A DNA stretch of 64,000 nucleotides, from contig UCMT01000008.1 in NCBI GenBank assembly GCA_900473795.1, positions 124,001 through 188,000 on the forward strand, written 5' to 3'. A program made the translations under genes and the position numbers. A model generated the notes under the pieces. The model did not search any database and was not told where the DNA came from. It saw only the letters and a list, made by a program, of their open reading frames with translations. This DNA is from Hyphomicrobiales bacterium. GTDB lineage: Bacteria; Pseudomonadota; Alphaproteobacteria; Rhizobiales; Rhizobiaceae. Shown here one piece after another: positions 1 through 64,000 of the stretch; positions within the stretch are counted from its first letter, which is position 1; each line of letters begins with the position of its first letter.

Positions 1-118
1 GGGGCTCAGCCATTCCGCGGCGGCCGACGTCATGGGATGCTCGGAGGCGACGGTATCCTGGCATGTGCACGAAGCCCGCAAACGCCTGAAGATCCTGCTT
101 GGCAGGGAGACCGTATGA
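1..118 (+). CDS. RNA polymerase ECF-type sigma factor, C-terminal fragment
   Basis: Only the last 38 codons are in the window; the gene starts upstream. Reading from base 2, the translation contains an AADVMGCSEATVSWHVHEAR segment, which matches the helix-turn-helix of sigma-70 region 4 that reads the -35 element. It ends at TGA 116-118. The stop codon overlaps the ATG of the following VWA gene (ATGATGA arrangement at 115-120), so the two are probably translationally coupled. The assignment to the ECF class rests on the region 4 sequence and its position at the very C-terminus; a LuxR-type response regulator HTH is a less likely alternative. Confidence 0.8.
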   Translation, partial: GLSHSAAADVMGCSEATVSWHVHEARKRLKILLGRETV

Positions 119-2286
119 TGAACGACGAACTGAAGAATCTTGGCCACATCACCCCGCCGGCGCCGTCTTCCGAAGCGCGCGCCCGTGCGCTGTCGCTTGC
201 GATGCAGGCGTTCGACGAGGCGGAAAAAAATTCGACCGCACCCCAAGGAACCGCCGGGTATCGGCGTCAAAGCTCCATATTCAACAGGCTATGGAGCCCC
301 GTCATGAACAGGAAATTTCTCGCAGGCTCGGCACTTGCCACGCTGCTCGTCGTGCCTGCCGCTGCTTTTCTCACGCTGGAGCTGACGCGCAACGGGTTGC
401 CGGTGGAGACGAAAACCCCTGAGGTCGCGCTGACCGAAAGCAAGGATGAGAGAGGAGGCGATATCAAAGCTCCAGGGCAATTGAAAAGTGCTGCGGACGT
501 CCAAAGGCTTCGCGAAGAGGCTGCTGCGCAGCGCTCCCAGGATGCGCTTTCCAAACCCTCGCAGAGCGAAAGCATGGCTGACAAGAAAACACGGTCCGAT
601 TTTTCTGCTGATGAGGTTGCCGCACTTCTGAAAGAGCAGGATCAACAAGGCCAGGTGAGACAATCTTTCGGTGCGGTACGCCGCGCCGCGCCAATTTCAT
701 CCGCGGAGCGAACGGATGGCAATGCTCCTGATGCTGAAACATTGTCGCGGCAGGCCCAAGGGGTGATCGCGCCGGCTCCGGTCGTCGAGCAACGAGCCCT
801 CGGTGAGACGCCCGCAATAGCGCTTAACTCCGACACGGTGCAGCAACCGGAAGAAAATCGCGACCGCTTCACTTCAGCCGAAACCAACCCGGTCAAGAGC
901 GTCGCCACCGATCCGGTGTCGACCTTCTCGGCGGATGTCGACACGGCTTCCTATTCCTTCGTCCGCAAGGCGCTGATGGCCGGCGAGATGCCGGACCCTG
1001 ACAGCGTGCGCGTCGAGGAGATGATCAATTATTTCCCCTATGACTGGCCGGGTCCGGAAAGCGAAGCCGAGCCGTTCAAGGCGACCGTCACCGTCCTGCC
1101 GACGCCGTGGAATGCCAATACGCGGCTGATGCATGTGGGGATCAAGGGGTATGACGTGGTTGTTGCAACGGCGCCGCGCGCGAACCTGGTGTTCCTGATC
1201 GATGTTTCCGGGTCGATGGACGAGCCCGACAAGCTGCCTCTCCTGAAAAGCGCCTTCCGTCTTCTGGTCGACAAGCTGAAGCCCGAAGATACTGTTTCGA
1301 TTGTCACCTATGCCGGCAATGCCGGCACGGTGCTCGAACCAACGGCGATCAAGGACAAGGCAAAAATCCTTGCGGCGATCGACACGCTTCAGCCGGGCGG
1401 TTCGACGGCCGGAGCGCAGGGGCTGGAGGCGGCCTACGATCTGGCTGAGCGGGCCTTTGTCAAGGGCGGGGTCAACCGGATCATGCTGGCGACCGACGGC
1501 GACTTCAATGTCGGTCCTTCCAGCGACGAGGAACTGAAAGCGACGATCGAGCAGAAGCGCAAGAGCGGCATCTTCCTCTCTGTCCTCGGCTTTGGCCGCG
1601 GCAACTACAACGACGCTCTGATGCAGACGCTGGCGCAGAACGGCAATGGCACGGCGAGCTATATCGATACGCTGGCCGAAGCGCAGAAGTCGCTGGTCGA
1701 GGAGGCGGGGTCGTCGCTCTTCCCGATCGCCAAGGACGTGAAGTTCCAGGTCGAGTTCAATCCGCGTGAGATCGCCGAATACCGGCTGATCGGCTACGAG
1801 ACCCGCGCCATGAAGCGCGAGGACTTCAACAACGACAGCGTCGACGCCGGCGATATCGGCTCCGGCCACCGCGTCACCGCGATCTACGAGATCACCCCGA
1901 AGGGAAGCCCGGCAGTCCTCAACGACGATTTGCGCTACGGCGCGGCGCCGGCGGCGCAGCAGGCCGAACCGGCAGAGAAGTCGGGCGAACTGGCCTTCCT
2001 GAAAATCCGCTACAAGAATCCGGACGGCAACACCAGCAACCTGATCACGACGCCCGTGACGGAAGCAAACGCCGCGCCGTCCCTGCAGCAGGCGGGGCAG
2101 GATGTCCGATTCTCCGTCGCGGTTGCGGCCTTCGGCCAGAAGCTGCGGGGAACGGATGCCGTATCCGCCTATCCCTACGGTTCGATCCTCGATCTGGCTG
2201 CGGGCGCCAAGGGTGAGGACACCTACGGCTACCGCGCCGAGTTCTTCAACCTTGTCCGTCTGGCAAAGAGCCTCGGCGGCGAATGA
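115..2286 (+). CDS. Membrane-anchored von Willebrand factor type A domain protein (YfbK-like)
   Basis: The start is placed at ATG 115 (or 118), which overlaps the stop of the sigma factor gene; a longer reading from base 37 would only run through sigma-factor sequence. The product is about 723 residues. Residues 1-60 are polar and probably cytoplasmic, followed by one membrane segment (GSALATLLVVPAAAFLTLEL), a low-complexity linker, a VWF_N-type region (STFSADVDTASYSFVRKALM), a VWA domain with an intact MIDAS motif (DVSGSM), and a C-terminal DUF3520-like part. This architecture matches the YfbK family, whose function is poorly known. The coupling to an ECF sigma gene suggests that its cytoplasmic N-terminus could act as the anti-sigma or sensing partner; this is inference. 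Confidence 0.9.
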   Translation: MMNDELKNLGHITPPAPSSEARARALSLAMQAFDEAEKNSTAPQGTAGYRRQSSIFNRLWSPVMNRKFLAGSALATLLVVPAAAFLTLELTRNGLPVETKTPEVALTESKDERGGDIKAPGQLKSAADVQRLREEAAAQRSQDALSKPSQSESMADKKTRSDFSADEVAALLKEQDQQGQVRQSFGAVRRAAPISSAERTDGNAPDAETLSRQAQGVIAPAPVVEQRALGETPAIALNSDTVQQPEENRDRFTSAETNPVKSVATDPVSTFSADVDTASYSFVRKALMAGEMPDPDSVRVEEMINYFPYDWPGPESEAEPFKATVTVLPTPWNANTRLMHVGIKGYDVVVATAPRANLVFLIDVSGSMDEPDKLPLLKSAFRLLVDKLKPEDTVSIVTYAGNAGTVLEPTAIKDKAKILAAIDTLQPGGSTAGAQGLEAAYDLAERAFVKGGVNRIMLATDGDFNVGPSSDEELKATIEQKRKSGIFLSVLGFGRGNYNDALMQTLAQNGNGTASYIDTLAEAQKSLVEEAGSSLFPIAKDVKFQVEFNPREIAEYRLIGYETRAMKREDFNNDSVDAGDIGSGHRVTAIYEITPKGSPAVLNDDLRYGAAPAAQQAEPAEKSGELAFLKIRYKNPDGNTSNLITTPVTEANAAPSLQQAGQDVRFSVAVAAFGQKLRGTDAVSAYPYGSILDLAAGAKGEDTYGYRAEFFNLVRLAKSLGGE

Positions 2287-2297
2287 TGCAGCGAAGG

Positions 2298-2642
2298 TCA
2301 GGCTTTCGGGTAAGCCCTTTCGAGGCCGCCCGATCTGACGAGGCCGGTTCTGAAAGCCTGGTAGGCGGCGTGCTGACTGGAGCGCGCCGTTTCCATTAGG
2401 CGGATCTGCAGCCGGGCAGGGGCGTTCGCACCCAACCATTCGCCCAGTTTTTCGAGCTTGAGCGAATTCAACAGTCGTGCTTCCGCCGCAAGACTCAAGT
2501 GCCGGTACAGACCCTCGACCAGATTTTCATCCTGTGCGGCATTTTCCATCAGCAGCTTCAGGTAAGATTGGTCGCTCTCGCCAAGGGTTGCGAGTTTTTC
2601 TGCAACGGAATCGCGGTCCGGAAAAGTCGCTGCTGCCTGCAT
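2298..2642 (-). CDS. Hypothetical alpha-helical protein
   Basis: This 114-residue protein is not recognised. The start is taken at ATG 2642 (MQAAATFPDRDS), preceded by a GAGAG ribosome-binding sequence about 7 bases upstream; the reading frame is open further up, but that part overlaps the bmt terminator and looks non-coding. The composition is rich in Leu, Ala, Glu and Arg and should be almost entirely helical, with no signal peptide, membrane segment or Cys/His metal motif. The gene is convergent with the VWA gene (11 bases apart) and lies downstream of the homocysteine methyltransferase gene on the same strand, but a strong terminator separates them. Confidence 0.65.
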   Translation of the reverse strand: MQAAATFPDRDSVAEKLATLGESDQSYLKLLMENAAQDENLVEGLYRHLSLAAEARLLNSLKLEKLGEWLGANAPARLQIRLMETARSSQHAAYQAFRTGLVRSGGLERAYPKA

Positions 2643-2755
2643 CGTCGGTCGTCTCTCGTCATATTCGGATTGTGGTGGATCAGCGTCTAACGGATCAGGC
2701 TGGGGCAAAACTGGATTCGACCGGATCACCGGATGCAATTGGCAGCGACCGACAC

Positions 2756-2792
2756 AAAAAAAGGGCTCGGCACCTTTCGGTCCCGAGCCCTT
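2756..2792 (-). terminator. Rho-independent terminator of the homocysteine methyltransferase gene
   Basis: On the minus strand, AAGGGCTCGG pairs with CCGAGCCCTT around a 12-base loop and is followed by seven T residues. It lies about 20 bases past the stop of the bmt-like gene. Confidence 0.9.
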
Positions 2793-2812
2793 CGCCACAT
2801 TCGCTTTGACGC

Positions 2813-3832
2813 TTACCCCCGGCGGCGGCCGGCGCGTTCACGTGCAGGAGCCGCAGGTGCTTCATTGGCGGTCTTGTTGCGCAACGGGCCGATGCGTTCG
2901 ACGATGGCTTCGACCGTCGGCCGCTCGCCCTGCACGTAGGTGTCGAGCGCGACGCGCATTGCCGCCAAGTGCTCGCAGGAGGTGCCGCAGCAGCCGCCGA
3001 TGATCCTGGCGCCGGCGTCGCGGGCAAGGCGGGCATAGTCTGCCATCAGCGGCGGGGTGCCGGAATAGAAGATTTCCGAGCCGCGGAATTCCGGGATGCC
3101 GCAATTGCCCTTGACGATGATCGCCGCGGCCGGGTTGGCTTCCGTCATGTCCAGCAGCGACGACAGGATGTCCGAGGCGCCGACGCCGCAATTGGCACCG
3201 GTGGCGACCGGGCCGTCGCCGATATCCCCGGCTACGGCGTGAATGTCCTTCGGATGCAGACCCATCATCGTCTTGCCGGCGGTGTCGAACGATCCGGTGT
3301 AGACATAGGGAAGGCCGACCTTCACCGCCGCTTCCGCGGCCGCACGGATCTCGTCCGCAGAGGACATCGTCTCGATCCAGGCGACTTCGGCGCCGCCGGC
3401 CTTCAGGCCCTCGATCTGCTCGACGAAGGCAACGACTGCATCCTCGTAGGTCATGGCACCGAGCGGGACCAGCAACTCGCCGGTCGGGCCGACGGAACCG
3501 GCGGTGATCACCTTGCGCGGTGCCTTGTCGGCGACGGCGCGGGCGATTTCCGCAGCCCGCTTGTTGAGGTCGTGGACGCGGTCCTGTGCGTGGTGCAGCT
3601 TCAGCCGGTGGCGTGTGCCGCCAAACGAATTGGTCAGGATGATATCGGCGCCGGCATCGACGAAGTCCTGATGCAGTTTGGTGATGTTTTCAGGCTTGGC
3701 CTCGTTCCAGAGCTCCGGCGCTTCGCCAGCCTCGAGACCCATCGCAAACAGCGAGGTGCCGGTCGCGCCATCGGCGAGCAGCACGCCCTTGGCGTCGAGA
3801 AGGTCGGAAAGCGGATTGGCGTGCGCGGTCAT
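2813..3832 (-). CDS. bmt: Betaine-homocysteine / homocysteine S-methyltransferase, zinc-dependent
   Basis: This 339-residue enzyme of the homocysteine S-methyltransferase (Pfam S-methyl_trans) family transfers a methyl group to homocysteine to make methionine. The start LADGATGTS motif and the three zinc-ligand cysteines (one in GANCGVG, two in GGCCGTS) are all present. The C-terminus ends in a basic tail (RERAGRRRG). ATG 3832 (MTAHANPL) is chosen because the upstream extension is AT-rich non-coding DNA holding a palindromic operator. The Rhizobium enzyme of this type uses glycine betaine as methyl donor, and the quaternary-amine ABC transporter 1.6 kb upstream on the same strand fits that. 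S-methylmethionine as donor cannot be excluded. Confidence 0.85.
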   Translation of the reverse strand: MTAHANPLSDLLDAKGVLLADGATGTSLFAMGLEAGEAPELWNEAKPENITKLHQDFVDAGADIILTNSFGGTRHRLKLHHAQDRVHDLNKRAAEIARAVADKAPRKVITAGSVGPTGELLVPLGAMTYEDAVVAFVEQIEGLKAGGAEVAWIETMSSADEIRAAAEAAVKVGLPYVYTGSFDTAGKTMMGLHPKDIHAVAGDIGDGPVATGANCGVGASDILSSLLDMTEANPAAAIIVKGNCGIPEFRGSEIFYSGTPPLMADYARLARDAGARIIGGCCGTSCEHLAAMRVALDTYVQGERPTVEAIVERIGPLRNKTANEAPAAPARERAGRRRG

Positions 3833-3867
3833 GGCGGATTCCTGATTTAATCGAGTGACACAAGCAT

Positions 3868-3883
3868 ATAAAGATATCTTTAT
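3868..3883. promoter_or_regulatory. Perfect 16-bp palindrome upstream of bmt, candidate SahR-type operator
   Basis: ATAAAGATATCTTTAT is a perfect palindrome 36 bases upstream of the bmt start. Its form resembles the sites described for SahR, the ArsR-family S-adenosylhomocysteine-responsive repressor that controls methionine-cycle genes in Proteobacteria. The identity of the regulator is inference; no ArsR gene is in the window. Confidence 0.6.
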
Positions 3884-3908
3884 GTGATTGCAATGGCCTC
3901 GACTTTGA

Positions 3909-5327
3909 TCAGCGCGGCATCCGCACGCCCATTCGCGCCGCAATTCCCAAGCCGAAAACGGCCAGGGCGGTCAGGAGCCACATCGGATCGGCGCGGTTGA
4001 GCAGGAAGCTTTCCATCATGCCGTTATAGGTCATGAAGATGATGACCATGATGCAGAAGTCCGCAAAATGGCGGCTCGCGGGCTGCCGGGTGGCACGCAT
4101 ATAGTCGTAGAACGGCTTGGCGAAGAGCAGGAGGATCATCAGCAGCCCGCCCGGCAGGCCGAAGGTGAGAACGGCATCGAGATAGCTGTTGTGGCCCGAG
4201 ACGATGCCACGCACGTCCCAATTCGCCTCGAAATTTGCTTCCAGGCCGCGAATGATCGGCGACAGCCAGAAGCTTGCATAACCATGGCCGACCCACAGAT
4301 GATCGGGAATGCTTGCGCTTGCAAACTTCCAGATGTCGTCGCGGCCGGTGAAGGTCGGGTCTTCCAGCAGTGCGGTGGTGATCGACAGGAACAGGTTCGA
4401 ATAGATGGTGCCAAGCGTCAGGCAGAAGATCAGGATCGCGAAGAGGAAGTGGGCAAAGACCATCAGGCCCGGTTTGCCGACCGCACGGCCGCCGAGCACC
4501 AGCATGATCGCCAGCGGCAGGAAGCCGATCGTCGTCTTCGAGCCGGTGTGAAGCACGAAATTGGCTGCGAGAAGCGCGATCAACAGGCCCCGCACAGTGG
4601 CGCCCGCCCGCAGGCAGTAGATGCCGAACATGCACAGCACGGAAAACACCGGCGCCGTGACGTTCTTGTGGATCAGGTGGCCTTTCCAGAATCCGGCATG
4701 CCACGGCTCAGCACCGGTGGCGGTGTGAATGGCAATGCCGGGTGCGAGGACGAGCGCCGCGTAGTCGAGGAGGATCAGAAAGAGAATGGCGTTTGCGCCG
4801 GCATTGACGAAATCCTTCTCGTTGCGCGGCAGGACCAGCACGCCGGCGACCAGGACCATCGCCACCAGGCTCAACATCAGGCCGCGGGCCGACGATGGCG
4901 GATCATAGGATTGCAGGCACGAAATGAAGGCGATGGCGAAGACGATGACCCATGTCGGCGATGCGATCCGCTTCAACACGCGCGTGTCGACGATCAAGAG
5001 CATGGCGAAAAGATATATGCCGCCGAGACCGAGATAGCCAAGCTGATTGACGATATTGCCGTCCTTGACCGCAGTGGGGTCGGGGTCGTAGGTGCCCTGG
5101 AACGGAGCGAGCGTGAAGACGATCAGGAACAGGCCGGCGCCGGACAGGAACGCGGCCGCTTTTCGCGTGACCTGCGCCGTAAAAAGGCCGTCACTCCCCC
5201 GAGGGGGAACGGCAAGGCGGTGAAAATCCCGCAAAGCTGTCGAAGCATGATCCTGCATCTGACCGGCCGGATTGAGGAAGGCGCCGTGGCGCGACCGCCC
5301 CGGTGGATGAGGCGTTTCCGCTAGCAT
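3909..5327 (-). CDS. O-antigen ligase / polysaccharide polymerase-like membrane protein
   Basis: The product is up to 472 residues with about ten to twelve hydrophobic segments and a large periplasmic loop in the C-terminal half (around GRDDIWKFASASIPDHLWVG and SGHNSYLDAVL). The GHNSYLDxxLxxGxxG pattern is typical of the Wzy_C/O-antigen ligase (RfaL/ExoQ) family, which polymerises or ligates surface polysaccharide at the inner membrane. The start is uncertain: ATG 5327 or ATG 5258 (MQDHAST), neither with a clear ribosome-binding site. There are no glycosyltransferases next to it, so its polysaccharide is unknown. Confidence 0.82.
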   Translation of the reverse strand: MLAETPHPPGRSRHGAFLNPAGQMQDHASTALRDFHRLAVPPRGSDGLFTAQVTRKAAAFLSGAGLFLIVFTLAPFQGTYDPDPTAVKDGNIVNQLGYLGLGGIYLFAMLLIVDTRVLKRIASPTWVIVFAIAFISCLQSYDPPSSARGLMLSLVAMVLVAGVLVLPRNEKDFVNAGANAILFLILLDYAALVLAPGIAIHTATGAEPWHAGFWKGHLIHKNVTAPVFSVLCMFGIYCLRAGATVRGLLIALLAANFVLHTGSKTTIGFLPLAIMLVLGGRAVGKPGLMVFAHFLFAILIFCLTLGTIYSNLFLSITTALLEDPTFTGRDDIWKFASASIPDHLWVGHGYASFWLSPIIRGLEANFEANWDVRGIVSGHNSYLDAVLTFGLPGGLLMILLLFAKPFYDYMRATRQPASRHFADFCIMVIIFMTYNGMMESFLLNRADPMWLLTALAVFGLGIAARMGVRMPR

Positions 5328-5370
5328 GACGTTTTATGGTTAAGCCGAGGTGAACGGCCTGGCTCAACGA

Positions 5371-5396
5371 AAAAAGCGCCCGTTTCCGGGCGCTTC
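5371..5396 (-). terminator. Rho-independent terminator of the betaine-type ABC operon
   Basis: On the minus strand, AAGCGCCCG and CGGGCGCTT pair across a four-base loop and are followed by TTTT, about 25 bases past the stop of the ATPase gene. Confidence 0.92.
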
Positions 5397-5420
5397 GCGA
5401 TACTTCAATGCAGCTTGTGT

Positions 5421-6473
5421 TCACTCCGCTGCCTGGGGCACCTTTTCGTGGCTGATCGGCGTCACCATGGCGGAAATGATCGTGCCGAGGTCGATCGATC
5501 CGACTGCTTTGCCATTGGCGTCGACGACATGCGCGATGTTCTGGTTGGCGACGGTCATCATCCGGGCCGCACTTTCGAGCACGGTGCCGACCACGACAGG
5601 CACGCCTTCCGGATTGCCAGACAGCGGCCTCATGATCGTTTCGACATTGATCACACGGCCGCGGTTCACTTCCTTGACGAAGGCGGTGATGTATTCGTCG
5701 GCCGGTTTAAGGACGATGTCCTGGCCCGTGCCCTGCTGGATCACCTTGCCGTCGCGCAGGATCGCGATCTTGTCGCCGAGCCTCAGCGCTTCGTCGAGGT
5801 CATGGGTGATGAAAACCACCGTCTTCTTCAATTCCTTCTGCAGGTCGAGCAGGACGGTTTGCATGTCGACGCGGATCAGCGGGTCGAGCGCCGAATAGGC
5901 TTCGTCCATGAGCAGGATGTCGGCATCGTTGGTCAGCGCGCGGGCAAGGCCGACGCGCTGCTGCATGCCGCCCGAAAGCTGGTTCGGATAGTGGTTCTCG
6001 AAGCCTTTGAGGCCGACCCGTTCGATCCAGCCCTGCGCCCGCTTGCGGCATTCCGCATCCGGCACCCCCTGGATTTCCAATCCATAGATGGTGTTTTCGA
6101 TGACCGTGCGGTGCGGCAGGAGCGCGAACTTCTGGAACACCATCGCCGTCTTGTGGCGGCGGAATTCGCGAAGGTCGTTTTCGTTCATCTTGCAGACGTC
6201 GACGCCGTCATAGAGCACTTCGCCGGCCGTCGGATCGATCAGCCGGTTGATGTGCCGGATGAGGGTCGACTTGCCGGAACCGGACAGGCCCATGACCACC
6301 ATGACGCCGCCGGCGGGCATGGAGATGTTGATGTCCTGAAGTCCGAGCACATGGCCGTGCTTCTCGTTCAGTTCGCCCTTGGTCATTCCGGCCTTCACCT
6401 GGTCGACGAAGTCGCCGCCGCGAGGCCCGAAGATCTTGTAGAGGTTCTTGACCTCGATTGCGTGACTAGCCAT
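5421..6473 (-). CDS. Quaternary-amine (betaine/choline class) ABC transporter, ATP-binding protein
   Basis: This 350-residue ATPase powers uptake of a betaine-type compound. It has Walker A GLSGSGKST (residues 62-70), the signature LSGGMQQR, Walker B ILLMDEAYSALDP and a switch His in FITHDLDEA. The C-terminal 80 residues form a CBS-domain region, which in OpuA/ProV-type transporters senses ionic strength or nucleotides. The long N-terminal insertion before Walker A (EKHGHVLGLQDINI) is typical of the ProV/OpuAA subfamily. The start overlaps the permease stop by 8 bases. The exact substrate (glycine betaine, choline, proline betaine or histidine as in Hut systems) cannot be read from the sequence. 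Confidence 0.9.
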   Translation of the reverse strand: MASHAIEVKNLYKIFGPRGGDFVDQVKAGMTKGELNEKHGHVLGLQDINISMPAGGVMVVMGLSGSGKSTLIRHINRLIDPTAGEVLYDGVDVCKMNENDLREFRRHKTAMVFQKFALLPHRTVIENTIYGLEIQGVPDAECRKRAQGWIERVGLKGFENHYPNQLSGGMQQRVGLARALTNDADILLMDEAYSALDPLIRVDMQTVLLDLQKELKKTVVFITHDLDEALRLGDKIAILRDGKVIQQGTGQDIVLKPADEYITAFVKEVNRGRVINVETIMRPLSGNPEGVPVVVGTVLESAARMMTVANQNIAHVVDANGKAVGSIDLGTIISAMVTPISHEKVPQAAE

Positions 6474-7374
6474 GGATCACCTCCGAATGCTTCTGCAGCC
6501 GCTTTCCGTAAGCCTGGCTGGTACGATCAAAAATGATGGCGATCGCGACGAGCGCGAAGCCATTGAAAAAGCCGACGGTGAAAAACTGGTTGTTGATCGC
6601 CTGCAGCACGTTGCGGCCAAGACCGCCGACGCCGACCATCGATGCGACGACGACCATCGCCAGCGACATCATGATAGTCTGGTTGATGCCGGCCATGATA
6701 GTGGGCAGGGCGAGCGGCATCTGGACGTTCTTCAGCCGCTGCCACGGCGACGAGCCGAAGGCGTCCGCGGCTTCCAGCACCTCCTTGTCGACAAGCCGGA
6801 TTCCGAGATTGGTCAGACGGATCATCGGCGGGACGGCATAGATGACCACGGCGATCAGGCCGGGAACCTTGCCGATGCCGAAGATCATGACGACCGGAAT
6901 GAGGTAGACGAAGCTCGGCATCGTCTGCATCACGTCAAGGATCGGATTGATGATAGACTGGGCTCGCTCGGAGCGGGCCATGACGATGCCGATCGGAATC
7001 CCGACCAGGATGGCGATCAGCGTACAGACCGTGACCATCGCCAGCGTGATCATCGTGTCGTTCCACAGCCCGACAAGGCCGATCGCGAACATGGACACGA
7101 TGGTGCCGAGCGTGATGCGCATGTTGCGGCTGCCGTAGTAGACGATCGCAACCATCGCGGCGAGAATGACGATCCACGGCGAGCTGACGAACAGCTTTTC
7201 AAGGTAGTTCAGGAACCATTGAAGCGGCTGGACAAGCGCATCGATGGCATTCACATAGCTGCGGACCAGACCTTTGAAGCCTTCGTCCACGCTCTTGCGT
7301 GCCATGCGGATGGTCGTGTCGTCGATCGCCGGAAATTTACAAAGCAGATCTGGCAAGTAACTGCATATTGCCAT
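6466..7374 (-). CDS. Quaternary-amine ABC transporter, permease (ProW/OpuAB type)
   Basis: The 302-residue inner-membrane protein has six or seven hydrophobic segments and the BPD_transp_1 domain. The EAA loop for contact with the ATPase is visible as EAADAFGSSPWQRLKNVQMPLALPTI. The N-terminal 60 residues carry a soluble stretch before the first membrane segment, as in ProW. The gene overlaps the ATPase gene by 8 bases and is 322 bases from the binding-protein gene. That gap holds a stem-loop which probably lowers permease expression relative to the binding protein. Confidence 0.9.
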   Translation of the reverse strand: MAICSYLPDLLCKFPAIDDTTIRMARKSVDEGFKGLVRSYVNAIDALVQPLQWFLNYLEKLFVSSPWIVILAAMVAIVYYGSRNMRITLGTIVSMFAIGLVGLWNDTMITLAMVTVCTLIAILVGIPIGIVMARSERAQSIINPILDVMQTMPSFVYLIPVVMIFGIGKVPGLIAVVIYAVPPMIRLTNLGIRLVDKEVLEAADAFGSSPWQRLKNVQMPLALPTIMAGINQTIMMSLAMVVVASMVGVGGLGRNVLQAINNQFFTVGFFNGFALVAIAIIFDRTSQAYGKRLQKHSEVIHG

Positions 7375-7557
7375 TGTGTTCCCCTTTTAGCCGGAAATTT
7401 TATAGTGCCGGCTGCGTCATCGGGCCTGTTCGAGGCTCGTGCGCAGACTTGGGTGGTCTCTGTGGACCCCGGCATCTCGAGAATATGACAAGTTTCGCCG
7501 CAAGCGACTATGCCGTTTGCGACGATCTTCGTTTTCACATTCGCATGTGGTGAAATA

Positions 7558-7579
7558 CCGGCGGCACCTCAGCCGCCGG
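7558..7579 (-). other. Intercistronic stem-loop between binding protein and permease genes
   Basis: CCGGCGGC and GCCGCCGG are exact complements separated by six bases, in the 322-base gap of the ABC operon. There is no T-run, so this is more likely an mRNA-stabilising hairpin or attenuator than a full terminator. Nothing else was recognised in 7375-7696. Confidence 0.6.
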
Positions 7580-7696
7580 GCACTGGACCCATTGTCTTCC
7601 GGTTGCCGCGATTTGCTGCGTTGCCGGATCATTCAGATAGTCACAAGGGTTGAGACGGCAAAGCGTGAAGCTCCGCCGCCCGTCGGCACGCGTTGG

Positions 7697-8695
7697 TTAG
7701 AGAGCAGCCTTGACCTTCTCTGCGACGTCCGGCGCGATCCACTTGCTCCACATGTCAGGATAGTTTTCCAGGAAGTGCTTTGCTGCGTCTTCGTTCGTGC
7801 CCTGGTTTTCATCCATCCAGGCGAGAACCTTGTTGACCGTGCCGTTATCCCACTTGCGGGTCTTGACGTAGTCCATGGTGACGCCGGCCTTCTCGGCGAA
7901 GGCCTTGGTCACGACGGTATAGACATCCGAGGTCGGATAGGAATTGACCTTCGGATTCGGGCAGTCCGGAACTGCGGTGCAGGCATCCCACTCGGCCTTG
8001 TCGTTCTCCACGCCGAAGCTGAGGCGGGTCATCTCGTACTTGCCGAGAATGGCGGTCGGAGCCCAGTAGTAGCCGAGCCAGCCGGCCTTCTTTTCAAAGG
8101 CGTTGGAGATCGACCCGTCGAGGCCGGCCGCAGAACCGGTGTCGATCAGCTCGAAGCCGAGCTTTTCAGCGCCGAGCGCCTTGTAGAGGTTGGCGGAGGA
8201 TACCTGGCAGTTCCAGCCCGACGGGCAGTTGTAGATCGCAGCCTTGGACGGATCCTCAGGCGCCGGGAACAGTTCAGGATGCTTCAGCGCGTCCTGAACC
8301 GTCTTGATGTCGGGGTTCGCATCGGCGATGAACTTCGGGATCCACCAGCCTTCGACGCCACCTTCGCTGAGCAGCGGTGCGGCTTCGATCAGGCGGCCTT
8401 CCTTGATGGCAGCGTCGAGCGGCGTGCGCACGGCATTGACCCACAATTCGGGCGCCATGTCGGGCTGGGCCTTCTCGTTCATCGAGGTGAATGTCGGCAT
8501 GGTGTCGCCGGTGACCAGCGTTACCGTGCAGCCGTAGCCGTTTTCAAGGATGAACTTGTCGACATGCGCAGCAACGCCGGCCGATGCCCAGTTCATTTCT
8601 GCGATGCTGACTTCGCCGCATTCTGCGGCCTGTGCCGAGCCGGCCATAGCGTAAAGGCCAGCGGCGAGAATGGTGGAAGCGAGAAGCTTCTTCAT
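7697..8695 (-). CDS. Quaternary-amine ABC transporter, periplasmic binding protein
   Basis: This 332-residue protein begins with a clear Sec signal peptide (MKKLLASTILAAGLYAMAGSAQA, cleaved near residue 23) and belongs to the OpuAC/ProX-like solute-binding family. Tryptophan-rich segments (EMNWASAG, GYYWAP, EGWWIPKF) are suited to an aromatic cage for a quaternary ammonium group. It differs from the shorter ChoX choline-binding proteins in length and in having four or more cysteines after the signal peptide. With the permease and ATPase downstream it forms a complete importer. The nearby betaine-dependent methyltransferase makes glycine betaine or proline betaine the likeliest ligand, by inference. 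Confidence 0.88.
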   Translation of the reverse strand: MKKLLASTILAAGLYAMAGSAQAAECGEVSIAEMNWASAGVAAHVDKFILENGYGCTVTLVTGDTMPTFTSMNEKAQPDMAPELWVNAVRTPLDAAIKEGRLIEAAPLLSEGGVEGWWIPKFIADANPDIKTVQDALKHPELFPAPEDPSKAAIYNCPSGWNCQVSSANLYKALGAEKLGFELIDTGSAAGLDGSISNAFEKKAGWLGYYWAPTAILGKYEMTRLSFGVENDKAEWDACTAVPDCPNPKVNSYPTSDVYTVVTKAFAEKAGVTMDYVKTRKWDNGTVNKVLAWMDENQGTNEDAAKHFLENYPDMWSKWIAPDVAEKVKAAL

Positions 8696-9383
8696 GTTTA
8701 AGACCTCCCAGTCTTAGTGCAGCCAAAAATCTTTGGGGCGGGCCAGAATACTGCACGTCCTGGGCACCCAAACGTTCAGGTTGAAGCAGGCAGGGGCTTT
8801 CAAGATAGAGGCTGGTTTTTTATCCCCGCTGCGACGGCGTTGGAGTTTTTATCGTCTGACCCGGAACGCGTCCTAGTCATCCCTCTTCTTACCGTTGCGG
8901 CTAGCGTAAGTATTCCTCTTGAGAAATCAACCTCCGCGATCGCCCGTCAAGGTTTTTAACGCGTAGAAATGCATGCATAAGTTGTTGAAATTTAACCAGA
9001 TGGGCAAGATTTTTGTGCAAATGTCGCCGTCTTTGATCGAAAATTAGCACTGCGTCACAAAGCATCTCCGGAGCGCGTTTTATCGCAGACAAATTGTGTT
9101 CCGTATGCGCCGCTGAAAGTTTTTTCGACAGAGTGGAAAAAAATCAAAAAAACCCGGAATTCATCTTTGGTTAAGCTCTCACTAACCATCCGGTAACACT
9201 GTCGGGCTAATTGTTTGCCTGCGGCGGGAGACTTGCCGCCCGGCCGGATCAGGTATTGCGTCCCGGACCGGAGCGTTCTGCGGGGTGTTTGTCGCAGAAG
9301 CCATGCGTATCTTGGCAGGCCGCACAGTTCCGAGAGGGACGGGTGCGGTTTTCGCGTTTTGGGCCCGCGAGGCAATAGCCATG
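8696..9383. other. Intergenic region with no recognised gene
   Basis: This 0.69-kb stretch upstream of the binding-protein gene is more AT-rich than its surroundings, especially 8830-9180, and should hold the promoter of the transporter operon. I found no convincing coding frame, RNA gene or repeat in it. Confidence 0.5.
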
Positions 9384-9418
9384 GAAAAGAAAAAAACCGC
9401 GCCCATGGCTGAGCGCGG
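9384..9418 (-). terminator. Rho-independent terminator after the 47-codon ORF
   Basis: On the minus strand CCGCGC pairs with GCGCGG across a ten-base loop (further partial pairing inside) and is followed by seven T residues and a T-rich tract. It sits 28 bases past the stop of the small ORF, which supports real transcription on this strand. Confidence 0.85.
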
Positions 9419-9446
9419 CTCGAATGGCCTCGGGGGAGGAGAGGGA

Positions 9447-9590
9447 TCAGCCGACGCTGCGCGTGCGAATGAAGCCGAGCGGGCCAAACGGTGCCGGCAT
9501 CACGGCGTTGCGAACGCGCGACTGGCTTTCCGGTGCCTTGGAGTTCCAGGCGATCTGCACGAAATTGGGCTTTGAGAAGATAAACAGCAT
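9447..9590 (-). CDS. Small protein of 47 residues, unknown function
   Basis: ATG 9590 to TGA 9447 encodes a 47-residue peptide beginning MLFIFSKPNFVQIAWNSK and ending GFIRTRSVG. It is supported by a strongly GC-rich third codon position (roughly three quarters or more), unlike the flanking non-coding DNA, and by a strong terminator just downstream. The ribosome-binding sequence is weak (AAGG about 13 bases from the start). It has no cysteines, no signal peptide and only a short hydrophobic N-terminus. I do not recognise the family. It is divergent from cobQ, with 246 bases between the starts. Confidence 0.55.
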   Translation of the reverse strand: MLFIFSKPNFVQIAWNSKAPESQSRVRNAVMPAPFGPLGFIRTRSVG

Positions 9591-9836
9591 CGGCGTTAAG
9601 ACCTTGGGTGCGGAGCGCCAATCGCTCCGTGATTGATGGCGCGGATATACGCCTGTTTCGGCGCGGGGCAACAATCGTTTTCGCCGCGCGATGTCGTTTT
9701 CCGGATAGTGCGGCGGTAAAGCCGCGCAAGACTTGCCGCGATCTGTAACAACGCGTGAACGGGCGGCAGAAAAGACGGCAAAAATGCGGCAAAACATGGC
9801 TTTGCTTGTGGCGGCGGCAGTGCTAGACGAGACCTC

Positions 9837-11291
9837 ATGACAAAGACGATCATGCTTCAGGGAACCGGCTCCGATGTCGGAAAAACGGTACTCGTGGCGG
9901 GCCTGTGCCGCCTCATGGCCAATCGCGGCGTAAAGGTCGCCCCGTTCAAGCCGCAGAACATGTCCAACAACGCCGCCGTTTCGGATGATGGCGGCGAGAT
10001 CGGTCGCGCCCAGTGGCTGCAGTCGATGGCCGCGCGCATTCCCTCCTCGGTGCACATGAACCCGGTTCTTCTCAAACCCCAGTCGGACACGGGCAGCCAG
10101 ATCATCGTCCAGGGCAGGGTGGCAGGGCAGGCGAGAGGACGCGACTATCAGGCCCTGAAGCCGAAGCTGATGACTGCCGTCCTGGAAAGCTTCGAAACGG
10201 TCGCTGCGGGGCGTGATCTTGTTGTCGTCGAAGGGGCGGGATCGCCCGCCGAGATCAATCTGCGCGCCGGCGACATCGCCAATATGGGCTTTGCCACTCG
10301 CGCCAACGTTCCTGTGGTACTTGTCGGTGATATCGACCGTGGTGGTGTGATCGCATCGTTGGTCGGCACCCATACTATCCTGCCGGATGAGGACAGGCGG
10401 ATGATTGCCGGTTACATCATCAACAAGTTCCGGGGCGACGTGTCGCTTTTCGATGATGGGATCAAGGCCGTCCGGGGTTTTACCGGCTGGCCCTGTTTCG
10501 GTGTCGTGCCCTGGTTGAAAAGCGCAGGCCGCCTGCCGGCCGAGGACTCGGTCGTGCTGGAAAGGCTGGCGCGCGGCGGCGGCAAGGCGCTGAAGGTCGC
10601 CGTTCCCGTGCTCTCGCGTATCGCCAATTTCGACGATCTCGACCCGCTGGCCGCAGAACCGGAGGTCGATCTCGTCTTCGTCCGCGCCGGAGAGCCGATC
10701 CCGGCCGACGCAGGTCTAGTGGTCATTCCGGGCTCGAAGGCGACGATTGCTGATCTCGCCGATTTTCGCGCTCAAGGATGGGACCGCGATCTGCTGGCGC
10801 ATGTGCGGCGCGGTGGCCACGTCATCGGTATCTGCGGCGGCTACCAGATGCTCGGAGACCGCGTTACCGATCCGCATGGCATCGAGGGAAATGTGCGCGA
10901 GATCGCGGGGCTGGGCCTTCTGTCCGTCGAAACCGAGATGGCGCCGGAAAAGACGGTGCGCAACAGTAGGGCCCGTTCGGCCGTCTATGATGTGGCGCTG
11001 GAGGGCTACGAAATCCACCTGGGCCGGACGACGGGATCAGATTGTGTTCGTCCGGCTGTGATCATTGACGGCCGGGCGGACGGTGCCGTCTCGGCGGACG
11101 GCAGGGTCAGCGGTACCTACCTGCATGGCCTGTTTACCAGCGACGCCTATCGCGCGGCTCTTCTTAAAAGTTTCGGCATCGAAGGCGGCGGGGAAAACTA
11201 CCGTCAATCCGTCGATCGGGCGCTCGATGATGTCGCAGCGGAACTCGAAGCCGTGCTCGATCCGCGATGGCTGGATTCGCTGATGCCGTGA
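9837..11291 (+). CDS. cobQ: Cobyric acid synthase
   Basis: This 484-residue glutamine-dependent amidotransferase amidates carboxylates b, d, e and g of adenosyl-cobyrinic acid a,c-diamide to give cobyric acid. The N-terminal dethiobiotin-synthetase-like ATPase half has GTGSDVGKTVL and FKPQNMSNN. The C-terminal type I glutaminase half has the nucleophile cysteine in GICGGYQMLG and the catalytic histidine in YLHGLF. Length is normal for CobQ. It is separated from the rest of the cob genes by a cobalamin riboswitch and so has its own promoter. Confidence 0.96.
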   Translation: MTKTIMLQGTGSDVGKTVLVAGLCRLMANRGVKVAPFKPQNMSNNAAVSDDGGEIGRAQWLQSMAARIPSSVHMNPVLLKPQSDTGSQIIVQGRVAGQARGRDYQALKPKLMTAVLESFETVAAGRDLVVVEGAGSPAEINLRAGDIANMGFATRANVPVVLVGDIDRGGVIASLVGTHTILPDEDRRMIAGYIINKFRGDVSLFDDGIKAVRGFTGWPCFGVVPWLKSAGRLPAEDSVVLERLARGGGKALKVAVPVLSRIANFDDLDPLAAEPEVDLVFVRAGEPIPADAGLVVIPGSKATIADLADFRAQGWDRDLLAHVRRGGHVIGICGGYQMLGDRVTDPHGIEGNVREIAGLGLLSVETEMAPEKTVRNSRARSAVYDVALEGYEIHLGRTTGSDCVRPAVIIDGRADGAVSADGRVSGTYLHGLFTSDAYRAALLKSFGIEGGGENYRQSVDRALDDVAAELEAVLDPRWLDSLMP

Positions 11292-11349
11292 CGCAGCCGT
11301 CAGGCGGCGTTTCAATTGACAGGGTCAGGCGGAGCGCCTAATCATCAGC

Positions 11350-11700
11350 CATTGGATGGTTCCCGGGCCGGCGTTTCGGTTCGGGAGTAAATGGGAATGT
11401 GAAGGGATGGACCCAAGCCGGGCATTCTTATCGCAGCCGACCCCGCGACTGTAGAACGGTCAGGGTTCGCCATCCGGGAAAACCGACGTTCCGGACAGGC
11501 TGCGTGGTGCGGCTTGCGGAATGGCTGGTCCAACCGGAAAAGCCACTGGGGTGGCATCATGATCAGCCGGGGCCGGACGCCTCTATGTCTACGAATCGTC
11601 CACCTCTTCGTGATGTCGAAAAACTTCGGGAAGGCGAGGCGGACCCGTTCGGGCCTTTGACGAGGTCCGTGACGCCGTGAGCCAGGAGACCTGCCACCCT
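11350..11700 (+). promoter_or_regulatory. Cobalamin (adenosylcobalamin) riboswitch
   Basis: The conserved blocks occur in the right order: AAATGGGAATGTGAAGG near 11390, GACCCCGCGACTGTAG at 11438-11453, AAGCCACTGGGG near 11543, CGGGAAGGCG near 11630, and the B12 box GCCAGGAGACCTGCC at 11681-11695. It lies in the 563-base gap between cobQ and cobP and should repress the cobP-cobW-cobN-cobO operon when coenzyme B12 is plentiful. The segment between the CCACTGGGG and GGGAAGGCG blocks (about 80 bases) is longer than in compact examples. The 5' boundary is approximate. Confidence 0.93.
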
Positions 11701-11722
11701 CAAGGGCATCGTGCCCGATCCA

Positions 11723-11737
11723 GGGAGAGACACTCCC
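11723..11737 (+). promoter_or_regulatory. Small hairpin covering a possible ribosome-binding site, candidate expression platform
   Basis: GGGAG pairs with CTCCC across a five-base loop (AGACA), immediately downstream of the riboswitch B12 box and two bases before the ATG of the 39-codon ORF. The GGGAGAG half would serve as that ORF's ribosome-binding site, so pairing could hide it. Confidence 0.4.
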
Positions 11738-11738
11738 G

Positions 11739-11858
11739 ATGCCAGCACGGAGGTTGTCATGGCTTTCTCGTCCCGCTCTCGCAGCGGCCATTCTTGCGTT
11801 TCTCGCCTCAACGCCTGCGTATTTCCCGGCGAACATTAAGGCTGGGATCGGCCCATGA
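11739..11858 (+). CDS. Candidate small membrane peptide between the B12 riboswitch and cobP
   Basis: ATG 11739 to TGA 11858 encodes 39 residues ([20 protein letters not shown]...), a basic N-terminus followed by one hydrophobic segment of about 20 residues. GGGAGAG lies 9 bases upstream of the start, and the stop overlaps the cobP ATG (ATGA at 11855-11858), as in a translationally coupled leader. Against it, third codon positions are only about half G/C, below the real genes around it. A competing 26-codon frame starts at ATG 11759 behind GGAGG. No known family is recognised; it could be a riboswitch-controlled leader peptide or a chance frame. Confidence 0.35.
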
Positions 11859-12379
11859 CATCGACGACAGCAGGACCCGTGCTGGTCCTCGGCGGCGCCC
11901 GTTCCGGCAAATCGACATTCGCTGAAAAACTCGTCACCACGTCGGGTCTCGGCATGCATTACGTCGCGACCGGAAGGGCGTGGGACGGCGAGATGCAGGC
12001 AAGGATTGCCGAGCATCGCGACCGGCGGGGTCCGGATTGGCAGACGCATGAGGAGCCGCTCGAACTTGCCGCCTGCCTGAAAGCGATCGACGCGCCCGGC
12101 CGTGTCATCCTGATCGATTGCCTGACCCTCTGGGTCACCAATCTGATGATGGAGGACCGCGACCTGCCGGCGGAATTCCGGAACCTGGCCGCATGGTTGC
12201 CGCAGGCACAGGCGCGGCTGGTGTTCGTTTCGAACGAGGTCGGGCTCGGCATCGTGCCGGAGAACCGCATGGCGCGCGACTTTCGCGACCATGCCGGCCG
12301 ATTGCACCAGCTCATTGCGGAGAAATCCGCGGAAGTCTATTTTATCGCGGCCGGATTGCCGCTGAAAATGAAGGGTTGA
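11855..12379 (+). CDS. cobP: Adenosylcobinamide kinase / adenosylcobinamide-phosphate guanylyltransferase
   Basis: This 174-residue bifunctional enzyme phosphorylates adenosylcobinamide and then transfers GMP to make AdoCbi-GDP in nucleotide-loop assembly. The P-loop GGARSGKST (residues 13-21) and the guanylylation-region histidine in IAEHRDRRG are present, as are the [12 protein letters not shown] and [10 protein letters not shown] motifs of the CobU/CobP family. It is the first standard gene after the cobalamin riboswitch, and cobW follows three bases after its stop. Confidence 0.95.
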
Positions 12380-12382
12380 TCC

Positions 12383-13447
12383 ATGACACTCGCAAAAGCC
12401 CCCCACGGCAAGATCCCGGCAACCGTCATTACCGGCTTTCTCGGTGCCGGCAAGACGACGATGATCCGCAATATCCTGGAAAACGCCAACGGCCGGCGCA
12501 TCGCGCTGATCATCAACGAGTTCGGCGATCTCGGCGTTGACGGCGACGTGCTGAAGGGTTGCGGCGCCGAAGCCTGCAGCGAGGACGACATCATCGAGCT
12601 CACCAATGGCTGCATTTGCTGCACCGTCGCCGACGATTTCATCCCGACAATGACGAAGCTGCTCGAGCGCGAGAACCGCCCGGACCACATCGTCATCGAA
12701 ACCTCGGGCCTTGCCCTGCCGCAGCCGTTGATCGCCGCCTTCAACTGGCCGGAAATCCGCAGCGAAGTCACCGTCGATGGCGTCATCACCGTCGTCGACA
12801 GTGCCGCCGTTGCTGCCGGCCGGTTTGCCGATGACCACGACAAGGTCGATGCCCTGCGCGTCGAGGACGACAATCTCGATCATGAAAGCCCCATCGAGGA
12901 ACTGTTCGAGGATCAGCTCACCGCCGCCGACCTCATCGTTCTGAACAAGACCGACCTGCTCGATTCGACCGGCCTTGCCTTCGTCCGCAAGGAAGTTGCC
13001 TCCCGTACCAGCCGCAAGCCGTCGATGATCGAGGCGAAGAACGGCGAGGTTTCGGCCGCCGTGCTGCTCGGCCTCGGCGTCGGTACCGAAAGCGATATCG
13101 CCAACCGCAAGTCCCATCACGAGATGGAGCATGAGAATGGCGAAGAGCACGATCATGACGAGTTCGACAGCTTCGTTGTCGAACTCGACGCGATCGAAAA
13201 CCCCGCCGCTTTTGTCGAAAAACTGAAGACCATCATCGCCGAACACGACGTGCTGCGCCTCAAGGGTTTCGCCGACGTGCCCGGTAAGCCGATGCGCCTC
13301 CTGATCCAGGCCGTTGGCGCCCGCATCGACCAGTATTTCGACCGCGCCTGGGCGCCGGGCGAGACCCGCGGCACCCGCCTCGTCGTCATCGGCCTGCACG
13401 AGATGGACGAAGCCGCCGTCCGCGCCGCCATCGCAGCGGCAGTTTGA
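12383..13447 (+). CDS. cobW: Cobalt-chaperone GTPase of the cobalamin pathway
   Basis: This 354-residue COG0523 GTPase is thought to deliver Co(II) to the CobNST chelatase. It has the P-loop GFLGAGKTT (residues 18-26), the metal-binding CxCC motif in TNGCICCTV, an NKTD guanine-specificity motif, a histidine-rich loop (HHEMEHENGEEHDHDEF) and the C-terminal CobW_C domain. Its place directly between cobP and cobN, under the B12 riboswitch, separates it from the second COG0523 gene at 55.7-56.9 kb, which has a Zur box. Confidence 0.95.
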   Translation: MTLAKAPHGKIPATVITGFLGAGKTTMIRNILENANGRRIALIINEFGDLGVDGDVLKGCGAEACSEDDIIELTNGCICCTVADDFIPTMTKLLERENRPDHIVIETSGLALPQPLIAAFNWPEIRSEVTVDGVITVVDSAAVAAGRFADDHDKVDALRVEDDNLDHESPIEELFEDQLTAADLIVLNKTDLLDSTGLAFVRKEVASRTSRKPSMIEAKNGEVSAAVLLGLGVGTESDIANRKSHHEMEHENGEEHDHDEFDSFVVELDAIENPAAFVEKLKTIIAEHDVLRLKGFADVPGKPMRLLIQAVGARIDQYFDRAWAPGETRGTRLVVIGLHEMDEAAVRAAIAAAV

Positions 13448-13477
13448 GGGTATTTTGACCGGGCGAGCTAATTTCCC

Positions 13478-13640
13478 CTCCCCAACCCCTCCCCACAAGG
13501 GGGAGAGGCTTAGGCTGTGTTTGCCGCGACCGTTTTGCCCCATGGTTGCTTCGCTGGCTCGCTCCCTGAATGAGTTTTTTTGGCTGAGCAGGAAGGCGCG
13601 GCAGATTAGCCCCGCCCCCTTGTGGGGAGGGGTTGGGGAG
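13478..13640. repeat. Palindromic intergenic repeat between cobW and cobN
   Basis: The two outer arms, 13478-13503 and 13615-13640, are exact 26-base reverse complements starting CTCCCCAACCCCTCCCC. Partial complementarity continues inward, leaving a 163-base element that fills most of the cobW-cobN gap. It resembles the RIME-type palindromic elements scattered in rhizobial chromosomes. The outer arms end just 33 bases before the cobN start. Confidence 0.85.
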
Positions 13641-13672
13641 AGGATCTTTCTCTCCGGGAAGCAGGTAATGAC

Positions 13673-16600
13673 ATGCATCTCCTCCTAGCCCAGAAAGGCA
13701 CGATCTCGGACGGCGAGGAAGCGATCGACCTCGGTCAGTCGCCGGCCGATATCCTGTTCCTGTCCGCCGCCGATACCGAGCTTTCGGCCATCGCCGCCGC
13801 GCACCGGATACGGCAAGGCAAATCCAGCCTGCGGGTCGCAAGCCTTCTGACCCTGAAGCACCCGATGTCGGTCGATACCTATGTCGAACGCACGGCACGG
13901 CATGCACGGCTGATCATCGTTCGTCCGCTCGGCGGCGCCAGCTATTTCCAGTATGTCCTGGAGGCGTTGCATGCCGCTGCCGTCACGCAGAAATTCCAGA
14001 TCGCCGTCCTGCCGGGCCATGACAAGCCGGATCCGGGCCTCGAGCCGTTTTCGACGGTTTCCGCCGAAGACCGCAACCGGATGTGGGCCTATTTCACCGA
14101 GGGCGGCGCCGACAATATGATGCGGCTGCTCGCCTATGCCGAGGCGCTGATCGGCGGCACCGAGAAGCCCGAGCCGGCCGCGCCGTTGCTCAAGGCCGGT
14201 GTCTGGTGGCCGGGCGAAGGTGTCATCGGCGTTGAGGCGTGGAAGAAAGCGGTGGGGTTCGGTGTGCGCCCGTTACCCCCCTTTGTCAGCTTTGCTGACA
14301 TCTCCCCCTCAAGGGGGGAGATTGACCCGCGGCAACCGAACCAGCCCAAAGACGGCGCGGAAGGGTTTGAAAGGCGAGAACGTCCCCCAGCGATCTCCCC
14401 CCTTGAGGGGAAGATGCCCGGCAGGGCAGAGGGGGGTAACCCCTCCCTGCACTCGGAAGGCCGGACCTCGGGGCCAATCGTCGCCCTCTGCTTCTACCGC
14501 GCCCTCGTCCAAAGCGGGGAAACCAGGCCGGTGGAAGCCCTGATAGAGGCGCTCGCCGCCGAGGGAATGACCGTTCTGCCGGTCTTCGTTTCGAGCCTCA
14601 AGGACGCCGTGTCCATCGGCACGCTGGAAGCGATCTTTGGCGAGGCGCCGCCGGACGTGGTCATGAATGCCACTGGCTTTGCCGTCTCGGCGCCGGGCGC
14701 CGATCGTCAGCCGACGGTGCTGGAATTCACCGACGCGCCGGTCCTGCAGGTCATCTTCTCAGGCTCGACCCGGAAGGCGTGGGAGGCCTCGCCCCAGGGG
14801 CTGATGGCGCGCGATCTGGCGATGAACGTGGCGCTGCCCGAGGTGGATGGCCGTATCCTGTCACGCGCAGTCTCGTTCAAGGCGGCCGCCGTCTATGATC
14901 CGGATGTCGAGGCGAATATCGTCGGCCATGAGCCTCTCGCCGACCGTATCGCCTTCGCAGTGAAATTGGCGGCCAACTGGGTGAAGCTGCGCAAGACCGC
15001 GCCGCGCGAGCGGCGCGTGGCGATCATCATGGCGAACTATCCGAATCGTGACGGACGGCTCGGCAACGGTGTAGGATTGGATACGCCGGCCGGGACGATC
15101 GAGGTCATGAACGCGATGGCCGCCTCGGGCTACGCGATTGATGATGTCCCGGCTGATGGTGACGCGCTGATCCGGCATCTCATGGATGGGCCGACCAATT
15201 CGGCGCGTGTCGATTGCGATATCCGCGAAACGATTTCGCTGAATCAATACAATGCCTTCTTCGCGTCTCTTCCGGTTCAGATTCAGAATCAGGTCATCGA
15301 CAGATGGGGTGCGCCCGAGGCCGATCCGTTCTTCCGCGATGGCCGGTTCGCCCTGCCGCTTGCCCGCTTCGGCGAGACCCTGGTCGGCATCCAGCCGGCG
15401 CGTGGCTACAATATCGATCCGAAGGAAACCTACCATTCGCCGGACCTCGTGCCACCGCACGGCTATCTCGCCTTCTATGCTTTCCTGCGGCAGGACTACG
15501 GCGCCCACGCCATCATCCATATGGGCAAACACGGCAATCTCGAATGGCTGCCGGGCAAGGCGCTGGCGCTATCCGAGGCCTGCTTTCCCGAAGCCGTCTT
15601 CGGGCCGCTGCCGCATCTCTATCCGTTCATCGTCAACGATCCGGGCGAGGGCACGCAGGCCAAGCGCCGCACCAGCGCCGTGATCATCGACCATCTGACG
15701 CCGCCGCTGACCCGGGCCGAATCCTATGGGCCGCTCAAGGGTCTCGAGGCGCTGGTCGACGAATATTACGACGCGGCCGGCGGCGATCCCCGCCGCCTGC
15801 GATTCTTGAGCAAGCAGATCCTCGATCTCGTGCGCGACATCGGCCTCGATCAGGACGCCGGCATTGCGCGTACGGATGCCGAGGACAAGGCGCTGGAAAA
15901 GCTCGATGCCTATCTCTGCGACCTCAAGGAACTGCAGATCCGCGACGGCCTGCACGTCTTCGGCATTGCGCCCGAAGGCCGGCTTCTGACCGATCTGACG
16001 GTGGCGCTGGCCCGCGTGCCGCGCGGTCAGGGCGAGGGCGGCGATCAGAGCCTGCAACGGGCGATAGCCAAGGATGCGGGGCTGGTCAATGTCGCTGCAC
16101 CCCCCTCTGTCCTGCCGGAGGGGGGTATTCCTTCCTCCTCGACAAGAATAAACGAAAGACACTTCGACCCTCTCGACTGTGTCCTTTCCGACCCCTGGGC
16201 GGGTCCGAAGCCTGGCATGCTGGCTGAGCTCAGCGAGGTGCCGTGGCGCACCGCGGGCGACACGGTCGAGCGCATCGAGATTCTGGCTGCAGCGCTGGTC
16301 TCGGCCGAACTCCATTGCCCGGAAAACTGGACTGCAACGCAAGCGGTCCTGCAGGACATCGAAACGCGCCTGAAACCGTCGATCGTTCAATCCGGCCCCG
16401 CCGAGATCACGGCGCTGATGAGGGGTCTCGACGGCCGCTTCGTTGCGCCCGGTCCTTCCGGTGCGCCGACGCGCGGCCGGCCGGATGTCTTGCCCACAGG
16501 CCGCAATTTCTATTCAGTCGACAGCCGCGCCGTGCCGACGCCGGCGGCGTTCGAGCTCGGCAAGAAGTCTGCCGAGCTCTTGATCCGCCGCTACCTGCAG

Positions 16601-17686
16601 GACCACGGCGAATGGCCGACCTCGTTTGGCCTGACGGCCTGGGGCACGTCGAACATGCGTACCGGCGGTGACGATATTGCCCAGGCCTTGGCGCTGATCG
16701 GTGCCAGGCCGACCTGGGATATGATGTCGCGGCGGGTGACGGGCTACGAGATCGTGCCGCTTGCCGTGCTGGGTCGTCCGCGTGTCGACGTGACCCTGCG
16801 CATCTCCGGCTTCTTCCGCGATGCGTTCCCGGATCAGATCGCGCTTTTCGACAATGCGATCCGGGCCATCGGGGCGCTTGAGGAAGACGATGCCGACAAT
16901 ATGATCGCCGCACGGATGCGGGCGGAAACCATCCGGCTCGAAGCGGCCGGCATTGCGCCGAAGGAGGCCGCGCGGCGCGCCTCCTACCGCGTGTTCGGCG
17001 CAAAGCCCGGTGCCTATGGCGCGGGGCTGCAGGCCTTGATGGATGAAAAGGGCTGGGAAAGCCGCGCGGACCTGGCCGATGCCTATCTTACCTGGGGAAG
17101 CTACGCCTATGGCGCTGGCGAGGACGGCAAGGCCGAGCGCGGGTTGCTCGAAGCACGGCTGAAGACGGTCGAGGCCGTGGTCCAGAACCAGGACAATCGC
17201 GAGCACGACCTGCTCGACAGCGACGATTACTATCAGTTCGAAGGCGGCATGAGCCTAGCCGTCGAGCAAGCGAGCGGAACCCGCCCGTCGATCTACCACA
17301 ACGATCATTCCCGCCCGGAAAAACCGGTGATCCGCTCGCTGGAGGAAGAGATCGGCCGGGTGGTGCGTGGCCGCGTCGTCAATCCGAAATGGATCGAGGG
17401 GGTCATGCGCCACGGCTACAAGGGGGCGTTCGAGATCGCCGCGACGGTCGACTACATGTTCGCCTTCGCGGCAACGACCGGGGCCGTGCGCAGCCACCAT
17501 TTCGAGGCGGTCTACCAGGCCTATGTCATGGATGAACGCGTCCGCCAGTTCATGGAAGACAAGAACCCGGCGGCGTTGCGCGAGATGACCGACAAACTGC
17601 TGGAGGCGATCGACCGCGGTCTCTGGTCGCCGCGTTCCAATTCGGCGCGTTTCGAACTGCAAGGTCGCTCAGCGGCTGCGGAGTAG
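13673..17686 (+). CDS. cobN: Cobaltochelatase, CobN subunit, with in-frame repeat insertions
   Basis: CobN is the large subunit of the ATP-dependent CobNST chelatase that puts cobalt into hydrogenobyrinic acid a,c-diamide. The start is ATG 13673 (MHLLLAQKG); the upstream in-frame extension is repeat DNA. The product is 1337 residues, about 60 more than the roughly 1275 expected for aerobic-pathway CobN. Two stretches explain the excess: residues ~200-256 are encoded by a palindromic repeat (14273-14439 and its edge), and a shorter one follows VNVAAPPSVLPEGG (around 16099-16160). Elsewhere conserved blocks are intact, for example GKHGNLEWLPGKALALSEAC, NGVGLDTPAGT and FDPLDC. The frame is preserved through both insertions, so the protein is probably functional. 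Confidence 0.95.
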   Translation: MHLLLAQKGTISDGEEAIDLGQSPADILFLSAADTELSAIAAAHRIRQGKSSLRVASLLTLKHPMSVDTYVERTARHARLIIVRPLGGASYFQYVLEALHAAAVTQKFQIAVLPGHDKPDPGLEPFSTVSAEDRNRMWAYFTEGGADNMMRLLAYAEALIGGTEKPEPAAPLLKAGVWWPGEGVIGVEAWKKAVGFGVRPLPPFVSFADISPSRGEIDPRQPNQPKDGAEGFERRERPPAISPLEGKMPGRAEGGNPSLHSEGRTSGPIVALCFYRALVQSGETRPVEALIEALAAEGMTVLPVFVSSLKDAVSIGTLEAIFGEAPPDVVMNATGFAVSAPGADRQPTVLEFTDAPVLQVIFSGSTRKAWEASPQGLMARDLAMNVALPEVDGRILSRAVSFKAAAVYDPDVEANIVGHEPLADRIAFAVKLAANWVKLRKTAPRERRVAIIMANYPNRDGRLGNGVGLDTPAGTIEVMNAMAASGYAIDDVPADGDALIRHLMDGPTNSARVDCDIRETISLNQYNAFFASLPVQIQNQVIDRWGAPEADPFFRDGRFALPLARFGETLVGIQPARGYNIDPKETYHSPDLVPPHGYLAFYAFLRQDYGAHAIIHMGKHGNLEWLPGKALALSEACFPEAVFGPLPHLYPFIVNDPGEGTQAKRRTSAVIIDHLTPPLTRAESYGPLKGLEALVDEYYDAAGGDPRRLRFLSKQILDLVRDIGLDQDAGIARTDAEDKALEKLDAYLCDLKELQIRDGLHVFGIAPEGRLLTDLTVALARVPRGQGEGGDQSLQRAIAKDAGLVNVAAPPSVLPEGGIPSSSTRINERHFDPLDCVLSDPWAGPKPGMLAELSEVPWRTAGDTVERIEILAAALVSAELHCPENWTATQAVLQDIETRLKPSIVQSGPAEITALMRGLDGRFVAPGPSGAPTRGRPDVLPTGRNFYSVDSRAVPTPAAFELGKKSAELLIRRYLQDHGEWPTSFGLTAWGTSNMRTGGDDIAQALALIGARPTWDMMSRRVTGYEIVPLAVLGRPRVDVTLRISGFFRDAFPDQIALFDNAIRAIGALEEDDADNMIAARMRAETIRLEAAGIAPKEAARRASYRVFGAKPGAYGAGLQALMDEKGWESRADLADAYLTWGSYAYGAGEDGKAERGLLEARLKTVEAVVQNQDNREHDLLDSDDYYQFEGGMSLAVEQASGTRPSIYHNDHSRPEKPVIRSLEEEIGRVVRGRVVNPKWIEGVMRHGYKGAFEIAATVDYMFAFAATTGAVRSHHFEAVYQAYVMDERVRQFMEDKNPAALREMTDKLLEAIDRGLWSPRSNSARFELQGRSAAAE
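14273..14439. repeat. Palindromic repeat inserted in frame inside cobN
   Basis: The outer arms begin TTACCCCCCT and, reading the other strand from 14439, TTACCCCCCT again, and both continue to a shared TCAAGGGGGGAGAT. The roughly 50-base arms differ mainly in a short variable block, leaving a 167-base imperfect palindrome. The translation of this part (PPFVSFADISPSRGEIDPRQ and on) is Pro/Arg/Gly-rich and unlike CobN. The reading frame stays open. It parallels the Rickettsia palindromic elements known to sit inside coding genes. Confidence 0.85.
16099..16126. repeat. Short related palindromic fragment inside cobN
   Basis: ACCCCCC and GGGGGGT pair across a 14-base middle (TCTGTCCTGCCGGA) which resembles the variable block of the larger repeat at 14273-14439. 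The encoded PPSVLPEGGIPSSSTRINER interrupts an otherwise conserved CobN region just before FDPLDC. This looks like a truncated copy of the same repeat family. Confidence 0.6.
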
Positions 17687-17731
17687 GCCGATGCGCGGGC
17701 CCAAAACAATCAAATTCTGAGAGGACACACC

Positions 17732-18370
17732 ATGAGCGAAGACCAAACGACTGACACCGGTCCGGGCAATGACGAGGCGCGCCATGCCATGAAAATGGCG
17801 AAGAAGAAGACCGCGCGCGAAAAGATCATGGCGACCAAGACCGATCAGAAGGGCCTGATCATCGTCAATACCGGCAAGGGCAAGGGCAAGTCGACGGCGG
17901 GTTTCGGCATGATCTTCCGCCACATCGCCCATGGCATGCCGTCGGCGGTCGTCCAGTTCATCAAGGGCGCATGGGAAACGGGCGAGCGCGATCTGATCGA
18001 GAAGCATTTCGGCGATCTCTGCCAGTTCTACACTCTTGGCGAGGGCTTCACCTGGGAGACCCAGGACCGCGCCCGCGACGTGGCCATGGCTGAGAAGGCC
18101 TGGGAGAAGGCCAAGGAACTGATCCGCGATGAGCGCAATTCCATGATCCTGCTCGACGAGATCAACATCGCCCTTCGTTACGATTACATCGATGTCGCGG
18201 AGGTCGTACGGTTCCTGAAGGAAGAAAAGCCGCACATGACCCATGTCGTTCTGACCGGCCGCAATGCCAAGGAAGAACTGATTGAGGCGGCCGATCTCGT
18301 CACCGAAATGGAACTGATCAAGCACCCCTTCCGCTCCGGCATCAAGGCGCAAATCGGGGTCGAATACTGA
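17732..18370 (+). CDS. cobO: Cob(I)yrinic acid a,c-diamide adenosyltransferase
   Basis: This 212-residue ATP:corrinoid adenosyltransferase (CobA/CobO/BtuR family) attaches the 5'-deoxyadenosyl group to Co(I) corrinoid. The family P-loop NTGKGKGKSTAGFG is intact near residues 46-59, and the downstream LLDEINIALRYDYI and LTGRNAKEELIEAADLVTEM motifs are present. It follows cobN by 45 bases with a GAGAGGA ribosome-binding sequence, and is the last gene of the riboswitch-controlled run. Confidence 0.95.
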   Translation: MSEDQTTDTGPGNDEARHAMKMAKKKTAREKIMATKTDQKGLIIVNTGKGKGKSTAGFGMIFRHIAHGMPSAVVQFIKGAWETGERDLIEKHFGDLCQFYTLGEGFTWETQDRARDVAMAEKAWEKAKELIRDERNSMILLDEINIALRYDYIDVAEVVRFLKEEKPHMTHVVLTGRNAKEELIEAADLVTEMELIKHPFRSGIKAQIGVEY

Positions 18371-18382
18371 CCGTCTCTGCGA

Positions 18383-19168
18383 CTACAGTCCAAGCCAGAC
18401 CCGGAGCGGATGGGCCGGGTCGGCCAGCAGCTTGATCGCCAGCGCGATGCAGGTGACGACCAGCAGCGGCTTGATGATCGTCGCGCCGTTCTTCATGGCG
18501 AAACGCGAGCCGACCTGCGCGCCGGCGAACTGGCCGGCGCCCATCAGGAGGCCGACTTTCCACAGGACTGCGCCGTAGAGCACGAAGACGATGAAGGCGC
18601 CGAGATTGGAGCCGAAGTTGAGGAATTTCGTGTGGGCGGTCGCCTTCAGGACGCCAAACCCGGCAAGGGCGATGAAAGCGAGCATGAAGAACGACCCCGT
18701 GCCCGGGCCGAAGACGCCGTCGTAAAAGCCGATTGCCGGTACCAGCGTCAGCGACAACAGGACGGGCGTCATCCGCTGCGCCTTGTCGGCATCGCCAAGA
18801 CTGGGCTTGACGGCGAAATAGAGTGCGATCGCCACCAGCAGGAAGGGTAGGACGGCCTTCAGCACGTCGCCCGGCACCACCGTCGCCAGGATGGCACCGA
18901 GCGCCGCCCCCAGGGCCGCCATGGCCGCCATTGGCAGTTGCTCGCGAAGGCTGACGTGGCCATGCCGGGCATAGGCAAGGCTTGCCGAGCCCGAGCCGAA
19001 CAGCGACTGCAGCTTGTTGGTGCCCAGCGTTTCAAGCGGCGGAATGCCGGCGATCAGCATGGCGGGAATGGTGATCATGCCGCCGCCGCCGGCGATCGAG
19101 TCGATGAACCCCGCAAGGAAAGCAGCGGCAAACAGCAAGGCGAAGAGTTGGGGAGCAATGTCGTGCAA
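18383..19168 (-). CDS. TSUP (TauE/SafE) family membrane permease
   Basis: The protein has about eight membrane segments in two repeats and the glycine-rich motif FAGFIDSIAGGGGMIT plus GFYDGVFGPGTGSFF, diagnostic of the sulfite/sulfonate-exporter-like TSUP family. TTG 19168 gives 261 residues, a usual length for YfcA-like members; the frame is open to ATG 19276, but the extra residues are not family-like. The gene is convergent with cobO (12 bases apart) and splits the cob genes into two blocks. The substrate is unknown; sulfur oxyanions or a link to cobalt/corrinoid metabolism are both only guesses. Confidence 0.85.
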   Translation of the reverse strand: MHDIAPQLFALLFAAAFLAGFIDSIAGGGGMITIPAMLIAGIPPLETLGTNKLQSLFGSGSASLAYARHGHVSLREQLPMAAMAALGAALGAILATVVPGDVLKAVLPFLLVAIALYFAVKPSLGDADKAQRMTPVLLSLTLVPAIGFYDGVFGPGTGSFFMLAFIALAGFGVLKATAHTKFLNFGSNLGAFIVFVLYGAVLWKVGLLMGAGQFAGAQVGSRFAMKNGATIIKPLLVVTCIALAIKLLADPAHPLRVWLGL

Positions 19169-19504
19169 GGGAGACTCGCGGAAGGCGGGGAATTCAGCCC
19201 TGTTTGTCAGAGGTTGCCCAGAAAAGCAAAGGCAGCCTGCATGGTTGATCCCCAACGACGCCGGAACATTCCGCACCGTGGCGTTGGCCGCATGCCGAAT
19301 GACGCAATCCGGTTTGACCGGCCAGGTGCTGTTCGGTAAAAAGAATAACGTGCGACGGTGCCCATCATGGTGGGCTGAAAGAGCGTCCGGTGCGGCCGAC
19401 CCATCCAGGGGGCTTCATCCGGTGCTGTCCAGACCGCTTCGAAGTCTCTGTGGCGTCGAAGGCCCGCGTATCGTGACCATACGGCGTGGGAGGCCTCTTT
19501 TCTG
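19169..19504. other. Intergenic region upstream of cobE
   Basis: This gap carries the divergent starts of the TSUP gene and the cobE operon. A stretch around 19357-19430 (GGTGCCCATCATGGTGGGC, TCCGGTG repeats) faintly recalls parts of a cobalamin riboswitch, but there is no B12 box or CCCCGCNACTG block, so I do not call one. No gene is recognised. Confidence 0.4.
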
Positions 19505-20026
19505 ATGCATGTGAATACCGGCAATCCGTCGGGGATAGCGCCGTTCGTTCTCGGCCTTGGCTGCGAACGCGGTACGCCGTCTGACGAAGTGATCCGGCTT
19601 GCCGAAGAGGCGATGGCAGCCGGCAGGATCGATCGCCATGCGCTTGCCTGTGTCGCGTCGCTCGATGCGCGCGCGCAGGAGCCGGCGATGATCGCCGCCG
19701 CCGCCCATTTCTCCGTTCCCTTCCGGGTCTTCGACGCCGAGACGCTGGAGGCCGAAACCGCGCGGCTGAAGAATCCCTCGGAACGCGTTTTTGCGCTGAC
19801 TGGCTGCCATGGTGTGGCGGAGGCTGCGGCGCTGGCTGCAGCCGGAAAGGCAAGTTCGTTGATCGTGCCGAAAATCAAGTCCGCCAACGCAACCGCCGCG
19901 CTTGCCGGCGGCGTGTTTATCGAATCAATCGAGGATATTGCCGCCGATTGCGAGCAAAACGATTCCGCATCTTCGCAATCTGATTCAGCTCGGATGCCGC
20001 GAACGGCGCCAAGGATGAAGCCATGA
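19505..20026 (+). CDS. cobE: Cobalamin biosynthesis protein CobE
   Basis: This 173-residue protein matches the CobE/CbiG C-terminal family, with FVLGLGCERGTPSDEV near the N-terminus and FALTGCHGVAEAAAL in the second half. Its role in the aerobic pathway is not firmly settled; it is required for precorrin processing and is homologous to the C-terminal part of CbiG. The start at ATG 19505 has a weak ribosome-binding site. Its stop overlaps the cobA start (ATGA at 20023-20026). The last 20 residues (DSASSQSDSARMPRTAP) are a polar, probably disordered tail. Confidence 0.88.
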   Translation: MHVNTGNPSGIAPFVLGLGCERGTPSDEVIRLAEEAMAAGRIDRHALACVASLDARAQEPAMIAAAAHFSVPFRVFDAETLEAETARLKNPSERVFALTGCHGVAEAAALAAAGKASSLIVPKIKSANATAALAGGVFIESIEDIAADCEQNDSASSQSDSARMPRTAPRMKP

Positions 20027-20865
20027 CGGAAGCGCTGTTTTCCGGTCTGCCCGAACTCGCACCCGGCTCCGTCTGGCTCGTCGGGGCCGGTCCGGGCGAT
20101 CCCGGCCTCCTGACATTGCATGCGGTCAATGCGCTGCGTCAGGCCGATGTCATCGTTCACGACGCGCTGGTCAATTCCGATTGCCTGGCGATGGCGAAGG
20201 CCGGTGCGGTGCTGGAGTTTGCCGGAAAGCGCGGCGGCAAGCCGTCGCCCAAGCAGCGGGACATTTCCCTTCGACTGGTCGAACTGGCGCGCCAGGGCAA
20301 GCGCGTGCTGCGGCTGAAGGGCGGCGATCCCTTCGTCTTCGGCCGCGGCGGTGAAGAAGCCCTGACGCTGGTGGAACACGGCATCCCGTTCCGCATCGTA
20401 CCGGGCATCACGGCCGGGATCGGCGGGCTTGCCTATGCCGGCATTCCGGTGACGCACCGCGAGGTCAATCACGCCGTGACCTTCCTCACCGGCCACGATT
20501 CGTCCGGCGTCGTCCCCGACCGCATCAACTGGGAGGGCATCGCCAAGGGCTCGCCGGTCATCGTCATGTACATGGCGATGAAGCATATCGGCCAGATCAC
20601 GGCCAATCTGATCTCGGCCGGGCGCTCGCCGGAGGAGCCGGTTGCCTTCGTCTGCAACGCCGCGACGCCTGAGCAGTCGGTGCTGGAAACGACGCTGGCG
20701 CGCGCCGAGGCGGATGTCGCCGCCGCTGGGCTCGAGCCGCCGGCCATTGTCGTGGTCGGCGAAGTCGTTCGCCTGCGCTCGGCGCTCGATTGGCTGGGCG
20801 CCCTCGAAGGTCGGGTTGTCGATGCCGATCCGCTGTCGAGCCGTACCTTCAAGGACCCGGCATGA
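20023..20865 (+). CDS. cobA: Uroporphyrinogen-III C-methyltransferase
   Basis: CobA methylates uroporphyrinogen III at C-2 and C-7 with SAM to give precorrin-2, the entry step to the corrin branch. The 280-residue protein has the family motifs VWLVGAGPGDPGLLTLHA, the RLKGGDPFVFGRGGEE block and VVPGITAGIGGLAYAGIP(V)THRE. It lacks the CysG dehydrogenase/ferrochelatase domain, so it is the stand-alone SUMT. It is coupled by ATGA overlaps to cobE upstream and cobB downstream. Confidence 0.96.
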   Translation: MTEALFSGLPELAPGSVWLVGAGPGDPGLLTLHAVNALRQADVIVHDALVNSDCLAMAKAGAVLEFAGKRGGKPSPKQRDISLRLVELARQGKRVLRLKGGDPFVFGRGGEEALTLVEHGIPFRIVPGITAGIGGLAYAGIPVTHREVNHAVTFLTGHDSSGVVPDRINWEGIAKGSPVIVMYMAMKHIGQITANLISAGRSPEEPVAFVCNAATPEQSVLETTLARAEADVAAAGLEPPAIVVVGEVVRLRSALDWLGALEGRVVDADPLSSRTFKDPA

Positions 20866-22166
20866 CAGGCCTGCTGATTGCGGCACCGTCTTCCGGTTCC
20901 GGTAAGACGACGGTGACTCTCGGATTGATGCGCGCCCTGCGCAATCGGGGCATTGCTTCGGCGCCAGGCAAGGCGGGGCCGGATTATATCGACCCGGCTT
21001 TTCACACGGCGGCGAGTGGCAAGGCCTGCCTCAACTACGATCCCTGGGCGATGCGGCCGGACCTGCTGCGCGCCAATGCGGCCGCGGCGACCGCCGACGG
21101 CGCGGCGCTGATCATCGAGGCGATGATGGGGCTCTACGATGCGGCGGCCGATGGGACCGGATCGCCGGCTGATCTCGCTGCCTTGCTCGAACTGCCGGTC
21201 ATCCTCGTTGTCGATTGCGCCCGCATGGCGCATTCCGTGGCGGCTTTGGTGCGCGGTTATGCGGGCCATCGCGCTGACGTCCATGTTTCGGGCGTGATCC
21301 TCAATAAGGTCGGTAGCGATCGCCACGAAAGGATGTTGCGCGACGCGCTGGAAACGATCGCCATGCCGGTTTTCGGCGTGCTTCGCCAGAATGCAGCGCT
21401 GCAGTTGCCCGAACGCCACCTTGGGCTCGTGCAGGCCGGTGAACATGGCGAACTGAATGCGTTTATCGAGCGGGCGGCAATGCATGTCGAACAGGGCTGC
21501 GATCTGGATGCGATCCTGTCGGCGGCACGGTCCGCGTCGCCGCGCCGTTCAAACACGGATGTCCTGCAACTGAAGCCGCATGGCCAGAAAATCGCAATCG
21601 CCCGCGATATCGCTTTCGCCTTCTGCTACGAGCACCTCATGTCCGGCTGGCGCAAGGCCGGTGCCGAACTGTCGTTCTTTTCGCCGCTCGCGAACGAGGC
21701 GCCCGCCGAAGACGCCGACGCGGTTTATCTTCCGGGCGGCTATCCGGAGCTTCACCCCGGGACATTGGCGAATGCCGCGCAGTTCAAATCGGGGATGAAG
21801 ATGGCCCGCGACCGCGGCGCCCGGATTTTTGGCGAGTGCGGCGGCTACATGGTGCTGGGCGAGACGCTTGTGGCAGCGGATGGCGCAGGCTACGACATGC
21901 TGGGCTTCCTGCCGCTCGCGACCAGTTTTGCGGAGCGCAAGCGGCATCTCGGCTATCGGCGGATCACGCCGCTCGACACCAGTTTCTTTCACGGTCCGCT
22001 GATGGCGCATGAATTTCACTATGCTTCGATCCTGTCCGAAGGCGATGCCGACCGTCTGTTCGACACCACCGATGCCGTCGGCACGCCGCTCGGGCCTGCC
22101 GGGTTGCGGCGGGGACAGGTGGCCGGCTCGTTCATGCATATCGTCGATATGGCCGGGGTCCCATGA
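20862..22166 (+). CDS. cobB: Hydrogenobyrinic acid a,c-diamide synthase
   Basis: This 434-residue glutamine amidotransferase amidates carboxylates a and c of hydrogenobyrinic acid. ATG 20862 is chosen because it overlaps the cobA stop by four bases and directly precedes the P-loop region (LLIAAPSSGSGKTTVTLGLM). The glutaminase cysteine lies in GECGGYMVLGE, and AHEFHYA near the C-terminus holds the catalytic histidine. The downstream cobC start overlaps its stop (ATGA at 22163-22166). Confidence 0.96.
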   Translation: MTGLLIAAPSSGSGKTTVTLGLMRALRNRGIASAPGKAGPDYIDPAFHTAASGKACLNYDPWAMRPDLLRANAAAATADGAALIIEAMMGLYDAAADGTGSPADLAALLELPVILVVDCARMAHSVAALVRGYAGHRADVHVSGVILNKVGSDRHERMLRDALETIAMPVFGVLRQNAALQLPERHLGLVQAGEHGELNAFIERAAMHVEQGCDLDAILSAARSASPRRSNTDVLQLKPHGQKIAIARDIAFAFCYEHLMSGWRKAGAELSFFSPLANEAPAEDADAVYLPGGYPELHPGTLANAAQFKSGMKMARDRGARIFGECGGYMVLGETLVAADGAGYDMLGFLPLATSFAERKRHLGYRRITPLDTSFFHGPLMAHEFHYASILSEGDADRLFDTTDAVGTPLGPAGLRRGQVAGSFMHIVDMAGVP

Positions 22167-23167
22167 GTACAGCGATCATCCATGGCGGCGGCATCACCGA
22201 AGCCGCAGCCGCATTCGGCGGCGAGCCAAAGGACTGGCTCGATCTGTCGACGGGCATCAACCCCAATCCTGTTGCCCTGCCGGATATTCCGGTCAACGCC
22301 TGGCACCGGTTGCCGGACCGTCACCTGGTCGATACCGCGCGAAACGCCGCCGCCCGTTACTATCGCAGCGGCGATATCCTGCCGCTTCCTGTTCCCGGCA
22401 CGCAGTCGGTGATCCAGCTTCTGCCGCGTCTGGTTGACGCCGGCCGCCGTGTCGCCATTTTCGCCCCGACATACGGCGAATATGCCCGCGTTTTCCTGGC
22501 CGCCGGCTTTGCCGTCGATGAGATAACCGCGCCTGACCAACTGGTGGACGAACACGCGCTGGCGATCCTGGTCAATCCCAACAACCCGACGGGACGCGCC
22601 TATTTTCCGGGCGAGATCACTGCCGTGGCGCGGCGGATAAGGGCGAATGGCGGCCTGCTGCTGGTCGACGAGGCCTTCGGCGACACGCAGCCTGATCTCA
22701 GCGTCGCGCGCTCGGCGATTGAGCACGACAACCTCATCGTCTTCCGGTCGTTCGGCAAGTTTTTCGGTCTGGCCGGCCTGCGGCTCGGCTTCGTCATTGC
22801 CGGCGAGCCGGTGCTTGCTGCCTTCCGCGAGTGGCTTGGGCCATGGCCGGTATCGGGGCCGGCGCTGGTGATCGCGGCAGCGCTGATGAACGGCGATACC
22901 AAGGCCGTTCAATCGGCCATCACCGAGCGCAACGTCGCGCTTGACGCTGTTCTGCGCAATGCTGCGCTGAAGATCATCGGCGGCACGCCTCTTTTCACCC
23001 TGGTAGAACTTGAGCAAGCTGCGCATCTCCACGCCCATCTGTGCCGGGCTCACATCCTGACGAGAAAATTCGACTATGCGCCGTCCTGGCTGAGGATTGG
23101 GCTTGCGCCGGATGTTGCAGGCGATACACGCTTGGCGGACGCCCTGCGCCGGGCAGACCTCGCCTGA
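22163..23167 (+). CDS. cobC: Threonine-phosphate decarboxylase-like PLP aminotransferase-fold enzyme CobC
   Basis: CobC provides the (R)-1-amino-2-propanol linker or its phosphate for attachment to cobyric acid. The 334-residue protein has the fold type I PLP pattern: DLSTGINPNP at the N-terminus, NPNNPTGR, LLVDEAFGD and the PLP lysine in FRSFGKFFGLAGLRLG. The gene overlaps cobB by four bases, and cobD begins 13 bases after it. A histidinol-phosphate aminotransferase is the nearest alternative family, but the operon context favours CobC. Confidence 0.94.
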   Translation: MSTAIIHGGGITEAAAAFGGEPKDWLDLSTGINPNPVALPDIPVNAWHRLPDRHLVDTARNAAARYYRSGDILPLPVPGTQSVIQLLPRLVDAGRRVAIFAPTYGEYARVFLAAGFAVDEITAPDQLVDEHALAILVNPNNPTGRAYFPGEITAVARRIRANGGLLLVDEAFGDTQPDLSVARSAIEHDNLIVFRSFGKFFGLAGLRLGFVIAGEPVLAAFREWLGPWPVSGPALVIAAALMNGDTKAVQSAITERNVALDAVLRNAALKIIGGTPLFTLVELEQAAHLHAHLCRAHILTRKFDYAPSWLRIGLAPDVAGDTRLADALRRADLA

Positions 23168-23179
23168 ACGGATCCCTGC

Positions 23180-24163
23180 ATGTCGACCGAAACTCTCGTT
23201 GTCCTCATTGCCGCCTTTCTGCTCGACCGCATTGTCGGCGATCCAGACTGGCTCTGGCGCCGTCTGCCGCATCCGGTCGTCCTGTTCGGCGCGATGATCG
23301 GCTGGTGTGACCGGACCTTCAATCGCAAGCGTCTGGGCGACGAGACGCTGAAGCTCAGCGGTGCCCTCGTCATCGCCGCGCTTTTGGCGTGGAGCCTCGT
23401 CTGCGGCTTGCTGCTGCATCGGCTGTTCGCTCCATTGGGTCTCGTCGGCATGGCGCTCGAAACGATCCTCGTCGCCGTCTTCCTCGCCCAGAAAAGCCTG
23501 GCCGATCACGTTTCGCGCGTCGCCTCCGGGCTGCGCTCTGGCGGGCTGGAGGGCGGGCGCAAGGCGGTGTCGATGATCGTCGGCCGGGATCCGGAAACGC
23601 TGGACGAGCCGGCGGTCTGCCGCGCGGCGATCGAAAGCCTGGCCGAAAACTTCTCAGACGGCGTCGTCGCTCCCGCCTTCTGGTATGCCGTTCTCGGTCT
23701 GCCGGGGCTTCTCGCCTACAAGATGCTCAACACTGCTGATTCGATGGTCGGTCACAAGAGCCCGAAATATCTGCATTTCGGCTGGGCTTCCGCCCGCCTC
23801 GACGACCTCGCCAACCTGCCCGCAGCGCGGCTGTCGATCTTCCTCATCGCAGGCGGCGCCCTTTTCACAACCGGCCGCCGTGCCGCCGGCAATGCCATCG
23901 GCACGGCGCTGCGCGACCATGGCCTGCATCGTTCGCCCAATTCCGGCTGGCCGGAGGCGGCGATGGCCGGTGCGCTCGGCGTTCAACTGGCAGGCCCGCG
24001 GATCTATTCCGGCTCTCTTGTCAACGAACCGATGATCAATGGGTCTGGCCGGGCTGTCGCAACGGTCGGTGACGTGGAAACCGGCGTTTCGGTATTCTAC
24101 GGCGCCTGTGCAGCGCTTGTTGTATTGGTCGGGATTGTCGCTGTCTCTGCCAGTATATTTTAG
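23180..24163 (+). CDS. cobD: Adenosylcobinamide-phosphate synthase (CbiB/CobD)
   Basis: This 327-residue inner-membrane protein joins the aminopropanol linker to adenosylcobyric acid. It has about five to seven hydrophobic segments and the family signature LLDRIVGDPDWLWRRLPHPVVLFG at the N-terminus, then the conserved ESLAENFSDGVVAPAFWY and NTADSMVGHKSPKY blocks. It is the last gene of the cobE-A-B-C-D run. No clear terminator was seen before the L,D-transpeptidase gene 143 bases downstream. Confidence 0.96.
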   Translation: MSTETLVVLIAAFLLDRIVGDPDWLWRRLPHPVVLFGAMIGWCDRTFNRKRLGDETLKLSGALVIAALLAWSLVCGLLLHRLFAPLGLVGMALETILVAVFLAQKSLADHVSRVASGLRSGGLEGGRKAVSMIVGRDPETLDEPAVCRAAIESLAENFSDGVVAPAFWYAVLGLPGLLAYKMLNTADSMVGHKSPKYLHFGWASARLDDLANLPAARLSIFLIAGGALFTTGRRAAGNAIGTALRDHGLHRSPNSGWPEAAMAGALGVQLAGPRIYSGSLVNEPMINGSGRAVATVGDVETGVSVFYGACAALVVLVGIVAVSASIF

Positions 24164-24305
24164 CTTTGTTATTGCAGCAGCAAGAGAAGCACGGGTTTTG
24201 TTAATCCGGCATTTTCCATGTGTCTTAAGCGAATATCATTCGAATAATGTTAGGTCTGCGTCCGTTGTAACTCCAGTAAGGTGCGTATCTCGGGAGAGGA
24301 CTTTA

Positions 24306-24734
24306 ATGCCTAGAATTGCCATGGCCTTTTTGGCCTTCTTGTTCCTGCAAATTCATTCACCAACTGCCTTTGCCACCAATCTTATTGCCAATGTCAGTCT
24401 TTCTTCTCAAACGATGACAGTCTCGCAGAACGGCATCGTCCGCTATCGCTGGAAGGTCTCGACCGCGCGCAAGGGGTATGTGACCCCGAAAGGCAGCTGG
24501 AGTGCCAAGTGGCTGTCGAAAAACCATCGTTCGCGCAAATATGACGACGCGCCGATGCCGTATGCGGTGTTCTTCAACGGCGGTTATGCGGTGCACGCGA
24601 CCTATGACCTGAAACGCCTTGGCCGTCCGGCGTCGCACGGCTGCATCCGCCTTCACCCGGAAAATGCCGCGGAGTTCTTTTCGCTCGCCAGCCAGTACGG
24701 TCTGAGAAACACGCGGATTATCGTCGCGCGCTGA
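24306..24734 (+). CDS. L,D-transpeptidase (YkuD family), secreted
   Basis: The product is 142 residues, starting at ATG 24306 behind GAGAGGAC. A signal peptide (MPRIAMAFLAFLFLQIHSPTAFA) directs it to the periplasm. The YkuD catalytic motif is intact: the histidine in AVHATYD and the SHGCIRLHPENA block with the nucleophile cysteine. Such enzymes form 3-3 cross-links in peptidoglycan or attach proteins to it; rhizobia have many. It stands alone, downstream of cobD, and its function is probably unrelated. Confidence 0.92.
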   Translation: MPRIAMAFLAFLFLQIHSPTAFATNLIANVSLSSQTMTVSQNGIVRYRWKVSTARKGYVTPKGSWSAKWLSKNHRSRKYDDAPMPYAVFFNGGYAVHATYDLKRLGRPASHGCIRLHPENAAEFFSLASQYGLRNTRIIVAR

Positions 24735-24755
24735 GCTGAATGACCGTCGAAATAT

Positions 24756-24778
24756 TCGAGGCTGGCGTTCCGCCAGCC
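24756..24778. terminator. Hairpin between convergent L,D-transpeptidase and dehydrogenase genes
   Basis: GAGGCTGGCG and CGCCAGCCTC are exact complements around a three-base loop, in the 63-base gap between convergent genes. There is no T-run on either side, so it is a terminator-like hairpin of uncertain strength. Confidence 0.6.
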
Positions 24779-24797
24779 TCTGCTCAACGTGTTGCGC

Positions 24798-25823
24798 TCA
24801 GTTCAGATCGATGACGATCTTGCCGAACGGCCCGCGGTCGAGATGATCGAGCGCGGCTTGCAGGTCTTCGAGCGGGTAGCGTGCGTCGATGACGGGCTTG
24901 ATGCCTGTCGAATCGATGGCGCGGGAAAAATCCTCGAGCGCACGCCGATGACCGACGCTGATGCCCTGGATGACCGGTGATTTCAGCAGCAGCGGTCCGG
25001 CTGGTCCGGCGATTTCGAAACCGTCGAGAACGCCGATCATCGAGATTTTCCCGTGCACTGCCACGGCGCGGATCGACTGGGCAAGGCTCGGGCCGCCGGC
25101 AATCTCCAGAATATGGTCGACGCCAGTGTCACCGGTGAGACGGTAGGTCGCCTCGACCCAGTCTTCCTCGCTGCTGTTGATGCCATGGTCAGCGCCGAGC
25201 GCCTTTGCCTTCTCCAGCTTTTCATCGCTTCGCGACGTGACGATGACCGTCGCACCATGCGCCTTGGCAATCTGCAGGCCGAACAGCGCGACGCCGCCCG
25301 TGCCCTGGACAAGCACTGTCGATCCGGCTTTCAGCCCGCCGCGCTCGATCAGAGCGAACCACGCGGTAAGACCGGCAACGGGCAGGGTGCTTGCCTCGGC
25401 ATCATTCAGACTTTCGGGCGCCGCAGAGAACCAGTTTTCCGAAAATACCACATACTCGGCAAGCACACCCTGATAGACGCCGCCAAGCGTCTGATAGGCC
25501 GGTACGCGCGCATTGCCGTTGTCTGCGGCGTCGATCCAATCCGGCTTGAAAGTGGAAATGACCCGGTCACCCGGCTTGAAGCGGGTGACACCGCTTCCAA
25601 CGGCCTCTACCACGCCGGCCATGTCGGATGCGGGGACAAAGGGCTGCGGCAGCTCCAGCCCCATGCCTGTTTCGATGACCAGTTTGTCGCGATAGTTGAG
25701 CGAGGCCGCGGATACCTTCACGCGGATTTCACCCGGGCCCGGTTGCGGGACCGCCACGGTTTCGAGCTTCAGCTTGTCGCGCCCGATGGCCGCCAACGAC
25801 CAGCGCCTCATTGTGTCCGTCAT
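24798..25823 (-). CDS. Zinc-independent NAD(P)-dependent alcohol dehydrogenase / quinone oxidoreductase-like (MDR family)
   Basis: The 341-residue medium-chain dehydrogenase starts at ATG 25823 with an AGGAGA ribosome-binding sequence. The GroES-like N-terminal half (ASLNYRDKLVIETG, PASDMAGVVEAVGSGV) and the Rossmann motif VLVQGTGGVALFG are clear. The catalytic zinc cysteines of classical alcohol dehydrogenases are missing, which places it among zinc-free quinone-oxidoreductase-like members. It is divergently transcribed from a LysR regulator, which probably controls it. The substrate is unknown. Confidence 0.88.
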   Translation of the reverse strand: MTDTMRRWSLAAIGRDKLKLETVAVPQPGPGEIRVKVSAASLNYRDKLVIETGMGLELPQPFVPASDMAGVVEAVGSGVTRFKPGDRVISTFKPDWIDAADNGNARVPAYQTLGGVYQGVLAEYVVFSENWFSAAPESLNDAEASTLPVAGLTAWFALIERGGLKAGSTVLVQGTGGVALFGLQIAKAHGATVIVTSRSDEKLEKAKALGADHGINSSEEDWVEATYRLTGDTGVDHILEIAGGPSLAQSIRAVAVHGKISMIGVLDGFEIAGPAGPLLLKSPVIQGISVGHRRALEDFSRAIDSTGIKPVIDARYPLEDLQAALDHLDRGPFGKIVIDLN

Positions 25824-25880
25824 GTTCGTCTCCTGCTTGGTAGGTTCCATGAATGAGGCGAAACTAGCATTGCGTTTCAG

Positions 25881-25893
25881 TCGCCAGTGGCGA
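25881..25893. promoter_or_regulatory. Inverted repeat between the dehydrogenase and LysR genes
   Basis: TCGCC-AGT-GGCGA is a perfect five-base-arm inverted repeat in the 110-base divergent promoter region. It is a candidate operator for the adjacent LysR protein. Confidence 0.35.
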
Positions 25894-25933
25894 TAAGATT
25901 TCCGATAATTGTTTCCTTGAGAGCGACAAATAG

Positions 25934-26887
25934 ATGAATGATCGTTTGAATGGCGTGTCCGTCTTTGTCGAAGCGGTTGAGTCCGACAGCTTTTCTGCGG
26001 CAGCGCAGCGGCTGAACCTGTCTCGCTCTGCCGTGGCCAAGACCATCGGCCGGCTGGAGGAGCGGCTTGGTACTCGTCTGTTCCACCGCACCACACGCAG
26101 CCAGACGCTGACCGAAGACGGCCAGGCTTTCTACGAGCGCTGCCTGCGCGCGCTCGAAGAGTTGCGGGCAGGCGAGGCGATGCTCGAATCGGGGCGCAAG
26201 GAAGTTGCCGGCCGCCTGCGGGTTTCCATGCCGGTTCTTTTCGGCCGCCGCTGCGCGGCGCCGATTCTGCTGAAGTTTGCGCAGGACCATCCGAAACTCG
26301 AGCTCGACCTGAACTTCACCGACAGCCGGGTCGATCTTGTCAACGAGGGATTTGATCTCGCCATCCGCAATGGCCCGCTCGGCGAATGGCCGGGCCTGAT
26401 GGCCAGGCGTCTGGCGCACCAGCTAATGACGGTCTGCGCCTCCCCGGACTATCTGCGGGTCCACGGCGTGCCGAAGACGAGGGAAGACCTGCTTGATCAC
26501 ACGGCGATCCTCTATGCGCGCTCCGGTCGGGCGCGCTCCTGGCTTTTTCCGGTCGAGGGGGCGCCGGACCTCGAAATCATGCCGCGCTCGCGCATGCGCT
26601 TTGATGATCTGGAGATGATCGCGGACGCTGCAGCACAGGGGCTGGGGCTCGTCTGGCTGCCCTGCTGGCTCGTGCGCGAACGGGTGAGGGACGGCAGCCT
26701 CGTCTGTCTCTTCCAGAATGAATCGAGGCTTTCTTTCGACTGCTACGCCGTCTGGCCGCAGACGCCACATCTGCCGCTCAGGGTACGGCTTGCCATCGAC
26801 GCCCTGGCCGAGGGCCTGCCTGCGGCGACGCGGCTTGACGAGGCTCGTGTCCAGCCATCTGATGTTTGCGCAACACCATTGCCATAA
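25934..26887 (+). CDS. LysR family transcriptional regulator
   Basis: The 317-residue protein has an N-terminal winged HTH (FVEAVESDSFSAAAQRLNLS, SAVAKTIGRLEERLGTRLFH) and a LysR substrate-binding domain from about residue 90. It is of the CrgA-like/AaeR group, in which regulators often respond to aldehydes or aromatic compounds. It is divergent from the MDR dehydrogenase gene, 110 bases apart, which it most likely regulates. Confidence 0.93.
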   Translation: MNDRLNGVSVFVEAVESDSFSAAAQRLNLSRSAVAKTIGRLEERLGTRLFHRTTRSQTLTEDGQAFYERCLRALEELRAGEAMLESGRKEVAGRLRVSMPVLFGRRCAAPILLKFAQDHPKLELDLNFTDSRVDLVNEGFDLAIRNGPLGEWPGLMARRLAHQLMTVCASPDYLRVHGVPKTREDLLDHTAILYARSGRARSWLFPVEGAPDLEIMPRSRMRFDDLEMIADAAAQGLGLVWLPCWLVRERVRDGSLVCLFQNESRLSFDCYAVWPQTPHLPLRVRLAIDALAEGLPAATRLDEARVQPSDVCATPLP

Positions 26888-26974
26888 TTGCAACTCTTAG
26901 GCTCAAGCCCATTGGCTTTTCAGCCGCATTTACCTATAGGTTCGCCAAAACATGCATTCGAAAGAGGTAAGCGC

Positions 26975-27253
26975 GTGACAGCTACATTCGACAAGGTTGC
27001 GGACATTATCGCCGAGACAAGCGAAATCGACCGCGAGACGATTACACCGGAAAGCCACACGATCGACGATCTCGGCATCGACAGCCTGGACTTCCTCGAC
27101 ATCGTCTTTGCGATCGACAAGGAATTCGGCATCAAGATTCCGCTCGAGCAGTGGACCCAGGAAGTCAACGAAGGCAAGGTTTCGACGGAGGAATATTTCG
27201 TCCTAAAGAACCTCTGCGCCAAGATCGACGAACTGAGGGCCGCCAAGGGCTGA
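26975..27253 (+). CDS. acpXL: Acyl carrier protein AcpXL for very-long-chain fatty acid of lipid A
   Basis: AcpXL carries the growing 27-hydroxyoctacosanoate-type chain that is added to rhizobial lipid A. The 92-residue product starts at GTG 26975 with AGAGG nine bases upstream; a longer open frame upstream is non-coding. The phosphopantetheine serine lies in [19 protein letters not shown], and the C-terminal extension ([22 protein letters not shown]) is characteristic of AcpXL rather than the housekeeping AcpP. A strong terminator follows at 27302, so acpXL is probably expressed at a higher level than the enzyme genes downstream. Confidence 0.96.
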
Positions 27254-27301
27254 CGAATGTCCCGCGTTCAACACGCGGGAACACGTGCAACAACCATATC
27301 G

Positions 27302-27350
27302 ATGCCGCCTGTCGCGTGGACTGCGCTTGACAGGCGGCATTTGCGTTTTT
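27302..27350 (+). terminator. Rho-independent terminator after acpXL
   Basis: ATGCCGCCTGTC (27302-27313) pairs exactly with GACAGGCGGCAT (27329-27340) across a 15-base loop, followed by TTGCGTTTTT. A smaller hairpin (CCCGCGTTCAACACGCGGG, 27260-27278) lies directly after the acpXL stop. Confidence 0.9.
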
Positions 27351-27493
27351 ACTTGACGGTCGCATGATCGCGCCACCGCACCGGCTTTCGGGCGGGCCAC
27401 ACCAGGCGAGGTCGTGCGCGGATTTGAAATCCGGAGCATTCCAGGCGCTGTATCGCGATGCGCCGCGCTCCGGGCCAGCTGGATTTGCTCCTG

Positions 27494-27979
27494 ATGCTCC
27501 TTGAATATTTTCAGATGATCGACCGGGTCGAGACCCTCGATCTTACCGCCAAGACGCTGACGGCGCGCTCGGTCGTTCCTGCCAAGAGCCCCGTCTTCGA
27601 GGGTCACTTTCCCGGCTATCCGCTGGTGCCCGGCGTTCTCCTGATCGAGACGATGGCGCAGGCCTCGGGTTTTCTCGTTCTGGCGGCGACCGGTTTTGCG
27701 GCCATGCCGTTCCTGATGTCGGTCGATGGCGCCAAGATGCGCACTTTCGTCGAGCCGGAAGCCGTGCTCGACATCGAGGCTTTTCTGGAGCATGACGGCT
27801 CCGGCTTTGCCGTTACCAAGGCAAAAATCACCTCGCAGGGCAAGAAGGTCTGCGACGCACAATTGAAACTGCGGACCATGCCGTTCGATCAGGTGCCGCT
27901 TGGACCGATCGTAAGGAAGCGTGCCGAAGAAGTTGGGCTGATGGCGGCGATGGCGGCCACAGCCGCGACGGGGGAATGA
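27494..27979 (+). CDS. fabZXL: 3-hydroxyacyl-ACP dehydratase, FabZ-like, of the very-long-chain fatty acid locus
   Basis: The hot-dog-fold dehydratase removes water from 3-hydroxyacyl-AcpXL during elongation. The start is set at ATG 27494 (MLLEYFQMIDRVE); 12 upstream in-frame codons could extend it. The FabZ active-site histidine lies in FEGHFPGYPLVPGVLLIETMAQ, where the glutamate also fits the catalytic pair. The product is 161 residues, and its stop overlaps the fabF2XL start (ATGA at 27976-27979). Confidence 0.93.
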   Translation: MLLEYFQMIDRVETLDLTAKTLTARSVVPAKSPVFEGHFPGYPLVPGVLLIETMAQASGFLVLAATGFAAMPFLMSVDGAKMRTFVEPEAVLDIEAFLEHDGSGFAVTKAKITSQGKKVCDAQLKLRTMPFDQVPLGPIVRKRAEEVGLMAAMAATAATGE

Positions 27980-29184
27980 CGATGGGCAAATCGGCCAATG
28001 ATGTTGTGATTACCGGTGTCGGCATCGTCACCAGCCAGGGGGTGGGCACCGAAGTGCATACTGCGCTTCTCACCGCTGCCCAGACGCCGGCCGTGCGCGT
28101 CGAGACCGAACGCTTCGCGCCTTATCCCGTGCATCCGCTGCCGGAAATCGACTGGTCGCAGCAGATCCCGAAGCGCGGCGACCAGCGGCAGATGGAAAAC
28201 TGGCAGCGCCTCGGCGTCTTCGCGGCAGGGCTGGCACTGGATGACGCCGGCTTCAAGGATGACCTCGAAGCCTGCAGCAGCATGGACATGATCGTCGCGG
28301 CCGGCGGCGGGGAGCGCGACATCACCGTCGATTCGCTGATCGTCGACGAGGGGCTGAAGCGGAACGACCGCGAGCGGCTTCTCAACGAGAAGCTGACGAC
28401 GGAACTGCGCCCGACCCTGTTCCTTGCCCAGCTTTCGAACCTGATGGCCGGCAACATCTCCATCGTGCACAAGGTGACCGGCTCCTCCCGCACCTTCATG
28501 GGCGAAGAGGGGGCGGGCATTTCGGCCGTGGAAACCGCTTTCGCCCGCATCAAGGCGGGCCAGTCCAGCCATACGCTCGTCGGCGGCGCCTTCGTGGCCG
28601 AACGGCAGGACGTGCTGCTCCTGATCGAGGCTATCCAGGGCCATGCCCGTGGCGAATGGCAGCCGCTCTGGGCGCGCAAGACCGAAGACGGCGGCGGCAT
28701 GATCCTCGGTTCGGTCGGCGCTTTCCTCGTTCTGGAATCGCGCGCTCATGCGGAGGCGCGCGGCGCCCATATCTATGCGGCGATCGACACGATCGAGGGC
28801 GATCGAGGCAGCCGCGATGCTGGCCGGTTGGAAGCGCGGCTCGAACGGCTTCTGGAGCCGGCGAAGGAGCTGGCGGGCGAGAGCACCGTTGTCTTCTGCG
28901 GCACGACCGGCTTTCACGATCTGGCTGCGCGCGAGCAGGCGGTGCTCGAAGCAGCGGTTCCCGGTGCTGCGCTTCGCGCCTATGGTGGCCTGACCGGTCA
29001 TGCGCTTGAAACCCAGTTCCCGCTTGGCCTGGCGCTCGCCGCACTGACGCTTGACGGCGGGGCGAAGGTTCCGCCGTTCGACACCGGCCACGAAAGGGCG
29101 ATGACCGCTAGGGCAACGGCGGCCGTGGTCACAACTGTCGGCCATGTTCGTGGCGAGGGCGTTGCCCTCCTGTCGGCCAAGTGA
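27976..29184 (+). CDS. fabF2XL: Beta-ketoacyl-ACP synthase-like protein FabF2XL, active-site residues altered
   Basis: This 402-residue thiolase-fold protein is homologous to FabF but does not keep the Cys-His-His triad. Where FabF1XL has a TACASG nucleophile, this protein has TGSSRTF near residue 168. The NAHGTST histidine block is replaced by FCGTTGFHD. Only the last GH motif (YGGLTGHALE) remains. This pattern is like the chain-length-factor (KS-beta) partner of a heterodimeric ketosynthase. The gene is coupled to fabZXL upstream and followed by fabF1XL 13 bases later, so the two probably form a pair. Confidence 0.9.
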   Translation: MTMGKSANDVVITGVGIVTSQGVGTEVHTALLTAAQTPAVRVETERFAPYPVHPLPEIDWSQQIPKRGDQRQMENWQRLGVFAAGLALDDAGFKDDLEACSSMDMIVAAGGGERDITVDSLIVDEGLKRNDRERLLNEKLTTELRPTLFLAQLSNLMAGNISIVHKVTGSSRTFMGEEGAGISAVETAFARIKAGQSSHTLVGGAFVAERQDVLLLIEAIQGHARGEWQPLWARKTEDGGGMILGSVGAFLVLESRAHAEARGAHIYAAIDTIEGDRGSRDAGRLEARLERLLEPAKELAGESTVVFCGTTGFHDLAAREQAVLEAAVPGAALRAYGGLTGHALETQFPLGLALAALTLDGGAKVPPFDTGHERAMTARATAAVVTTVGHVRGEGVALLSAK

Positions 29185-29197
29185 GGAGTGAATCATC

Positions 29198-30484
29198 ATG
29201 ACTGCATCGAAATTCACCGATCATCTCGGCCGGCCGATCATCGCGGTGACCGGCATGGGTGTCATCACCTCGCTCGGCCAGGGGCTGGAGGACAATTGGG
29301 CGGCGCTGACCGCCGGCGTTTCCGGCATCCACGCGATCAAGCGCTTTCCGACGGAAGGATTGTCGACCCGCATTTCCGGCACCGTCGATTTCATCGATGT
29401 GCCGGCGGAAAATTCCGTTGAGCGCTCCTATGCCTTCGCTCGCGCGACGACGGAGGAAGCGCTGGCACAGGCCGGGCTTTCCGGCGATTTCAACGGGCCG
29501 CTGTTCCTTGCTGCCCCGCCGATCGAGCCGGAATGGAGCGACCGCTTTGCGCTCGCCGACCGGGCACCGGCCTCCGAACGCCCGGGCGATGCCTATGACC
29601 GTTTCATGGCGGTTCTGCGCAACAAGGCCGATCCCGTCTTTCACGAAGCCATGCTGTTCGGCGCCATTTCCGAGCGCCTGGCCGATCGTTTCGGCACGCG
29701 CGGCCTGCCGGTCACGCTTTCGACCGCCTGCGCTTCCGGCGCGACCGCGATCCAGCTCGGCGTCGAGGCGATCCGCCAGGGCCGCACCGACCGCGCGCTG
29801 ACGGTTGCGACCGACGGTTCGGTCAGCGCCGAAGCGCTGATCCGCTTCTCGCTGCTGTCGGCGCTTTCGACCCAGAACGATCCCCCGGAGAAGGCCTCCA
29901 AGCCCTTCAGCAAGGATCGCGACGGTTTCGTCATCGCCGAAGGCGCGGCAACGCTGGTGCTCGAAAGCCTCGAAGCGGCGATCGCCCGCGGCGCCCGCGT
30001 GCTCGGCATCATGAAGGGCTGCGGCGAGAAGGCCGACCTCTTCCACCGCACCCGCTCGTCGCCGGACGGCGGCCCGGCGATCGCGACGATCCGCGCGGCG
30101 CTGGACGATGCCGGCCTCGCCGAAAGCGGCATCGGCTACATCAATGCCCATGGCACCTCGACGCCGGAAAACGACAAGATGGAATACGGCGCTATGTCGG
30201 CGGTGTTCGGCGAGGCGCTCGCCAGCATCCCGGTGTCGTCGAACAAGTCGATGATAGGCCACACGCTGACGGCGGCCGGCGCAGTCGAGGCGGTGTTTTC
30301 GTTGCAGACCATGCTGACCGGCACCCTGCCGCCGACGATCAACTACACCAATGCCGATCCGTCGATCGTGCTCGACGTCGTGCCGAATGTGAAGCGGGAT
30401 GCAAAGGTGACGGCCGTCCTGTCGAACTCCTTCGGCTTCGGTGGCCAGAACGCCAGCCTTGTCATGACGGCGGAACCCGCCTAA
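29198..30484 (+). CDS. fabF1XL: Beta-ketoacyl-ACP synthase FabF1XL
   Basis: The 428-residue condensing enzyme keeps a full catalytic triad: cysteine in STACASGATAIQ, histidine in INAHGTSTPEND and histidine in KSMIGHTLTAAGAVE. It elongates the acyl chain bound to AcpXL. The ribosome-binding sequence is GAGGAG about 10 bases before ATG 29198. It lies between the degenerate homologue fabF2XL and the dehydrogenase gene, in the order known from other rhizobial acpXL-lpxXL loci. Confidence 0.95.
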   Translation: MTASKFTDHLGRPIIAVTGMGVITSLGQGLEDNWAALTAGVSGIHAIKRFPTEGLSTRISGTVDFIDVPAENSVERSYAFARATTEEALAQAGLSGDFNGPLFLAAPPIEPEWSDRFALADRAPASERPGDAYDRFMAVLRNKADPVFHEAMLFGAISERLADRFGTRGLPVTLSTACASGATAIQLGVEAIRQGRTDRALTVATDGSVSAEALIRFSLLSALSTQNDPPEKASKPFSKDRDGFVIAEGAATLVLESLEAAIARGARVLGIMKGCGEKADLFHRTRSSPDGGPAIATIRAALDDAGLAESGIGYINAHGTSTPENDKMEYGAMSAVFGEALASIPVSSNKSMIGHTLTAAGAVEAVFSLQTMLTGTLPPTINYTNADPSIVLDVVPNVKRDAKVTAVLSNSFGFGGQNASLVMTAEPA

Positions 30485-30539
30485 TCCGACAGGCGACATT
30501 TTTGATGAAAGACGCCCTTGGGCGAAGGACTAAAATATC

Positions 30540-31568
30540 ATGCGCGCTTTGCAACTGATCGACGACCGCAAGCTGGAAATCACCGACCTTCCCGAGCCGG
30601 AAGCGCCGGGACCCGGTGAGGTCACGCTGCGGGTCAAGGCCGTCGCGCTCAACCATATCGACGTCTGGGGCTGGCGCGGCATGGCTTTTGCCAAGCGCAA
30701 GATGCCGCTGGTGATCGGCGCGGAAGCGTCGGGTGTCGTTGATCTGATCGGCCCCGGCGTCGCCAATGTGCTGCCCGGCCAGCTCGTCTCGATTTATGGC
30801 GCGCGCACTTGCGGCCTCTGCCGAGCGTGCCGAGAAGGGCGTGACAATCTCTGCGAGCATGTCGGCGGTGTCCACGGCTTCCATCTTGACGGCTTCGCCC
30901 AGGAGAAGGTCAATCTTCCGGCGCGCCTGCTCGTTCCGGCACCTCCCGGTGTCGATGCGGTGGCCGCGGCCGTGGCGCCCGTGACCTTCGGCACCGTCGA
31001 GCACATGCTGTTCGACAACGCCAAGCTCGAGCCCGGCGAAACCATCCTCATTCACGCCGGCGGCTCGGGCATCGGCTCGGCGGCGATCCAGCTTGCCAAG
31101 AAGATCGGCTGCACCGTCATCACCACCGTCGGCTCCGACGACAAGATCGAGAAGGCGAAGGCGCTCGGCGCCGATCACGTCATCAACTACCGCACCGATC
31201 GCTTCGAGGGCGTGGTGCGCAAGCTGACCAAGAAGAAGGGCGTCGACGTCGTCTTCGAACATGTCGGCAAGGATACGTGGGCAGCCTCGATGTTCAGCCT
31301 GAAGCGCGGCGGGCGTCTGGTCACCTGCGGCTCGACCTCGGGCGTCTCGACGGACATGAACCTGATGATGCTGTTCCAGCAGCAGCTGAAGCTGCTCGGC
31401 TCCTTCGGCTGCCGCATGGAGAACATGGCCAATGCCATGCAGAAGATGGCGCGAGGCCTCGTGCATCCGGTCATCGACACCGAAGTCGGTTTCAACGAAA
31501 TCGACAAGGCGCTGGAGCGCATGGAAACGCGGCAGGTCTTCGGCAAAATCATCCTGCGAATGGACTGA
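30540..31568 (+). CDS. adh2XL: Zinc-binding dehydrogenase of the acpXL-lpxXL locus
   Basis: This 342-residue medium-chain dehydrogenase has the Rossmann motif LIHAGGSGIGSAAIQLA and a structural zinc cluster (CGLCRACREGRDNLC). Its position between fabF1XL and lpxXL matches the alcohol-dehydrogenase-like gene of this locus in other rhizobia, where it is proposed to act in chain elongation, perhaps as enoyl or hydroxyl reductase. Its precise step is not established. A 6-base gap separates its stop from the lpxXL start. Confidence 0.88.
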   Translation: MRALQLIDDRKLEITDLPEPEAPGPGEVTLRVKAVALNHIDVWGWRGMAFAKRKMPLVIGAEASGVVDLIGPGVANVLPGQLVSIYGARTCGLCRACREGRDNLCEHVGGVHGFHLDGFAQEKVNLPARLLVPAPPGVDAVAAAVAPVTFGTVEHMLFDNAKLEPGETILIHAGGSGIGSAAIQLAKKIGCTVITTVGSDDKIEKAKALGADHVINYRTDRFEGVVRKLTKKKGVDVVFEHVGKDTWAASMFSLKRGGRLVTCGSTSGVSTDMNLMMLFQQQLKLLGSFGCRMENMANAMQKMARGLVHPVIDTEVGFNEIDKALERMETRQVFGKIILRMD

Positions 31569-31573
31569 ACATC

Positions 31574-32512
31574 GTGCGCATGCTGATCACACGGCTGGTT
31601 CTTTCGGTGGAGCATTTCCGCCAGTGGGCGATCGCGCAGTTCGTCTTCCTGCTGCTTGGTACGCTCAAGCTGTTTCCGGCCAATGGCGCGATCGAATTTG
31701 CCGATCGTTTCACCCGCTGGCTCGGACCGAAGCTGAAGCGCCGGCACAAGCTGACGATGACGAACCTGCGCAATGCCTTTCCCGAAAAGAGCGAGGCGGA
31801 GATCGAGGCGATCGCCCTCGAAAGCTGGGGCAGTATCGGCAGGCTGGCAGCCGAATACGTCTTTCTCGACGAACTCTTCGATTTCGATCCGGAAAAACCC
31901 GAGCCGGGCCGCATCGAAGTTTCGGGCATCCCGCTGTTCGTCGAGTTGCGCGACAATCCGCGTCCGTTCATCGTCTTTACCGCCCATAGCGGCAATTTCG
32001 AGCTGCTGCCGGTTGCCGGTGCGGCCTTCGGTCTGGATGTGACGGTGCTCTTCCGGCCGCCGAACAACCCTTACGTTGCCGACAAGGTGTTCGATTTCCG
32101 CAAGCAACGCATGGGCAATCTCGTCCCGTCGCATGCCGGCTCCTCGTTCACGCTCGCGCGCAAGCTGGAGGCGGGCGGCGCTGTCGGTGTGCTCGTCGAC
32201 CAGAAGTTCCGCAAGGGACTGACGACCCAGTTCTTCGGCCGGGACGTCCGCACCAATCCATTGCTTGCCAAGCTGGTGCGGCAGTTCAATTGCGAGGTCT
32301 ATCCGGCCCGCTCGATCCGGTTGCCGAACGGACGCTTCCGGCTCGAGCTCGAACCGGCCATCACCATTCCACGCCGGGCCGATGGTGGCGTCGATGTCAA
32401 CGCGACGGCGCAGCTTCTCAATGACAAGGTCGAGAGCTGGGTGAGGGAGTATCCCGGCCAGTGGCTCTGGTATCACGACCGCTGGAACATCAAGCGCAGC
32501 CTGAAGGACTGA
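31574..32512 (+). CDS. lpxXL: Lipid A C28 acyltransferase LpxXL
   Basis: The 312-residue LpxL/HtrB-family acyltransferase transfers the very long chain from AcpXL to lipid A precursor at the inner membrane. An N-terminal membrane anchor (AIAQFVFLLLGTLKLFP) precedes the catalytic HX4E motif in FTAHSGNFELLPVAG. Further family features are DQKFRKGLTTQFFG and PGQWLWYHDRW. GTG 31574 is the likely start, with ATG 31580 as alternative. It is the last gene of the locus. Confidence 0.94.
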   Translation: MRMLITRLVLSVEHFRQWAIAQFVFLLLGTLKLFPANGAIEFADRFTRWLGPKLKRRHKLTMTNLRNAFPEKSEAEIEAIALESWGSIGRLAAEYVFLDELFDFDPEKPEPGRIEVSGIPLFVELRDNPRPFIVFTAHSGNFELLPVAGAAFGLDVTVLFRPPNNPYVADKVFDFRKQRMGNLVPSHAGSSFTLARKLEAGGAVGVLVDQKFRKGLTTQFFGRDVRTNPLLAKLVRQFNCEVYPARSIRLPNGRFRLELEPAITIPRRADGGVDVNATAQLLNDKVESWVREYPGQWLWYHDRWNIKRSLKD

Positions 32513-32894
32513 TCGGCAGCGAGCAACGCGAGGAAGCCGTTGGGAGGCTCTCCCCGGCTGAATTAACCGGCCATTTTGCACCTTGGTCAAGCCTAGCGCG
32601 CTGGTCTTCGGATCGATGCCCGGCCGCGCGTCAGCCGGCTCCCTACCAGTCATCGGCCTGCAGAATTTCGCTCAAATCGGCAAGTGCCTGAAATAAATTC
32701 AACGGTAACGTTTCCGGCCCATGCTCGGGTGTTGAATACGGTTTGCGCGGGTGTAAGTTGACTTATTACAGCAAGACGATTGCAAGCGCTTCGGACGACT
32801 GACCATGCGCGCGACAATCGATTTATGTCTGGATTGCGTGGCGTATCTGCGGCTTCGGGGGCTTGAAAGGGTTGCGTAGGGGTGGGGTGGAAAA
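32513..32894. other. Intergenic region after lpxXL
   Basis: No gene is recognised in this 382-base gap. It holds a LacI-operator-like near-palindrome at 32703-32716 (CGGTAACGTTTCCG) and the promoter of the PAS gene. Confidence 0.45.
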
Positions 32895-33605
32895 TTGAAG
32901 GAACTGATTGACCTTTTCTGGTTCAAATATTCCCAGCTGCAATATGCCGTCAAATCCGGCGATGATCTTCTGATAAATATTCTCGACCGCGAAATCGAAC
33001 CGGTTCTGGAAGCCATCTATCACGAAGAGGCAAGGGATTCGGTGGACGCCCGCCTGCAGTTCCAGTTCGTTCTCGACCTGCTGCAGAAGGAAGCTGGCGA
33101 CGTTTCGAGCGTGCTGCGCCAGCGCGACGTCCTGCAGATCCTGGCGGACCGTTATTTGCAGGCGGGAAGCGGTGACGGTTTCGAGAAATCCTGGGCGCCG
33201 CGAACGCCCGGTAGCTTCCAGAAGGGCCGCGTCGACGAGGGCTTCCTCAACGAGGCGATCCTCGACTGCATGCCCGATCGTATTGCCGTCATCACCCCCG
33301 ACTACCGTTACCTCTACACAAATTCCGTCAATGCCGCGCGGCTGGAAGCGCGACCGATGGACCTCGTCGGCCGCCATATCGTCGAGTTCGTCGGTATTCA
33401 GCGCTTCGAGCAACGGGTCAAACCGAACCTCGACAGATGTTTTGCCGGCGAACTCGTGGATTACACCTTCGCCAAGGAGGTTGAGAGCCGCACGATCATC
33501 GTGCGCTGCCGGATGACGCCCTGCATGTCGAGCACCGGCAAGATCATCGGCGCAATCCTCATCCTCCAGGAAATCGCCGACCGCCGCCGTTCGATCGCCG
33601 CGTGA
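32895..33605 (+). CDS. PAS domain protein without output domain
   Basis: The 236-residue cytoplasmic protein starts at TTG 32895 behind GGGGTGG. Residues 1-100 are helical and acidic (LDREIEPVLEAIYHEEARD); residues ~118-225 form a PAS fold (LDCMPDRIAVITPDYRYLYTNSVNAA, DLVGRHIVEFVG) ending in ILILQEIADRRR. No kinase, cyclase or HTH follows. It might sense a small ligand or redox state and act through a partner, but no partner gene is next to it. Confidence 0.85.
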   Translation: MKELIDLFWFKYSQLQYAVKSGDDLLINILDREIEPVLEAIYHEEARDSVDARLQFQFVLDLLQKEAGDVSSVLRQRDVLQILADRYLQAGSGDGFEKSWAPRTPGSFQKGRVDEGFLNEAILDCMPDRIAVITPDYRYLYTNSVNAARLEARPMDLVGRHIVEFVGIQRFEQRVKPNLDRCFAGELVDYTFAKEVESRTIIVRCRMTPCMSSTGKIIGAILILQEIADRRRSIAA

Positions 33606-33649
33606 CGCAACGGGCGAGGGCCACCACCCGCGCGCCGAATTGATGCCGG

Positions 33650-34000
33650 CTATTTGTCGGACCAGACCGCGAGTTCGTAGCCGTCCGGATCCTGGAAATG
33701 GAAACGCCTGCCGCCCGGAAAGGAAAAGGTGTCCTTGACGATGCGGGCGCCGGCCGCCTCCAGCCGTGCTTGGGTGGCTGCGAGATCCTCCGCATACAGG
33801 ATCACCAGCGGTCCGCCCGGGTTCACCGTTCCGGTCGTCAAGCCGCCCGTCAGCCGGCCGTCGCTGAATTCACAATATTGCGGACCGTAGTCGGTGAACG
33901 ACCAGCCGAATGCTGCGCCGTAAAACGCTTTTGAGCGGGCGATATCCGAGACCGCGAATTCGATATTGTCGATCTGGCGATCGACGCCTTTCTGTCCCAT
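33650..34000 (-). CDS. VOC (glyoxalase/bleomycin resistance) family protein
   Basis: The 116-residue protein has two beta-alpha-beta-beta-beta modules (NIEFAVSDIARSKAFYGAAFG, and FSFPGGRRFHFQDPDGYELAVW). The start is ATG 34000 with GGAAGA upstream. It is 14 bases downstream of an SRPBCC gene on the same strand and likely in one operon. The specific activity (metal-dependent dioxygenase, lyase or binding) cannot be told. Confidence 0.86.
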   Translation of the reverse strand: MGQKGVDRQIDNIEFAVSDIARSKAFYGAAFGWSFTDYGPQYCEFSDGRLTGGLTTGTVNPGGPLVILYAEDLAATQARLEAAGARIVKDTFSFPGGRRFHFQDPDGYELAVWSDK

Positions 34001-34014
34001 GATCGTCTTCCTTG

Positions 34015-34413
34015 CTATGCTTCCAGACGTTTTTTCAATGTATTGAGGTCTTTCAGAACCCATCTGAAATCGGCCTCGAACTGTTCCTCGCTCACATCGG
34101 GCAGCCGCAGCAGCGTGAACATCACCTCTGCGCCGTCGCCATTCGGCACGACACGCAGTGCATTGTGGACTTCAAGTCCCGATTCCATCGTGACGATATG
34201 GTCCATCACGCCGAAATCGTTCTTCGGCGCAAATTTCACGCGGACGCTGCCGAGCGGGCCATGCGCCACCCAATTGTCGCCATCGGCCTCCAGGCCGCTG
34301 CCGAGGCCGGAGGCCCAGAGCACCATGTTTTCCGGCTTGGCTGCGAAGTCGTAAACGTCCCGCCAATTTCTCTCGATGCTGATGTGAACGATCCTGGCTT
34401 GCCTCGCGCTCAT
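34015..34413 (-). CDS. SRPBCC (START/Bet v1-like) family protein
   Basis: The 132-residue protein has the helix-grip fold pattern (ISIERNWRDVYDFAAKPENMVLWA, and a C-terminal helix EEQFEADFRWVLKDLNTLKKRL). It starts at ATG 34413 behind AAGGAAA. Such proteins bind hydrophobic ligands. It is co-transcribed with the VOC protein gene downstream. Confidence 0.85.
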   Translation of the reverse strand: MSARQARIVHISIERNWRDVYDFAAKPENMVLWASGLGSGLEADGDNWVAHGPLGSVRVKFAPKNDFGVMDHIVTMESGLEVHNALRVVPNGDGAEVMFTLLRLPDVSEEQFEADFRWVLKDLNTLKKRLEA

Positions 34414-34729
34414 CTGTATTTTCCTTCCACATGCCTGCGAGTTTGATGGGAAAACGGTGCGCAAAGTCTTGGACAAGACGGAAAATCGCCGTGTCGTTTG
34501 AACGCTCGGCGCGTTCTTCCGAGCTTACGCGGCCTACCCGGAAAAGTCTCGCTTTCGACAACAATCACTTGTCGTTAATCGATTTGAATGCCAAAACTCC
34601 GTCAGCATGCAAGGCGCTTTCAGGCATCCCCTGCCGCACGAAACCGCCCTGCATAAGTCAATCTGGTGGAGTCGTGGCGCATGTCCAGCCGGACATCGGC
34701 CGCTTCACTGTCTAACGGAGGCACTTACG
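34414..34729. other. Divergent promoter region before gnd
   Basis: This 316-base gap separates the SRPBCC gene (minus) from gnd (plus). No coding frame or repeat is recognised. Confidence 0.5.
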
Positions 34730-36160
34730 GTGGCACAGGCGGAAATCGGCCTTATCGGTCTTGGCGTTATGGGATCGAATCTGGCGCTCAACATTGCCGA
34801 GAAGGGCAACAGGATCGCAGTCTTCAACCGCACGGTGGAAGCGACGCGGAAGTTTTATGCCGATGCCGGCGAGCTGCAGAGCCAGATCGTGTCTTGCGAG
34901 ACCATCGAGGAGTTCGTTGCCGCCATCCGACCCCCACGGCCGATCATCATCATGATCAAGGCCGGCGAAGCCGTCGATCAGCAGATGGAACTGCTCAAGC
35001 CCTATCTTGAGAAGAACGACATCATGATCGACGCCGGCAACGCCAATTTCCGCGATACGATGCGTCGTTTCGACAATCTCAAGGACAGCGGCCTGACCTT
35101 CATCGGCATGGGCGTTTCCGGCGGCGAGGAGGGCGCGCGCCACGGTCCGTCCATCATGGTCGGCGGCAAGGAAGAATCCTGGAAACGCGTCGAGAAGGTA
35201 CTGACCTCGATCGCTGCGAAATATGACGGCGTCCCCTGCGTCGATTGGCTTGGCGAAAATGGCGCCGGTCACTTTGTCAAGACCATCCACAACGGCATCG
35301 AATATGCCGACATGCAGATGATCGCCGAAATCTACGGCATCCTGCGTGATGGCCTGAAGATGGGCGCCACCGAAATCGGCGAAGTCTTCGGCGAGTGGAA
35401 CAGGGGCCGGTTGAATTCCTACCTGATCGAGATCACCGAGAAGGTGCTGAAGGCGGCAGACCCCATCACCGGCAAGCCGATCGTCGATCTGATCCTCGAC
35501 AAGGCCGGCCAGAAGGGCACGGGCAAATGGTCGGTGATCGAGGCGCAGAACATGGGCGTTCCGGCGACCGGCATCGAAGCCGCCGTCGCCGCACGCAGCA
35601 TCTCCTCGATGAAGGATGAGCGCGAAGCCGCCGAAAAGGTGCTGGGCCTGCCGAATGTCGGCGAGTTCCGCGTTGCCGACAGGGCCGCTTTCCTCAAGGA
35701 CCTCGAGAGCGCACTGCTTGCATCGAAGATCGGCGCCTATGCGCAAGGGTTTGCCGTCATGTCCGCCGCGTCGAAGGAATTCAACTGGAGCCTGCCGATG
35801 CCGACCATCGCCAAGATCTGGCGCGCCGGCTGCATCATCCGCTCGCAGTTCCTCGATGAGATCACCACTGCCTTCACCAAGGATCCGGATGTCGCCAACC
35901 TGATCGTCACGCCGGCGTTCGCCAAGATGGTCAAGGAGAGCGACGGCGCGCTTCGCCGCGTCGTGTCCGCGGCCGCCCTCGGCGGCCTGCCGGTGCCGGC
36001 ACTCGCATCCGCGCTCGGCTATTTCGACAGCTACCGTCGCGGGCGCGGTACGGCGAACGTCATCCAGGCGCAGCGCGATTTCTTCGGCGCCCATGGCTTT
36101 GATCGCGTCGACGGCGAAGACTCGCACCATGGCCCCTGGGGCAGCGGCCTGAGCGCCTGA
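34730..36160 (+). CDS. gnd: 6-phosphogluconate dehydrogenase, decarboxylating
   Basis: The 476-residue enzyme oxidises and decarboxylates 6-phosphogluconate to ribulose 5-phosphate. GTG 34730 is taken as start, behind CGGAGG. The dinucleotide motif is IGLIGLGVMGSNLALN; the substrate-binding block GVSGGEEGARHGPSIMVGG and the catalytic KTIHNGIEYADMQ (Lys, His, Asn) are intact. It is monocistronic, with a strong terminator at 36190. Confidence 0.97.
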   Translation: MAQAEIGLIGLGVMGSNLALNIAEKGNRIAVFNRTVEATRKFYADAGELQSQIVSCETIEEFVAAIRPPRPIIIMIKAGEAVDQQMELLKPYLEKNDIMIDAGNANFRDTMRRFDNLKDSGLTFIGMGVSGGEEGARHGPSIMVGGKEESWKRVEKVLTSIAAKYDGVPCVDWLGENGAGHFVKTIHNGIEYADMQMIAEIYGILRDGLKMGATEIGEVFGEWNRGRLNSYLIEITEKVLKAADPITGKPIVDLILDKAGQKGTGKWSVIEAQNMGVPATGIEAAVAARSISSMKDEREAAEKVLGLPNVGEFRVADRAAFLKDLESALLASKIGAYAQGFAVMSAASKEFNWSLPMPTIAKIWRAGCIIRSQFLDEITTAFTKDPDVANLIVTPAFAKMVKESDGALRRVVSAAALGGLPVPALASALGYFDSYRRGRGTANVIQAQRDFFGAHGFDRVDGEDSHHGPWGSGLSA

Positions 36161-36189
36161 CCTCTCGGCGCTCTCGTCCGGTCCTGGAC

Positions 36190-36225
36190 AAAAAAAGCCG
36201 CGCGGATCGCTTCGCGCGGCTTTTT
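36190..36225. terminator. Bidirectional rho-independent terminator between gnd and lacI-type gene
   Basis: AGCCGCGCG and CGCGCGGCT pair across an eight-base loop. Six A residues precede the hairpin and TTTTT follows it, so it can terminate both strands between these convergent genes. Confidence 0.93.
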
Positions 36226-36243
36226 GCTGCTCTGAAATGCGCG

Positions 36244-37272
36244 TCAGATGGCCCGGCTCAAGCTCTGCAATTCTTCCGCCGGCAAACCGGCAATGCGGCC
36301 GATCACGGCTTTGGCCAGTTCCCGACCGGCGTGGCGGATGTCCTCGTTCATGGTGATGACTTCGGGACGCAGCCAGCTCAGGAAATCGCTCGGCACCTTG
36401 GACACCATATCGACATGCTGCGTGAGCTTTTTGCCGACGGCTTCGAGGCCGGCGATCAACGCGATCGAACCGGCGCCGGAACCCGAAACGATGCCGTCGG
36501 GTGCATCGTCGGAGCGCATCAGCGTCTCGAACGCTGCCCGGATTTCCGTCAGGCTGTTGTCGAGATCGACCGCGCCGAAAGCAACGGCCTCGACGCCGAA
36601 ATCGCGGATGCCTTCGTCGAAGCCCTTGCGCATGTGCCGGTGGAAGGTCAGATGCGGCGGCGGCTGCAGGAGGACGATGCGCTTGCGCCCGAGTTCCGCC
36701 AGTCGCCGGACCGCTTCATAGGCAAATCCTTCATTGTCAAAATCATGATAGGGATGGATCAGTCCCATATCGGTGCGGCCATGGGTGGCGAAGGGAAAAT
36801 TCCGCTCCATCATCAGTTCGACGCGCGGATCTTTCGGTTCCGTGCGCGAGATGATCACGCCGTCAGCGGCGCCGGTGTCGAGCACATAGCGGACCGGGGC
36901 TAGGGCGTCCTTCGAAAACCCGTAGGGCGTGATGACCAGATGATAGGGTGTGGAGGCTAACACTTCCGAAATGCCAACGACGATCGGGCTCGTCAGCCCC
37001 ATCACCTCTTCTTCGAGAGATAGTACCAGGCTGATGACGTTGGTCTTGCCGGTGCGAAGGCGGACGCCGGCGCGGTTCGGCTGGTAGCCCACCTGTTTGG
37101 CGACAAGCCGCACACGCTCCTTGGTTTCTGCGCCGATGTCGGGCGCGTCCTTGAGCGCGCGCGACACCGTCGTGATGCCAAGGCCCGTCATGAAGGCGAT
37201 TGTCTTCAGGGTCGGGCGTTCCTGCAATGAGGGGGACGCCGAGGCCTGCTTGCTCTTGGTCTTCTCGTCCAT
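36244..37272 (-). CDS. LacI family transcriptional regulator of the oligosaccharide locus
   Basis: The 342-residue repressor has the LacI HTH (TLKTIAFMTGLGITTVSRALKD, followed by a hinge with YQPNRAGVRLRTGKTN) and a periplasmic-binding-like sensor domain. It is divergent from the CUT1 ABC transporter and glycoside hydrolase genes, which it most likely controls. Operator-like palindromes with a central CG lie in between, at 37407-37420 and 37728-37741. The inducer is probably a sugar from the transported oligosaccharide. Confidence 0.93.
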   Translation of the reverse strand: MDEKTKSKQASASPSLQERPTLKTIAFMTGLGITTVSRALKDAPDIGAETKERVRLVAKQVGYQPNRAGVRLRTGKTNVISLVLSLEEEVMGLTSPIVVGISEVLASTPYHLVITPYGFSKDALAPVRYVLDTGAADGVIISRTEPKDPRVELMMERNFPFATHGRTDMGLIHPYHDFDNEGFAYEAVRRLAELGRKRIVLLQPPPHLTFHRHMRKGFDEGIRDFGVEAVAFGAVDLDNSLTEIRAAFETLMRSDDAPDGIVSGSGAGSIALIAGLEAVGKKLTQHVDMVSKVPSDFLSWLRPEVITMNEDIRHAGRELAKAVIGRIAGLPAEELQSLSRAI

Positions 37273-37406
37273 TCCCCCGCCTATCGCCTTTTCATGTTCA
37301 GGCCGCGTCGTTTCCTGCGGCAGACCCTCTCTGGTCTTTCATGCCTTATATACGATTTGTGACATATGGGCACCCGTCGCCTAAGCGCTCCTCATTTGTC
37401 AAAAAT

Positions 37407-37420
37407 CTGTAACGATACAG
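37407..37420. promoter_or_regulatory. LacI-type operator-like site, repressor-proximal
   Basis: CTGTAACGATACAG is a near-perfect 14-base palindrome with central CG, the usual layout of LacI-family operators. It lies 135 bases upstream of the lacI-type start. A weaker related sequence (GATACCGTTGC) follows at 37447-37457. Confidence 0.55.
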
Positions 37421-37727
37421 TTCGCTTGTCGAGTGCTTTTTTTACCGATACCGTTGCGGGCTCTCCGTAGAGTTGAATCTCGCAATGCATCATTCTGACT
37501 TTGCATTTGCGAAGAGAAGAGCAGGTCTGAAACGTTTCGCATCTTAATAAATCTGCTGAAATTCCCGGACAAAAACGACTTTTTTGCATAAACTATACGT
37601 CAACATGAATGACCGAGCCTGATTTGCTGCACGCTCCGAAATGCGCGTAACAATTGTATAAAATATTTTCTGAAGAATTTTGCGTTGTGGCTGTTGCGCA
37701 TGCAAATCGATTGAACTAAGTTTTTTC

Positions 37728-37741
37728 CGGTAACGTTACAG
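37728..37741. promoter_or_regulatory. LacI-type operator-like site, transporter-proximal
   Basis: CGGTAACGTTACAG contains the perfect palindrome GTAACGTTAC and lies 17 bases before the ATG of the sugar-binding protein gene, close to or within its ribosome-binding region. It matches the site at 37407 in its right half (ACAG). Confidence 0.65.
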
Positions 37742-37757
37742 TGAGGGAGGAAAACTC

Positions 37758-38993
37758 ATGAAATTGCGTTTGTTGGCAGCTGCTTTGGCGGCGACTGTGG
37801 TGCTTCCATTCAGCGCAGCCAGCGCTGCCGATCTGGAAGTAACCCATTGGTGGACGTCCGGTGGCGAAGCCGCGGCGGTCGCCGAACTGGCGAAGGCTTT
37901 CGATGCGACCGGCAATCACTGGGTCGACGGCGCGATCGCCGGCTCGGGCGGCACAGCGCGGCCGATCATGATCAGCCGCATCACCGGTGGCGACCCGATG
38001 GGTGCCACGCAGTTCAACCACGGCCGGCAGGCGGAGGAACTGGTGGAGGCCGGCCTGATGCGCGACCTGACCGACGTCGCTACCAGGGAGCATTGGAAGG
38101 ATATCATCAAGCCGTCGAGCCTGCTCGACAGCTGCACCATCGAAGGCAAGATCTATTGCGCGCCGGTCAACATCCACTCCTGGCAGTGGCTGTGGCTGTC
38201 GAACGCGGCCTTCAAGCAGGCTGGCGTCGAAGTGCCGAAGAACTGGGACGAATTCGTCGCTGCCGCACCGGCGCTGGAGAAGGCCGGCATCATACCGCTC
38301 GCCGTCGGTGGCCAGCCCTGGCAGTCGGCCGGTGCGTTTGACGTGCTGATGGTCGCGATTGCCGGCAAGGACGTCTTCAACAAGGTGTTTGGCGACAAGG
38401 ATGCGGAAGTGGCCGCAGGTCCTGATATCGCCAAGGTCTTCAAGGCTGCTGATGATGCCCGCAAGATGTCCAAGGGCAGCAATGTCCAGGATTGGAATCA
38501 GGCTACCAATCTGGTCATCACCGGCAAGGCCGGCGGCCAGATCATGGGTGACTGGGCGCAGGGCGAATTCCAGGTCGCCGGCCAGAAGGCTGGTACGGAC
38601 TATACCTGCCTTCCGGGTCTCGGCGTCAACGAGATCATCTCGACGGGGGGCGATGCCTTCTATTTCCCGCTCCTGAAGGACGAGGAAAAGTCGAAGGCCC
38701 AGGAAGTGCTCGCCTCGACGCTGCTCGATCCGAAGACGCAGGTCGCCTTCAACCTGAAGAAGGGGTCGCTGCCGGTGCGCGGTGACGTCGACCTCGCCAC
38801 GGCAAACGACTGCATGAAGAAGGGTCTCGATATTCTTGCCAAGGGCAATGTGATCCAGGGCACCGACCAGCTCCTGTCTGCAGACAGCCAGAAGCAGAAG
38901 GAAGACCTCTTCTCGGAGTTCTTCGCCAACCCCTCGATGACGCCGGAGGATGCGCAGAAGCGCTTCACCGACATCATCGCTTCGGCCGACTGA
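37758..38993 (+). CDS. Sugar ABC transporter, periplasmic binding protein (CUT1 type)
   Basis: The 411-residue extracellular solute-binding protein (family 1) has a signal peptide (MKLRLLAAALAATVVLPFSAASA). The mature part starts ADLEVTHWWTSGGEAAAVAELAKAF, close to glucose/mannose- and beta-glucoside-binding proteins of rhizobia. It is the first gene of the operon; GTGAGGGAGGA precedes the start. The neighbouring GH2 beta-mannosidase suggests beta-linked disaccharides such as mannobiose or cellobiose as ligands; this is inference. Confidence 0.92.
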   Translation: MKLRLLAAALAATVVLPFSAASAADLEVTHWWTSGGEAAAVAELAKAFDATGNHWVDGAIAGSGGTARPIMISRITGGDPMGATQFNHGRQAEELVEAGLMRDLTDVATREHWKDIIKPSSLLDSCTIEGKIYCAPVNIHSWQWLWLSNAAFKQAGVEVPKNWDEFVAAAPALEKAGIIPLAVGGQPWQSAGAFDVLMVAIAGKDVFNKVFGDKDAEVAAGPDIAKVFKAADDARKMSKGSNVQDWNQATNLVITGKAGGQIMGDWAQGEFQVAGQKAGTDYTCLPGLGVNEIISTGGDAFYFPLLKDEEKSKAQEVLASTLLDPKTQVAFNLKKGSLPVRGDVDLATANDCMKKGLDILAKGNVIQGTDQLLSADSQKQKEDLFSEFFANPSMTPEDAQKRFTDIIASAD

Positions 38994-39014
38994 TAAACGG
39001 TCACTCTGTCGATA

Positions 39015-39041
39015 GCCGGTTCCGCGAACAACGGAACCGGC
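39015..39041 (+). other. Intercistronic stem-loop after the sugar-binding protein gene
   Basis: GCCGGTTCCG and CGGAACCGGC pair exactly around a seven-base loop, 20 bases past the stop. Without a T-run, it is more likely to stabilise the upstream message or attenuate the permease genes than to end transcription. Confidence 0.7.
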
Positions 39042-39206
39042 CCAGAAACTCGAACCCGAATGGTCGCTGCCGGCTGTTGCAGTGGGCTTTTCATGAGCCG
39101 GCCGCTCTTTGGATGGCGATCGTTCGGGCATGAGGACAGAGCGAGGAGCTGCGGTGCGCGCCGCCGCTTTCAACCGGATGAACCTGACCCAGGGGAGGAG
39201 TGAGAC

Positions 39207-40109
39207 ATGACGGGCCAAGCGTATGCCGGCCGGCCAAATCAATTGTTGCGCAATCTGCATTCCAAGATTGCCTCAATTCCCATGATACTGACCGCCGTTG
39301 TCATCTTCCTCGGCGGCACGCTTTGGACGGTGTTTTATTCCTTCACCAATTCGAAGCTCCTGCCGCGCCTATCGTTTGTCGGGCTCGATCAGTACGAACG
39401 TCTCTGGGCTGCGCCCCGCTGGCTTGTGTCGATTGAGAACCTCGCGATTTACGGCGTGTTTTCGCTGATCTTCAGCCTGTTGATCGGCTTTGTGCTTGCG
39501 GCGCTGATGGATCAGAAGATCCGCTTCGAGAACACCTTCCGCACCATCTTCCTCTATCCCTTCGCTCTCTCCTTCATCGTCACCGGCCTTGTCTGGCAAT
39601 GGGTGCTCAATCCCGAGTTCGGAGTGCAGTCGGTCGTCCGGTCGCTCGGCTGGACGAGCTTCACCTTCGATCCGCTCTACAATCAGAGCATCGTCATCTA
39701 CGGCATTCTGATCGCCGCCCTCTGGCAGGGGACCGGCCTCGTCATGTGCCTGATGCTGGCCGGCTTGCGCGGCATAGACGAGGATATCTGGAAGGCCTCC
39801 CGCGTCGACGGCATTCCGATGTGGAAGACCTACCTCTTCATCATCATCCCGATGATGCGCCCGGTCTTCATCACCACACTGGTTATCATCGCCAGCGGCA
39901 TCGTGCGCGTCTACGACCTCGTCGTGGCGCAGACCAGTGGCGGCCCCGGCATCGCTTCCGAAGTGCCAGCCAAATATGTCTACGACTACATGTTCCAGGC
40001 GCAGAACCTCGGTCAGGGCTTTGCCGCCTCGACCATGATGCTGATCACCGTCGCGATCATCATCGTCCCATGGGCCTATCTGGAATTCGGAGGACGCAAG
40101 CGTGGCTGA
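39207..40109 (+). CDS. Sugar ABC transporter permease 1 (CUT1, MalF type)
   Basis: The 300-residue protein has six membrane segments and the EAA motif in DIWKASRVDGIPMWKTYLFIIIPMM. It starts behind GGGAGGAG at ATG 39207. Its stop overlaps the next permease start by 8 bases. It forms the transmembrane channel with the second permease. Confidence 0.93.
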   Translation: MTGQAYAGRPNQLLRNLHSKIASIPMILTAVVIFLGGTLWTVFYSFTNSKLLPRLSFVGLDQYERLWAAPRWLVSIENLAIYGVFSLIFSLLIGFVLAALMDQKIRFENTFRTIFLYPFALSFIVTGLVWQWVLNPEFGVQSVVRSLGWTSFTFDPLYNQSIVIYGILIAALWQGTGLVMCLMLAGLRGIDEDIWKASRVDGIPMWKTYLFIIIPMMRPVFITTLVIIASGIVRVYDLVVAQTSGGPGIASEVPAKYVYDYMFQAQNLGQGFAASTMMLITVAIIIVPWAYLEFGGRKRG

Positions 40110-41040
40110 TACAATACCTCTCAAGGCACAGGCCGTTCACGGCGGCGCCGCAAGATTGGCTCCGGGACCCCAGGGCAGAAAGCCCCGCCCGCTGCTTTCG
40201 CCGAGAAACATCATGATCTACGGCGCCCTGATCTTCGCTGCGGCCTACTACATGCTGCCGCTCTATGTGATGATCGTCACCTCGCTGAAGGGCATGCCGG
40301 AGATCCGGCTCGGCAACATATTCTCGCCGCCCGTCGAGATCACCTTCGAGCCCTGGGTCAAGGCATGGGCCAGCGCCTGCACGGGGTTGAACTGCGACGG
40401 GCTGTCACGCGGCTTTTGGAACTCGGTGCGCATCACCATTCCATCGACCATCATCTCGATCGCCATTGCCTCGATCAACGGCTATGCGCTTGCCAACTGG
40501 CGCTTCAAGGGCGCCGACCTGTTCTTCACCATCCTGATCGTCGGCGCCTTCATCCCCTATCAGGTGATGATCTATCCGATCGTCATCGTGCTGCGTGAAA
40601 TTGGCGTCTATGGCTCGCTTACGGGTCTGATCATCGTTCACACGATCTTCGGCATGCCGATCCTGACTCTGCTCTTCCGCAACTATTTCGCCTCGCTGCC
40701 GGAAGAGCTGTTCAAGGCGGCGCGTATCGACGGGGCCGGTTTCTGGACGATCTACTTCAAGATCATGCTGCCGATGTCGCTGCCGATCTTCGTCGTCGCG
40801 ATGATCCTGCAGGTCACCGGCATCTGGAACGACTTCCTGTTCGGCGTCGTGTTCACCCGGCCGGAATACTATCCGATGACCGTTCAGCTCAACAACATCG
40901 TCAATTCGGTTCAGGGCGTGAAGGAATACAACGTCAACATGGCGGCGACCATCCTGACGGGGGCCGTTCCATTGATCGTCTACTTCATTTCCGGACGGCT
41001 TTTTGTTCGCGGCATTGCCGCCGGCGCAGTGAAAGGGTGA
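40102..41040 (+). CDS. Sugar ABC transporter permease 2 (CUT1, MalG type)
   Basis: The 312-residue permease starts at GTG 40102, inside the end of the first permease gene, behind GGAGGA. It has a cytoplasmic N-terminus of about 35 residues, six membrane segments and the EAA loop [28 protein letters not shown]. The ATPase gene follows 4 bases after its stop. Confidence 0.93.
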
Positions 41041-41044
41041 GTGC

Positions 41045-42136
<1,092 letters not shown>

Positions 42137-42152
42137 TCAACTGTCACATCAT

Positions 42153-42210
42153 GCGGCCGCGTTCAGCGGCCGCTTCGAAGACGATGACGCCCATCCTTGC
42201 GCGGGTGGGC
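42153..42210 (+). other. Two stem-loops before the beta-mannosidase gene
   Basis: GCGGCCGC repeats as an exact inverted pair at 42153-42173 (five-base loop), and GCCCATCC/GGGTGGGC pair with one G-T at 42189-42210, just upstream of the GH2 start. Neither has a T-run directly after it, although TTTTTG follows the second at 42221. They may tune expression between transporter and hydrolase. Confidence 0.5.
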
Positions 42211-42229
42211 AGCAAATGGATTTTTGACA

Positions 42230-44704
42230 ATGCCTGCTGATGTCTTCCCCTCCGAACCCGTGGCGCTCGACCTGTCCGGCGAGTGGCTGCTTGCCTCGTT
42301 GGACAACAGCCATGCGCTGACGATCGCCATTCCGGGCGACGTGCACAGCGCTTTGCAGGCTGCCGGGGAGATCGCCGATCCCTACGCCGGTCGCAACGAG
42401 GATGACGTCCAGTGGGTGGCACACAAGGACTGGGTGCTTGAGCGTACGTTCGACATCGACGCGGCCGATCTCGCCGGATTCTGGTATCTCGATATTGAAA
42501 GCCTGGACACCATTGCCTCGGTCTATGTCAACGACGAGCTGGTTCTCGATGCCAAAAACTGCTTTCTTCGCTATCGCCCGGCCGTAAGCTCTATCTTGAA
42601 AGCGGGTCAGAACCGGCTGCGCATCGTCATCCATTCAGCGATCGCTGCGGGGGCCCAAGCGCAGGCGGCCCAGCCCTTCTATATTCCTTATTCGACCGGC
42701 AATTGCCCGATCCCGAATGGCAATATGCTGCGCAAGCCGCAATGCCACTTCGGCTGGGACTGGAACATCGCCGTCGCGCCGCTCGGCATCTACGGCGCGA
42801 TCGCCCTCAAGAAACTCGCAGCTGCCCGCATCGAACACGTCACGACCCGCCAGGTGCCGCAGGCCGGCGGCGCCACCGACCTTCAGGTGACGGTGACCCT
42901 ATTCGCCGAGGATCCGAGCGTCGTCGGCATCGACTTCTCGCTCGACGGCGCAAGGGAGCACCTGGATTGCGCCGTCAATGCCGGTGAGACGCAGGTCACA
43001 CACGTCTTTACCGTCGAAAATCCCAGGCTCTGGTGGCCCGCCGGCAGTGGCGAACAGGCATTGTCCGAACTCATCGTCTCGCTGCCGGGCGAAACGGTGA
43101 GCCGCCAGGTCGGCTTCCGGACGATCGAGCTTCTAACGGATAGGGACGAGGCCGGCAGCCGTTTTGCCTTCCGTGTCAACGGCCGCGACATCTTCTGCCG
43201 CGGTGCCAACTGGATCCCGGCCGATGCGCTCGCCTCGCGGGTGACGCCGGAGGGCGTCGAGGATCTGCTGCGCTCGGCGGTCGACGCCAACATGAACATG
43301 ATCCGCGTCTGGGGCGGCGGCTTTTACGAGACGGACTGGTTCTATGATCTCTGCGACCGGCTGGGCCTGATGGTCTGGCAGGATTTCATGTTCGCCTGCA
43401 ACCTCTATCCCTCGACGCCGGATTTCCTCGAAAGCGTCGCGGCGGAGGTCGATTATCAGGTCAAGCGGCTGTCGTCGCATCCATCGATCGTGCTGTGGTG
43501 CGGCGACAACGAGCTGGTCGGAGCGCTCACCTGGTTTGAAGAAAGCCGCAAGGATCGCGACCGCTATCTCGTTTCCTACGACCGCCTCAACCGCACCGTC
43601 GAGACCGGCATCAGGGCCGCCGCACCCGATGCCATCTGGTGGCCGTCCAGCCCGTCCGTCGGACCGCTCAACTTCGGCGATGCCTGGCATGCGGATGGTT
43701 CCGGCGACATGCACTATTGGTCCGTCTGGCACGAGAACAAGTCGTTCGACAACTACCGCACGGTCCGGCCACGCTTCTGCTCCGAGTTCGGCTTCCAGTC
43801 CTATACCTCGATGCCGATCGTGCGGCAGTTCGCGGAACAGAAGGACCTGAACATCGCTTCGCCGGTGATGGAATCGCACCAGAAGAATGCAGGCGGCAAC
43901 GAGCGCATCGCGGCGACCATGTTCCGCTACTTCCGCTTTCCGAAGGATTTTTCGAATTTCGTCTATCTCAGCCAGATCCAGCAGGGGCTGGCGATCCGCA
44001 CCGCCGTCGAATTCTGGCGGTCGCTGAAGCCCCATTGCATGGGCACGCTGTACTGGCAGCTCAACGACACCTGGCCGGTCGCCTCCTGGGCGAGCCTCGA
44101 CTATGGCGGCAACTGGAAGGCCATGCACTACATGGTACGCCGGTTCTTCCAGCCGGTGGCTGTCGCCGCCATTCCCTCCGACGATGGAAAGACCATCGCC
44201 TTCTCGATGGTCAACGACACCGCCGCCCCGGTCACGGTCGAACTGCAGACCTTCCTGGTTTCGCTGTCGGGCGAGAAGCAGCCCCTGGCGGCCGCCGCCG
44301 GCACCTGCAGCCCGGATCGCGCCGCAACACTGCTTTCGCTCGCCGCTGCGGATATCCCGGAAAACATGCTGCTGTTCTGGTCCTTCGACACCTCGAACGG
44401 CATGCGCGGCGAGGGGCATCATGTGCAGGGCACCTACAAGGCGCTCGATCTAGTCCCGTCCGATCTCCTGATCTCGACGACCCCGGCCGTTGACGGCACC
44501 TACGAGATCACCGTTGCGGCGAGCGGCCTTGCCCTGCATGTGATGATCGAAACCGATATTGAAGGCCGCTACTCCGACAACGCCTTCGACCTGACGGCCG
44601 GTGAACGCCGCGTCATCCGTTTCACACCCAAGCAGCCGCAGGCAGCAGATTGGAAGCCGGTCTTTATCGGCTACGACCTGCAGTCCTGCCAGGGCACCGG
44701 TTAG
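42230..44704 (+). CDS. Beta-mannosidase, glycoside hydrolase family 2
   Basis: The 824-residue cytoplasmic enzyme has the GH2 layout: a jelly-roll sugar-binding domain (LSGEWLLASLD, VLERTFDIDA), an immunoglobulin-like domain, a TIM barrel and C-terminal beta domains. The catalytic acid is Glu428 in CGDNELVGAL and the nucleophile Glu519 in FCSEFGFQSY; NWIPADA and RVWGGGFYE are typical of beta-mannosidases. It lacks a signal peptide, so it hydrolyses imported oligosaccharides. ATG 42230 is the start. Confidence 0.93.
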   Translation: MPADVFPSEPVALDLSGEWLLASLDNSHALTIAIPGDVHSALQAAGEIADPYAGRNEDDVQWVAHKDWVLERTFDIDAADLAGFWYLDIESLDTIASVYVNDELVLDAKNCFLRYRPAVSSILKAGQNRLRIVIHSAIAAGAQAQAAQPFYIPYSTGNCPIPNGNMLRKPQCHFGWDWNIAVAPLGIYGAIALKKLAAARIEHVTTRQVPQAGGATDLQVTVTLFAEDPSVVGIDFSLDGAREHLDCAVNAGETQVTHVFTVENPRLWWPAGSGEQALSELIVSLPGETVSRQVGFRTIELLTDRDEAGSRFAFRVNGRDIFCRGANWIPADALASRVTPEGVEDLLRSAVDANMNMIRVWGGGFYETDWFYDLCDRLGLMVWQDFMFACNLYPSTPDFLESVAAEVDYQVKRLSSHPSIVLWCGDNELVGALTWFEESRKDRDRYLVSYDRLNRTVETGIRAAAPDAIWWPSSPSVGPLNFGDAWHADGSGDMHYWSVWHENKSFDNYRTVRPRFCSEFGFQSYTSMPIVRQFAEQKDLNIASPVMESHQKNAGGNERIAATMFRYFRFPKDFSNFVYLSQIQQGLAIRTAVEFWRSLKPHCMGTLYWQLNDTWPVASWASLDYGGNWKAMHYMVRRFFQPVAVAAIPSDDGKTIAFSMVNDTAAPVTVELQTFLVSLSGEKQPLAAAAGTCSPDRAATLLSLAAADIPENMLLFWSFDTSNGMRGEGHHVQGTYKALDLVPSDLLISTTPAVDGTYEITVAASGLALHVMIETDIEGRYSDNAFDLTAGERRVIRFTPKQPQAADWKPVFIGYDLQSCQGTG

Positions 44705-44826
44705 CGAGGTCTTGATGCTGCGAAGTGCCGACCGCTTTCCATCACCCAAGAAGACACCCGCCCGAGCCAGCTGATGATCTCGGACGACGACATTTGGCTC
44801 CCATAACTCCCAAGGAGAACTTGCCC

Positions 44827-45588
44827 ATGCAGACCGTCAGCTTCCAGCTTTACAGCGCGCGAAATTTCCCGCCGCTTTCCGACGTCCTGAAGACAGTCGG
44901 TGCCGTCGGCTACAAACAGGTCGAGGGTTACGGCGCGCTGTACGCCTCGCTCGACGACGCAGCACTTGCCGCCCTGAAGGCCGACATGGACAAAAGCGGC
45001 GTCACGATGCCGACCGCCCATTTCGGCCTCGACATGCTTGAATCCGATCCGGCCGGCGTTCTGAAGATCGCCAATACCCTCGGCATCAGGGCCATCTATT
45101 GCCCCTATCTGCTTCCCGATCAGCGGCCGACAGACGCGGCCGGTTGGAAGTCGTTCGGCGAACGCTTGGAAAAGGCAGGTAAACCCTTCCGTGACGCCGG
45201 CCTCGACTTCGGCTGGCACAATCATGACTTCGAATTTGTCGCACTGGCTGACGGCTCGATACCGCAGGAGCATATCTTTGCCGGCGGACCGAACCTGAGC
45301 TGGGAAGCAGACATCGCCTGGGTCATCCGTGGCGGTGCCGATCCCTTTGCCTGGATCGAAAAATATGGCCGCCGCATTACCGCCGTCCACGTGAAGGACA
45401 TCGCTGCAGCCGGCGAAAACGCGGATGAGGACGGCTGGGCCGATGTCGGCCATGGCACCGTTGATTGGAAGAGGCTGTTCAAGGCACTGACCGCGACACC
45501 TGCCCGCTACTACATCGTCGAGCACGACAACCCCAAGGATTTCAAGGCGACGGCCGAGCGTTCGATCGCATCGATCAAGACCTACTGA
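44827..45588 (+). CDS. Sugar phosphate isomerase/epimerase-like TIM-barrel protein
   Basis: The 253-residue protein belongs to the xylose-isomerase-like TIM barrel family (AP_endonuc_2). Metal-binding residues can be seen in GWHNHDFEF, SWEADIAWVIRGG, AVHVKDI and YYIVEHDNP. The start at ATG 44827 follows AAGGAGAAC. It is 14 bases upstream of a Gfo/Idh/MocA gene; such pairs often act on 3-keto sugars or inositol-like compounds, so a role in processing the imported glycoside is inferred. Confidence 0.88.
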   Translation: MQTVSFQLYSARNFPPLSDVLKTVGAVGYKQVEGYGALYASLDDAALAALKADMDKSGVTMPTAHFGLDMLESDPAGVLKIANTLGIRAIYCPYLLPDQRPTDAAGWKSFGERLEKAGKPFRDAGLDFGWHNHDFEFVALADGSIPQEHIFAGGPNLSWEADIAWVIRGGADPFAWIEKYGRRITAVHVKDIAAAGENADEDGWADVGHGTVDWKRLFKALTATPARYYIVEHDNPKDFKATAERSIASIKTY

Positions 45589-45602
45589 AGAAAGAGCAGA
45601 TC

Positions 45603-46736
45603 ATGACACGAGAACTCGGCGTCGGCATCGTCGGATGCGGCAACATCTCCACCACCTATTTCAAGCTTTCGCCGCTCTTCAAGGGCATCAGGGTCGTCGC
45701 CTGCGCCGACATCAATCCGGCCGCCGCCGAAACGCGTGCATCCGAGTATGATGTCAAGGCGCAGACCATCGAGGCACTGCTTGCCAATCCGGAGATCGAC
45801 ATCGTCGTCAACCTGACGATCCCGGAAGCGCATTTCCCCGTCTCGAAGATGATCCTCGAGGCCGGCAAGCACGTCTATTCCGAAAAACCGCTCGTACTGA
45901 CGCTGGAACAGGGCGAGCAGCTGCGCGGCATCGCCACGGCCAACAACCTGAAGGTCGGATGCGCACCGGATACCTTCCTCGGTGGCGCGCACCAGCTGGC
46001 GCGGGACTATATCGACCAGGGCAAGGTCGGCCGTGTCACCTCGGGCACCTGCCACGTGATGAGCCCGGGCATGGAGATGTGGCATCCGAACCCGGACTTT
46101 TTCTTCCTGCCCGGCGGCGGCCCGGTCCTTGATCTTGGACCGTATTACATCGCCAACCTCATCAACCTGATCGGCCCGGTCAAGCGCGTGGCGGCACTGA
46201 CCTCGATGGCCAATCCGACCCGCACCATCACCAGCGAGCCGCGCAAGGGCGAGGTCATTCCGGTAAAGACCCCGACCAACATCCATGCGCTGCTCGAATT
46301 CCAGAACGGTGCGACGGTGACGCTATCGGCAAGCTGGGATGTCTGGTCGCATCGCCACGGCAATATGGAGCTCTATGGCACGGAAGGCTCGCTCTTCCTG
46401 CCCGATCCGAACTTCTTCGGCGGCACGGTCCTGGCCAGTGGCCGCGACAAGGATATCCAGCCCGTCGAGATGTGGGATCATCCCTTCGCCGTCACCAATC
46501 AGGAGCATCCGGTGGGGCCGATGGCCAACTATCGCACCGCCGGCCTTGCCGACATGGCGCTTGCCATCCTCGAAGGTCGCGACGCCCGCTGCTCGTTGGA
46601 GCGCGCGCTGCATGGCGTCGATGTCATGGTGTCGATCCTGAAGTCGGGCGAGACGGGCCAGTTCGTCGAACTGACGACGACCTGCACGCAGCCGGCGGCA
46701 CTCGGCATCGAGGAGGCCAACGCGCTTCTGCGGTAA
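45603..46736 (+). CDS. Gfo/Idh/MocA family sugar oxidoreductase
   Basis: The 377-residue NAD(P)-dependent enzyme has the N-terminal dinucleotide fold (VGIVGCGNIS) and the EKPL motif (HVYSEKPLVLTLEQGE) with the catalytic lysine, then the C-terminal alpha/beta domain with GGGPVLDLGPYYIANLI. It oxidises or reduces a sugar hydroxyl group. It is the last gene of the LacI-controlled set, with the RTX gene convergent 63 bases away. Confidence 0.92.
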   Translation: MTRELGVGIVGCGNISTTYFKLSPLFKGIRVVACADINPAAAETRASEYDVKAQTIEALLANPEIDIVVNLTIPEAHFPVSKMILEAGKHVYSEKPLVLTLEQGEQLRGIATANNLKVGCAPDTFLGGAHQLARDYIDQGKVGRVTSGTCHVMSPGMEMWHPNPDFFFLPGGGPVLDLGPYYIANLINLIGPVKRVAALTSMANPTRTITSEPRKGEVIPVKTPTNIHALLEFQNGATVTLSASWDVWSHRHGNMELYGTEGSLFLPDPNFFGGTVLASGRDKDIQPVEMWDHPFAVTNQEHPVGPMANYRTAGLADMALAILEGRDARCSLERALHGVDVMVSILKSGETGQFVELTTTCTQPAALGIEEANALLR

Positions 46737-46799
46737 GGTGTTTGCTGGCCCGCTGTCTGGATAGGCGCTCTTGCGGCGGGCCATTGCCTCAGCCTGCGA

Positions 46800-48611
46800 T
46801 CAGACGAGAAACATGGCATCCGACATCGGCATGGTGGAGGAGATCGTGATGGCATTGTTGAGATTGACGGTGCCACCGCCGCCGTCCGACGCATACCAGA
46901 TTGCCATCGTGCTGACGCCCGACTGGCTCTCAAGCTTGTAATAGTAGTTGCCGATCTCCTCCGCCGTGCCCTCGAACACGTCAAGGGAAAGGGCGTTGAA
47001 AACGGAGATGTCGAACCGGTCCGTACTTGCAGCGTCCTCCACGGAGATCGTCGTGGTGCCGGTTCCGGGGTTTTCCCGGCCGGTCAGGGTGATCTTGTCG
47101 TTGCCGTTGCCGGTCTCGAAATGGACGAGCAGGGTGTCATCCGTCAATGACAGGCGGTACGCATCGTTGCCGCTGCTGCCTTCGAAAGTGATCGTGTCGA
47201 CGCCACCATCCAGGGCGGCGGGGAGCTTGTCGGCGTCAAGTGTCAGGTTGTGCGTCAGTCCGGTCCTGAGGTTGACATAGGTGTCGATGTTCTGCGTCAG
47301 GGCCTTTAGCGATATTTCGGTCTTGATCTTCCCCCTGTCGGTGTCGAGAACTCGATCCGAGATGTCATCGATGAAATAGGTGTCGTATCCCGAGCCACCC
47401 TTCATGATGTCGCTGCCGTCGCCACCGTTGATGATGTCATTGCCGGCGCCTGCGGACGCGTGATCGTCGCCCGCGCCAAGGTCGATGTTGTCCTTTCCCT
47501 TGCCGGAATAGACCCAGTCGCCGCCGCCGCCGGTCTTTATCCTGTTGTCGCCATCGCCGGCGATGACGAGATCGTTGGTGTTCGTCTCATTCCGCATCGT
47601 CTCGGCATCGAGCCGCGCATAGCTCGCGACACCCGGCGCAAATATGTCGTTGCCCGCGCCGCCCGCCTGGACGAAGTGCAATTGGTCGCCAAAGGCGTAT
47701 TTGTCCGACAGGATTTTCAGGTAGGATGCGATTTGTGCCTCGAACGACTGGGTCTTCGCATTGACCGTGTCCGCCTCGTTGATGACCTTGTCGCGGGTGG
47801 CGATCTTCTCGTAGACGCTCGATGCTCCACCTTCGCGATCGAAGAGGAAGTCCATCGCCTTGAGCACGGCGCCGGCATCCTTTCGGTCGACCGGCGCAAG
47901 GATGCCCACCTTGTTCGATTCGTCTTCGCGCCGGTTCTGCAGGCCCTTGAAGTCGAAATTGCTGTGGTTGTAACGGACTTCATGCCAGAATCGGGCATGG
48001 TTGTCGGTCTTGATGGCGGTCGCGATGCCGGGGCCGATCAGGGTTAGTGCATTGTAGTACAGCGAATAGAGAACGAGGCGTTCCTGCGATTCCTCCGGCA
48101 GGGAGACGCCGAAGGCGTTCAGCCTTGCCGTCAGGTCCTTGTCGATCGAGGCGGTGAAAAGCCCCGCCTGACCCTTGAGCCTTGCCTCCAGCAGAACGGT
48201 CGCCTGCGCATCGGTGAGCCAGAGCGACTGGAGCGCCTTCTTTTCCGCCGCCGTGCCCGCTTTGCCTTGCGACGTGTTGATCAGCGCGACATCTTCTGCG
48301 GCCGTTGGCGTTGCGTCGGCTTTCCATCTTGCGATGATTTTCAGACCGCTTTCCTGCAAGGCGGATAGCTTGCCATCGATCTTGCCTGTCAGCGCCAGTT
48401 TGTAGGCCGCCGAGATGGCGCTGAAACTCATCGCCTTGATGTTCAGGCCGTAGCCGATTGTCGGGTTTTGTTTGCCGTCGTCATGGATGCCGCCATAGGC
48501 GCTCGGCGCGGTCTTGCCGATGAGGGCGGAATTTTCCCACGTCTTCAGAAAGGCTGCGGTCTTCGACAGAAAGTCCGCCTTTTCGATCCTGGTAATGTTG
48601 GTGAGCGGCAC
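46800..48611 (-). CDS. Secreted RTX calcium-binding protein with lysozyme-like N-terminal domain
   Basis: The 603-residue protein has no Sec signal. Residues ~20-235 resemble phage-type lysozyme (GH24): Glu26 in TWENSALIG, Asp44/45 in GIHDDGK, then PTIGYGLNI at residues 50-58. A linker follows. Residues ~320-415 hold RTX nonapeptide repeats (GAGDDHASAGAGNDIINGG, GDGSDIMKGGSGYDTYF), which fold on calcium outside the cell and signal type I secretion. The C-terminal 180 residues have further beta-rich repeats of unknown role. No type I secretion genes are adjacent. Peptidoglycan or another aminoglycan is the possible substrate. Confidence 0.82.
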   Translation of the reverse strand: MPLTNITRIEKADFLSKTAAFLKTWENSALIGKTAPSAYGGIHDDGKQNPTIGYGLNIKAMSFSAISAAYKLALTGKIDGKLSALQESGLKIIARWKADATPTAAEDVALINTSQGKAGTAAEKKALQSLWLTDAQATVLLEARLKGQAGLFTASIDKDLTARLNAFGVSLPEESQERLVLYSLYYNALTLIGPGIATAIKTDNHARFWHEVRYNHSNFDFKGLQNRREDESNKVGILAPVDRKDAGAVLKAMDFLFDREGGASSVYEKIATRDKVINEADTVNAKTQSFEAQIASYLKILSDKYAFGDQLHFVQAGGAGNDIFAPGVASYARLDAETMRNETNTNDLVIAGDGDNRIKTGGGGDWVYSGKGKDNIDLGAGDDHASAGAGNDIINGGDGSDIMKGGSGYDTYFIDDISDRVLDTDRGKIKTEISLKALTQNIDTYVNLRTGLTHNLTLDADKLPAALDGGVDTITFEGSSGNDAYRLSLTDDTLLVHFETGNGNDKITLTGRENPGTGTTTISVEDAASTDRFDISVFNALSLDVFEGTAEEIGNYYYKLESQSGVSTMAIWYASDGGGGTVNLNNAITISSTMPMSDAMFLV

Positions 48612-48818
48612 GGTTCACCCGTCGACAATTGAATTCCCTTATCCAATAATGAAATCAATGCCGTTACTGTCCGGTTATCGGTGTCGATATTTGCCCGTTT
48701 GTTGAGGGAAAAACTGTTCGACGACTTGAACTTCGATTGCGGCGCCCTTGTTTCAGCTGGCGGCTCCGTGGCATATCGCTGTCTCGCTTCTGCGGACCCA
48801 ACGGGAAGGATCTCTGAC

Positions 48819-51364
<2,546 letters not shown>

Positions 51365-51384
51365 CCGGTCTCGTTCACAACGAC

Positions 51385-51417
51385 AGCTCCGGCGCAAACG
51401 CCGGGGCTTCTTCTTTT
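51385..51417 (+). terminator. Attenuator-like terminator between dctP-type and dctQ-type genes
   Basis: AGCTCCGGCG and CGCCGGGGCT pair (one G-T) around a four-base AAA-containing loop and are followed by TCTTCTTTTC. Partial read-through would give more binding protein than permease. Confidence 0.75.
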
Positions 51418-51475
51418 CTGCCGGTTTGCTAAACTGCAGTCGGAAAAACCGTTCAGAGAAACGGGAGGGGAAAAC

Positions 51476-52084
51476 GTGTCATTGGCCCTGCGCATTACCG
51501 GCGCCATCGATGAGCTGAGCCGTCGCGTCGGCTTCATCGCCATCTATCTCGTGTTGTTTGCGTCGCTGACGGCTGCGTTCAACGCCATCTTCCGCTATTC
51601 GACGGACAGCCTTCTCTGGCTCGAGCGGAATTATGGCGCCGGCGGGCTCTTCAGGGGGGTGCTCGACCTCTACCGCAACAACTCCAATACGCTTTCGGAA
51701 GCGCAGTGGTACATGTTCGCCGGCATGGTCATGCTGGGTGCGGCATGGACCCTGAAGGTCAACGAGCATGTGCGTGTCGATCTGGTCTATGGTTGGGTCA
51801 GCGAGCGTACCCGCACCTGGATCGACCTTCTGGGCGGCATCTTCTTCCTGCTGCCGATGTGCATCCTGATGATCTACGTCACCTGGCCGTGGTTCTGGGA
51901 TTCGTGGATCACCGGCGAAGGCTCCAACAACGCTGGCGGCCTGCCGCGCTGGCCGGCAAAACTCATGATTCCCCTCGGCTTTGGCCTGGTCGGCCTTCAG
52001 GGGATATCCGAAATCATCAAATGCGTTCTGGCGCTGACATCCGATTATGTGCGCGAATTCGCCTACGAGAAGCCGCTGCAATGA
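51476..52084 (+). CDS. TRAP transporter small permease (DctQ type)
   Basis: The 202-residue membrane protein has four hydrophobic segments and starts at GTG 51476 behind GGGAGGGG. It pairs with the large permease to form the sodium-coupled TRAP importer. Its stop overlaps the dctM-type start (ATGA at 52081-52084). Confidence 0.92.
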   Translation: MSLALRITGAIDELSRRVGFIAIYLVLFASLTAAFNAIFRYSTDSLLWLERNYGAGGLFRGVLDLYRNNSNTLSEAQWYMFAGMVMLGAAWTLKVNEHVRVDLVYGWVSERTRTWIDLLGGIFFLLPMCILMIYVTWPWFWDSWITGEGSNNAGGLPRWPAKLMIPLGFGLVGLQGISEIIKCVLALTSDYVREFAYEKPLQ

Positions 52085-53526
52085 TCGCTCTGTTTATCGA
52101 AAATATCGCGCCGCTGATGTTCGTCGGCCTGATCTTCTTCATGGTCATCGGTTACCCCGCCGCGTTTTCGCTGGCGGCCGTCGGCCTGTTCTTTGGCATC
52201 ATCGCCATTGAACTCGGCCTGATTGCCCCGGATTTCCTCGGAAACTTGACCTATCAGCTGTTCTCGGTGCTTTCCAACGACCTGCTGCTGGCCATCCCGT
52301 TCTTCACCTTCATGGGCGTCATCCTCGAGCGCTGTGGTCTCGCCGAAGACCTGCTCGAAGGCTTCGGCCAGTTGTTCGGCGGTGTGCGCGGCGGTCTGTC
52401 CTATGCGGTGATCATCGTCGGCGCGGTCCTCGGCGCCATCACCGGCACCGTGGCCGCCTCGGTGATCGCCATGGGCCTGATTTCGCTGCCGGTGATGACG
52501 CGCTATGGCTACAACGTCCGGCATGCCACAGGCGTCATCGCCGCGTCGGGCACGATCACGCAGTTGATTCCGCCGTCGCTGGTGCTGATCGTGCTGGCCG
52601 ACCAGCTGCAGAAATCGCCTGGCGACATGTATATCGGCGCCACCGGCGCCAGCATCGTCCAGGTTCTCCTGTTCATGGGCTGGGTCTTCGTTCTCAGCAT
52701 CCTCAAGCCGGATCATGTGCCGGCCCTGCCACCGGAAGCCCGCACATTGCGCGGCTGGCCGCTCTACAAGAAGTGCATCCGCGGCATGGTGCCGTCGCTG
52801 GCGCTGATCTTCATCGTGCTCGGCACGATCTTCATGGGGCTTGCGACGCCGACGGAAGCCGGCGCGATGGGCGTTGTCGGTGCCTTCCTGCTTGCCTGGA
52901 TGAACCGGCGCCTGACCTGGAACCTCGTCTATCAGGGCATGGACATCACCATGCGGCTGACCGCGATGGTCGTGTTCATCCTGCTCGGTGCCCGCGTCTT
53001 CAGCCTCGTCTTCCAGGGCGTCGGCGGCGGACACTGGATCGAGAGCATGCTGACCGGCCTTCCAGGCGGCGTCGTCGGCTTCCTGATCTTCGTCAACATC
53101 TTCATCTTCGTCATCGCCTTCTTCCTCGATTTCTTCGAGATCGCCTTCATCATCGTGCCGCTGCTTGCCCCGGCGGCGCAGGCGCTCGGCATCGATCTGA
53201 TCTGGTTCGGCGTGATGATCTGCGCCAATATGCAGACGAGCTTCATGCACCCTCCATTCGGGTTCGCGCTGTTTTATCTGCGTGGCATCGCGCCGAAGAC
53301 GATCCGCACCAAGGACATCTATCTCGGTGCGATCCCGTGGCTCTTTCTGCAACTGATCCTTGTCGGGCTGCTGATCGCGTTCCCGGAAATGGTCACCTAC
53401 TTCCTCGACAAGGAGGTGGTGAAGGATCTCAACACCATCAACAGCCTGGTGCCCGCGGGTGAAACCGGCGGTGCGGGTCTTGACCAGCCTCCGTCATTCG
53501 GTCTCGACACGCCGCCGAAGTTCTAG
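52081..53526 (+). CDS. TRAP transporter large permease (DctM type)
   Basis: The 481-residue protein has about twelve membrane segments and carries the DctM conserved parts (GVRGGLSYAVIIVGAVLGAITGTVAASVIAMG, GTITQLIPPSLVLIVLADQL shortened here, TPTEAGAMG). ATG 52081 overlaps the small permease stop. The C-terminal 40 residues are a polar extension beyond the usual family end. The GH43 gene begins 15 bases after its stop, which suggests one operon. Confidence 0.94.
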   Translation: MIALFIENIAPLMFVGLIFFMVIGYPAAFSLAAVGLFFGIIAIELGLIAPDFLGNLTYQLFSVLSNDLLLAIPFFTFMGVILERCGLAEDLLEGFGQLFGGVRGGLSYAVIIVGAVLGAITGTVAASVIAMGLISLPVMTRYGYNVRHATGVIAASGTITQLIPPSLVLIVLADQLQKSPGDMYIGATGASIVQVLLFMGWVFVLSILKPDHVPALPPEARTLRGWPLYKKCIRGMVPSLALIFIVLGTIFMGLATPTEAGAMGVVGAFLLAWMNRRLTWNLVYQGMDITMRLTAMVVFILLGARVFSLVFQGVGGGHWIESMLTGLPGGVVGFLIFVNIFIFVIAFFLDFFEIAFIIVPLLAPAAQALGIDLIWFGVMICANMQTSFMHPPFGFALFYLRGIAPKTIRTKDIYLGAIPWLFLQLILVGLLIAFPEMVTYFLDKEVVKDLNTINSLVPAGETGGAGLDQPPSFGLDTPPKF

Positions 53527-53541
53527 GAGGCTCTGGCGTCG

Positions 53542-55161
53542 ATGACCGCAACGATCCGCAATCCGATCCTGCCGGGCTTCAACCCGGACCCGTCGATTTG
53601 CCGCGTCGGCGAGGATTACTACATCGCCACGTCCACGTTCGAATGGTATCCGGGCGTGCAGATCCACCACTCGCGCGATCTGGTCAACTGGCGGCTGGTG
53701 CGCCGGCCGCTGGAGCGGGCAAGCCAGCTCGACATGCGGGGCAATCCCGACAGTTGCGGCGTCTGGGCGCCGTGCCTGTCCCATGCCGACGGCCTGTTCT
53801 TTCTGGTCTATACCGACGTCAAGCGCTTCGACGGCAACTTCAAGGACGCGCACAATTACATCGTCACTTCCCCCTCGATCGAGGGGGAATGGTCGGACCC
53901 GATCTATGTCAATTCTTCCGGCTTCGATCCATCGCTGTTCCATGACGAGGACGGCCGCAAGTGGTTCGTCAACATGCAATGGAACCACCGCACCGAAAGC
54001 TTTGGCGGGGCGCCGAAATCGCCGGCCTTCGACGGTATCCTGCTGCAGGAATGGGATCCGGTCTCGCAGAAGCTTGTCGGGCCGATCAAGAACATCTTCG
54101 CCGGCAGTACCCAAGGGCTCGTCGAAGGGCCGCATCTCTTCAAGCGCAACGGCTGGTACTATCTGACCACGGCCGAGGGCGGCACCGGATACGATCACGT
54201 CGTGACGATGGCTCGATCGCGTGGCATCGAGGGTCCCTACGAGATGCATCCGCAGACGCATCTGATCACCTCCAAGGACGCACCGGATGCGGTGCTGCAA
54301 AGGGCAGGGCACGGCCAGTATGTCGAGACGCCCGACGGGCAGGCCTATCACACCCACCTGACGGGCCGGCCTTTGCCACCGCTGCGCCGCTGCACGCTTG
54401 GCCGTGAGACGGCGCTGCAGAAATGCGTCTGGCGGGACGACGGCTGGCTCTATCTCGAGCAGGGCGGTGTCGTTCCGGCTGTCGAGGTTCCGGCGCCCGG
54501 CGAGACCGCCGCCATCGAGAAGCCCGCAAGGGTCGAAACCGATTTCGACGGCCCCGCCTTGCCTGACGATTTCCAATGGCTGCGCACGCCGCTGCCGGAG
54601 CGGATTTTCTCGCTGACGGACAAGCCCGGCCATCTGCGGCTGTTCGGCCGCGAGAGCATCGGCAGCTGGTTCGAACAGGCGCTGGTGGCGCGCCGTCAGG
54701 AGCACCATTCCTTCCGCGCCGAGACGGTGGTCGAATTCGAGCCGGATACCTATCAGCAGGCTGCCGGTCTGACCCATTACTACAACCGTCACAAGTTTCA
54801 CGCGCTCGTTGTCACCCTGCATGAAAAGCTTGGCCGGGTCGTGACGATCTTCTCCTGCGCCGGAGATTTTCCGCATGGCCGAATGACGTTTCCCGCCGAC
54901 AGCGGCGTCGCCGTCCCGTTCGGGCGTGTCTATCTGGCCATGGAAGTCCGGGATAACGAGCTGCAGTTCTTCTGGCACCCCGACGGCTACCGCGCCTGGC
55001 GCAAGATCGGCCCGGTGCTCGATGCTGGCGTCGTTTCCGACGAGGGCGGCCGTGGCGAGCATGGCTCGTTCACCGGTGCTTTCGCGGGCATGTTCGCTTT
55101 CGACACGTCCGGGCGGGCGCAGGTCGCCGATTTCGACCGCTTTAGCTATGAGGCGTTGTAA
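53542..55161 (+). CDS. xynB: Beta-xylosidase, glycoside hydrolase family 43
   Basis: The 539-residue enzyme is a five-bladed beta-propeller with a C-terminal concanavalin-like GH43_C2 domain (from about residue 330). The catalytic base Asp16 is in GFNPDPSICRVG, the modulating Asp in SGFDPSLFHDEDG and the acid Glu in GLVEGPHLFKRNGWYYL. It has no signal peptide, so it acts on xylo-oligosaccharides in the cytoplasm. GGAGG precedes ATG 53542. Alpha-arabinofuranosidase activity is an alternative in this family. Confidence 0.92.
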   Translation: MTATIRNPILPGFNPDPSICRVGEDYYIATSTFEWYPGVQIHHSRDLVNWRLVRRPLERASQLDMRGNPDSCGVWAPCLSHADGLFFLVYTDVKRFDGNFKDAHNYIVTSPSIEGEWSDPIYVNSSGFDPSLFHDEDGRKWFVNMQWNHRTESFGGAPKSPAFDGILLQEWDPVSQKLVGPIKNIFAGSTQGLVEGPHLFKRNGWYYLTTAEGGTGYDHVVTMARSRGIEGPYEMHPQTHLITSKDAPDAVLQRAGHGQYVETPDGQAYHTHLTGRPLPPLRRCTLGRETALQKCVWRDDGWLYLEQGGVVPAVEVPAPGETAAIEKPARVETDFDGPALPDDFQWLRTPLPERIFSLTDKPGHLRLFGRESIGSWFEQALVARRQEHHSFRAETVVEFEPDTYQQAAGLTHYYNRHKFHALVVTLHEKLGRVVTIFSCAGDFPHGRMTFPADSGVAVPFGRVYLAMEVRDNELQFFWHPDGYRAWRKIGPVLDAGVVSDEGGRGEHGSFTGAFAGMFAFDTSGRAQVADFDRFSYEAL

Positions 55162-55198
55162 TTCACCATTGAATGAGAAAGTAGTGCATTAGATAACT

Positions 55199-55233
55199 AT
55201 TGTAATTTTCTGATGTCATTACAATTTTGTAAT
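55199..55233. promoter_or_regulatory. Three overlapping inverted ATTGTAAT-type half-sites before the rcnB-like gene
   Basis: ATTGTAAT (55199-55206), ATTACAAT (55218-55225) and TTGTAAT (55227-55233) form two alternative inverted repeats, about 70 bases upstream of the RcnB-like start. This could be an operator or a pair of alternative RNA hairpins. Confidence 0.5.
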
Positions 55234-55302
55234 TTCCGTTTTCAGTTTCCGTTCATCTCAAAGGTCTTAGTTTCGGGGTGTCAAGAACGAAAGGACACCC
55301 CG

Positions 55303-55656
55303 ATGAAACGTTTGTTGATCGCCCTGGTTGCCAGTTCTTTCCTGGCCGCGCCAATGGCTTCCGCGCAGCCGGCAAAGCCGTTCGAGGTCGCTCAGGTGAA
55401 GGAGCGGCATGTCGAAAAGAATGTCTACAAGCATGGCAACACGAAAATCGTCGAGAAGCACGTCGTCGTGAAGAGGCGCTGGGCGCGCGGCCATCGCCTG
55501 TCGCCGGCCGAGCGTCGACACATCGCCGCGGTCCAGGATTACCGCCGCTACAGGCTCAACGCACCGCAGCGCGGCCAGCAGTGGGTTCGCGTCGACAACG
55601 ACTTCCTGCTGATCAGCGTTGCGACCGGCGTGATCGTCAATCTGGCAACGCGTTAG
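55303..55656 (+). CDS. RcnB-like periplasmic protein
   Basis: The 117-residue product has a signal peptide (MKRLLIALVASSFLAAPMASA) and the RcnB domain, recognisable in WARGHRLSPAERRHIAAVQDYRRY and the C-terminal WVRVDNDFLLISVATGVIVNL. E. coli RcnB affects nickel/cobalt export, but many paralogues are uncharacterised. A basic, His-containing stretch (ERHVEKNVYKHGNTKIVEKH) precedes the domain. It is near the zinc genes but transcribed alone, behind AAAGGA. Confidence 0.88.
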   Translation: MKRLLIALVASSFLAAPMASAQPAKPFEVAQVKERHVEKNVYKHGNTKIVEKHVVVKRRWARGHRLSPAERRHIAAVQDYRRYRLNAPQRGQQWVRVDNDFLLISVATGVIVNLATR

Positions 55657-55667
55657 TTAAGGGATCG

Positions 55668-55692
55668 GAAAGGCGGCGGCGGGCCGCCTTTC
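55668..55692. terminator. Hairpin between the convergent rcnB-like and COG0523 genes
   Basis: GAAAGGCGGC and GCCGCCTTTC are exact complements across a five-base loop, in the 56-base gap. There is no long T-run, but TTTC at the end of the stem may help. Confidence 0.6.
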
Positions 55693-55712
55693 GCCACCGG
55701 CGGCTGGTGCTG

Positions 55713-56918
55713 CTAACTTGCCCGGGCGGACCAGCCCGTGAACGGATCGGGCAGTGTCCGCCAGCGCTCCGGTGTGAAACTTCCGGCATCCACCAGACAA
55801 TCGTCGAGCTCGGCTTCGAGCGCCGGCTGGTTCATCGGATCGGCGCCAATGAAGACGATCTCCTGGCGCCGGTCGCCCCAGACGGGATCGAGATAGGGTT
55901 TCAGCATCGCCAGAAACCCCGGATCGTCCGGCCACTGGGCCTCGGGAACCGCCGACCACCAGAGCCCCATCTTCGACGTGCGCACCATGGGACCCGCCTG
56001 GCTCAGCTCGCCGACCTGATGCGGGCGCGTCGCCAGCCAGAAGAAACCTTTGGCGCGCACGACGCCCGGCCACGAGCGATTGACGAAGGCGTGAAAGCGG
56101 GCAGGATCGAACGGCCGTTTCGCGCGGTAGACGAAGGAGCGGACGCCGTATTCCTCCGTTTCCGGCACATGGTCCTTGAACCCGTGCAGCTCCTTGTACC
56201 AGAGCGGATGCTGCTCGGCTTTGGCCATGTCGAACAGCCCGGTGCCCAGCACATCGCGCAGCGCCACGCGCCCGAAATCGGTCTCGATCAGCCGCGCATC
56301 CGGATTAAGCCCGACAACGGTCTTGCGCGCCGCGTCCAGGTGTTCGGGCGTGGCGCTGCCGGTCTTGTTGAGAATGACGACGTCGGCGAATTCGATCTGC
56401 TCGACGAGCAGATCGACGAGCGTCCGGTTGTCGCCGTCTCCGGCCGTATTGCCGCGGTCGGCGAGGAAATCGTCAGAGGAATAGTCGGCCAGAAGGCTCG
56501 CGGCGTCGACGACGGTCACCATCGTATCGAGCCGCGCCACATCGGAGAGGCTGGCGCCGCTTTCGTCGCGGAATTCGAACGTTGTCGCAACGGGAAGGGG
56601 CTCGGCGATGCCGGTCGATTCGATCAGCAGGTAGTCGAACCGGTCCTGTTCGGCGAGTTTGCGCACCTCGTTCAGCAGGTCGTCGCGCAGCGTGCAGCAG
56701 ATGCAGCCATTGGTCATCTCGACCAGTTGCTCCTCCGTCCGCGACAGGTTCGCGCCGCCGTCGCGCACCAGCGCGGCGTCGATATTCACTTCGCTGATGT
56801 CGTTGACGATGACGGCGACGCGTAAGCCGTCGCGATTGTTGAGGATATGATTGAGCACCGTGGTCTTTCCGGCGCCGAGAAAGCCGGAGAGAACGGTGAC
56901 CGGAAGTTTGCCGGACAT
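55713..56918 (-). CDS. COG0523 GTPase, putative zinc metallochaperone (ZagA/YciC type)
   Basis: The 401-residue protein has the P-loop GFLGAGKTT, CxCC motif in [16 protein letters not shown] and the C-terminal CobW_C region. It differs from cobW at 12.4 kb in length, in the large insertion ([19 protein letters not shown]) and in lacking the histidine loop. A Zur-box-like palindrome lies 16 bases upstream of the start, so it belongs to the zinc-starvation response rather than cobalamin synthesis. Such proteins supply zinc to client enzymes under limitation. Confidence 0.92.
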
Positions 56919-56933
56919 GATCCTGTATCCTTT

Positions 56934-56950
56934 ATGTTATGCTATTACAT
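56934..56950. promoter_or_regulatory. Zur-box-like palindrome of the COG0523 gene
   Basis: ATGTTATGCTATTACAT has inverted arms with the same ATGTAAT/ATTACAT form as the znuA site at 58032, with two mismatches, 16 bases upstream of the gene's ATG. Confidence 0.75.
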
Positions 56951-57012
56951 CATGCGACCTGAAAAAGGCGGACCTCTGGCCCGCCTTCCAAGGTCACTGG
57001 GAGGAAAGCTGT

Positions 57013-58005
57013 TTAGCTGCCGTTGGAAAGGCAGGTTTTCAGCGAGGTGCCGATACCTTCCATCAGCTGGAAATAGAGGTCGGGGCCGGCATCGAGGGTG
57101 GCCGCTTCCGGGTCGAGCGTGCCGGATTTCGCCGGCGTGCCTTCGAGCACGACATTGACGAGCTTCGGCTCGAACTGCGGTTCGGCAAAGACGCAGGTCG
57201 CGCCCAGTTCGACGATCTTGTCATGGATCTGCGTCAGGCGTTCGGCCCCCGGCAGGGTCTCGGGGCTGACGGTGATCGAGCCCGCCACCTTCACGTGGTA
57301 GCGATGTTCGAAATACTGGTAGGCATCATGAAAGACGATGAAGGGCTTGTCCTTGATCGGTGCGACGGCTTCTTCGAGTGTTTTGTCGAGCGCATCGAGC
57401 CGCGTGTTCAGGGCCTCGAGATTGGTCTTGTAGGTGGCGGCATTGTCCGGATCTGCGGCCGCCAGCGTCGTTTCGATCTCGGCGGCCATCGCCTTGGCAT
57501 TGGCCGGATCGAGCCAGAGGTGCATGTCGAATTCACCCTCGTCGTGATGGTGGCCCTCTTCGTGGGCGTGATCCCCGGCGCCTTCCGCGCTTGCCTCGTG
57601 CTCGTCGCCGTCGTCATGCGGTTCGAAGGCGCCGCCTTCGCGGAATTTCAGCTTTTCGAGCCCGGGCGCATCGTCCAGTTCGACGATCTTTGCGCCGCTG
57701 CCGAGCGACTCCAGCGGCTTTTCCAGAAAGGCTTCCAGCCCGTGCCCGACCCAGAAGACGATGTTGGCGTTCTCCAGCGCCGAGGCGTTGGAAGGTTTCA
57801 TGCTGTAGGTATGGGGGGAGGCGGCGCCCTCGACGATCAGCGCCGGTTCGCCGACGCCGTGCATGATCGAGGCGACCAGGGAGTGGATCGGCTTGATCGA
57901 AACGACGACATTCGGGACTTCGGCATGGGCGGTGCCTGTTGCGAGAAGCATGGAGGGGGCGAGAAGCAGGGAGGACGTCAAAAGGAGGGATTTTTTCAGG
58001 CTCAT
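57013..58005 (-). CDS. znuA: High-affinity zinc ABC transporter, periplasmic zinc-binding protein
   Basis: The 330-residue cluster A-I binding protein starts at ATG 58005 (MSLKKSLLL) behind AGGAG; it has a signal peptide ending near ATGTAHA. Zinc ligands are visible in ASPHTYSMKPS and FDMHLWLDP and in YQYFEHRYHV. An acidic histidine-rich loop (HDDGDEHEASAEGAGDHAHE then EGHHHDEGE) lies between them, typical of ZnuA. It is divergent from znuC-znuB-zur and shares a promoter region with two Zur boxes. Confidence 0.95.
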   Translation of the reverse strand: MSLKKSLLLTSSLLLAPSMLLATGTAHAEVPNVVVSIKPIHSLVASIMHGVGEPALIVEGAASPHTYSMKPSNASALENANIVFWVGHGLEAFLEKPLESLGSGAKIVELDDAPGLEKLKFREGGAFEPHDDGDEHEASAEGAGDHAHEEGHHHDEGEFDMHLWLDPANAKAMAAEIETTLAAADPDNAATYKTNLEALNTRLDALDKTLEEAVAPIKDKPFIVFHDAYQYFEHRYHVKVAGSITVSPETLPGAERLTQIHDKIVELGATCVFAEPQFEPKLVNVVLEGTPAKSGTLDPEAATLDAGPDLYFQLMEGIGTSLKTCLSNGS

Positions 58006-58031
58006 GCGGGGGACTCCTGTCTTGTAAATCA

Positions 58032-58048
58032 ATGTAATGTTATTACAT
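58032..58048. promoter_or_regulatory. Zur box 1 in the znuA-znuC divergent promoter
   Basis: ATGTAAT and ATTACAT are perfect inverted arms around GTT, 27 bases upstream of the znuA start. Confidence 0.85.
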
Positions 58049-58054
58049 CAATTG

Positions 58055-58069
58055 CGTTATGCTATAACG
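58055..58069. promoter_or_regulatory. Zur box 2 in the znuA-znuC divergent promoter
   Basis: CGTTAT and ATAACG are perfect inverted arms around GCT. It is 42 bases upstream of the znuC start and 6 bases from Zur box 1, so each direction may have its own site. Confidence 0.8.
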
Positions 58070-58110
58070 TGTGGCATAGCGGCTGGCAACACCTCACCCG
58101 GATTTTTTTG

Positions 58111-59043
58111 ATGCTGAATTTCCGCGACCCCGACCAGAAGCCTCTCGTCCTCATGAACAATGCCGGCGTGCGCCGCAACGGCCGCTGGCTGGTGCGTGGC
58201 GTCGAGTTCTCGATCAGCCGCGGCGAGATCGTCACGCTGATCGGCCCGAACGGCTCGGGCAAATCGACCACGGCGAAAACTGCGATCGGCGTTTTGAAGC
58301 CGGACGAGGGCTGGGTCGAGCGAAAGCCGGGCCTCAAGGTCGGCTATGTGCCGCAGAAGCTCGCCATCGACTGGACGCTGCCCCTGACAGTCGAGCGCCT
58401 GATGACGCTGACCGGCCCGCTGAAGGGCCGCGAGATCGAGGAGGCGCTGCACTCCACCGGCATCGCGCATCTCGCCCGCGCCGAGGTCCAGCACCTGTCC
58501 GGCGGCGAATTCCAGCGGGCGCTGCTTGCCCGCGCCATTGCCCGCAAGCCCGACCTGCTGGTGCTCGACGAACCGGTGCAGGGCGTCGACTTCTCCGGCG
58601 AGATCGCGCTCTACGACCTGATCAAGTCCATCCGCAACCAAACCGGCTGCGGCATCCTCTTGATCTCGCACGACCTGCATGTGGTGATGGCCGAGACCGA
58701 TACGGTGATCTGCCTCAACGGCCATGTCTGCTGCCGCGGCACGCCGCAAGTGGTCAGCCAGAGCCCGGAATATCTGAAACTGTTCGGCAGCCGCGCGGCC
58801 AAGACGCTTGCCGTCTACAGCCACGATCACGACCACACCCATCTGCCCGACGGCCGCGTTCTGCATGCCGATGGCAGCATCACCGAACATTGCCATCCGG
58901 ACGACGGCCACCACCATGGCGCTCACGCCGAGCATGAGCATGACGATCACGGTCATGCCGATCACGTCCACGGTCCGGATTGCGGCTGCGGCCATCAGAG
59001 CCGCCTGCAGGGCTTCGGCAACAAGGAGACGCGCCGTGTTTGA
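58111..59043 (+). CDS. znuC: Zinc ABC transporter ATP-binding protein with His-rich C-terminal tail
   Basis: The 310-residue ATPase starts at ATG 58111. Walker A GPNGSGKST, signature LSGGEFQRALLARAI, Walker B LLVLDEPVQGVD and the H-loop LLISHDLHVV are intact. The ATPase domain ends near residue 230. The last 75 residues are very rich in His, Asp and Cys (YSHDHDHTHLPDG, HHHGAHAEHEHDDHGHADHV, then CGCGH) and probably bind zinc in the cytoplasm. The stop overlaps the znuB start by 8 bases. Confidence 0.94.
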   Translation: MLNFRDPDQKPLVLMNNAGVRRNGRWLVRGVEFSISRGEIVTLIGPNGSGKSTTAKTAIGVLKPDEGWVERKPGLKVGYVPQKLAIDWTLPLTVERLMTLTGPLKGREIEEALHSTGIAHLARAEVQHLSGGEFQRALLARAIARKPDLLVLDEPVQGVDFSGEIALYDLIKSIRNQTGCGILLISHDLHVVMAETDTVICLNGHVCCRGTPQVVSQSPEYLKLFGSRAAKTLAVYSHDHDHTHLPDGRVLHADGSITEHCHPDDGHHHGAHAEHEHDDHGHADHVHGPDCGCGHQSRLQGFGNKETRRV

Positions 59044-59869
59044 CGATTTCTTCACCCGCGCGCTCGTCGCCGGCATCGGCCTTGCCATCACGGTCGGCCC
59101 GCTCGGCTGCTTCGTCATCTGGAGGCGCATGGCCTATTTCGGCGACACCATGGCCCATTCGGCATTGCTCGGCGTGGCGCTGTCGCTGCTGTTCAATCTC
59201 AATCTGATGCTGAGCGTCTTCCTCGTCGCCGCGGTCGTTTCGCTGCTGTTGCTGCTGCTGCAGAAGCGCGGCGCGCTGTCGACCGATGCGCTGCTCGGCA
59301 TTCTCTCCCACTCGGCGCTGTCGATCGGCCTCGTCATGGTCGCCTTCATGACCTGGGTGCGCATCGATCTCGTCGGCTTCCTGTTCGGCGATATCCTCGC
59401 GGTTTCCGAGGCCGATATCGATCTCGTGTGGGGCGGCGGCATTCTCGTATTGTTTGCCATCGTCTATCTCTGGCGGCCACTGCTTGCCTCCACCGTCAAT
59501 CCGGAACTGGCCGAGGCCGAAGGTCTGCAGCCGGAGCGGGCGCGGCTCTATTTCATGCTGCTGATGGCCTTGGTGATCGCGATCGCCATGAAGATCGTCG
59601 GCATCCTGCTGATCACCTCGCTCTTGATCATTCCGGCGGCCACCGCCCGGCGCTTTGCCACGTCGCCCGAAATCATGGCCGTGCTCGCCTCGGTGATCGG
59701 CGCGCTCGCCGTCACCGGCGGCCTCTTCGGCTCGCTGCACTTCGATACGCCGTCCGGCCCGTCGATCGTGGTTGCGGCAATGGGGCTTTTCGTGCTCAGT
59801 CTGCTGCCCTTCGGCCGCAAGGGAGAAATCGAGACGGCCATTCATTCGACGCATGGAGGACACCACTGA
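59036..59869 (+). CDS. znuB: Zinc ABC transporter permease
   Basis: The 277-residue ABC-3 family permease starts at GTG 59036 behind AAGGAG and inside the end of znuC. It has about eight membrane segments; GDTMAHSALLGVAL and LLITSLLIIPAATARRFA are typical family motifs. Its last base is the first base of the zur start codon. Confidence 0.93.
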   Translation: MFDDFFTRALVAGIGLAITVGPLGCFVIWRRMAYFGDTMAHSALLGVALSLLFNLNLMLSVFLVAAVVSLLLLLLQKRGALSTDALLGILSHSALSIGLVMVAFMTWVRIDLVGFLFGDILAVSEADIDLVWGGGILVLFAIVYLWRPLLASTVNPELAEAEGLQPERARLYFMLLMALVIAIAMKIVGILLITSLLIIPAATARRFATSPEIMAVLASVIGALAVTGGLFGSLHFDTPSGPSIVVAAMGLFVLSLLPFGRKGEIETAIHSTHGGHH

Positions 59870-60267
59870 TGGCGCAGCAACTCACCAGGAACCAGTCGCT
59901 GGTGCTCGATGCGCTGACCCATGCGGAAGGCCCGCTCAGCGCCTATACGATCCTCGACAAGCTGCGTGACCACGGTTTTCGTGCGCCGCTGCAGGTTTAT
60001 CGTGCGCTGGACAAGCTGCTCGAGTTCGGCATGATCCACCGGCTCGAAAGCATGAACTCCTTCGTCGCCTGCTCGCATCCGGATCATCACCACCATGATC
60101 ACGGCGTCACCGCCTTTGCGATCTGCGAGGATTGCGGCCAGGTCACAGAAATGCATGACACGGGCATCGAGGAGCGGCTTTCCGTCCTCGCCGGCAAGGA
60201 GCATTTCAAGACCGAAAAGACGACGATCGAGATCCGCGGCCACTGCCAGAACTGTACCAGCGGATAG
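59869..60267 (+). CDS. zur: Zinc uptake regulator Zur (Fur family)
   Basis: The 132-residue repressor has a winged-helix DNA-binding part ([34 protein letters not shown]), a histidine-rich sensor site ([12 protein letters not shown]) and structural cysteine pairs (CEDCG and CQNC). It represses znuA, znuCB and probably the COG0523 gene when zinc is sufficient. Being the last gene of its own target operon, it would be autoregulated. The start overlaps the znuB stop (TGATG). Confidence 0.94.
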
Positions 60268-60338
60268 TTCCGCCCGGTCGGTCAAGGCCCTATCCCACTG
60301 CCAGCGGATGTGTGACCATCCAGGCCCGAGGTTCAGCC

Positions 60339-62717
60339 GTGAACAATCACGATTCGATGTCCGATTTCCTGTTTTCCGCGCATACGCGTGATCACGCCCA
60401 GACCCCTCAGGCAACGGACAAGGCCGAAACCGCCATTGATCCGGTCTGCGGCATGACCGTCAAACTCAATGCAGGAAAACCGAGCCTCGACTATCAGGGA
60501 ACGACCTATCATTTCTGCAGCCAGCGCTGCCACGGCCGCTTCGGCGCCGATCCCTGGTTCTACCTGTCGGGCCATGCCAGAAACAAGCCGAAGGCTGCGA
60601 AGAAGGCGACGCTCTACACCTGCCCGATGGACCCCGAAATCGTCCGTGACGCGCCCGGAACCTGCCCGATCTGCGGCATGGCGCTCGAGCCGATGGGCGC
60701 CCCGGTCGAGGGTCCCAATCCCGAACTCGTCGATTTTACGCGCCGCTTCTGGGTAAGCCTTGCCTGCGCCGTGCCGCTCGTCATCCTGTCGATGGGGCCG
60801 ATGGTCGGGCTTCCGATCCGCGACTGGATCGGCGCGCGCATCGCCACCTATCTCGAACTCCTCCTCGCAACGCCGGTCGTGCTCTGGGCCGCCAGGCCGT
60901 TCTTCGAGCGGGGATGGGTGTCGCTGCGCACCGGCCACTACAATATGTGGACGCTGATCATGCTCGGCGTCGGCGCCGCCTATCTCTACAGCGTCGTCGC
61001 GACGCTGTTGCCCGGCCTGTTCCCGATGGAGCTCGGCGGCCATCACGGGGACGTTGCCGTCTATTTCGAGGCTGCGGCCGTCATCGTGACGCTGGTCTTC
61101 GTCGGCCAGATCCTCGAGCTTCGCGCCCGCGAACGCACCGGCGATGCGATCCGCGCCCTGATGAACCTCGCGCCGAAGACGGCGCGCCGCATACAGCCGG
61201 ATGGAACCGAACAGGATGCGCCGCTTGAAAACATCCTGGCTGGCGATCATCTGCGCATACGCCCCGGTGAATCCGTGCCGGTCGATGGCATCGTCACCGA
61301 AGGCCGCTCCAGCGTCGACGAGAGCCTGATCACCGGCGAGCCTTTGCCGGTGGAAAAGATCGCGGGTGCCGAGGTCACCGGCGGCACCATCAACCGCAAC
61401 GGCACGCTGGTCGTCAGGGCACAAAAGGTCGGCCGCGATACGGCCCTGTCGCAGATCGTCGAGATGGTCGCGTCGGCCCAGCGGTCGCGCGCGCCGATCC
61501 AGAAGCTTGCCGACCGGGTGTCCGGCTGGTTCGTGCCTGCAGTCGTCCTTGTCGCGGTGGCGGCTTTCGTCGGCTGGCTGGTGCTTGGTCCGCAACCGTC
61601 CTTCGTCTACGGGCTGGTCGCTGCCGTCTCCGTCCTCATCATTGCCTGCCCCTGTGCGCTCGGTCTCGCCACGCCGATCTCGATCATGACGGCGACGGGG
61701 AGGGGCGCCCAGTCCGGCGTGCTCGTCCGCGAAGCCGCGGCGCTCGAGCGTCTCGCGGCCGTCGATACGCTGATCGTCGACAAGACCGGCACGCTGACGG
61801 AAGGCAAGCCGCGCCTGACGGACGTGCTTGTCGGTCCCACCTTTCCGGAAAACCGGCTGCTGATGCTCGCGGCCTCCCTGGAAAAGGCCTCGGAACACCC
61901 ATTGGCCGAGGCCATCGTCGCAGGGGCCAAGGCGCGGGACGTGCCGCTGATTGCCGTTTCCGACTTCGAAGCGGTCAATGGCAAGGGCGTCTCCGGGCGG
62001 GTGGATGGCGATCTCGTGCTCGCAGGCAATGCCGCGATGCTGGCGGATGTCGGTATCGATACCTCAGCCTTTGTGGATCACGCCGAAGGGCTGCGCCAGA
62101 ATGGCCGCACCGCGCTCTACGTCGCGGTCAATGGCGAGCTGGCCGGTCTTCTGGCGCTGGCCGACGAGATCAAAATTAATGCGGCCGAGGCGATCCGCGC
62201 GCTGCATGTCGATGGCATCCGCATTGTCATGGCGACGGGCGACAGTGCCGTCACGGCGCACGCGGTGGCGAAGGCGCTCGGCATCGACGATGTCGCGGCC
62301 GACCAGTTGCCGGAAGACAAGAAAGCGCTGGTCGAGCGCCTGAAGGCTGAGGGCCGCATCGTCGCCATGGCGGGCGATGGTATCAACGATGCCCCGGCTC
62401 TGGCAGCAGCCGATGTCGGCATTGCCATGGGCACCGGCGCCGATGTGGCGCTGGAAAGCGCCGGCATCACGCTGCTGAAGGGTGACTTGTCCGGCATCGT
62501 GCGGGCGCGAACCCTGTCGAAGGCGACGCTGTCGAACATTCGCCAGAACCTGTTCTTCGCCTTTGCCTACAACGCCGTCGGCGTCCCGGTCGCAGCCGGT
62601 CTGCTTTATCCGCTGACCGGCTCGCTGCTCTCGCCGATGATCGCCGCCGCCGCCATGAGCCTGTCCTCGGTTTCCGTCGTCGCCAATGCACTCCGGCTGA
62701 GACGATTGAAGCTCTGA
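60339..62717 (+). CDS. P1B-type heavy-metal-translocating ATPase (copper/silver class) with YHS domain
   Basis: The product is 792 residues from GTG 60339, chosen for its GAGG ribosome-binding site 7 bases upstream; GTG 60312 and ATG 60357 are alternatives. The N-terminus has a YHS domain ([16 protein letters not shown]) and an HMBD motif ([20 protein letters not shown]) instead of HMA domains. The core has CPCALGLA in the sixth membrane helix, [17 protein letters not shown] and [11 protein letters not shown]. The CPC motif points to Cu(I)/Ag(I) export across the inner membrane. No CueR or CopZ gene is adjacent. Confidence 0.93.
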
Positions 62718-62723
62718 CGGCAA

Positions 62724-63254
62724 CTACCCGATGACGGACAGGCTTGTCGCGAAAAGCTGCCATTTCTTGACATAGCCGTCCGCGGACTTCTTCAAACCGG
62801 CGACGGCCGCGTCATCGAGCAGCCGGATCGCCTTTGCCGGTGCGCCGACGATCAGCGAATTGTCGGGAAAGACCTTGCCTTCCGTCACCAGCGCATTGGC
62901 CCCGATAAGACAGTTACTGCCGATTACCGCGCCATTCAGCACCGTTGCGCCCATGCCGACCAGCGAATTGTCGCCAATGGTGCAGCCATGCACGATGGCG
63001 TGATGGCCGATGGTGCAGCCCTCTCCGATCGTCACCGGAAAGCCGGGATCGACATGGATGACGACGCCTTCCTGGATATTGGTGCGGGCGCCGACCCTGA
63101 TCGGCTCATTGTCGCCCCGCAGCACCGCGCCGAACCAGACGCCGACATCGTCGCCCAGTTCGACCTTGCCGATGATATGCGCGTCCGGCGCCACCCAATA
63201 GCTGCCTTCCGCCGGAACAGCGGGGCGTGTCGGGCCAAGTGCATAAAGCGGCAT
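62724..63254 (-). CDS. Gamma-carbonic anhydrase-like protein (YrdA/PaaY family)
   Basis: The 176-residue protein is a left-handed beta-helix of hexapeptide repeats (GVWFGAVLRGDNEPIRVG, IGEGCTIGHHAIVHGCTIG) and forms trimers. The zinc histidines of gamma carbonic anhydrases appear in VIHVD and GHHAIVHG. Whether it hydrates CO2 is unknown; many homologues are annotated as transferases. The FAH-family gene lies upstream on the same strand, 18 bases away. Confidence 0.9.
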   Translation of the reverse strand: MPLYALGPTRPAVPAEGSYWVAPDAHIIGKVELGDDVGVWFGAVLRGDNEPIRVGARTNIQEGVVIHVDPGFPVTIGEGCTIGHHAIVHGCTIGDNSLVGMGATVLNGAVIGSNCLIGANALVTEGKVFPDNSLIVGAPAKAIRLLDDAAVAGLKKSADGYVKKWQLFATSLSVIG

Positions 63255-63272
63255 GATTTTACCTTCTTGTGC

Positions 63273-63959
63273 TTAGACGACCGTCACGGTCAGCGTGGCA
63301 ACGCCGTCGATGCCGCAGGAAACCACGTCGCCGCGCGACACCGGCCCGACGCCGGAGGGTGTCCCGGTCATGATGACGTCTCCGGCAGCGAGCGTGAACA
63401 GTTTCGACAGTTCGGCGATGACTTCCGGAGCCTTCCAGATCATCTGGTTGAGGTCGCCCTGCTGCTTGCGGTCGCCGTTGACCGTAAGCCAGATATTGCC
63501 AGCCGCCGGATGGCCGATGGCCTCGGCCGGAACGATTTCTGAAACCGGCGCCGAGTGCTCGAAGGCCTTCGCCGCCGCCCATGGCTTGCCGGCCGCCTTT
63601 GCCTCCGCCTGCAGGTCGCGGCGCGTGAAGTCGATGCCCACCGCATAGCCGTAGACGCAATCGAGAGCATTGCCGCTATCGATGTTGTCGCCGCCGCCTT
63701 TCAGCAGGACGACGAGTTCGACCTCGTGGTGCACGTCGGTCGACAGCGGTGGATAGGGAAACTCCGCGCGCTGCACTGTCAGATTGTCCGGATTTTTCTG
63801 GAAGAAGAAAGGCGGCTCCCGATCGGGATCGTGGCCCATCTCGATTGCGTGGGCCGCATAGTTACGACCCACGCAATAAACGCGGCGAACGGGAAAGGCC
63901 CGATCGGAATTCGCAACCGGCAACAGGACCGGGGCGGGAAGGGGAATTACAGTGGTCAT
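63273..63959 (-). CDS. Fumarylacetoacetate hydrolase family protein (YcgM/FAHD1-like)
   Basis: The 228-residue enzyme has the metal-binding Glu/Glu/Asp set, with DVHHEVELVVLL and VGIDFTRRDLQ and the VIMTGTPSGVGPVSRGD loop. Such enzymes act as acylpyruvases or oxaloacetate decarboxylases. ATG 63959 (MTTVIPL) is preferred; ATG 63974 would add five residues and lies inside an inverted repeat. It is probably co-transcribed with the gamma-CA-like gene. Confidence 0.9.
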   Translation of the reverse strand: MTTVIPLPAPVLLPVANSDRAFPVRRVYCVGRNYAAHAIEMGHDPDREPPFFFQKNPDNLTVQRAEFPYPPLSTDVHHEVELVVLLKGGGDNIDSGNALDCVYGYAVGIDFTRRDLQAEAKAAGKPWAAAKAFEHSAPVSEIVPAEAIGHPAAGNIWLTVNGDRKQQGDLNQMIWKAPEVIAELSKLFTLAAGDVIMTGTPSGVGPVSRGDVVSCGIDGVATLTVTVV

Positions 63960-63969
63960 CAAATATCCA

Positions 63970-63989
63970 GGCATTCGATTGCGAATGCC
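63970..63989. promoter_or_regulatory. Inverted repeat before the FAH-family gene
   Basis: GGCATTCG and CGAATGCC are perfect arms around ATTG, 11 bases before the preferred start. It could be an operator or an RNA hairpin near the ribosome-binding site. Confidence 0.45.
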
Positions 63990-64000
63990 TGACGATAGCA

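Follow-up and report, generated by a model that had tools for sequence, protein, structure and literature searches.

Our results suggested that a dispersed palindrome of REP-like type, F1 for short, has entered the cobaltochelatase gene cobN at two loops or linkers where the protein tolerates it, and that the copies that are in frame and free of stops survive as a translated passenger loop; we put the probability of this reading at about 0.82. On the sequence side, it draws on the dispersed copies, two recurrent sites, presence and absence of the insert, open frames, weak constraint on the peptide, and conservation and coupling within the palindrome arms. In the proposed mechanism, F1 (two double-hairpin units in inverted orientation, forming a dimer) would insert into such loops or linkers, and only copies keeping the frame and giving no stop would survive, which is why F1 is read as a passenger loop. 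The arms would then be kept alike by homogenisation between copies and between both arms, through gene conversion or template switching. We consider such homogenisation the most likely source of the arm likeness, with selection on the hairpin itself possibly adding to it. Note that the names F1 and F2 for palindrome families were coined in this analysis.

The window, that is, the whole stretch of 64,000 nucleotides analysed, corresponds to positions 124001-188000 of contig C34 in a genome of 6.39 Mb and 101 contigs. The cobN gene, encoding the cobaltochelatase subunit CobN, lies on the + strand at 13673..17686 (1337 codons plus stop), an open frame with no inner stop and one Pfam match (PF02514, residues 138-1323); CobN residues 1-187 and 266-1333 align with the solved CobN 9uk9. 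Within this frame lies an imperfect palindrome (14274-14438), built as a dimer from two double-hairpin units of 49 and 46 nt. The original prediction, which had placed a palindrome of 167 bases with arms of about 50 bases at 14273..14439 and had the frame open through it, was nearly exact in position and right about the frame. The left unit (14274..14322, + strand, 49 nt) consists of TACCCCCCTTTG, a small hairpin (GTCAGC-TTT-GCTGAC) and then a large hairpin (ATCTCCCCC-TCAAG-GGGGGAGAT), and encodes PPFVSFADISPSRGEI. The right, inverted unit (14393..14438, + strand, 46 nt) encodes ISPLEGKMPGRAEGG, and the 70-nt spacer between the two (14323..14392, + strand) drifts among species. The palindrome tool returned arms at 14299-14322/14393-14416 (24 nt, 96% complementary) and outer arms at 14272-14285/14427-14440 (14 nt, 93% complementary). 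The RNA fold of 14261-14450 reached -101.2 kcal/mol, against -75.6 (sd 4.6) for dinucleotide shuffles (z -5.6), and 0 of 200 such shuffles matched it. Across the 48 distinct units matched in CobN, the general F1 unit is ACCCCCCTCTG, a small hairpin, and then ATCTCCCCC-NCAAG-GGGGGAGAT; units are arranged head-head and tail-tail. Rfam gave no match at the cobN palindrome, and over the whole window its one match at gathering threshold was a cobalamin riboswitch.

The cobN gene was found in 26 of 26 genomes of the genus, and 24 loci were examined, G022 and G025 being left out as split by contig ends. A single intact frame was present in 21 of the 24, and the three broken genes belong to G015 (78% completeness), G017 (87%), where the break adjoins site 1, and G023 (99%). 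Two places vary in the alignment of the 21 intact proteins, namely site 1 and, near residue 808, site 2; there the species carry nothing or differing palindrome-derived peptides. In this strain the whole site 1 segment (14261..14464, + strand) comprises about 68 codons, residues 197-264, that are missing in relatives without the insert. The predicted gain of about 56 residues was therefore too low, because variable sequence to the right of the palindrome is also extra. This insert is missing in R. herbae DSM 26427 (G006) and Pararhizobium polonicum (G008). At site 2, Rhizobium giardinii (G005) and R. herbae HU44 (G007) carry a full element; in this strain, a second F1 element has collapsed there to a remnant of 29 bp (16099..16127, + strand). 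The solved CobN 9uk9 (1263 aa) is without either insert, and 7c6o, for which the comparison covers site 1 (two of ten distinct chains viewed), is without the site 1 insert. The added segment is missing in 9uk9 and in many relatives and varies between species. Neither result that would have overturned the original prediction, a segment shared by all relatives as conserved CobN sequence or arms lacking further copies, was obtained.

In a scan of named genomes, 38 loci were obtained, including those of R. giardinii H152, R. herbae and P. polonicum and, more distantly, of Sinorhizobium/Ensifer, in which CobN shows both sites, some with an insert and some lacking one. Thirty-six of these loci were processed (L110 and L116, at contig ends, were left out) and gave 33 usable frames, one of them truncated (L122); three were dropped: L108 (the broken gene of G023), L118 (the broken gene of G015), and L086, which a position filter missed and whose genome G019 is in the genus set. 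A family-wide draw gave a cobN match in 101 of 121 genomes, and 49 of its loci were aligned; since these were chosen for good matches or long frames, the insert frequency among them is biased. The pooled set held 103 ORFs, all picked as open frames, of which 91 were distinct and one N-truncated. Counting an allele as long when it has at least 20 residues above baseline, with the sites delimited by alignment columns, each site had 38 long alleles among the 91 ORFs, with 27 ORFs long at both sites and 49 at one site or both; these counts are inflated by relatedness because shared inserts partly represent one event. Presence, absence, different families and in-frame collapse were all observed among the alleles. 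Elsewhere in CobN, runs of at least 20 extra residues occurred at the N-terminus (four, with uncertain start choice) and once at residue 511.

Since both sites also vary in length among palindrome-free alleles, the inserts could have nothing to do with dispersed repeats and reflect ordinary low-complexity loop variation or an artefact of assembly. Inverted repeats of 14 bp with at most one mismatch were, however, present in 32 of the 38 long alleles at site 1 and 35 of the 38 at site 2, compared to 2/380 and 11/380 control segments of the same genes, and in none of the 53 shorter alleles at either site. The long alleles lacking one were six at site 1 and three at site 2, including the remnant in this strain. 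Against this explanation too stand the 30 dispersed clusters described below and the recurrence of the same feature in many separate assemblies, and we regard it as the least probable of all those weighed here.

Several unrelated palindrome families occurred across the two CobN sites: F1 with the peptides ISPLEGEMPGRAEGG/PPSVLPDISPTRGEI, F2 with SPTPPHKGEGL/SPSPLWGGVGEGI, a further family with SSPQRGE/LLPAGEKR, and others such as SPHPEPVEG. That such motifs recur in many species and several proteins would fit a useful CobN segment kept by selection at the protein level. Against that, unrelated families occupy the same sites, the coupled residues follow base pairing, the third codon position of the arms is conserved as much as the first and second, and pN/pS was 0.38-1.50 in the CobN inserts (24 comparisons) but 0.07-0.14 in the rest of CobN (17 species pairs). 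Note that these are uncorrected proportions over at least 20 codons, from overlapping pairs of which some align different palindrome families. A useful peptide is therefore very unlikely, and the encoded insert looks like a passenger under weak constraint.

The conservation of the arms supports this. At site 2, in six genomes sharing the same 171-nt segment, the arms diverged by 0.059 per base, compared to 0.405 for the spacer, 0.350 for the flank and 0.362 for cobN third positions, and the arm values by codon position were 0.067, 0.069 and 0.042. At site 1 (seven genomes, arms taken as a whole) the arms gave 0.099, against 0.382 for the spacer, 0.402 for the flanks and 0.329 for third positions. 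The same was observed in the gene of a di-haem peroxidase in nine genomes, where the arms diverged by 0.074/0.080/0.076 at the three codon positions, the spacer by 0.395/0.467/0.465 and the rest of the gene by 0.119/0.089/0.407. An intergenic element between cobW and cobN behaved likewise, with 0.035 in the arms and 0.507 in the spacer of F2 copies (seven sequences) and 0.071 and 0.477, respectively, in F1 copies (six sequences). Arm conservation does not depend on codon position, and what is kept is not the encoded peptide; judging from these comparisons, the conserved part is the hairpin at the nucleic-acid level rather than the added piece of protein.

This pattern is also what would be expected if each copy, although translated, were held by purifying selection on the hairpin for a nucleic-acid function of the host, for example in pausing translation, in processing the mRNA or as the site of a chromosome protein. 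In its favour, conservation of the arms extends to every codon position in the peroxidase gene and at cobN site 2, is seen for the arms as a whole at site 1, and holds in the intergenic element too. On the other hand, many species have no insert or only a collapsed in-frame remnant, and the same site accepts unrelated palindrome families. We consider this explanation possible, although doubtful. Slightly more doubtful still is its fuller form, in which the hairpins would be host-useful parts selected copy by copy, a shared module placed, even inside protein-coding genes, in loops and linkers of unrelated rhizobial proteins, where pairing of DNA or RNA writes the residues and the protein tolerates them.

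The pairing within the units was examined in 26 distinct 45-nt units. All small-hairpin cells were paired, with changes on both sides in three of the four pairs, and the covariation score was reached by 0 of 500 shuffles. When the partner was slid by one to three columns, the paired cells fell from 97.9% to 43-69%; this control retains relatedness, which inflates the coupling counts. Across all loci (121 distinct units), the first pair of the small hairpin was C-G in 64, T-A in 51, G-C in 5 and mismatched in 1. The consequence is visible in the protein: in the right arm of CobN inserts (n=49) the coupled residues were P..A in 26, S..T in 22 and mixed in one, and in the left arm (n=28) V..D in 21, A..G in seven and mixed in none. 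Of 43 inserts that have a single loop on each side, left and right, 38 show loop bases complementary to each other, where independence would give 19.3. The residue changes in the arms are thus, to all appearances, coupled as base pairing demands. RNAalifold, run on 30 units of mixed length aligned with MAFFT, reported the large hairpin only and no covariation; it missed the small hairpin because gaps misaligned it, after which the 45-nt units were examined with the structure specified.

The F1 copies in CobN keep to a preferred frame. At both sites together, 107 of 119 large hairpins read ISPxxGE, and ten left-hand ones read SPPQGGR or similar. Among the 60 right-hand hairpins, 58 read ISPxxGE, one reads SPPLWW, and one, an altered copy with an altered loop, lies in the would-be TGA frame. 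The insert is presumably translated and the protein made and working, and the insertion loops of CobN would be exposed. Another possibility could be that the hairpin is skipped, by ribosomal bypassing or by removal from the RNA, so that the segment is never translated. Mitochondrial byp elements, inserted hairpins that ribosomes skip, set a precedent, and the hairpin in the coding strand is very stable. Skipping, however, would make frame keeping and stop avoidance needless, yet long open frames are present in 21 of the 24 genus loci despite inserts that vary in length and family, and only one of the 60 right-hand hairpins uses the would-be TGA frame. The set of 91 ORFs is by itself no test here, because its members were picked as open frames. 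We find skipping hard to credit, even more so than a useful peptide.

Next, we turned to copies elsewhere in the genome. The segment 14240-14470 gave 96 blastn pieces (40 of 52 first-look candidates scored), which group into 30 clusters, cobN included; the original prediction had called for a search for other copies, especially inside genes, and some of these do lie inside other genes. Pfam matched 10 of the 30 spanning ORFs, and start codons were inspected in eight of those 10. A spanning ORF alone was rejected as proof of an intragenic copy, because this GC-rich genome yields long spurious frames. An in-frame element was counted in four genes: cobN; ftsY, in the A domain before SRP54_N; the di-haem (DHOR) peroxidase gene, directly after the signal peptide; and uvrB, in the C-terminal tail. 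Left uncounted were an SLT_2 ORF with an ambiguous start, the FdhD, IclR, terminase and Lyase_1 ORFs, which have a plausible start downstream of the element, and an acyl-CoA dehydrogenase ORF, judged by domain position alone. In the A domain of ftsY, an inverted repeat was present in 21 of 25 genus loci, compared to 22 of 250 control segments (G015 was left out, and G017 and G019 gave a truncated stretch).

The relatives also carry the element in other genes. Twelve regions were chosen by eye from the genus hit lists and 10 ORFs scanned with Pfam, five of which supported an in-frame element: in RibD, inside the reductase domain; in class IV aminotransferases of two genomes; in a carboxyltransferase fusion, between its domains; and in UvrB, in the tail. 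As for the remaining ORFs, four of the 10 had no Pfam match, and in L252 the element sits at a doubtful N-terminus. Other proteins use other reading frames of the element, such as HLPLKGGD in ftsY and SPPQGGR in uvrB. A tblastn search of plasmids with one insert peptide matched 21 records, with no annotated gene displayed under the match.

F1 is probably mobile and may have moved by transposition. A clean pair of empty and filled sites with a target duplication was not found, and the site 1 alleles also differ to the right of the palindrome. A RAYT transposase as the mover has no support in this genome: a search with PF01797 drew a blank here and matched 2 of the 26 genomes of the genus; the search control matched 5 of 14 genomes.

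Finally, we compared 58 units from four loci (the two cobN sites, the peroxidase gene and the intergenic element). Units of the same locus and arm in different genomes diverged by 0.085, although a few of these pairs involve copies that were re-inserted or replaced, and units of different loci by 0.111 within one genome and 0.135 between genomes. None of 1000 permutations gave a same-genome value as low as that observed, and this likeness beyond permutation indicates some homogenisation within genomes, which tells against copy-by-copy selection on the hairpin. Homogenisation alone, however, would not make orthologous units the closest of all, and their being closer (0.085) than different loci in one genome (0.111) favours such selection. 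The left small hairpin of the cobN copy speaks on the same side: GTCAGC-TTT-GCTGAC occurs once among the 42 that a script matched in loci of its own genome, where the copy C23, which the script missed, looks alike and likewise reads PPSVSFADI. An identical or nearly identical hairpin stands at site 1 in five further genomes (G019, G004, G002, G005 and G018), in favour of conservation in place. Against this, G007 and G009 carry a different small hairpin at site 1. Loop states mapped on a tree gave a mixed pattern and carry no weight here. These comparisons indicate a degree of homogenisation inside genomes, alongside locus identity that is maintained between species.

Palindromic mosaic repeats are familiar from rhizobia as the RIME of Sinorhizobium, which are known as intergenic. 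The REPs of Bradyrhizobium occupy intergenic regions and 3'-UTRs, as described in the available part of PMC5082802. Rickettsia palindromic elements (RPE), of about 105-150 bp, are dispersed, lie in frame in unrelated conserved genes and are tolerated (PMC2229807, PMC10969869, both in the parts available), and the accessible text of the 2024 review considers a similar process conceivable in other prokaryotes (PMC10969869). F1 shares with RPE the in-frame insertion into unrelated protein-coding genes. It differs in sequence source and genus, and in that two sites of one gene, cobN, receive several families. It also retains its arms, at a divergence of 0.059-0.099 per base (third positions: 0.33-0.41), whereas Rickettsia elements lose their repeat identity over time, according to the part of the 2019 paper available (PMC6649704). 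The parallel with Rickettsia initially drawn therefore holds for a dispersed palindrome in frame, but not for the fate of the arms.

The related premise, that translated palindromes are known mainly from Rickettsia, was too narrow, since intragenic REPs (PMC3733652) and fused MITE frames (PMC2229807) are described elsewhere in the accessible portions of these papers. According to the accessible text of the 2013 study, REPs of the GTAG and CGTC super-families are found inside genes of several bacteria, many of them DNA repair genes, as stem-loop units that often form head-head dimers; linkers and loops are suggested as tolerant, and recB of two Xanthomonas was hit by a REP at about the same site (PMC3733652). 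CGTC REPs have a stem of 8-9 bp beginning with AT pairs and a loop of 4-5 nt in that text (PMC3733652), and the F1 large hairpin, ATCTCCCCC-NCAAG-GGGGGAGAT, fits this stem and loop geometry. Membership was nevertheless rejected, the CGTC/TGTC/CCTC tag with its CCA tail being present at 0 of 165 distinct large hairpins in either orientation. F1 differs from GTAG REPs in that its own genome has no match to the RAYT-type transposase (PF01797). As distinct from the present work, no codon-position or covariation analysis was found in the available text of PMC3733652; its supplementary list of intragenic REPs may include rhizobial genes.

The MITEs ERIC, YPAL and Correia/NEMIS are small palindromes fused in frame to genes, several with a terminal TA, with such fused frames reported in enterobacteria and Neisseria (PMC2229807, accessible part). 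F1 resembles them in its terminal inverted repeats, which in this cobN copy have TA at both ends (TACCCCCC...GGGGGGTA). It differs in its head-head and tail-tail units, which are more like mosaic REPs. In mitochondrial genes of Nematomorpha, coding palindromes are intact while translated, as in F1, and their arms encode conserved protein under amino-acid selection (PMC6649704, available part); the F1 arms, in contrast, lie in segments missing from relatives and are conserved at the nucleotide level. Among the literature matches listed, which cover few subscription papers, none described an in-frame palindrome for CobN or for proteins of rhizobia. Translated palindromes as such are thus already known, from Rickettsia and as intragenic REPs; the new part, as far as can be judged from sequence, is the retention of the palindrome in the coding copies. 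The initial interpretation was right about a dispersed, variable palindrome in frame. Rather than an isolated event, the insertion is at one of two recurrent CobN sites, which several families occupy.

F1 lends itself to the study of translated palindromic repeats in free-living bacteria, the rhizobia, of which many species have been sequenced. At the two CobN sites different species carry several families or nothing, which allows gain, decay and frame keeping to be traced in a known enzyme. Unlike in the literature covered, the residues coupled by pairing, the free spacers and the frozen arms separate nucleic-acid from protein constraint. For annotators there is a warning as well: recurring peptides such as ISPLEGEMPGRAEGG or SPSPLWGGVGEG stem from palindromes, not from protein domains.

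The space between cobW and cobN is filled by a palindrome (window 13474–13644) that does not belong to F1, the REP-like family present in frame inside cobN, but to a second and distinct family, F2. Its arms are 37 nt long and show 92% complementarity. Among the 19 relatives examined, the cobW-cobN gap contained F2 in some, F1 in some, and was empty in some. Note that a cobalamin riboswitch (RF00174, 45 bits) is located upstream of the cobU, cobW and cobN genes, at window 11340–11712. This element is 373 nt long, being lengthened by 178 nt without a displayed match to the RF00174 model, and no inverted repeat of at least 12 nt was found in this unmatched stretch.

In other genera of the family, CobN has open frames of 1664 aa (L226, genome G113) and 1646 aa (L237, genome G066). 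The first value is an open-frame length with a putative start, since a long stretch precedes the usual one; the G066 protein carries palindrome-derived peptides both at site 1 (residues 197–264 in the CobN of the window) and at site 2 (near residue 808 there). Moreover, comparison of two close relatives (L041 in G010 and L064 in G009) revealed an F1 insert at site 1 in one and an in-frame collapse to GAGATGGGGGGTATG in the other, which is probably a recent loss.

F1 was also observed in other enzymes of the relatives. The RibD_C domain of the riboflavin enzyme RibD (ribD, L251:1319–2668, G022) contains an F1 dimer, the frame remaining open and the Pfam match being split into two stretches. Likewise, two class IV aminotransferases (L256 in G007 and L257 in G013) have in-frame F1-derived segments at a similar place, one in one protein and more than one in the other.

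As regards the transposase family Y1_Tnp (PF01797), matches within the genus were confined to two genomes, G018 and G025, and each of the five in G018 is listed with one internal TAG.

Finally, upstream of an FdhD gene in the organism's own genome, the spacer of an F1 dimer (L156, G000:C9:76496–76721) holds an F2-like piece (76611–76653). Mosaic elements therefore occur.
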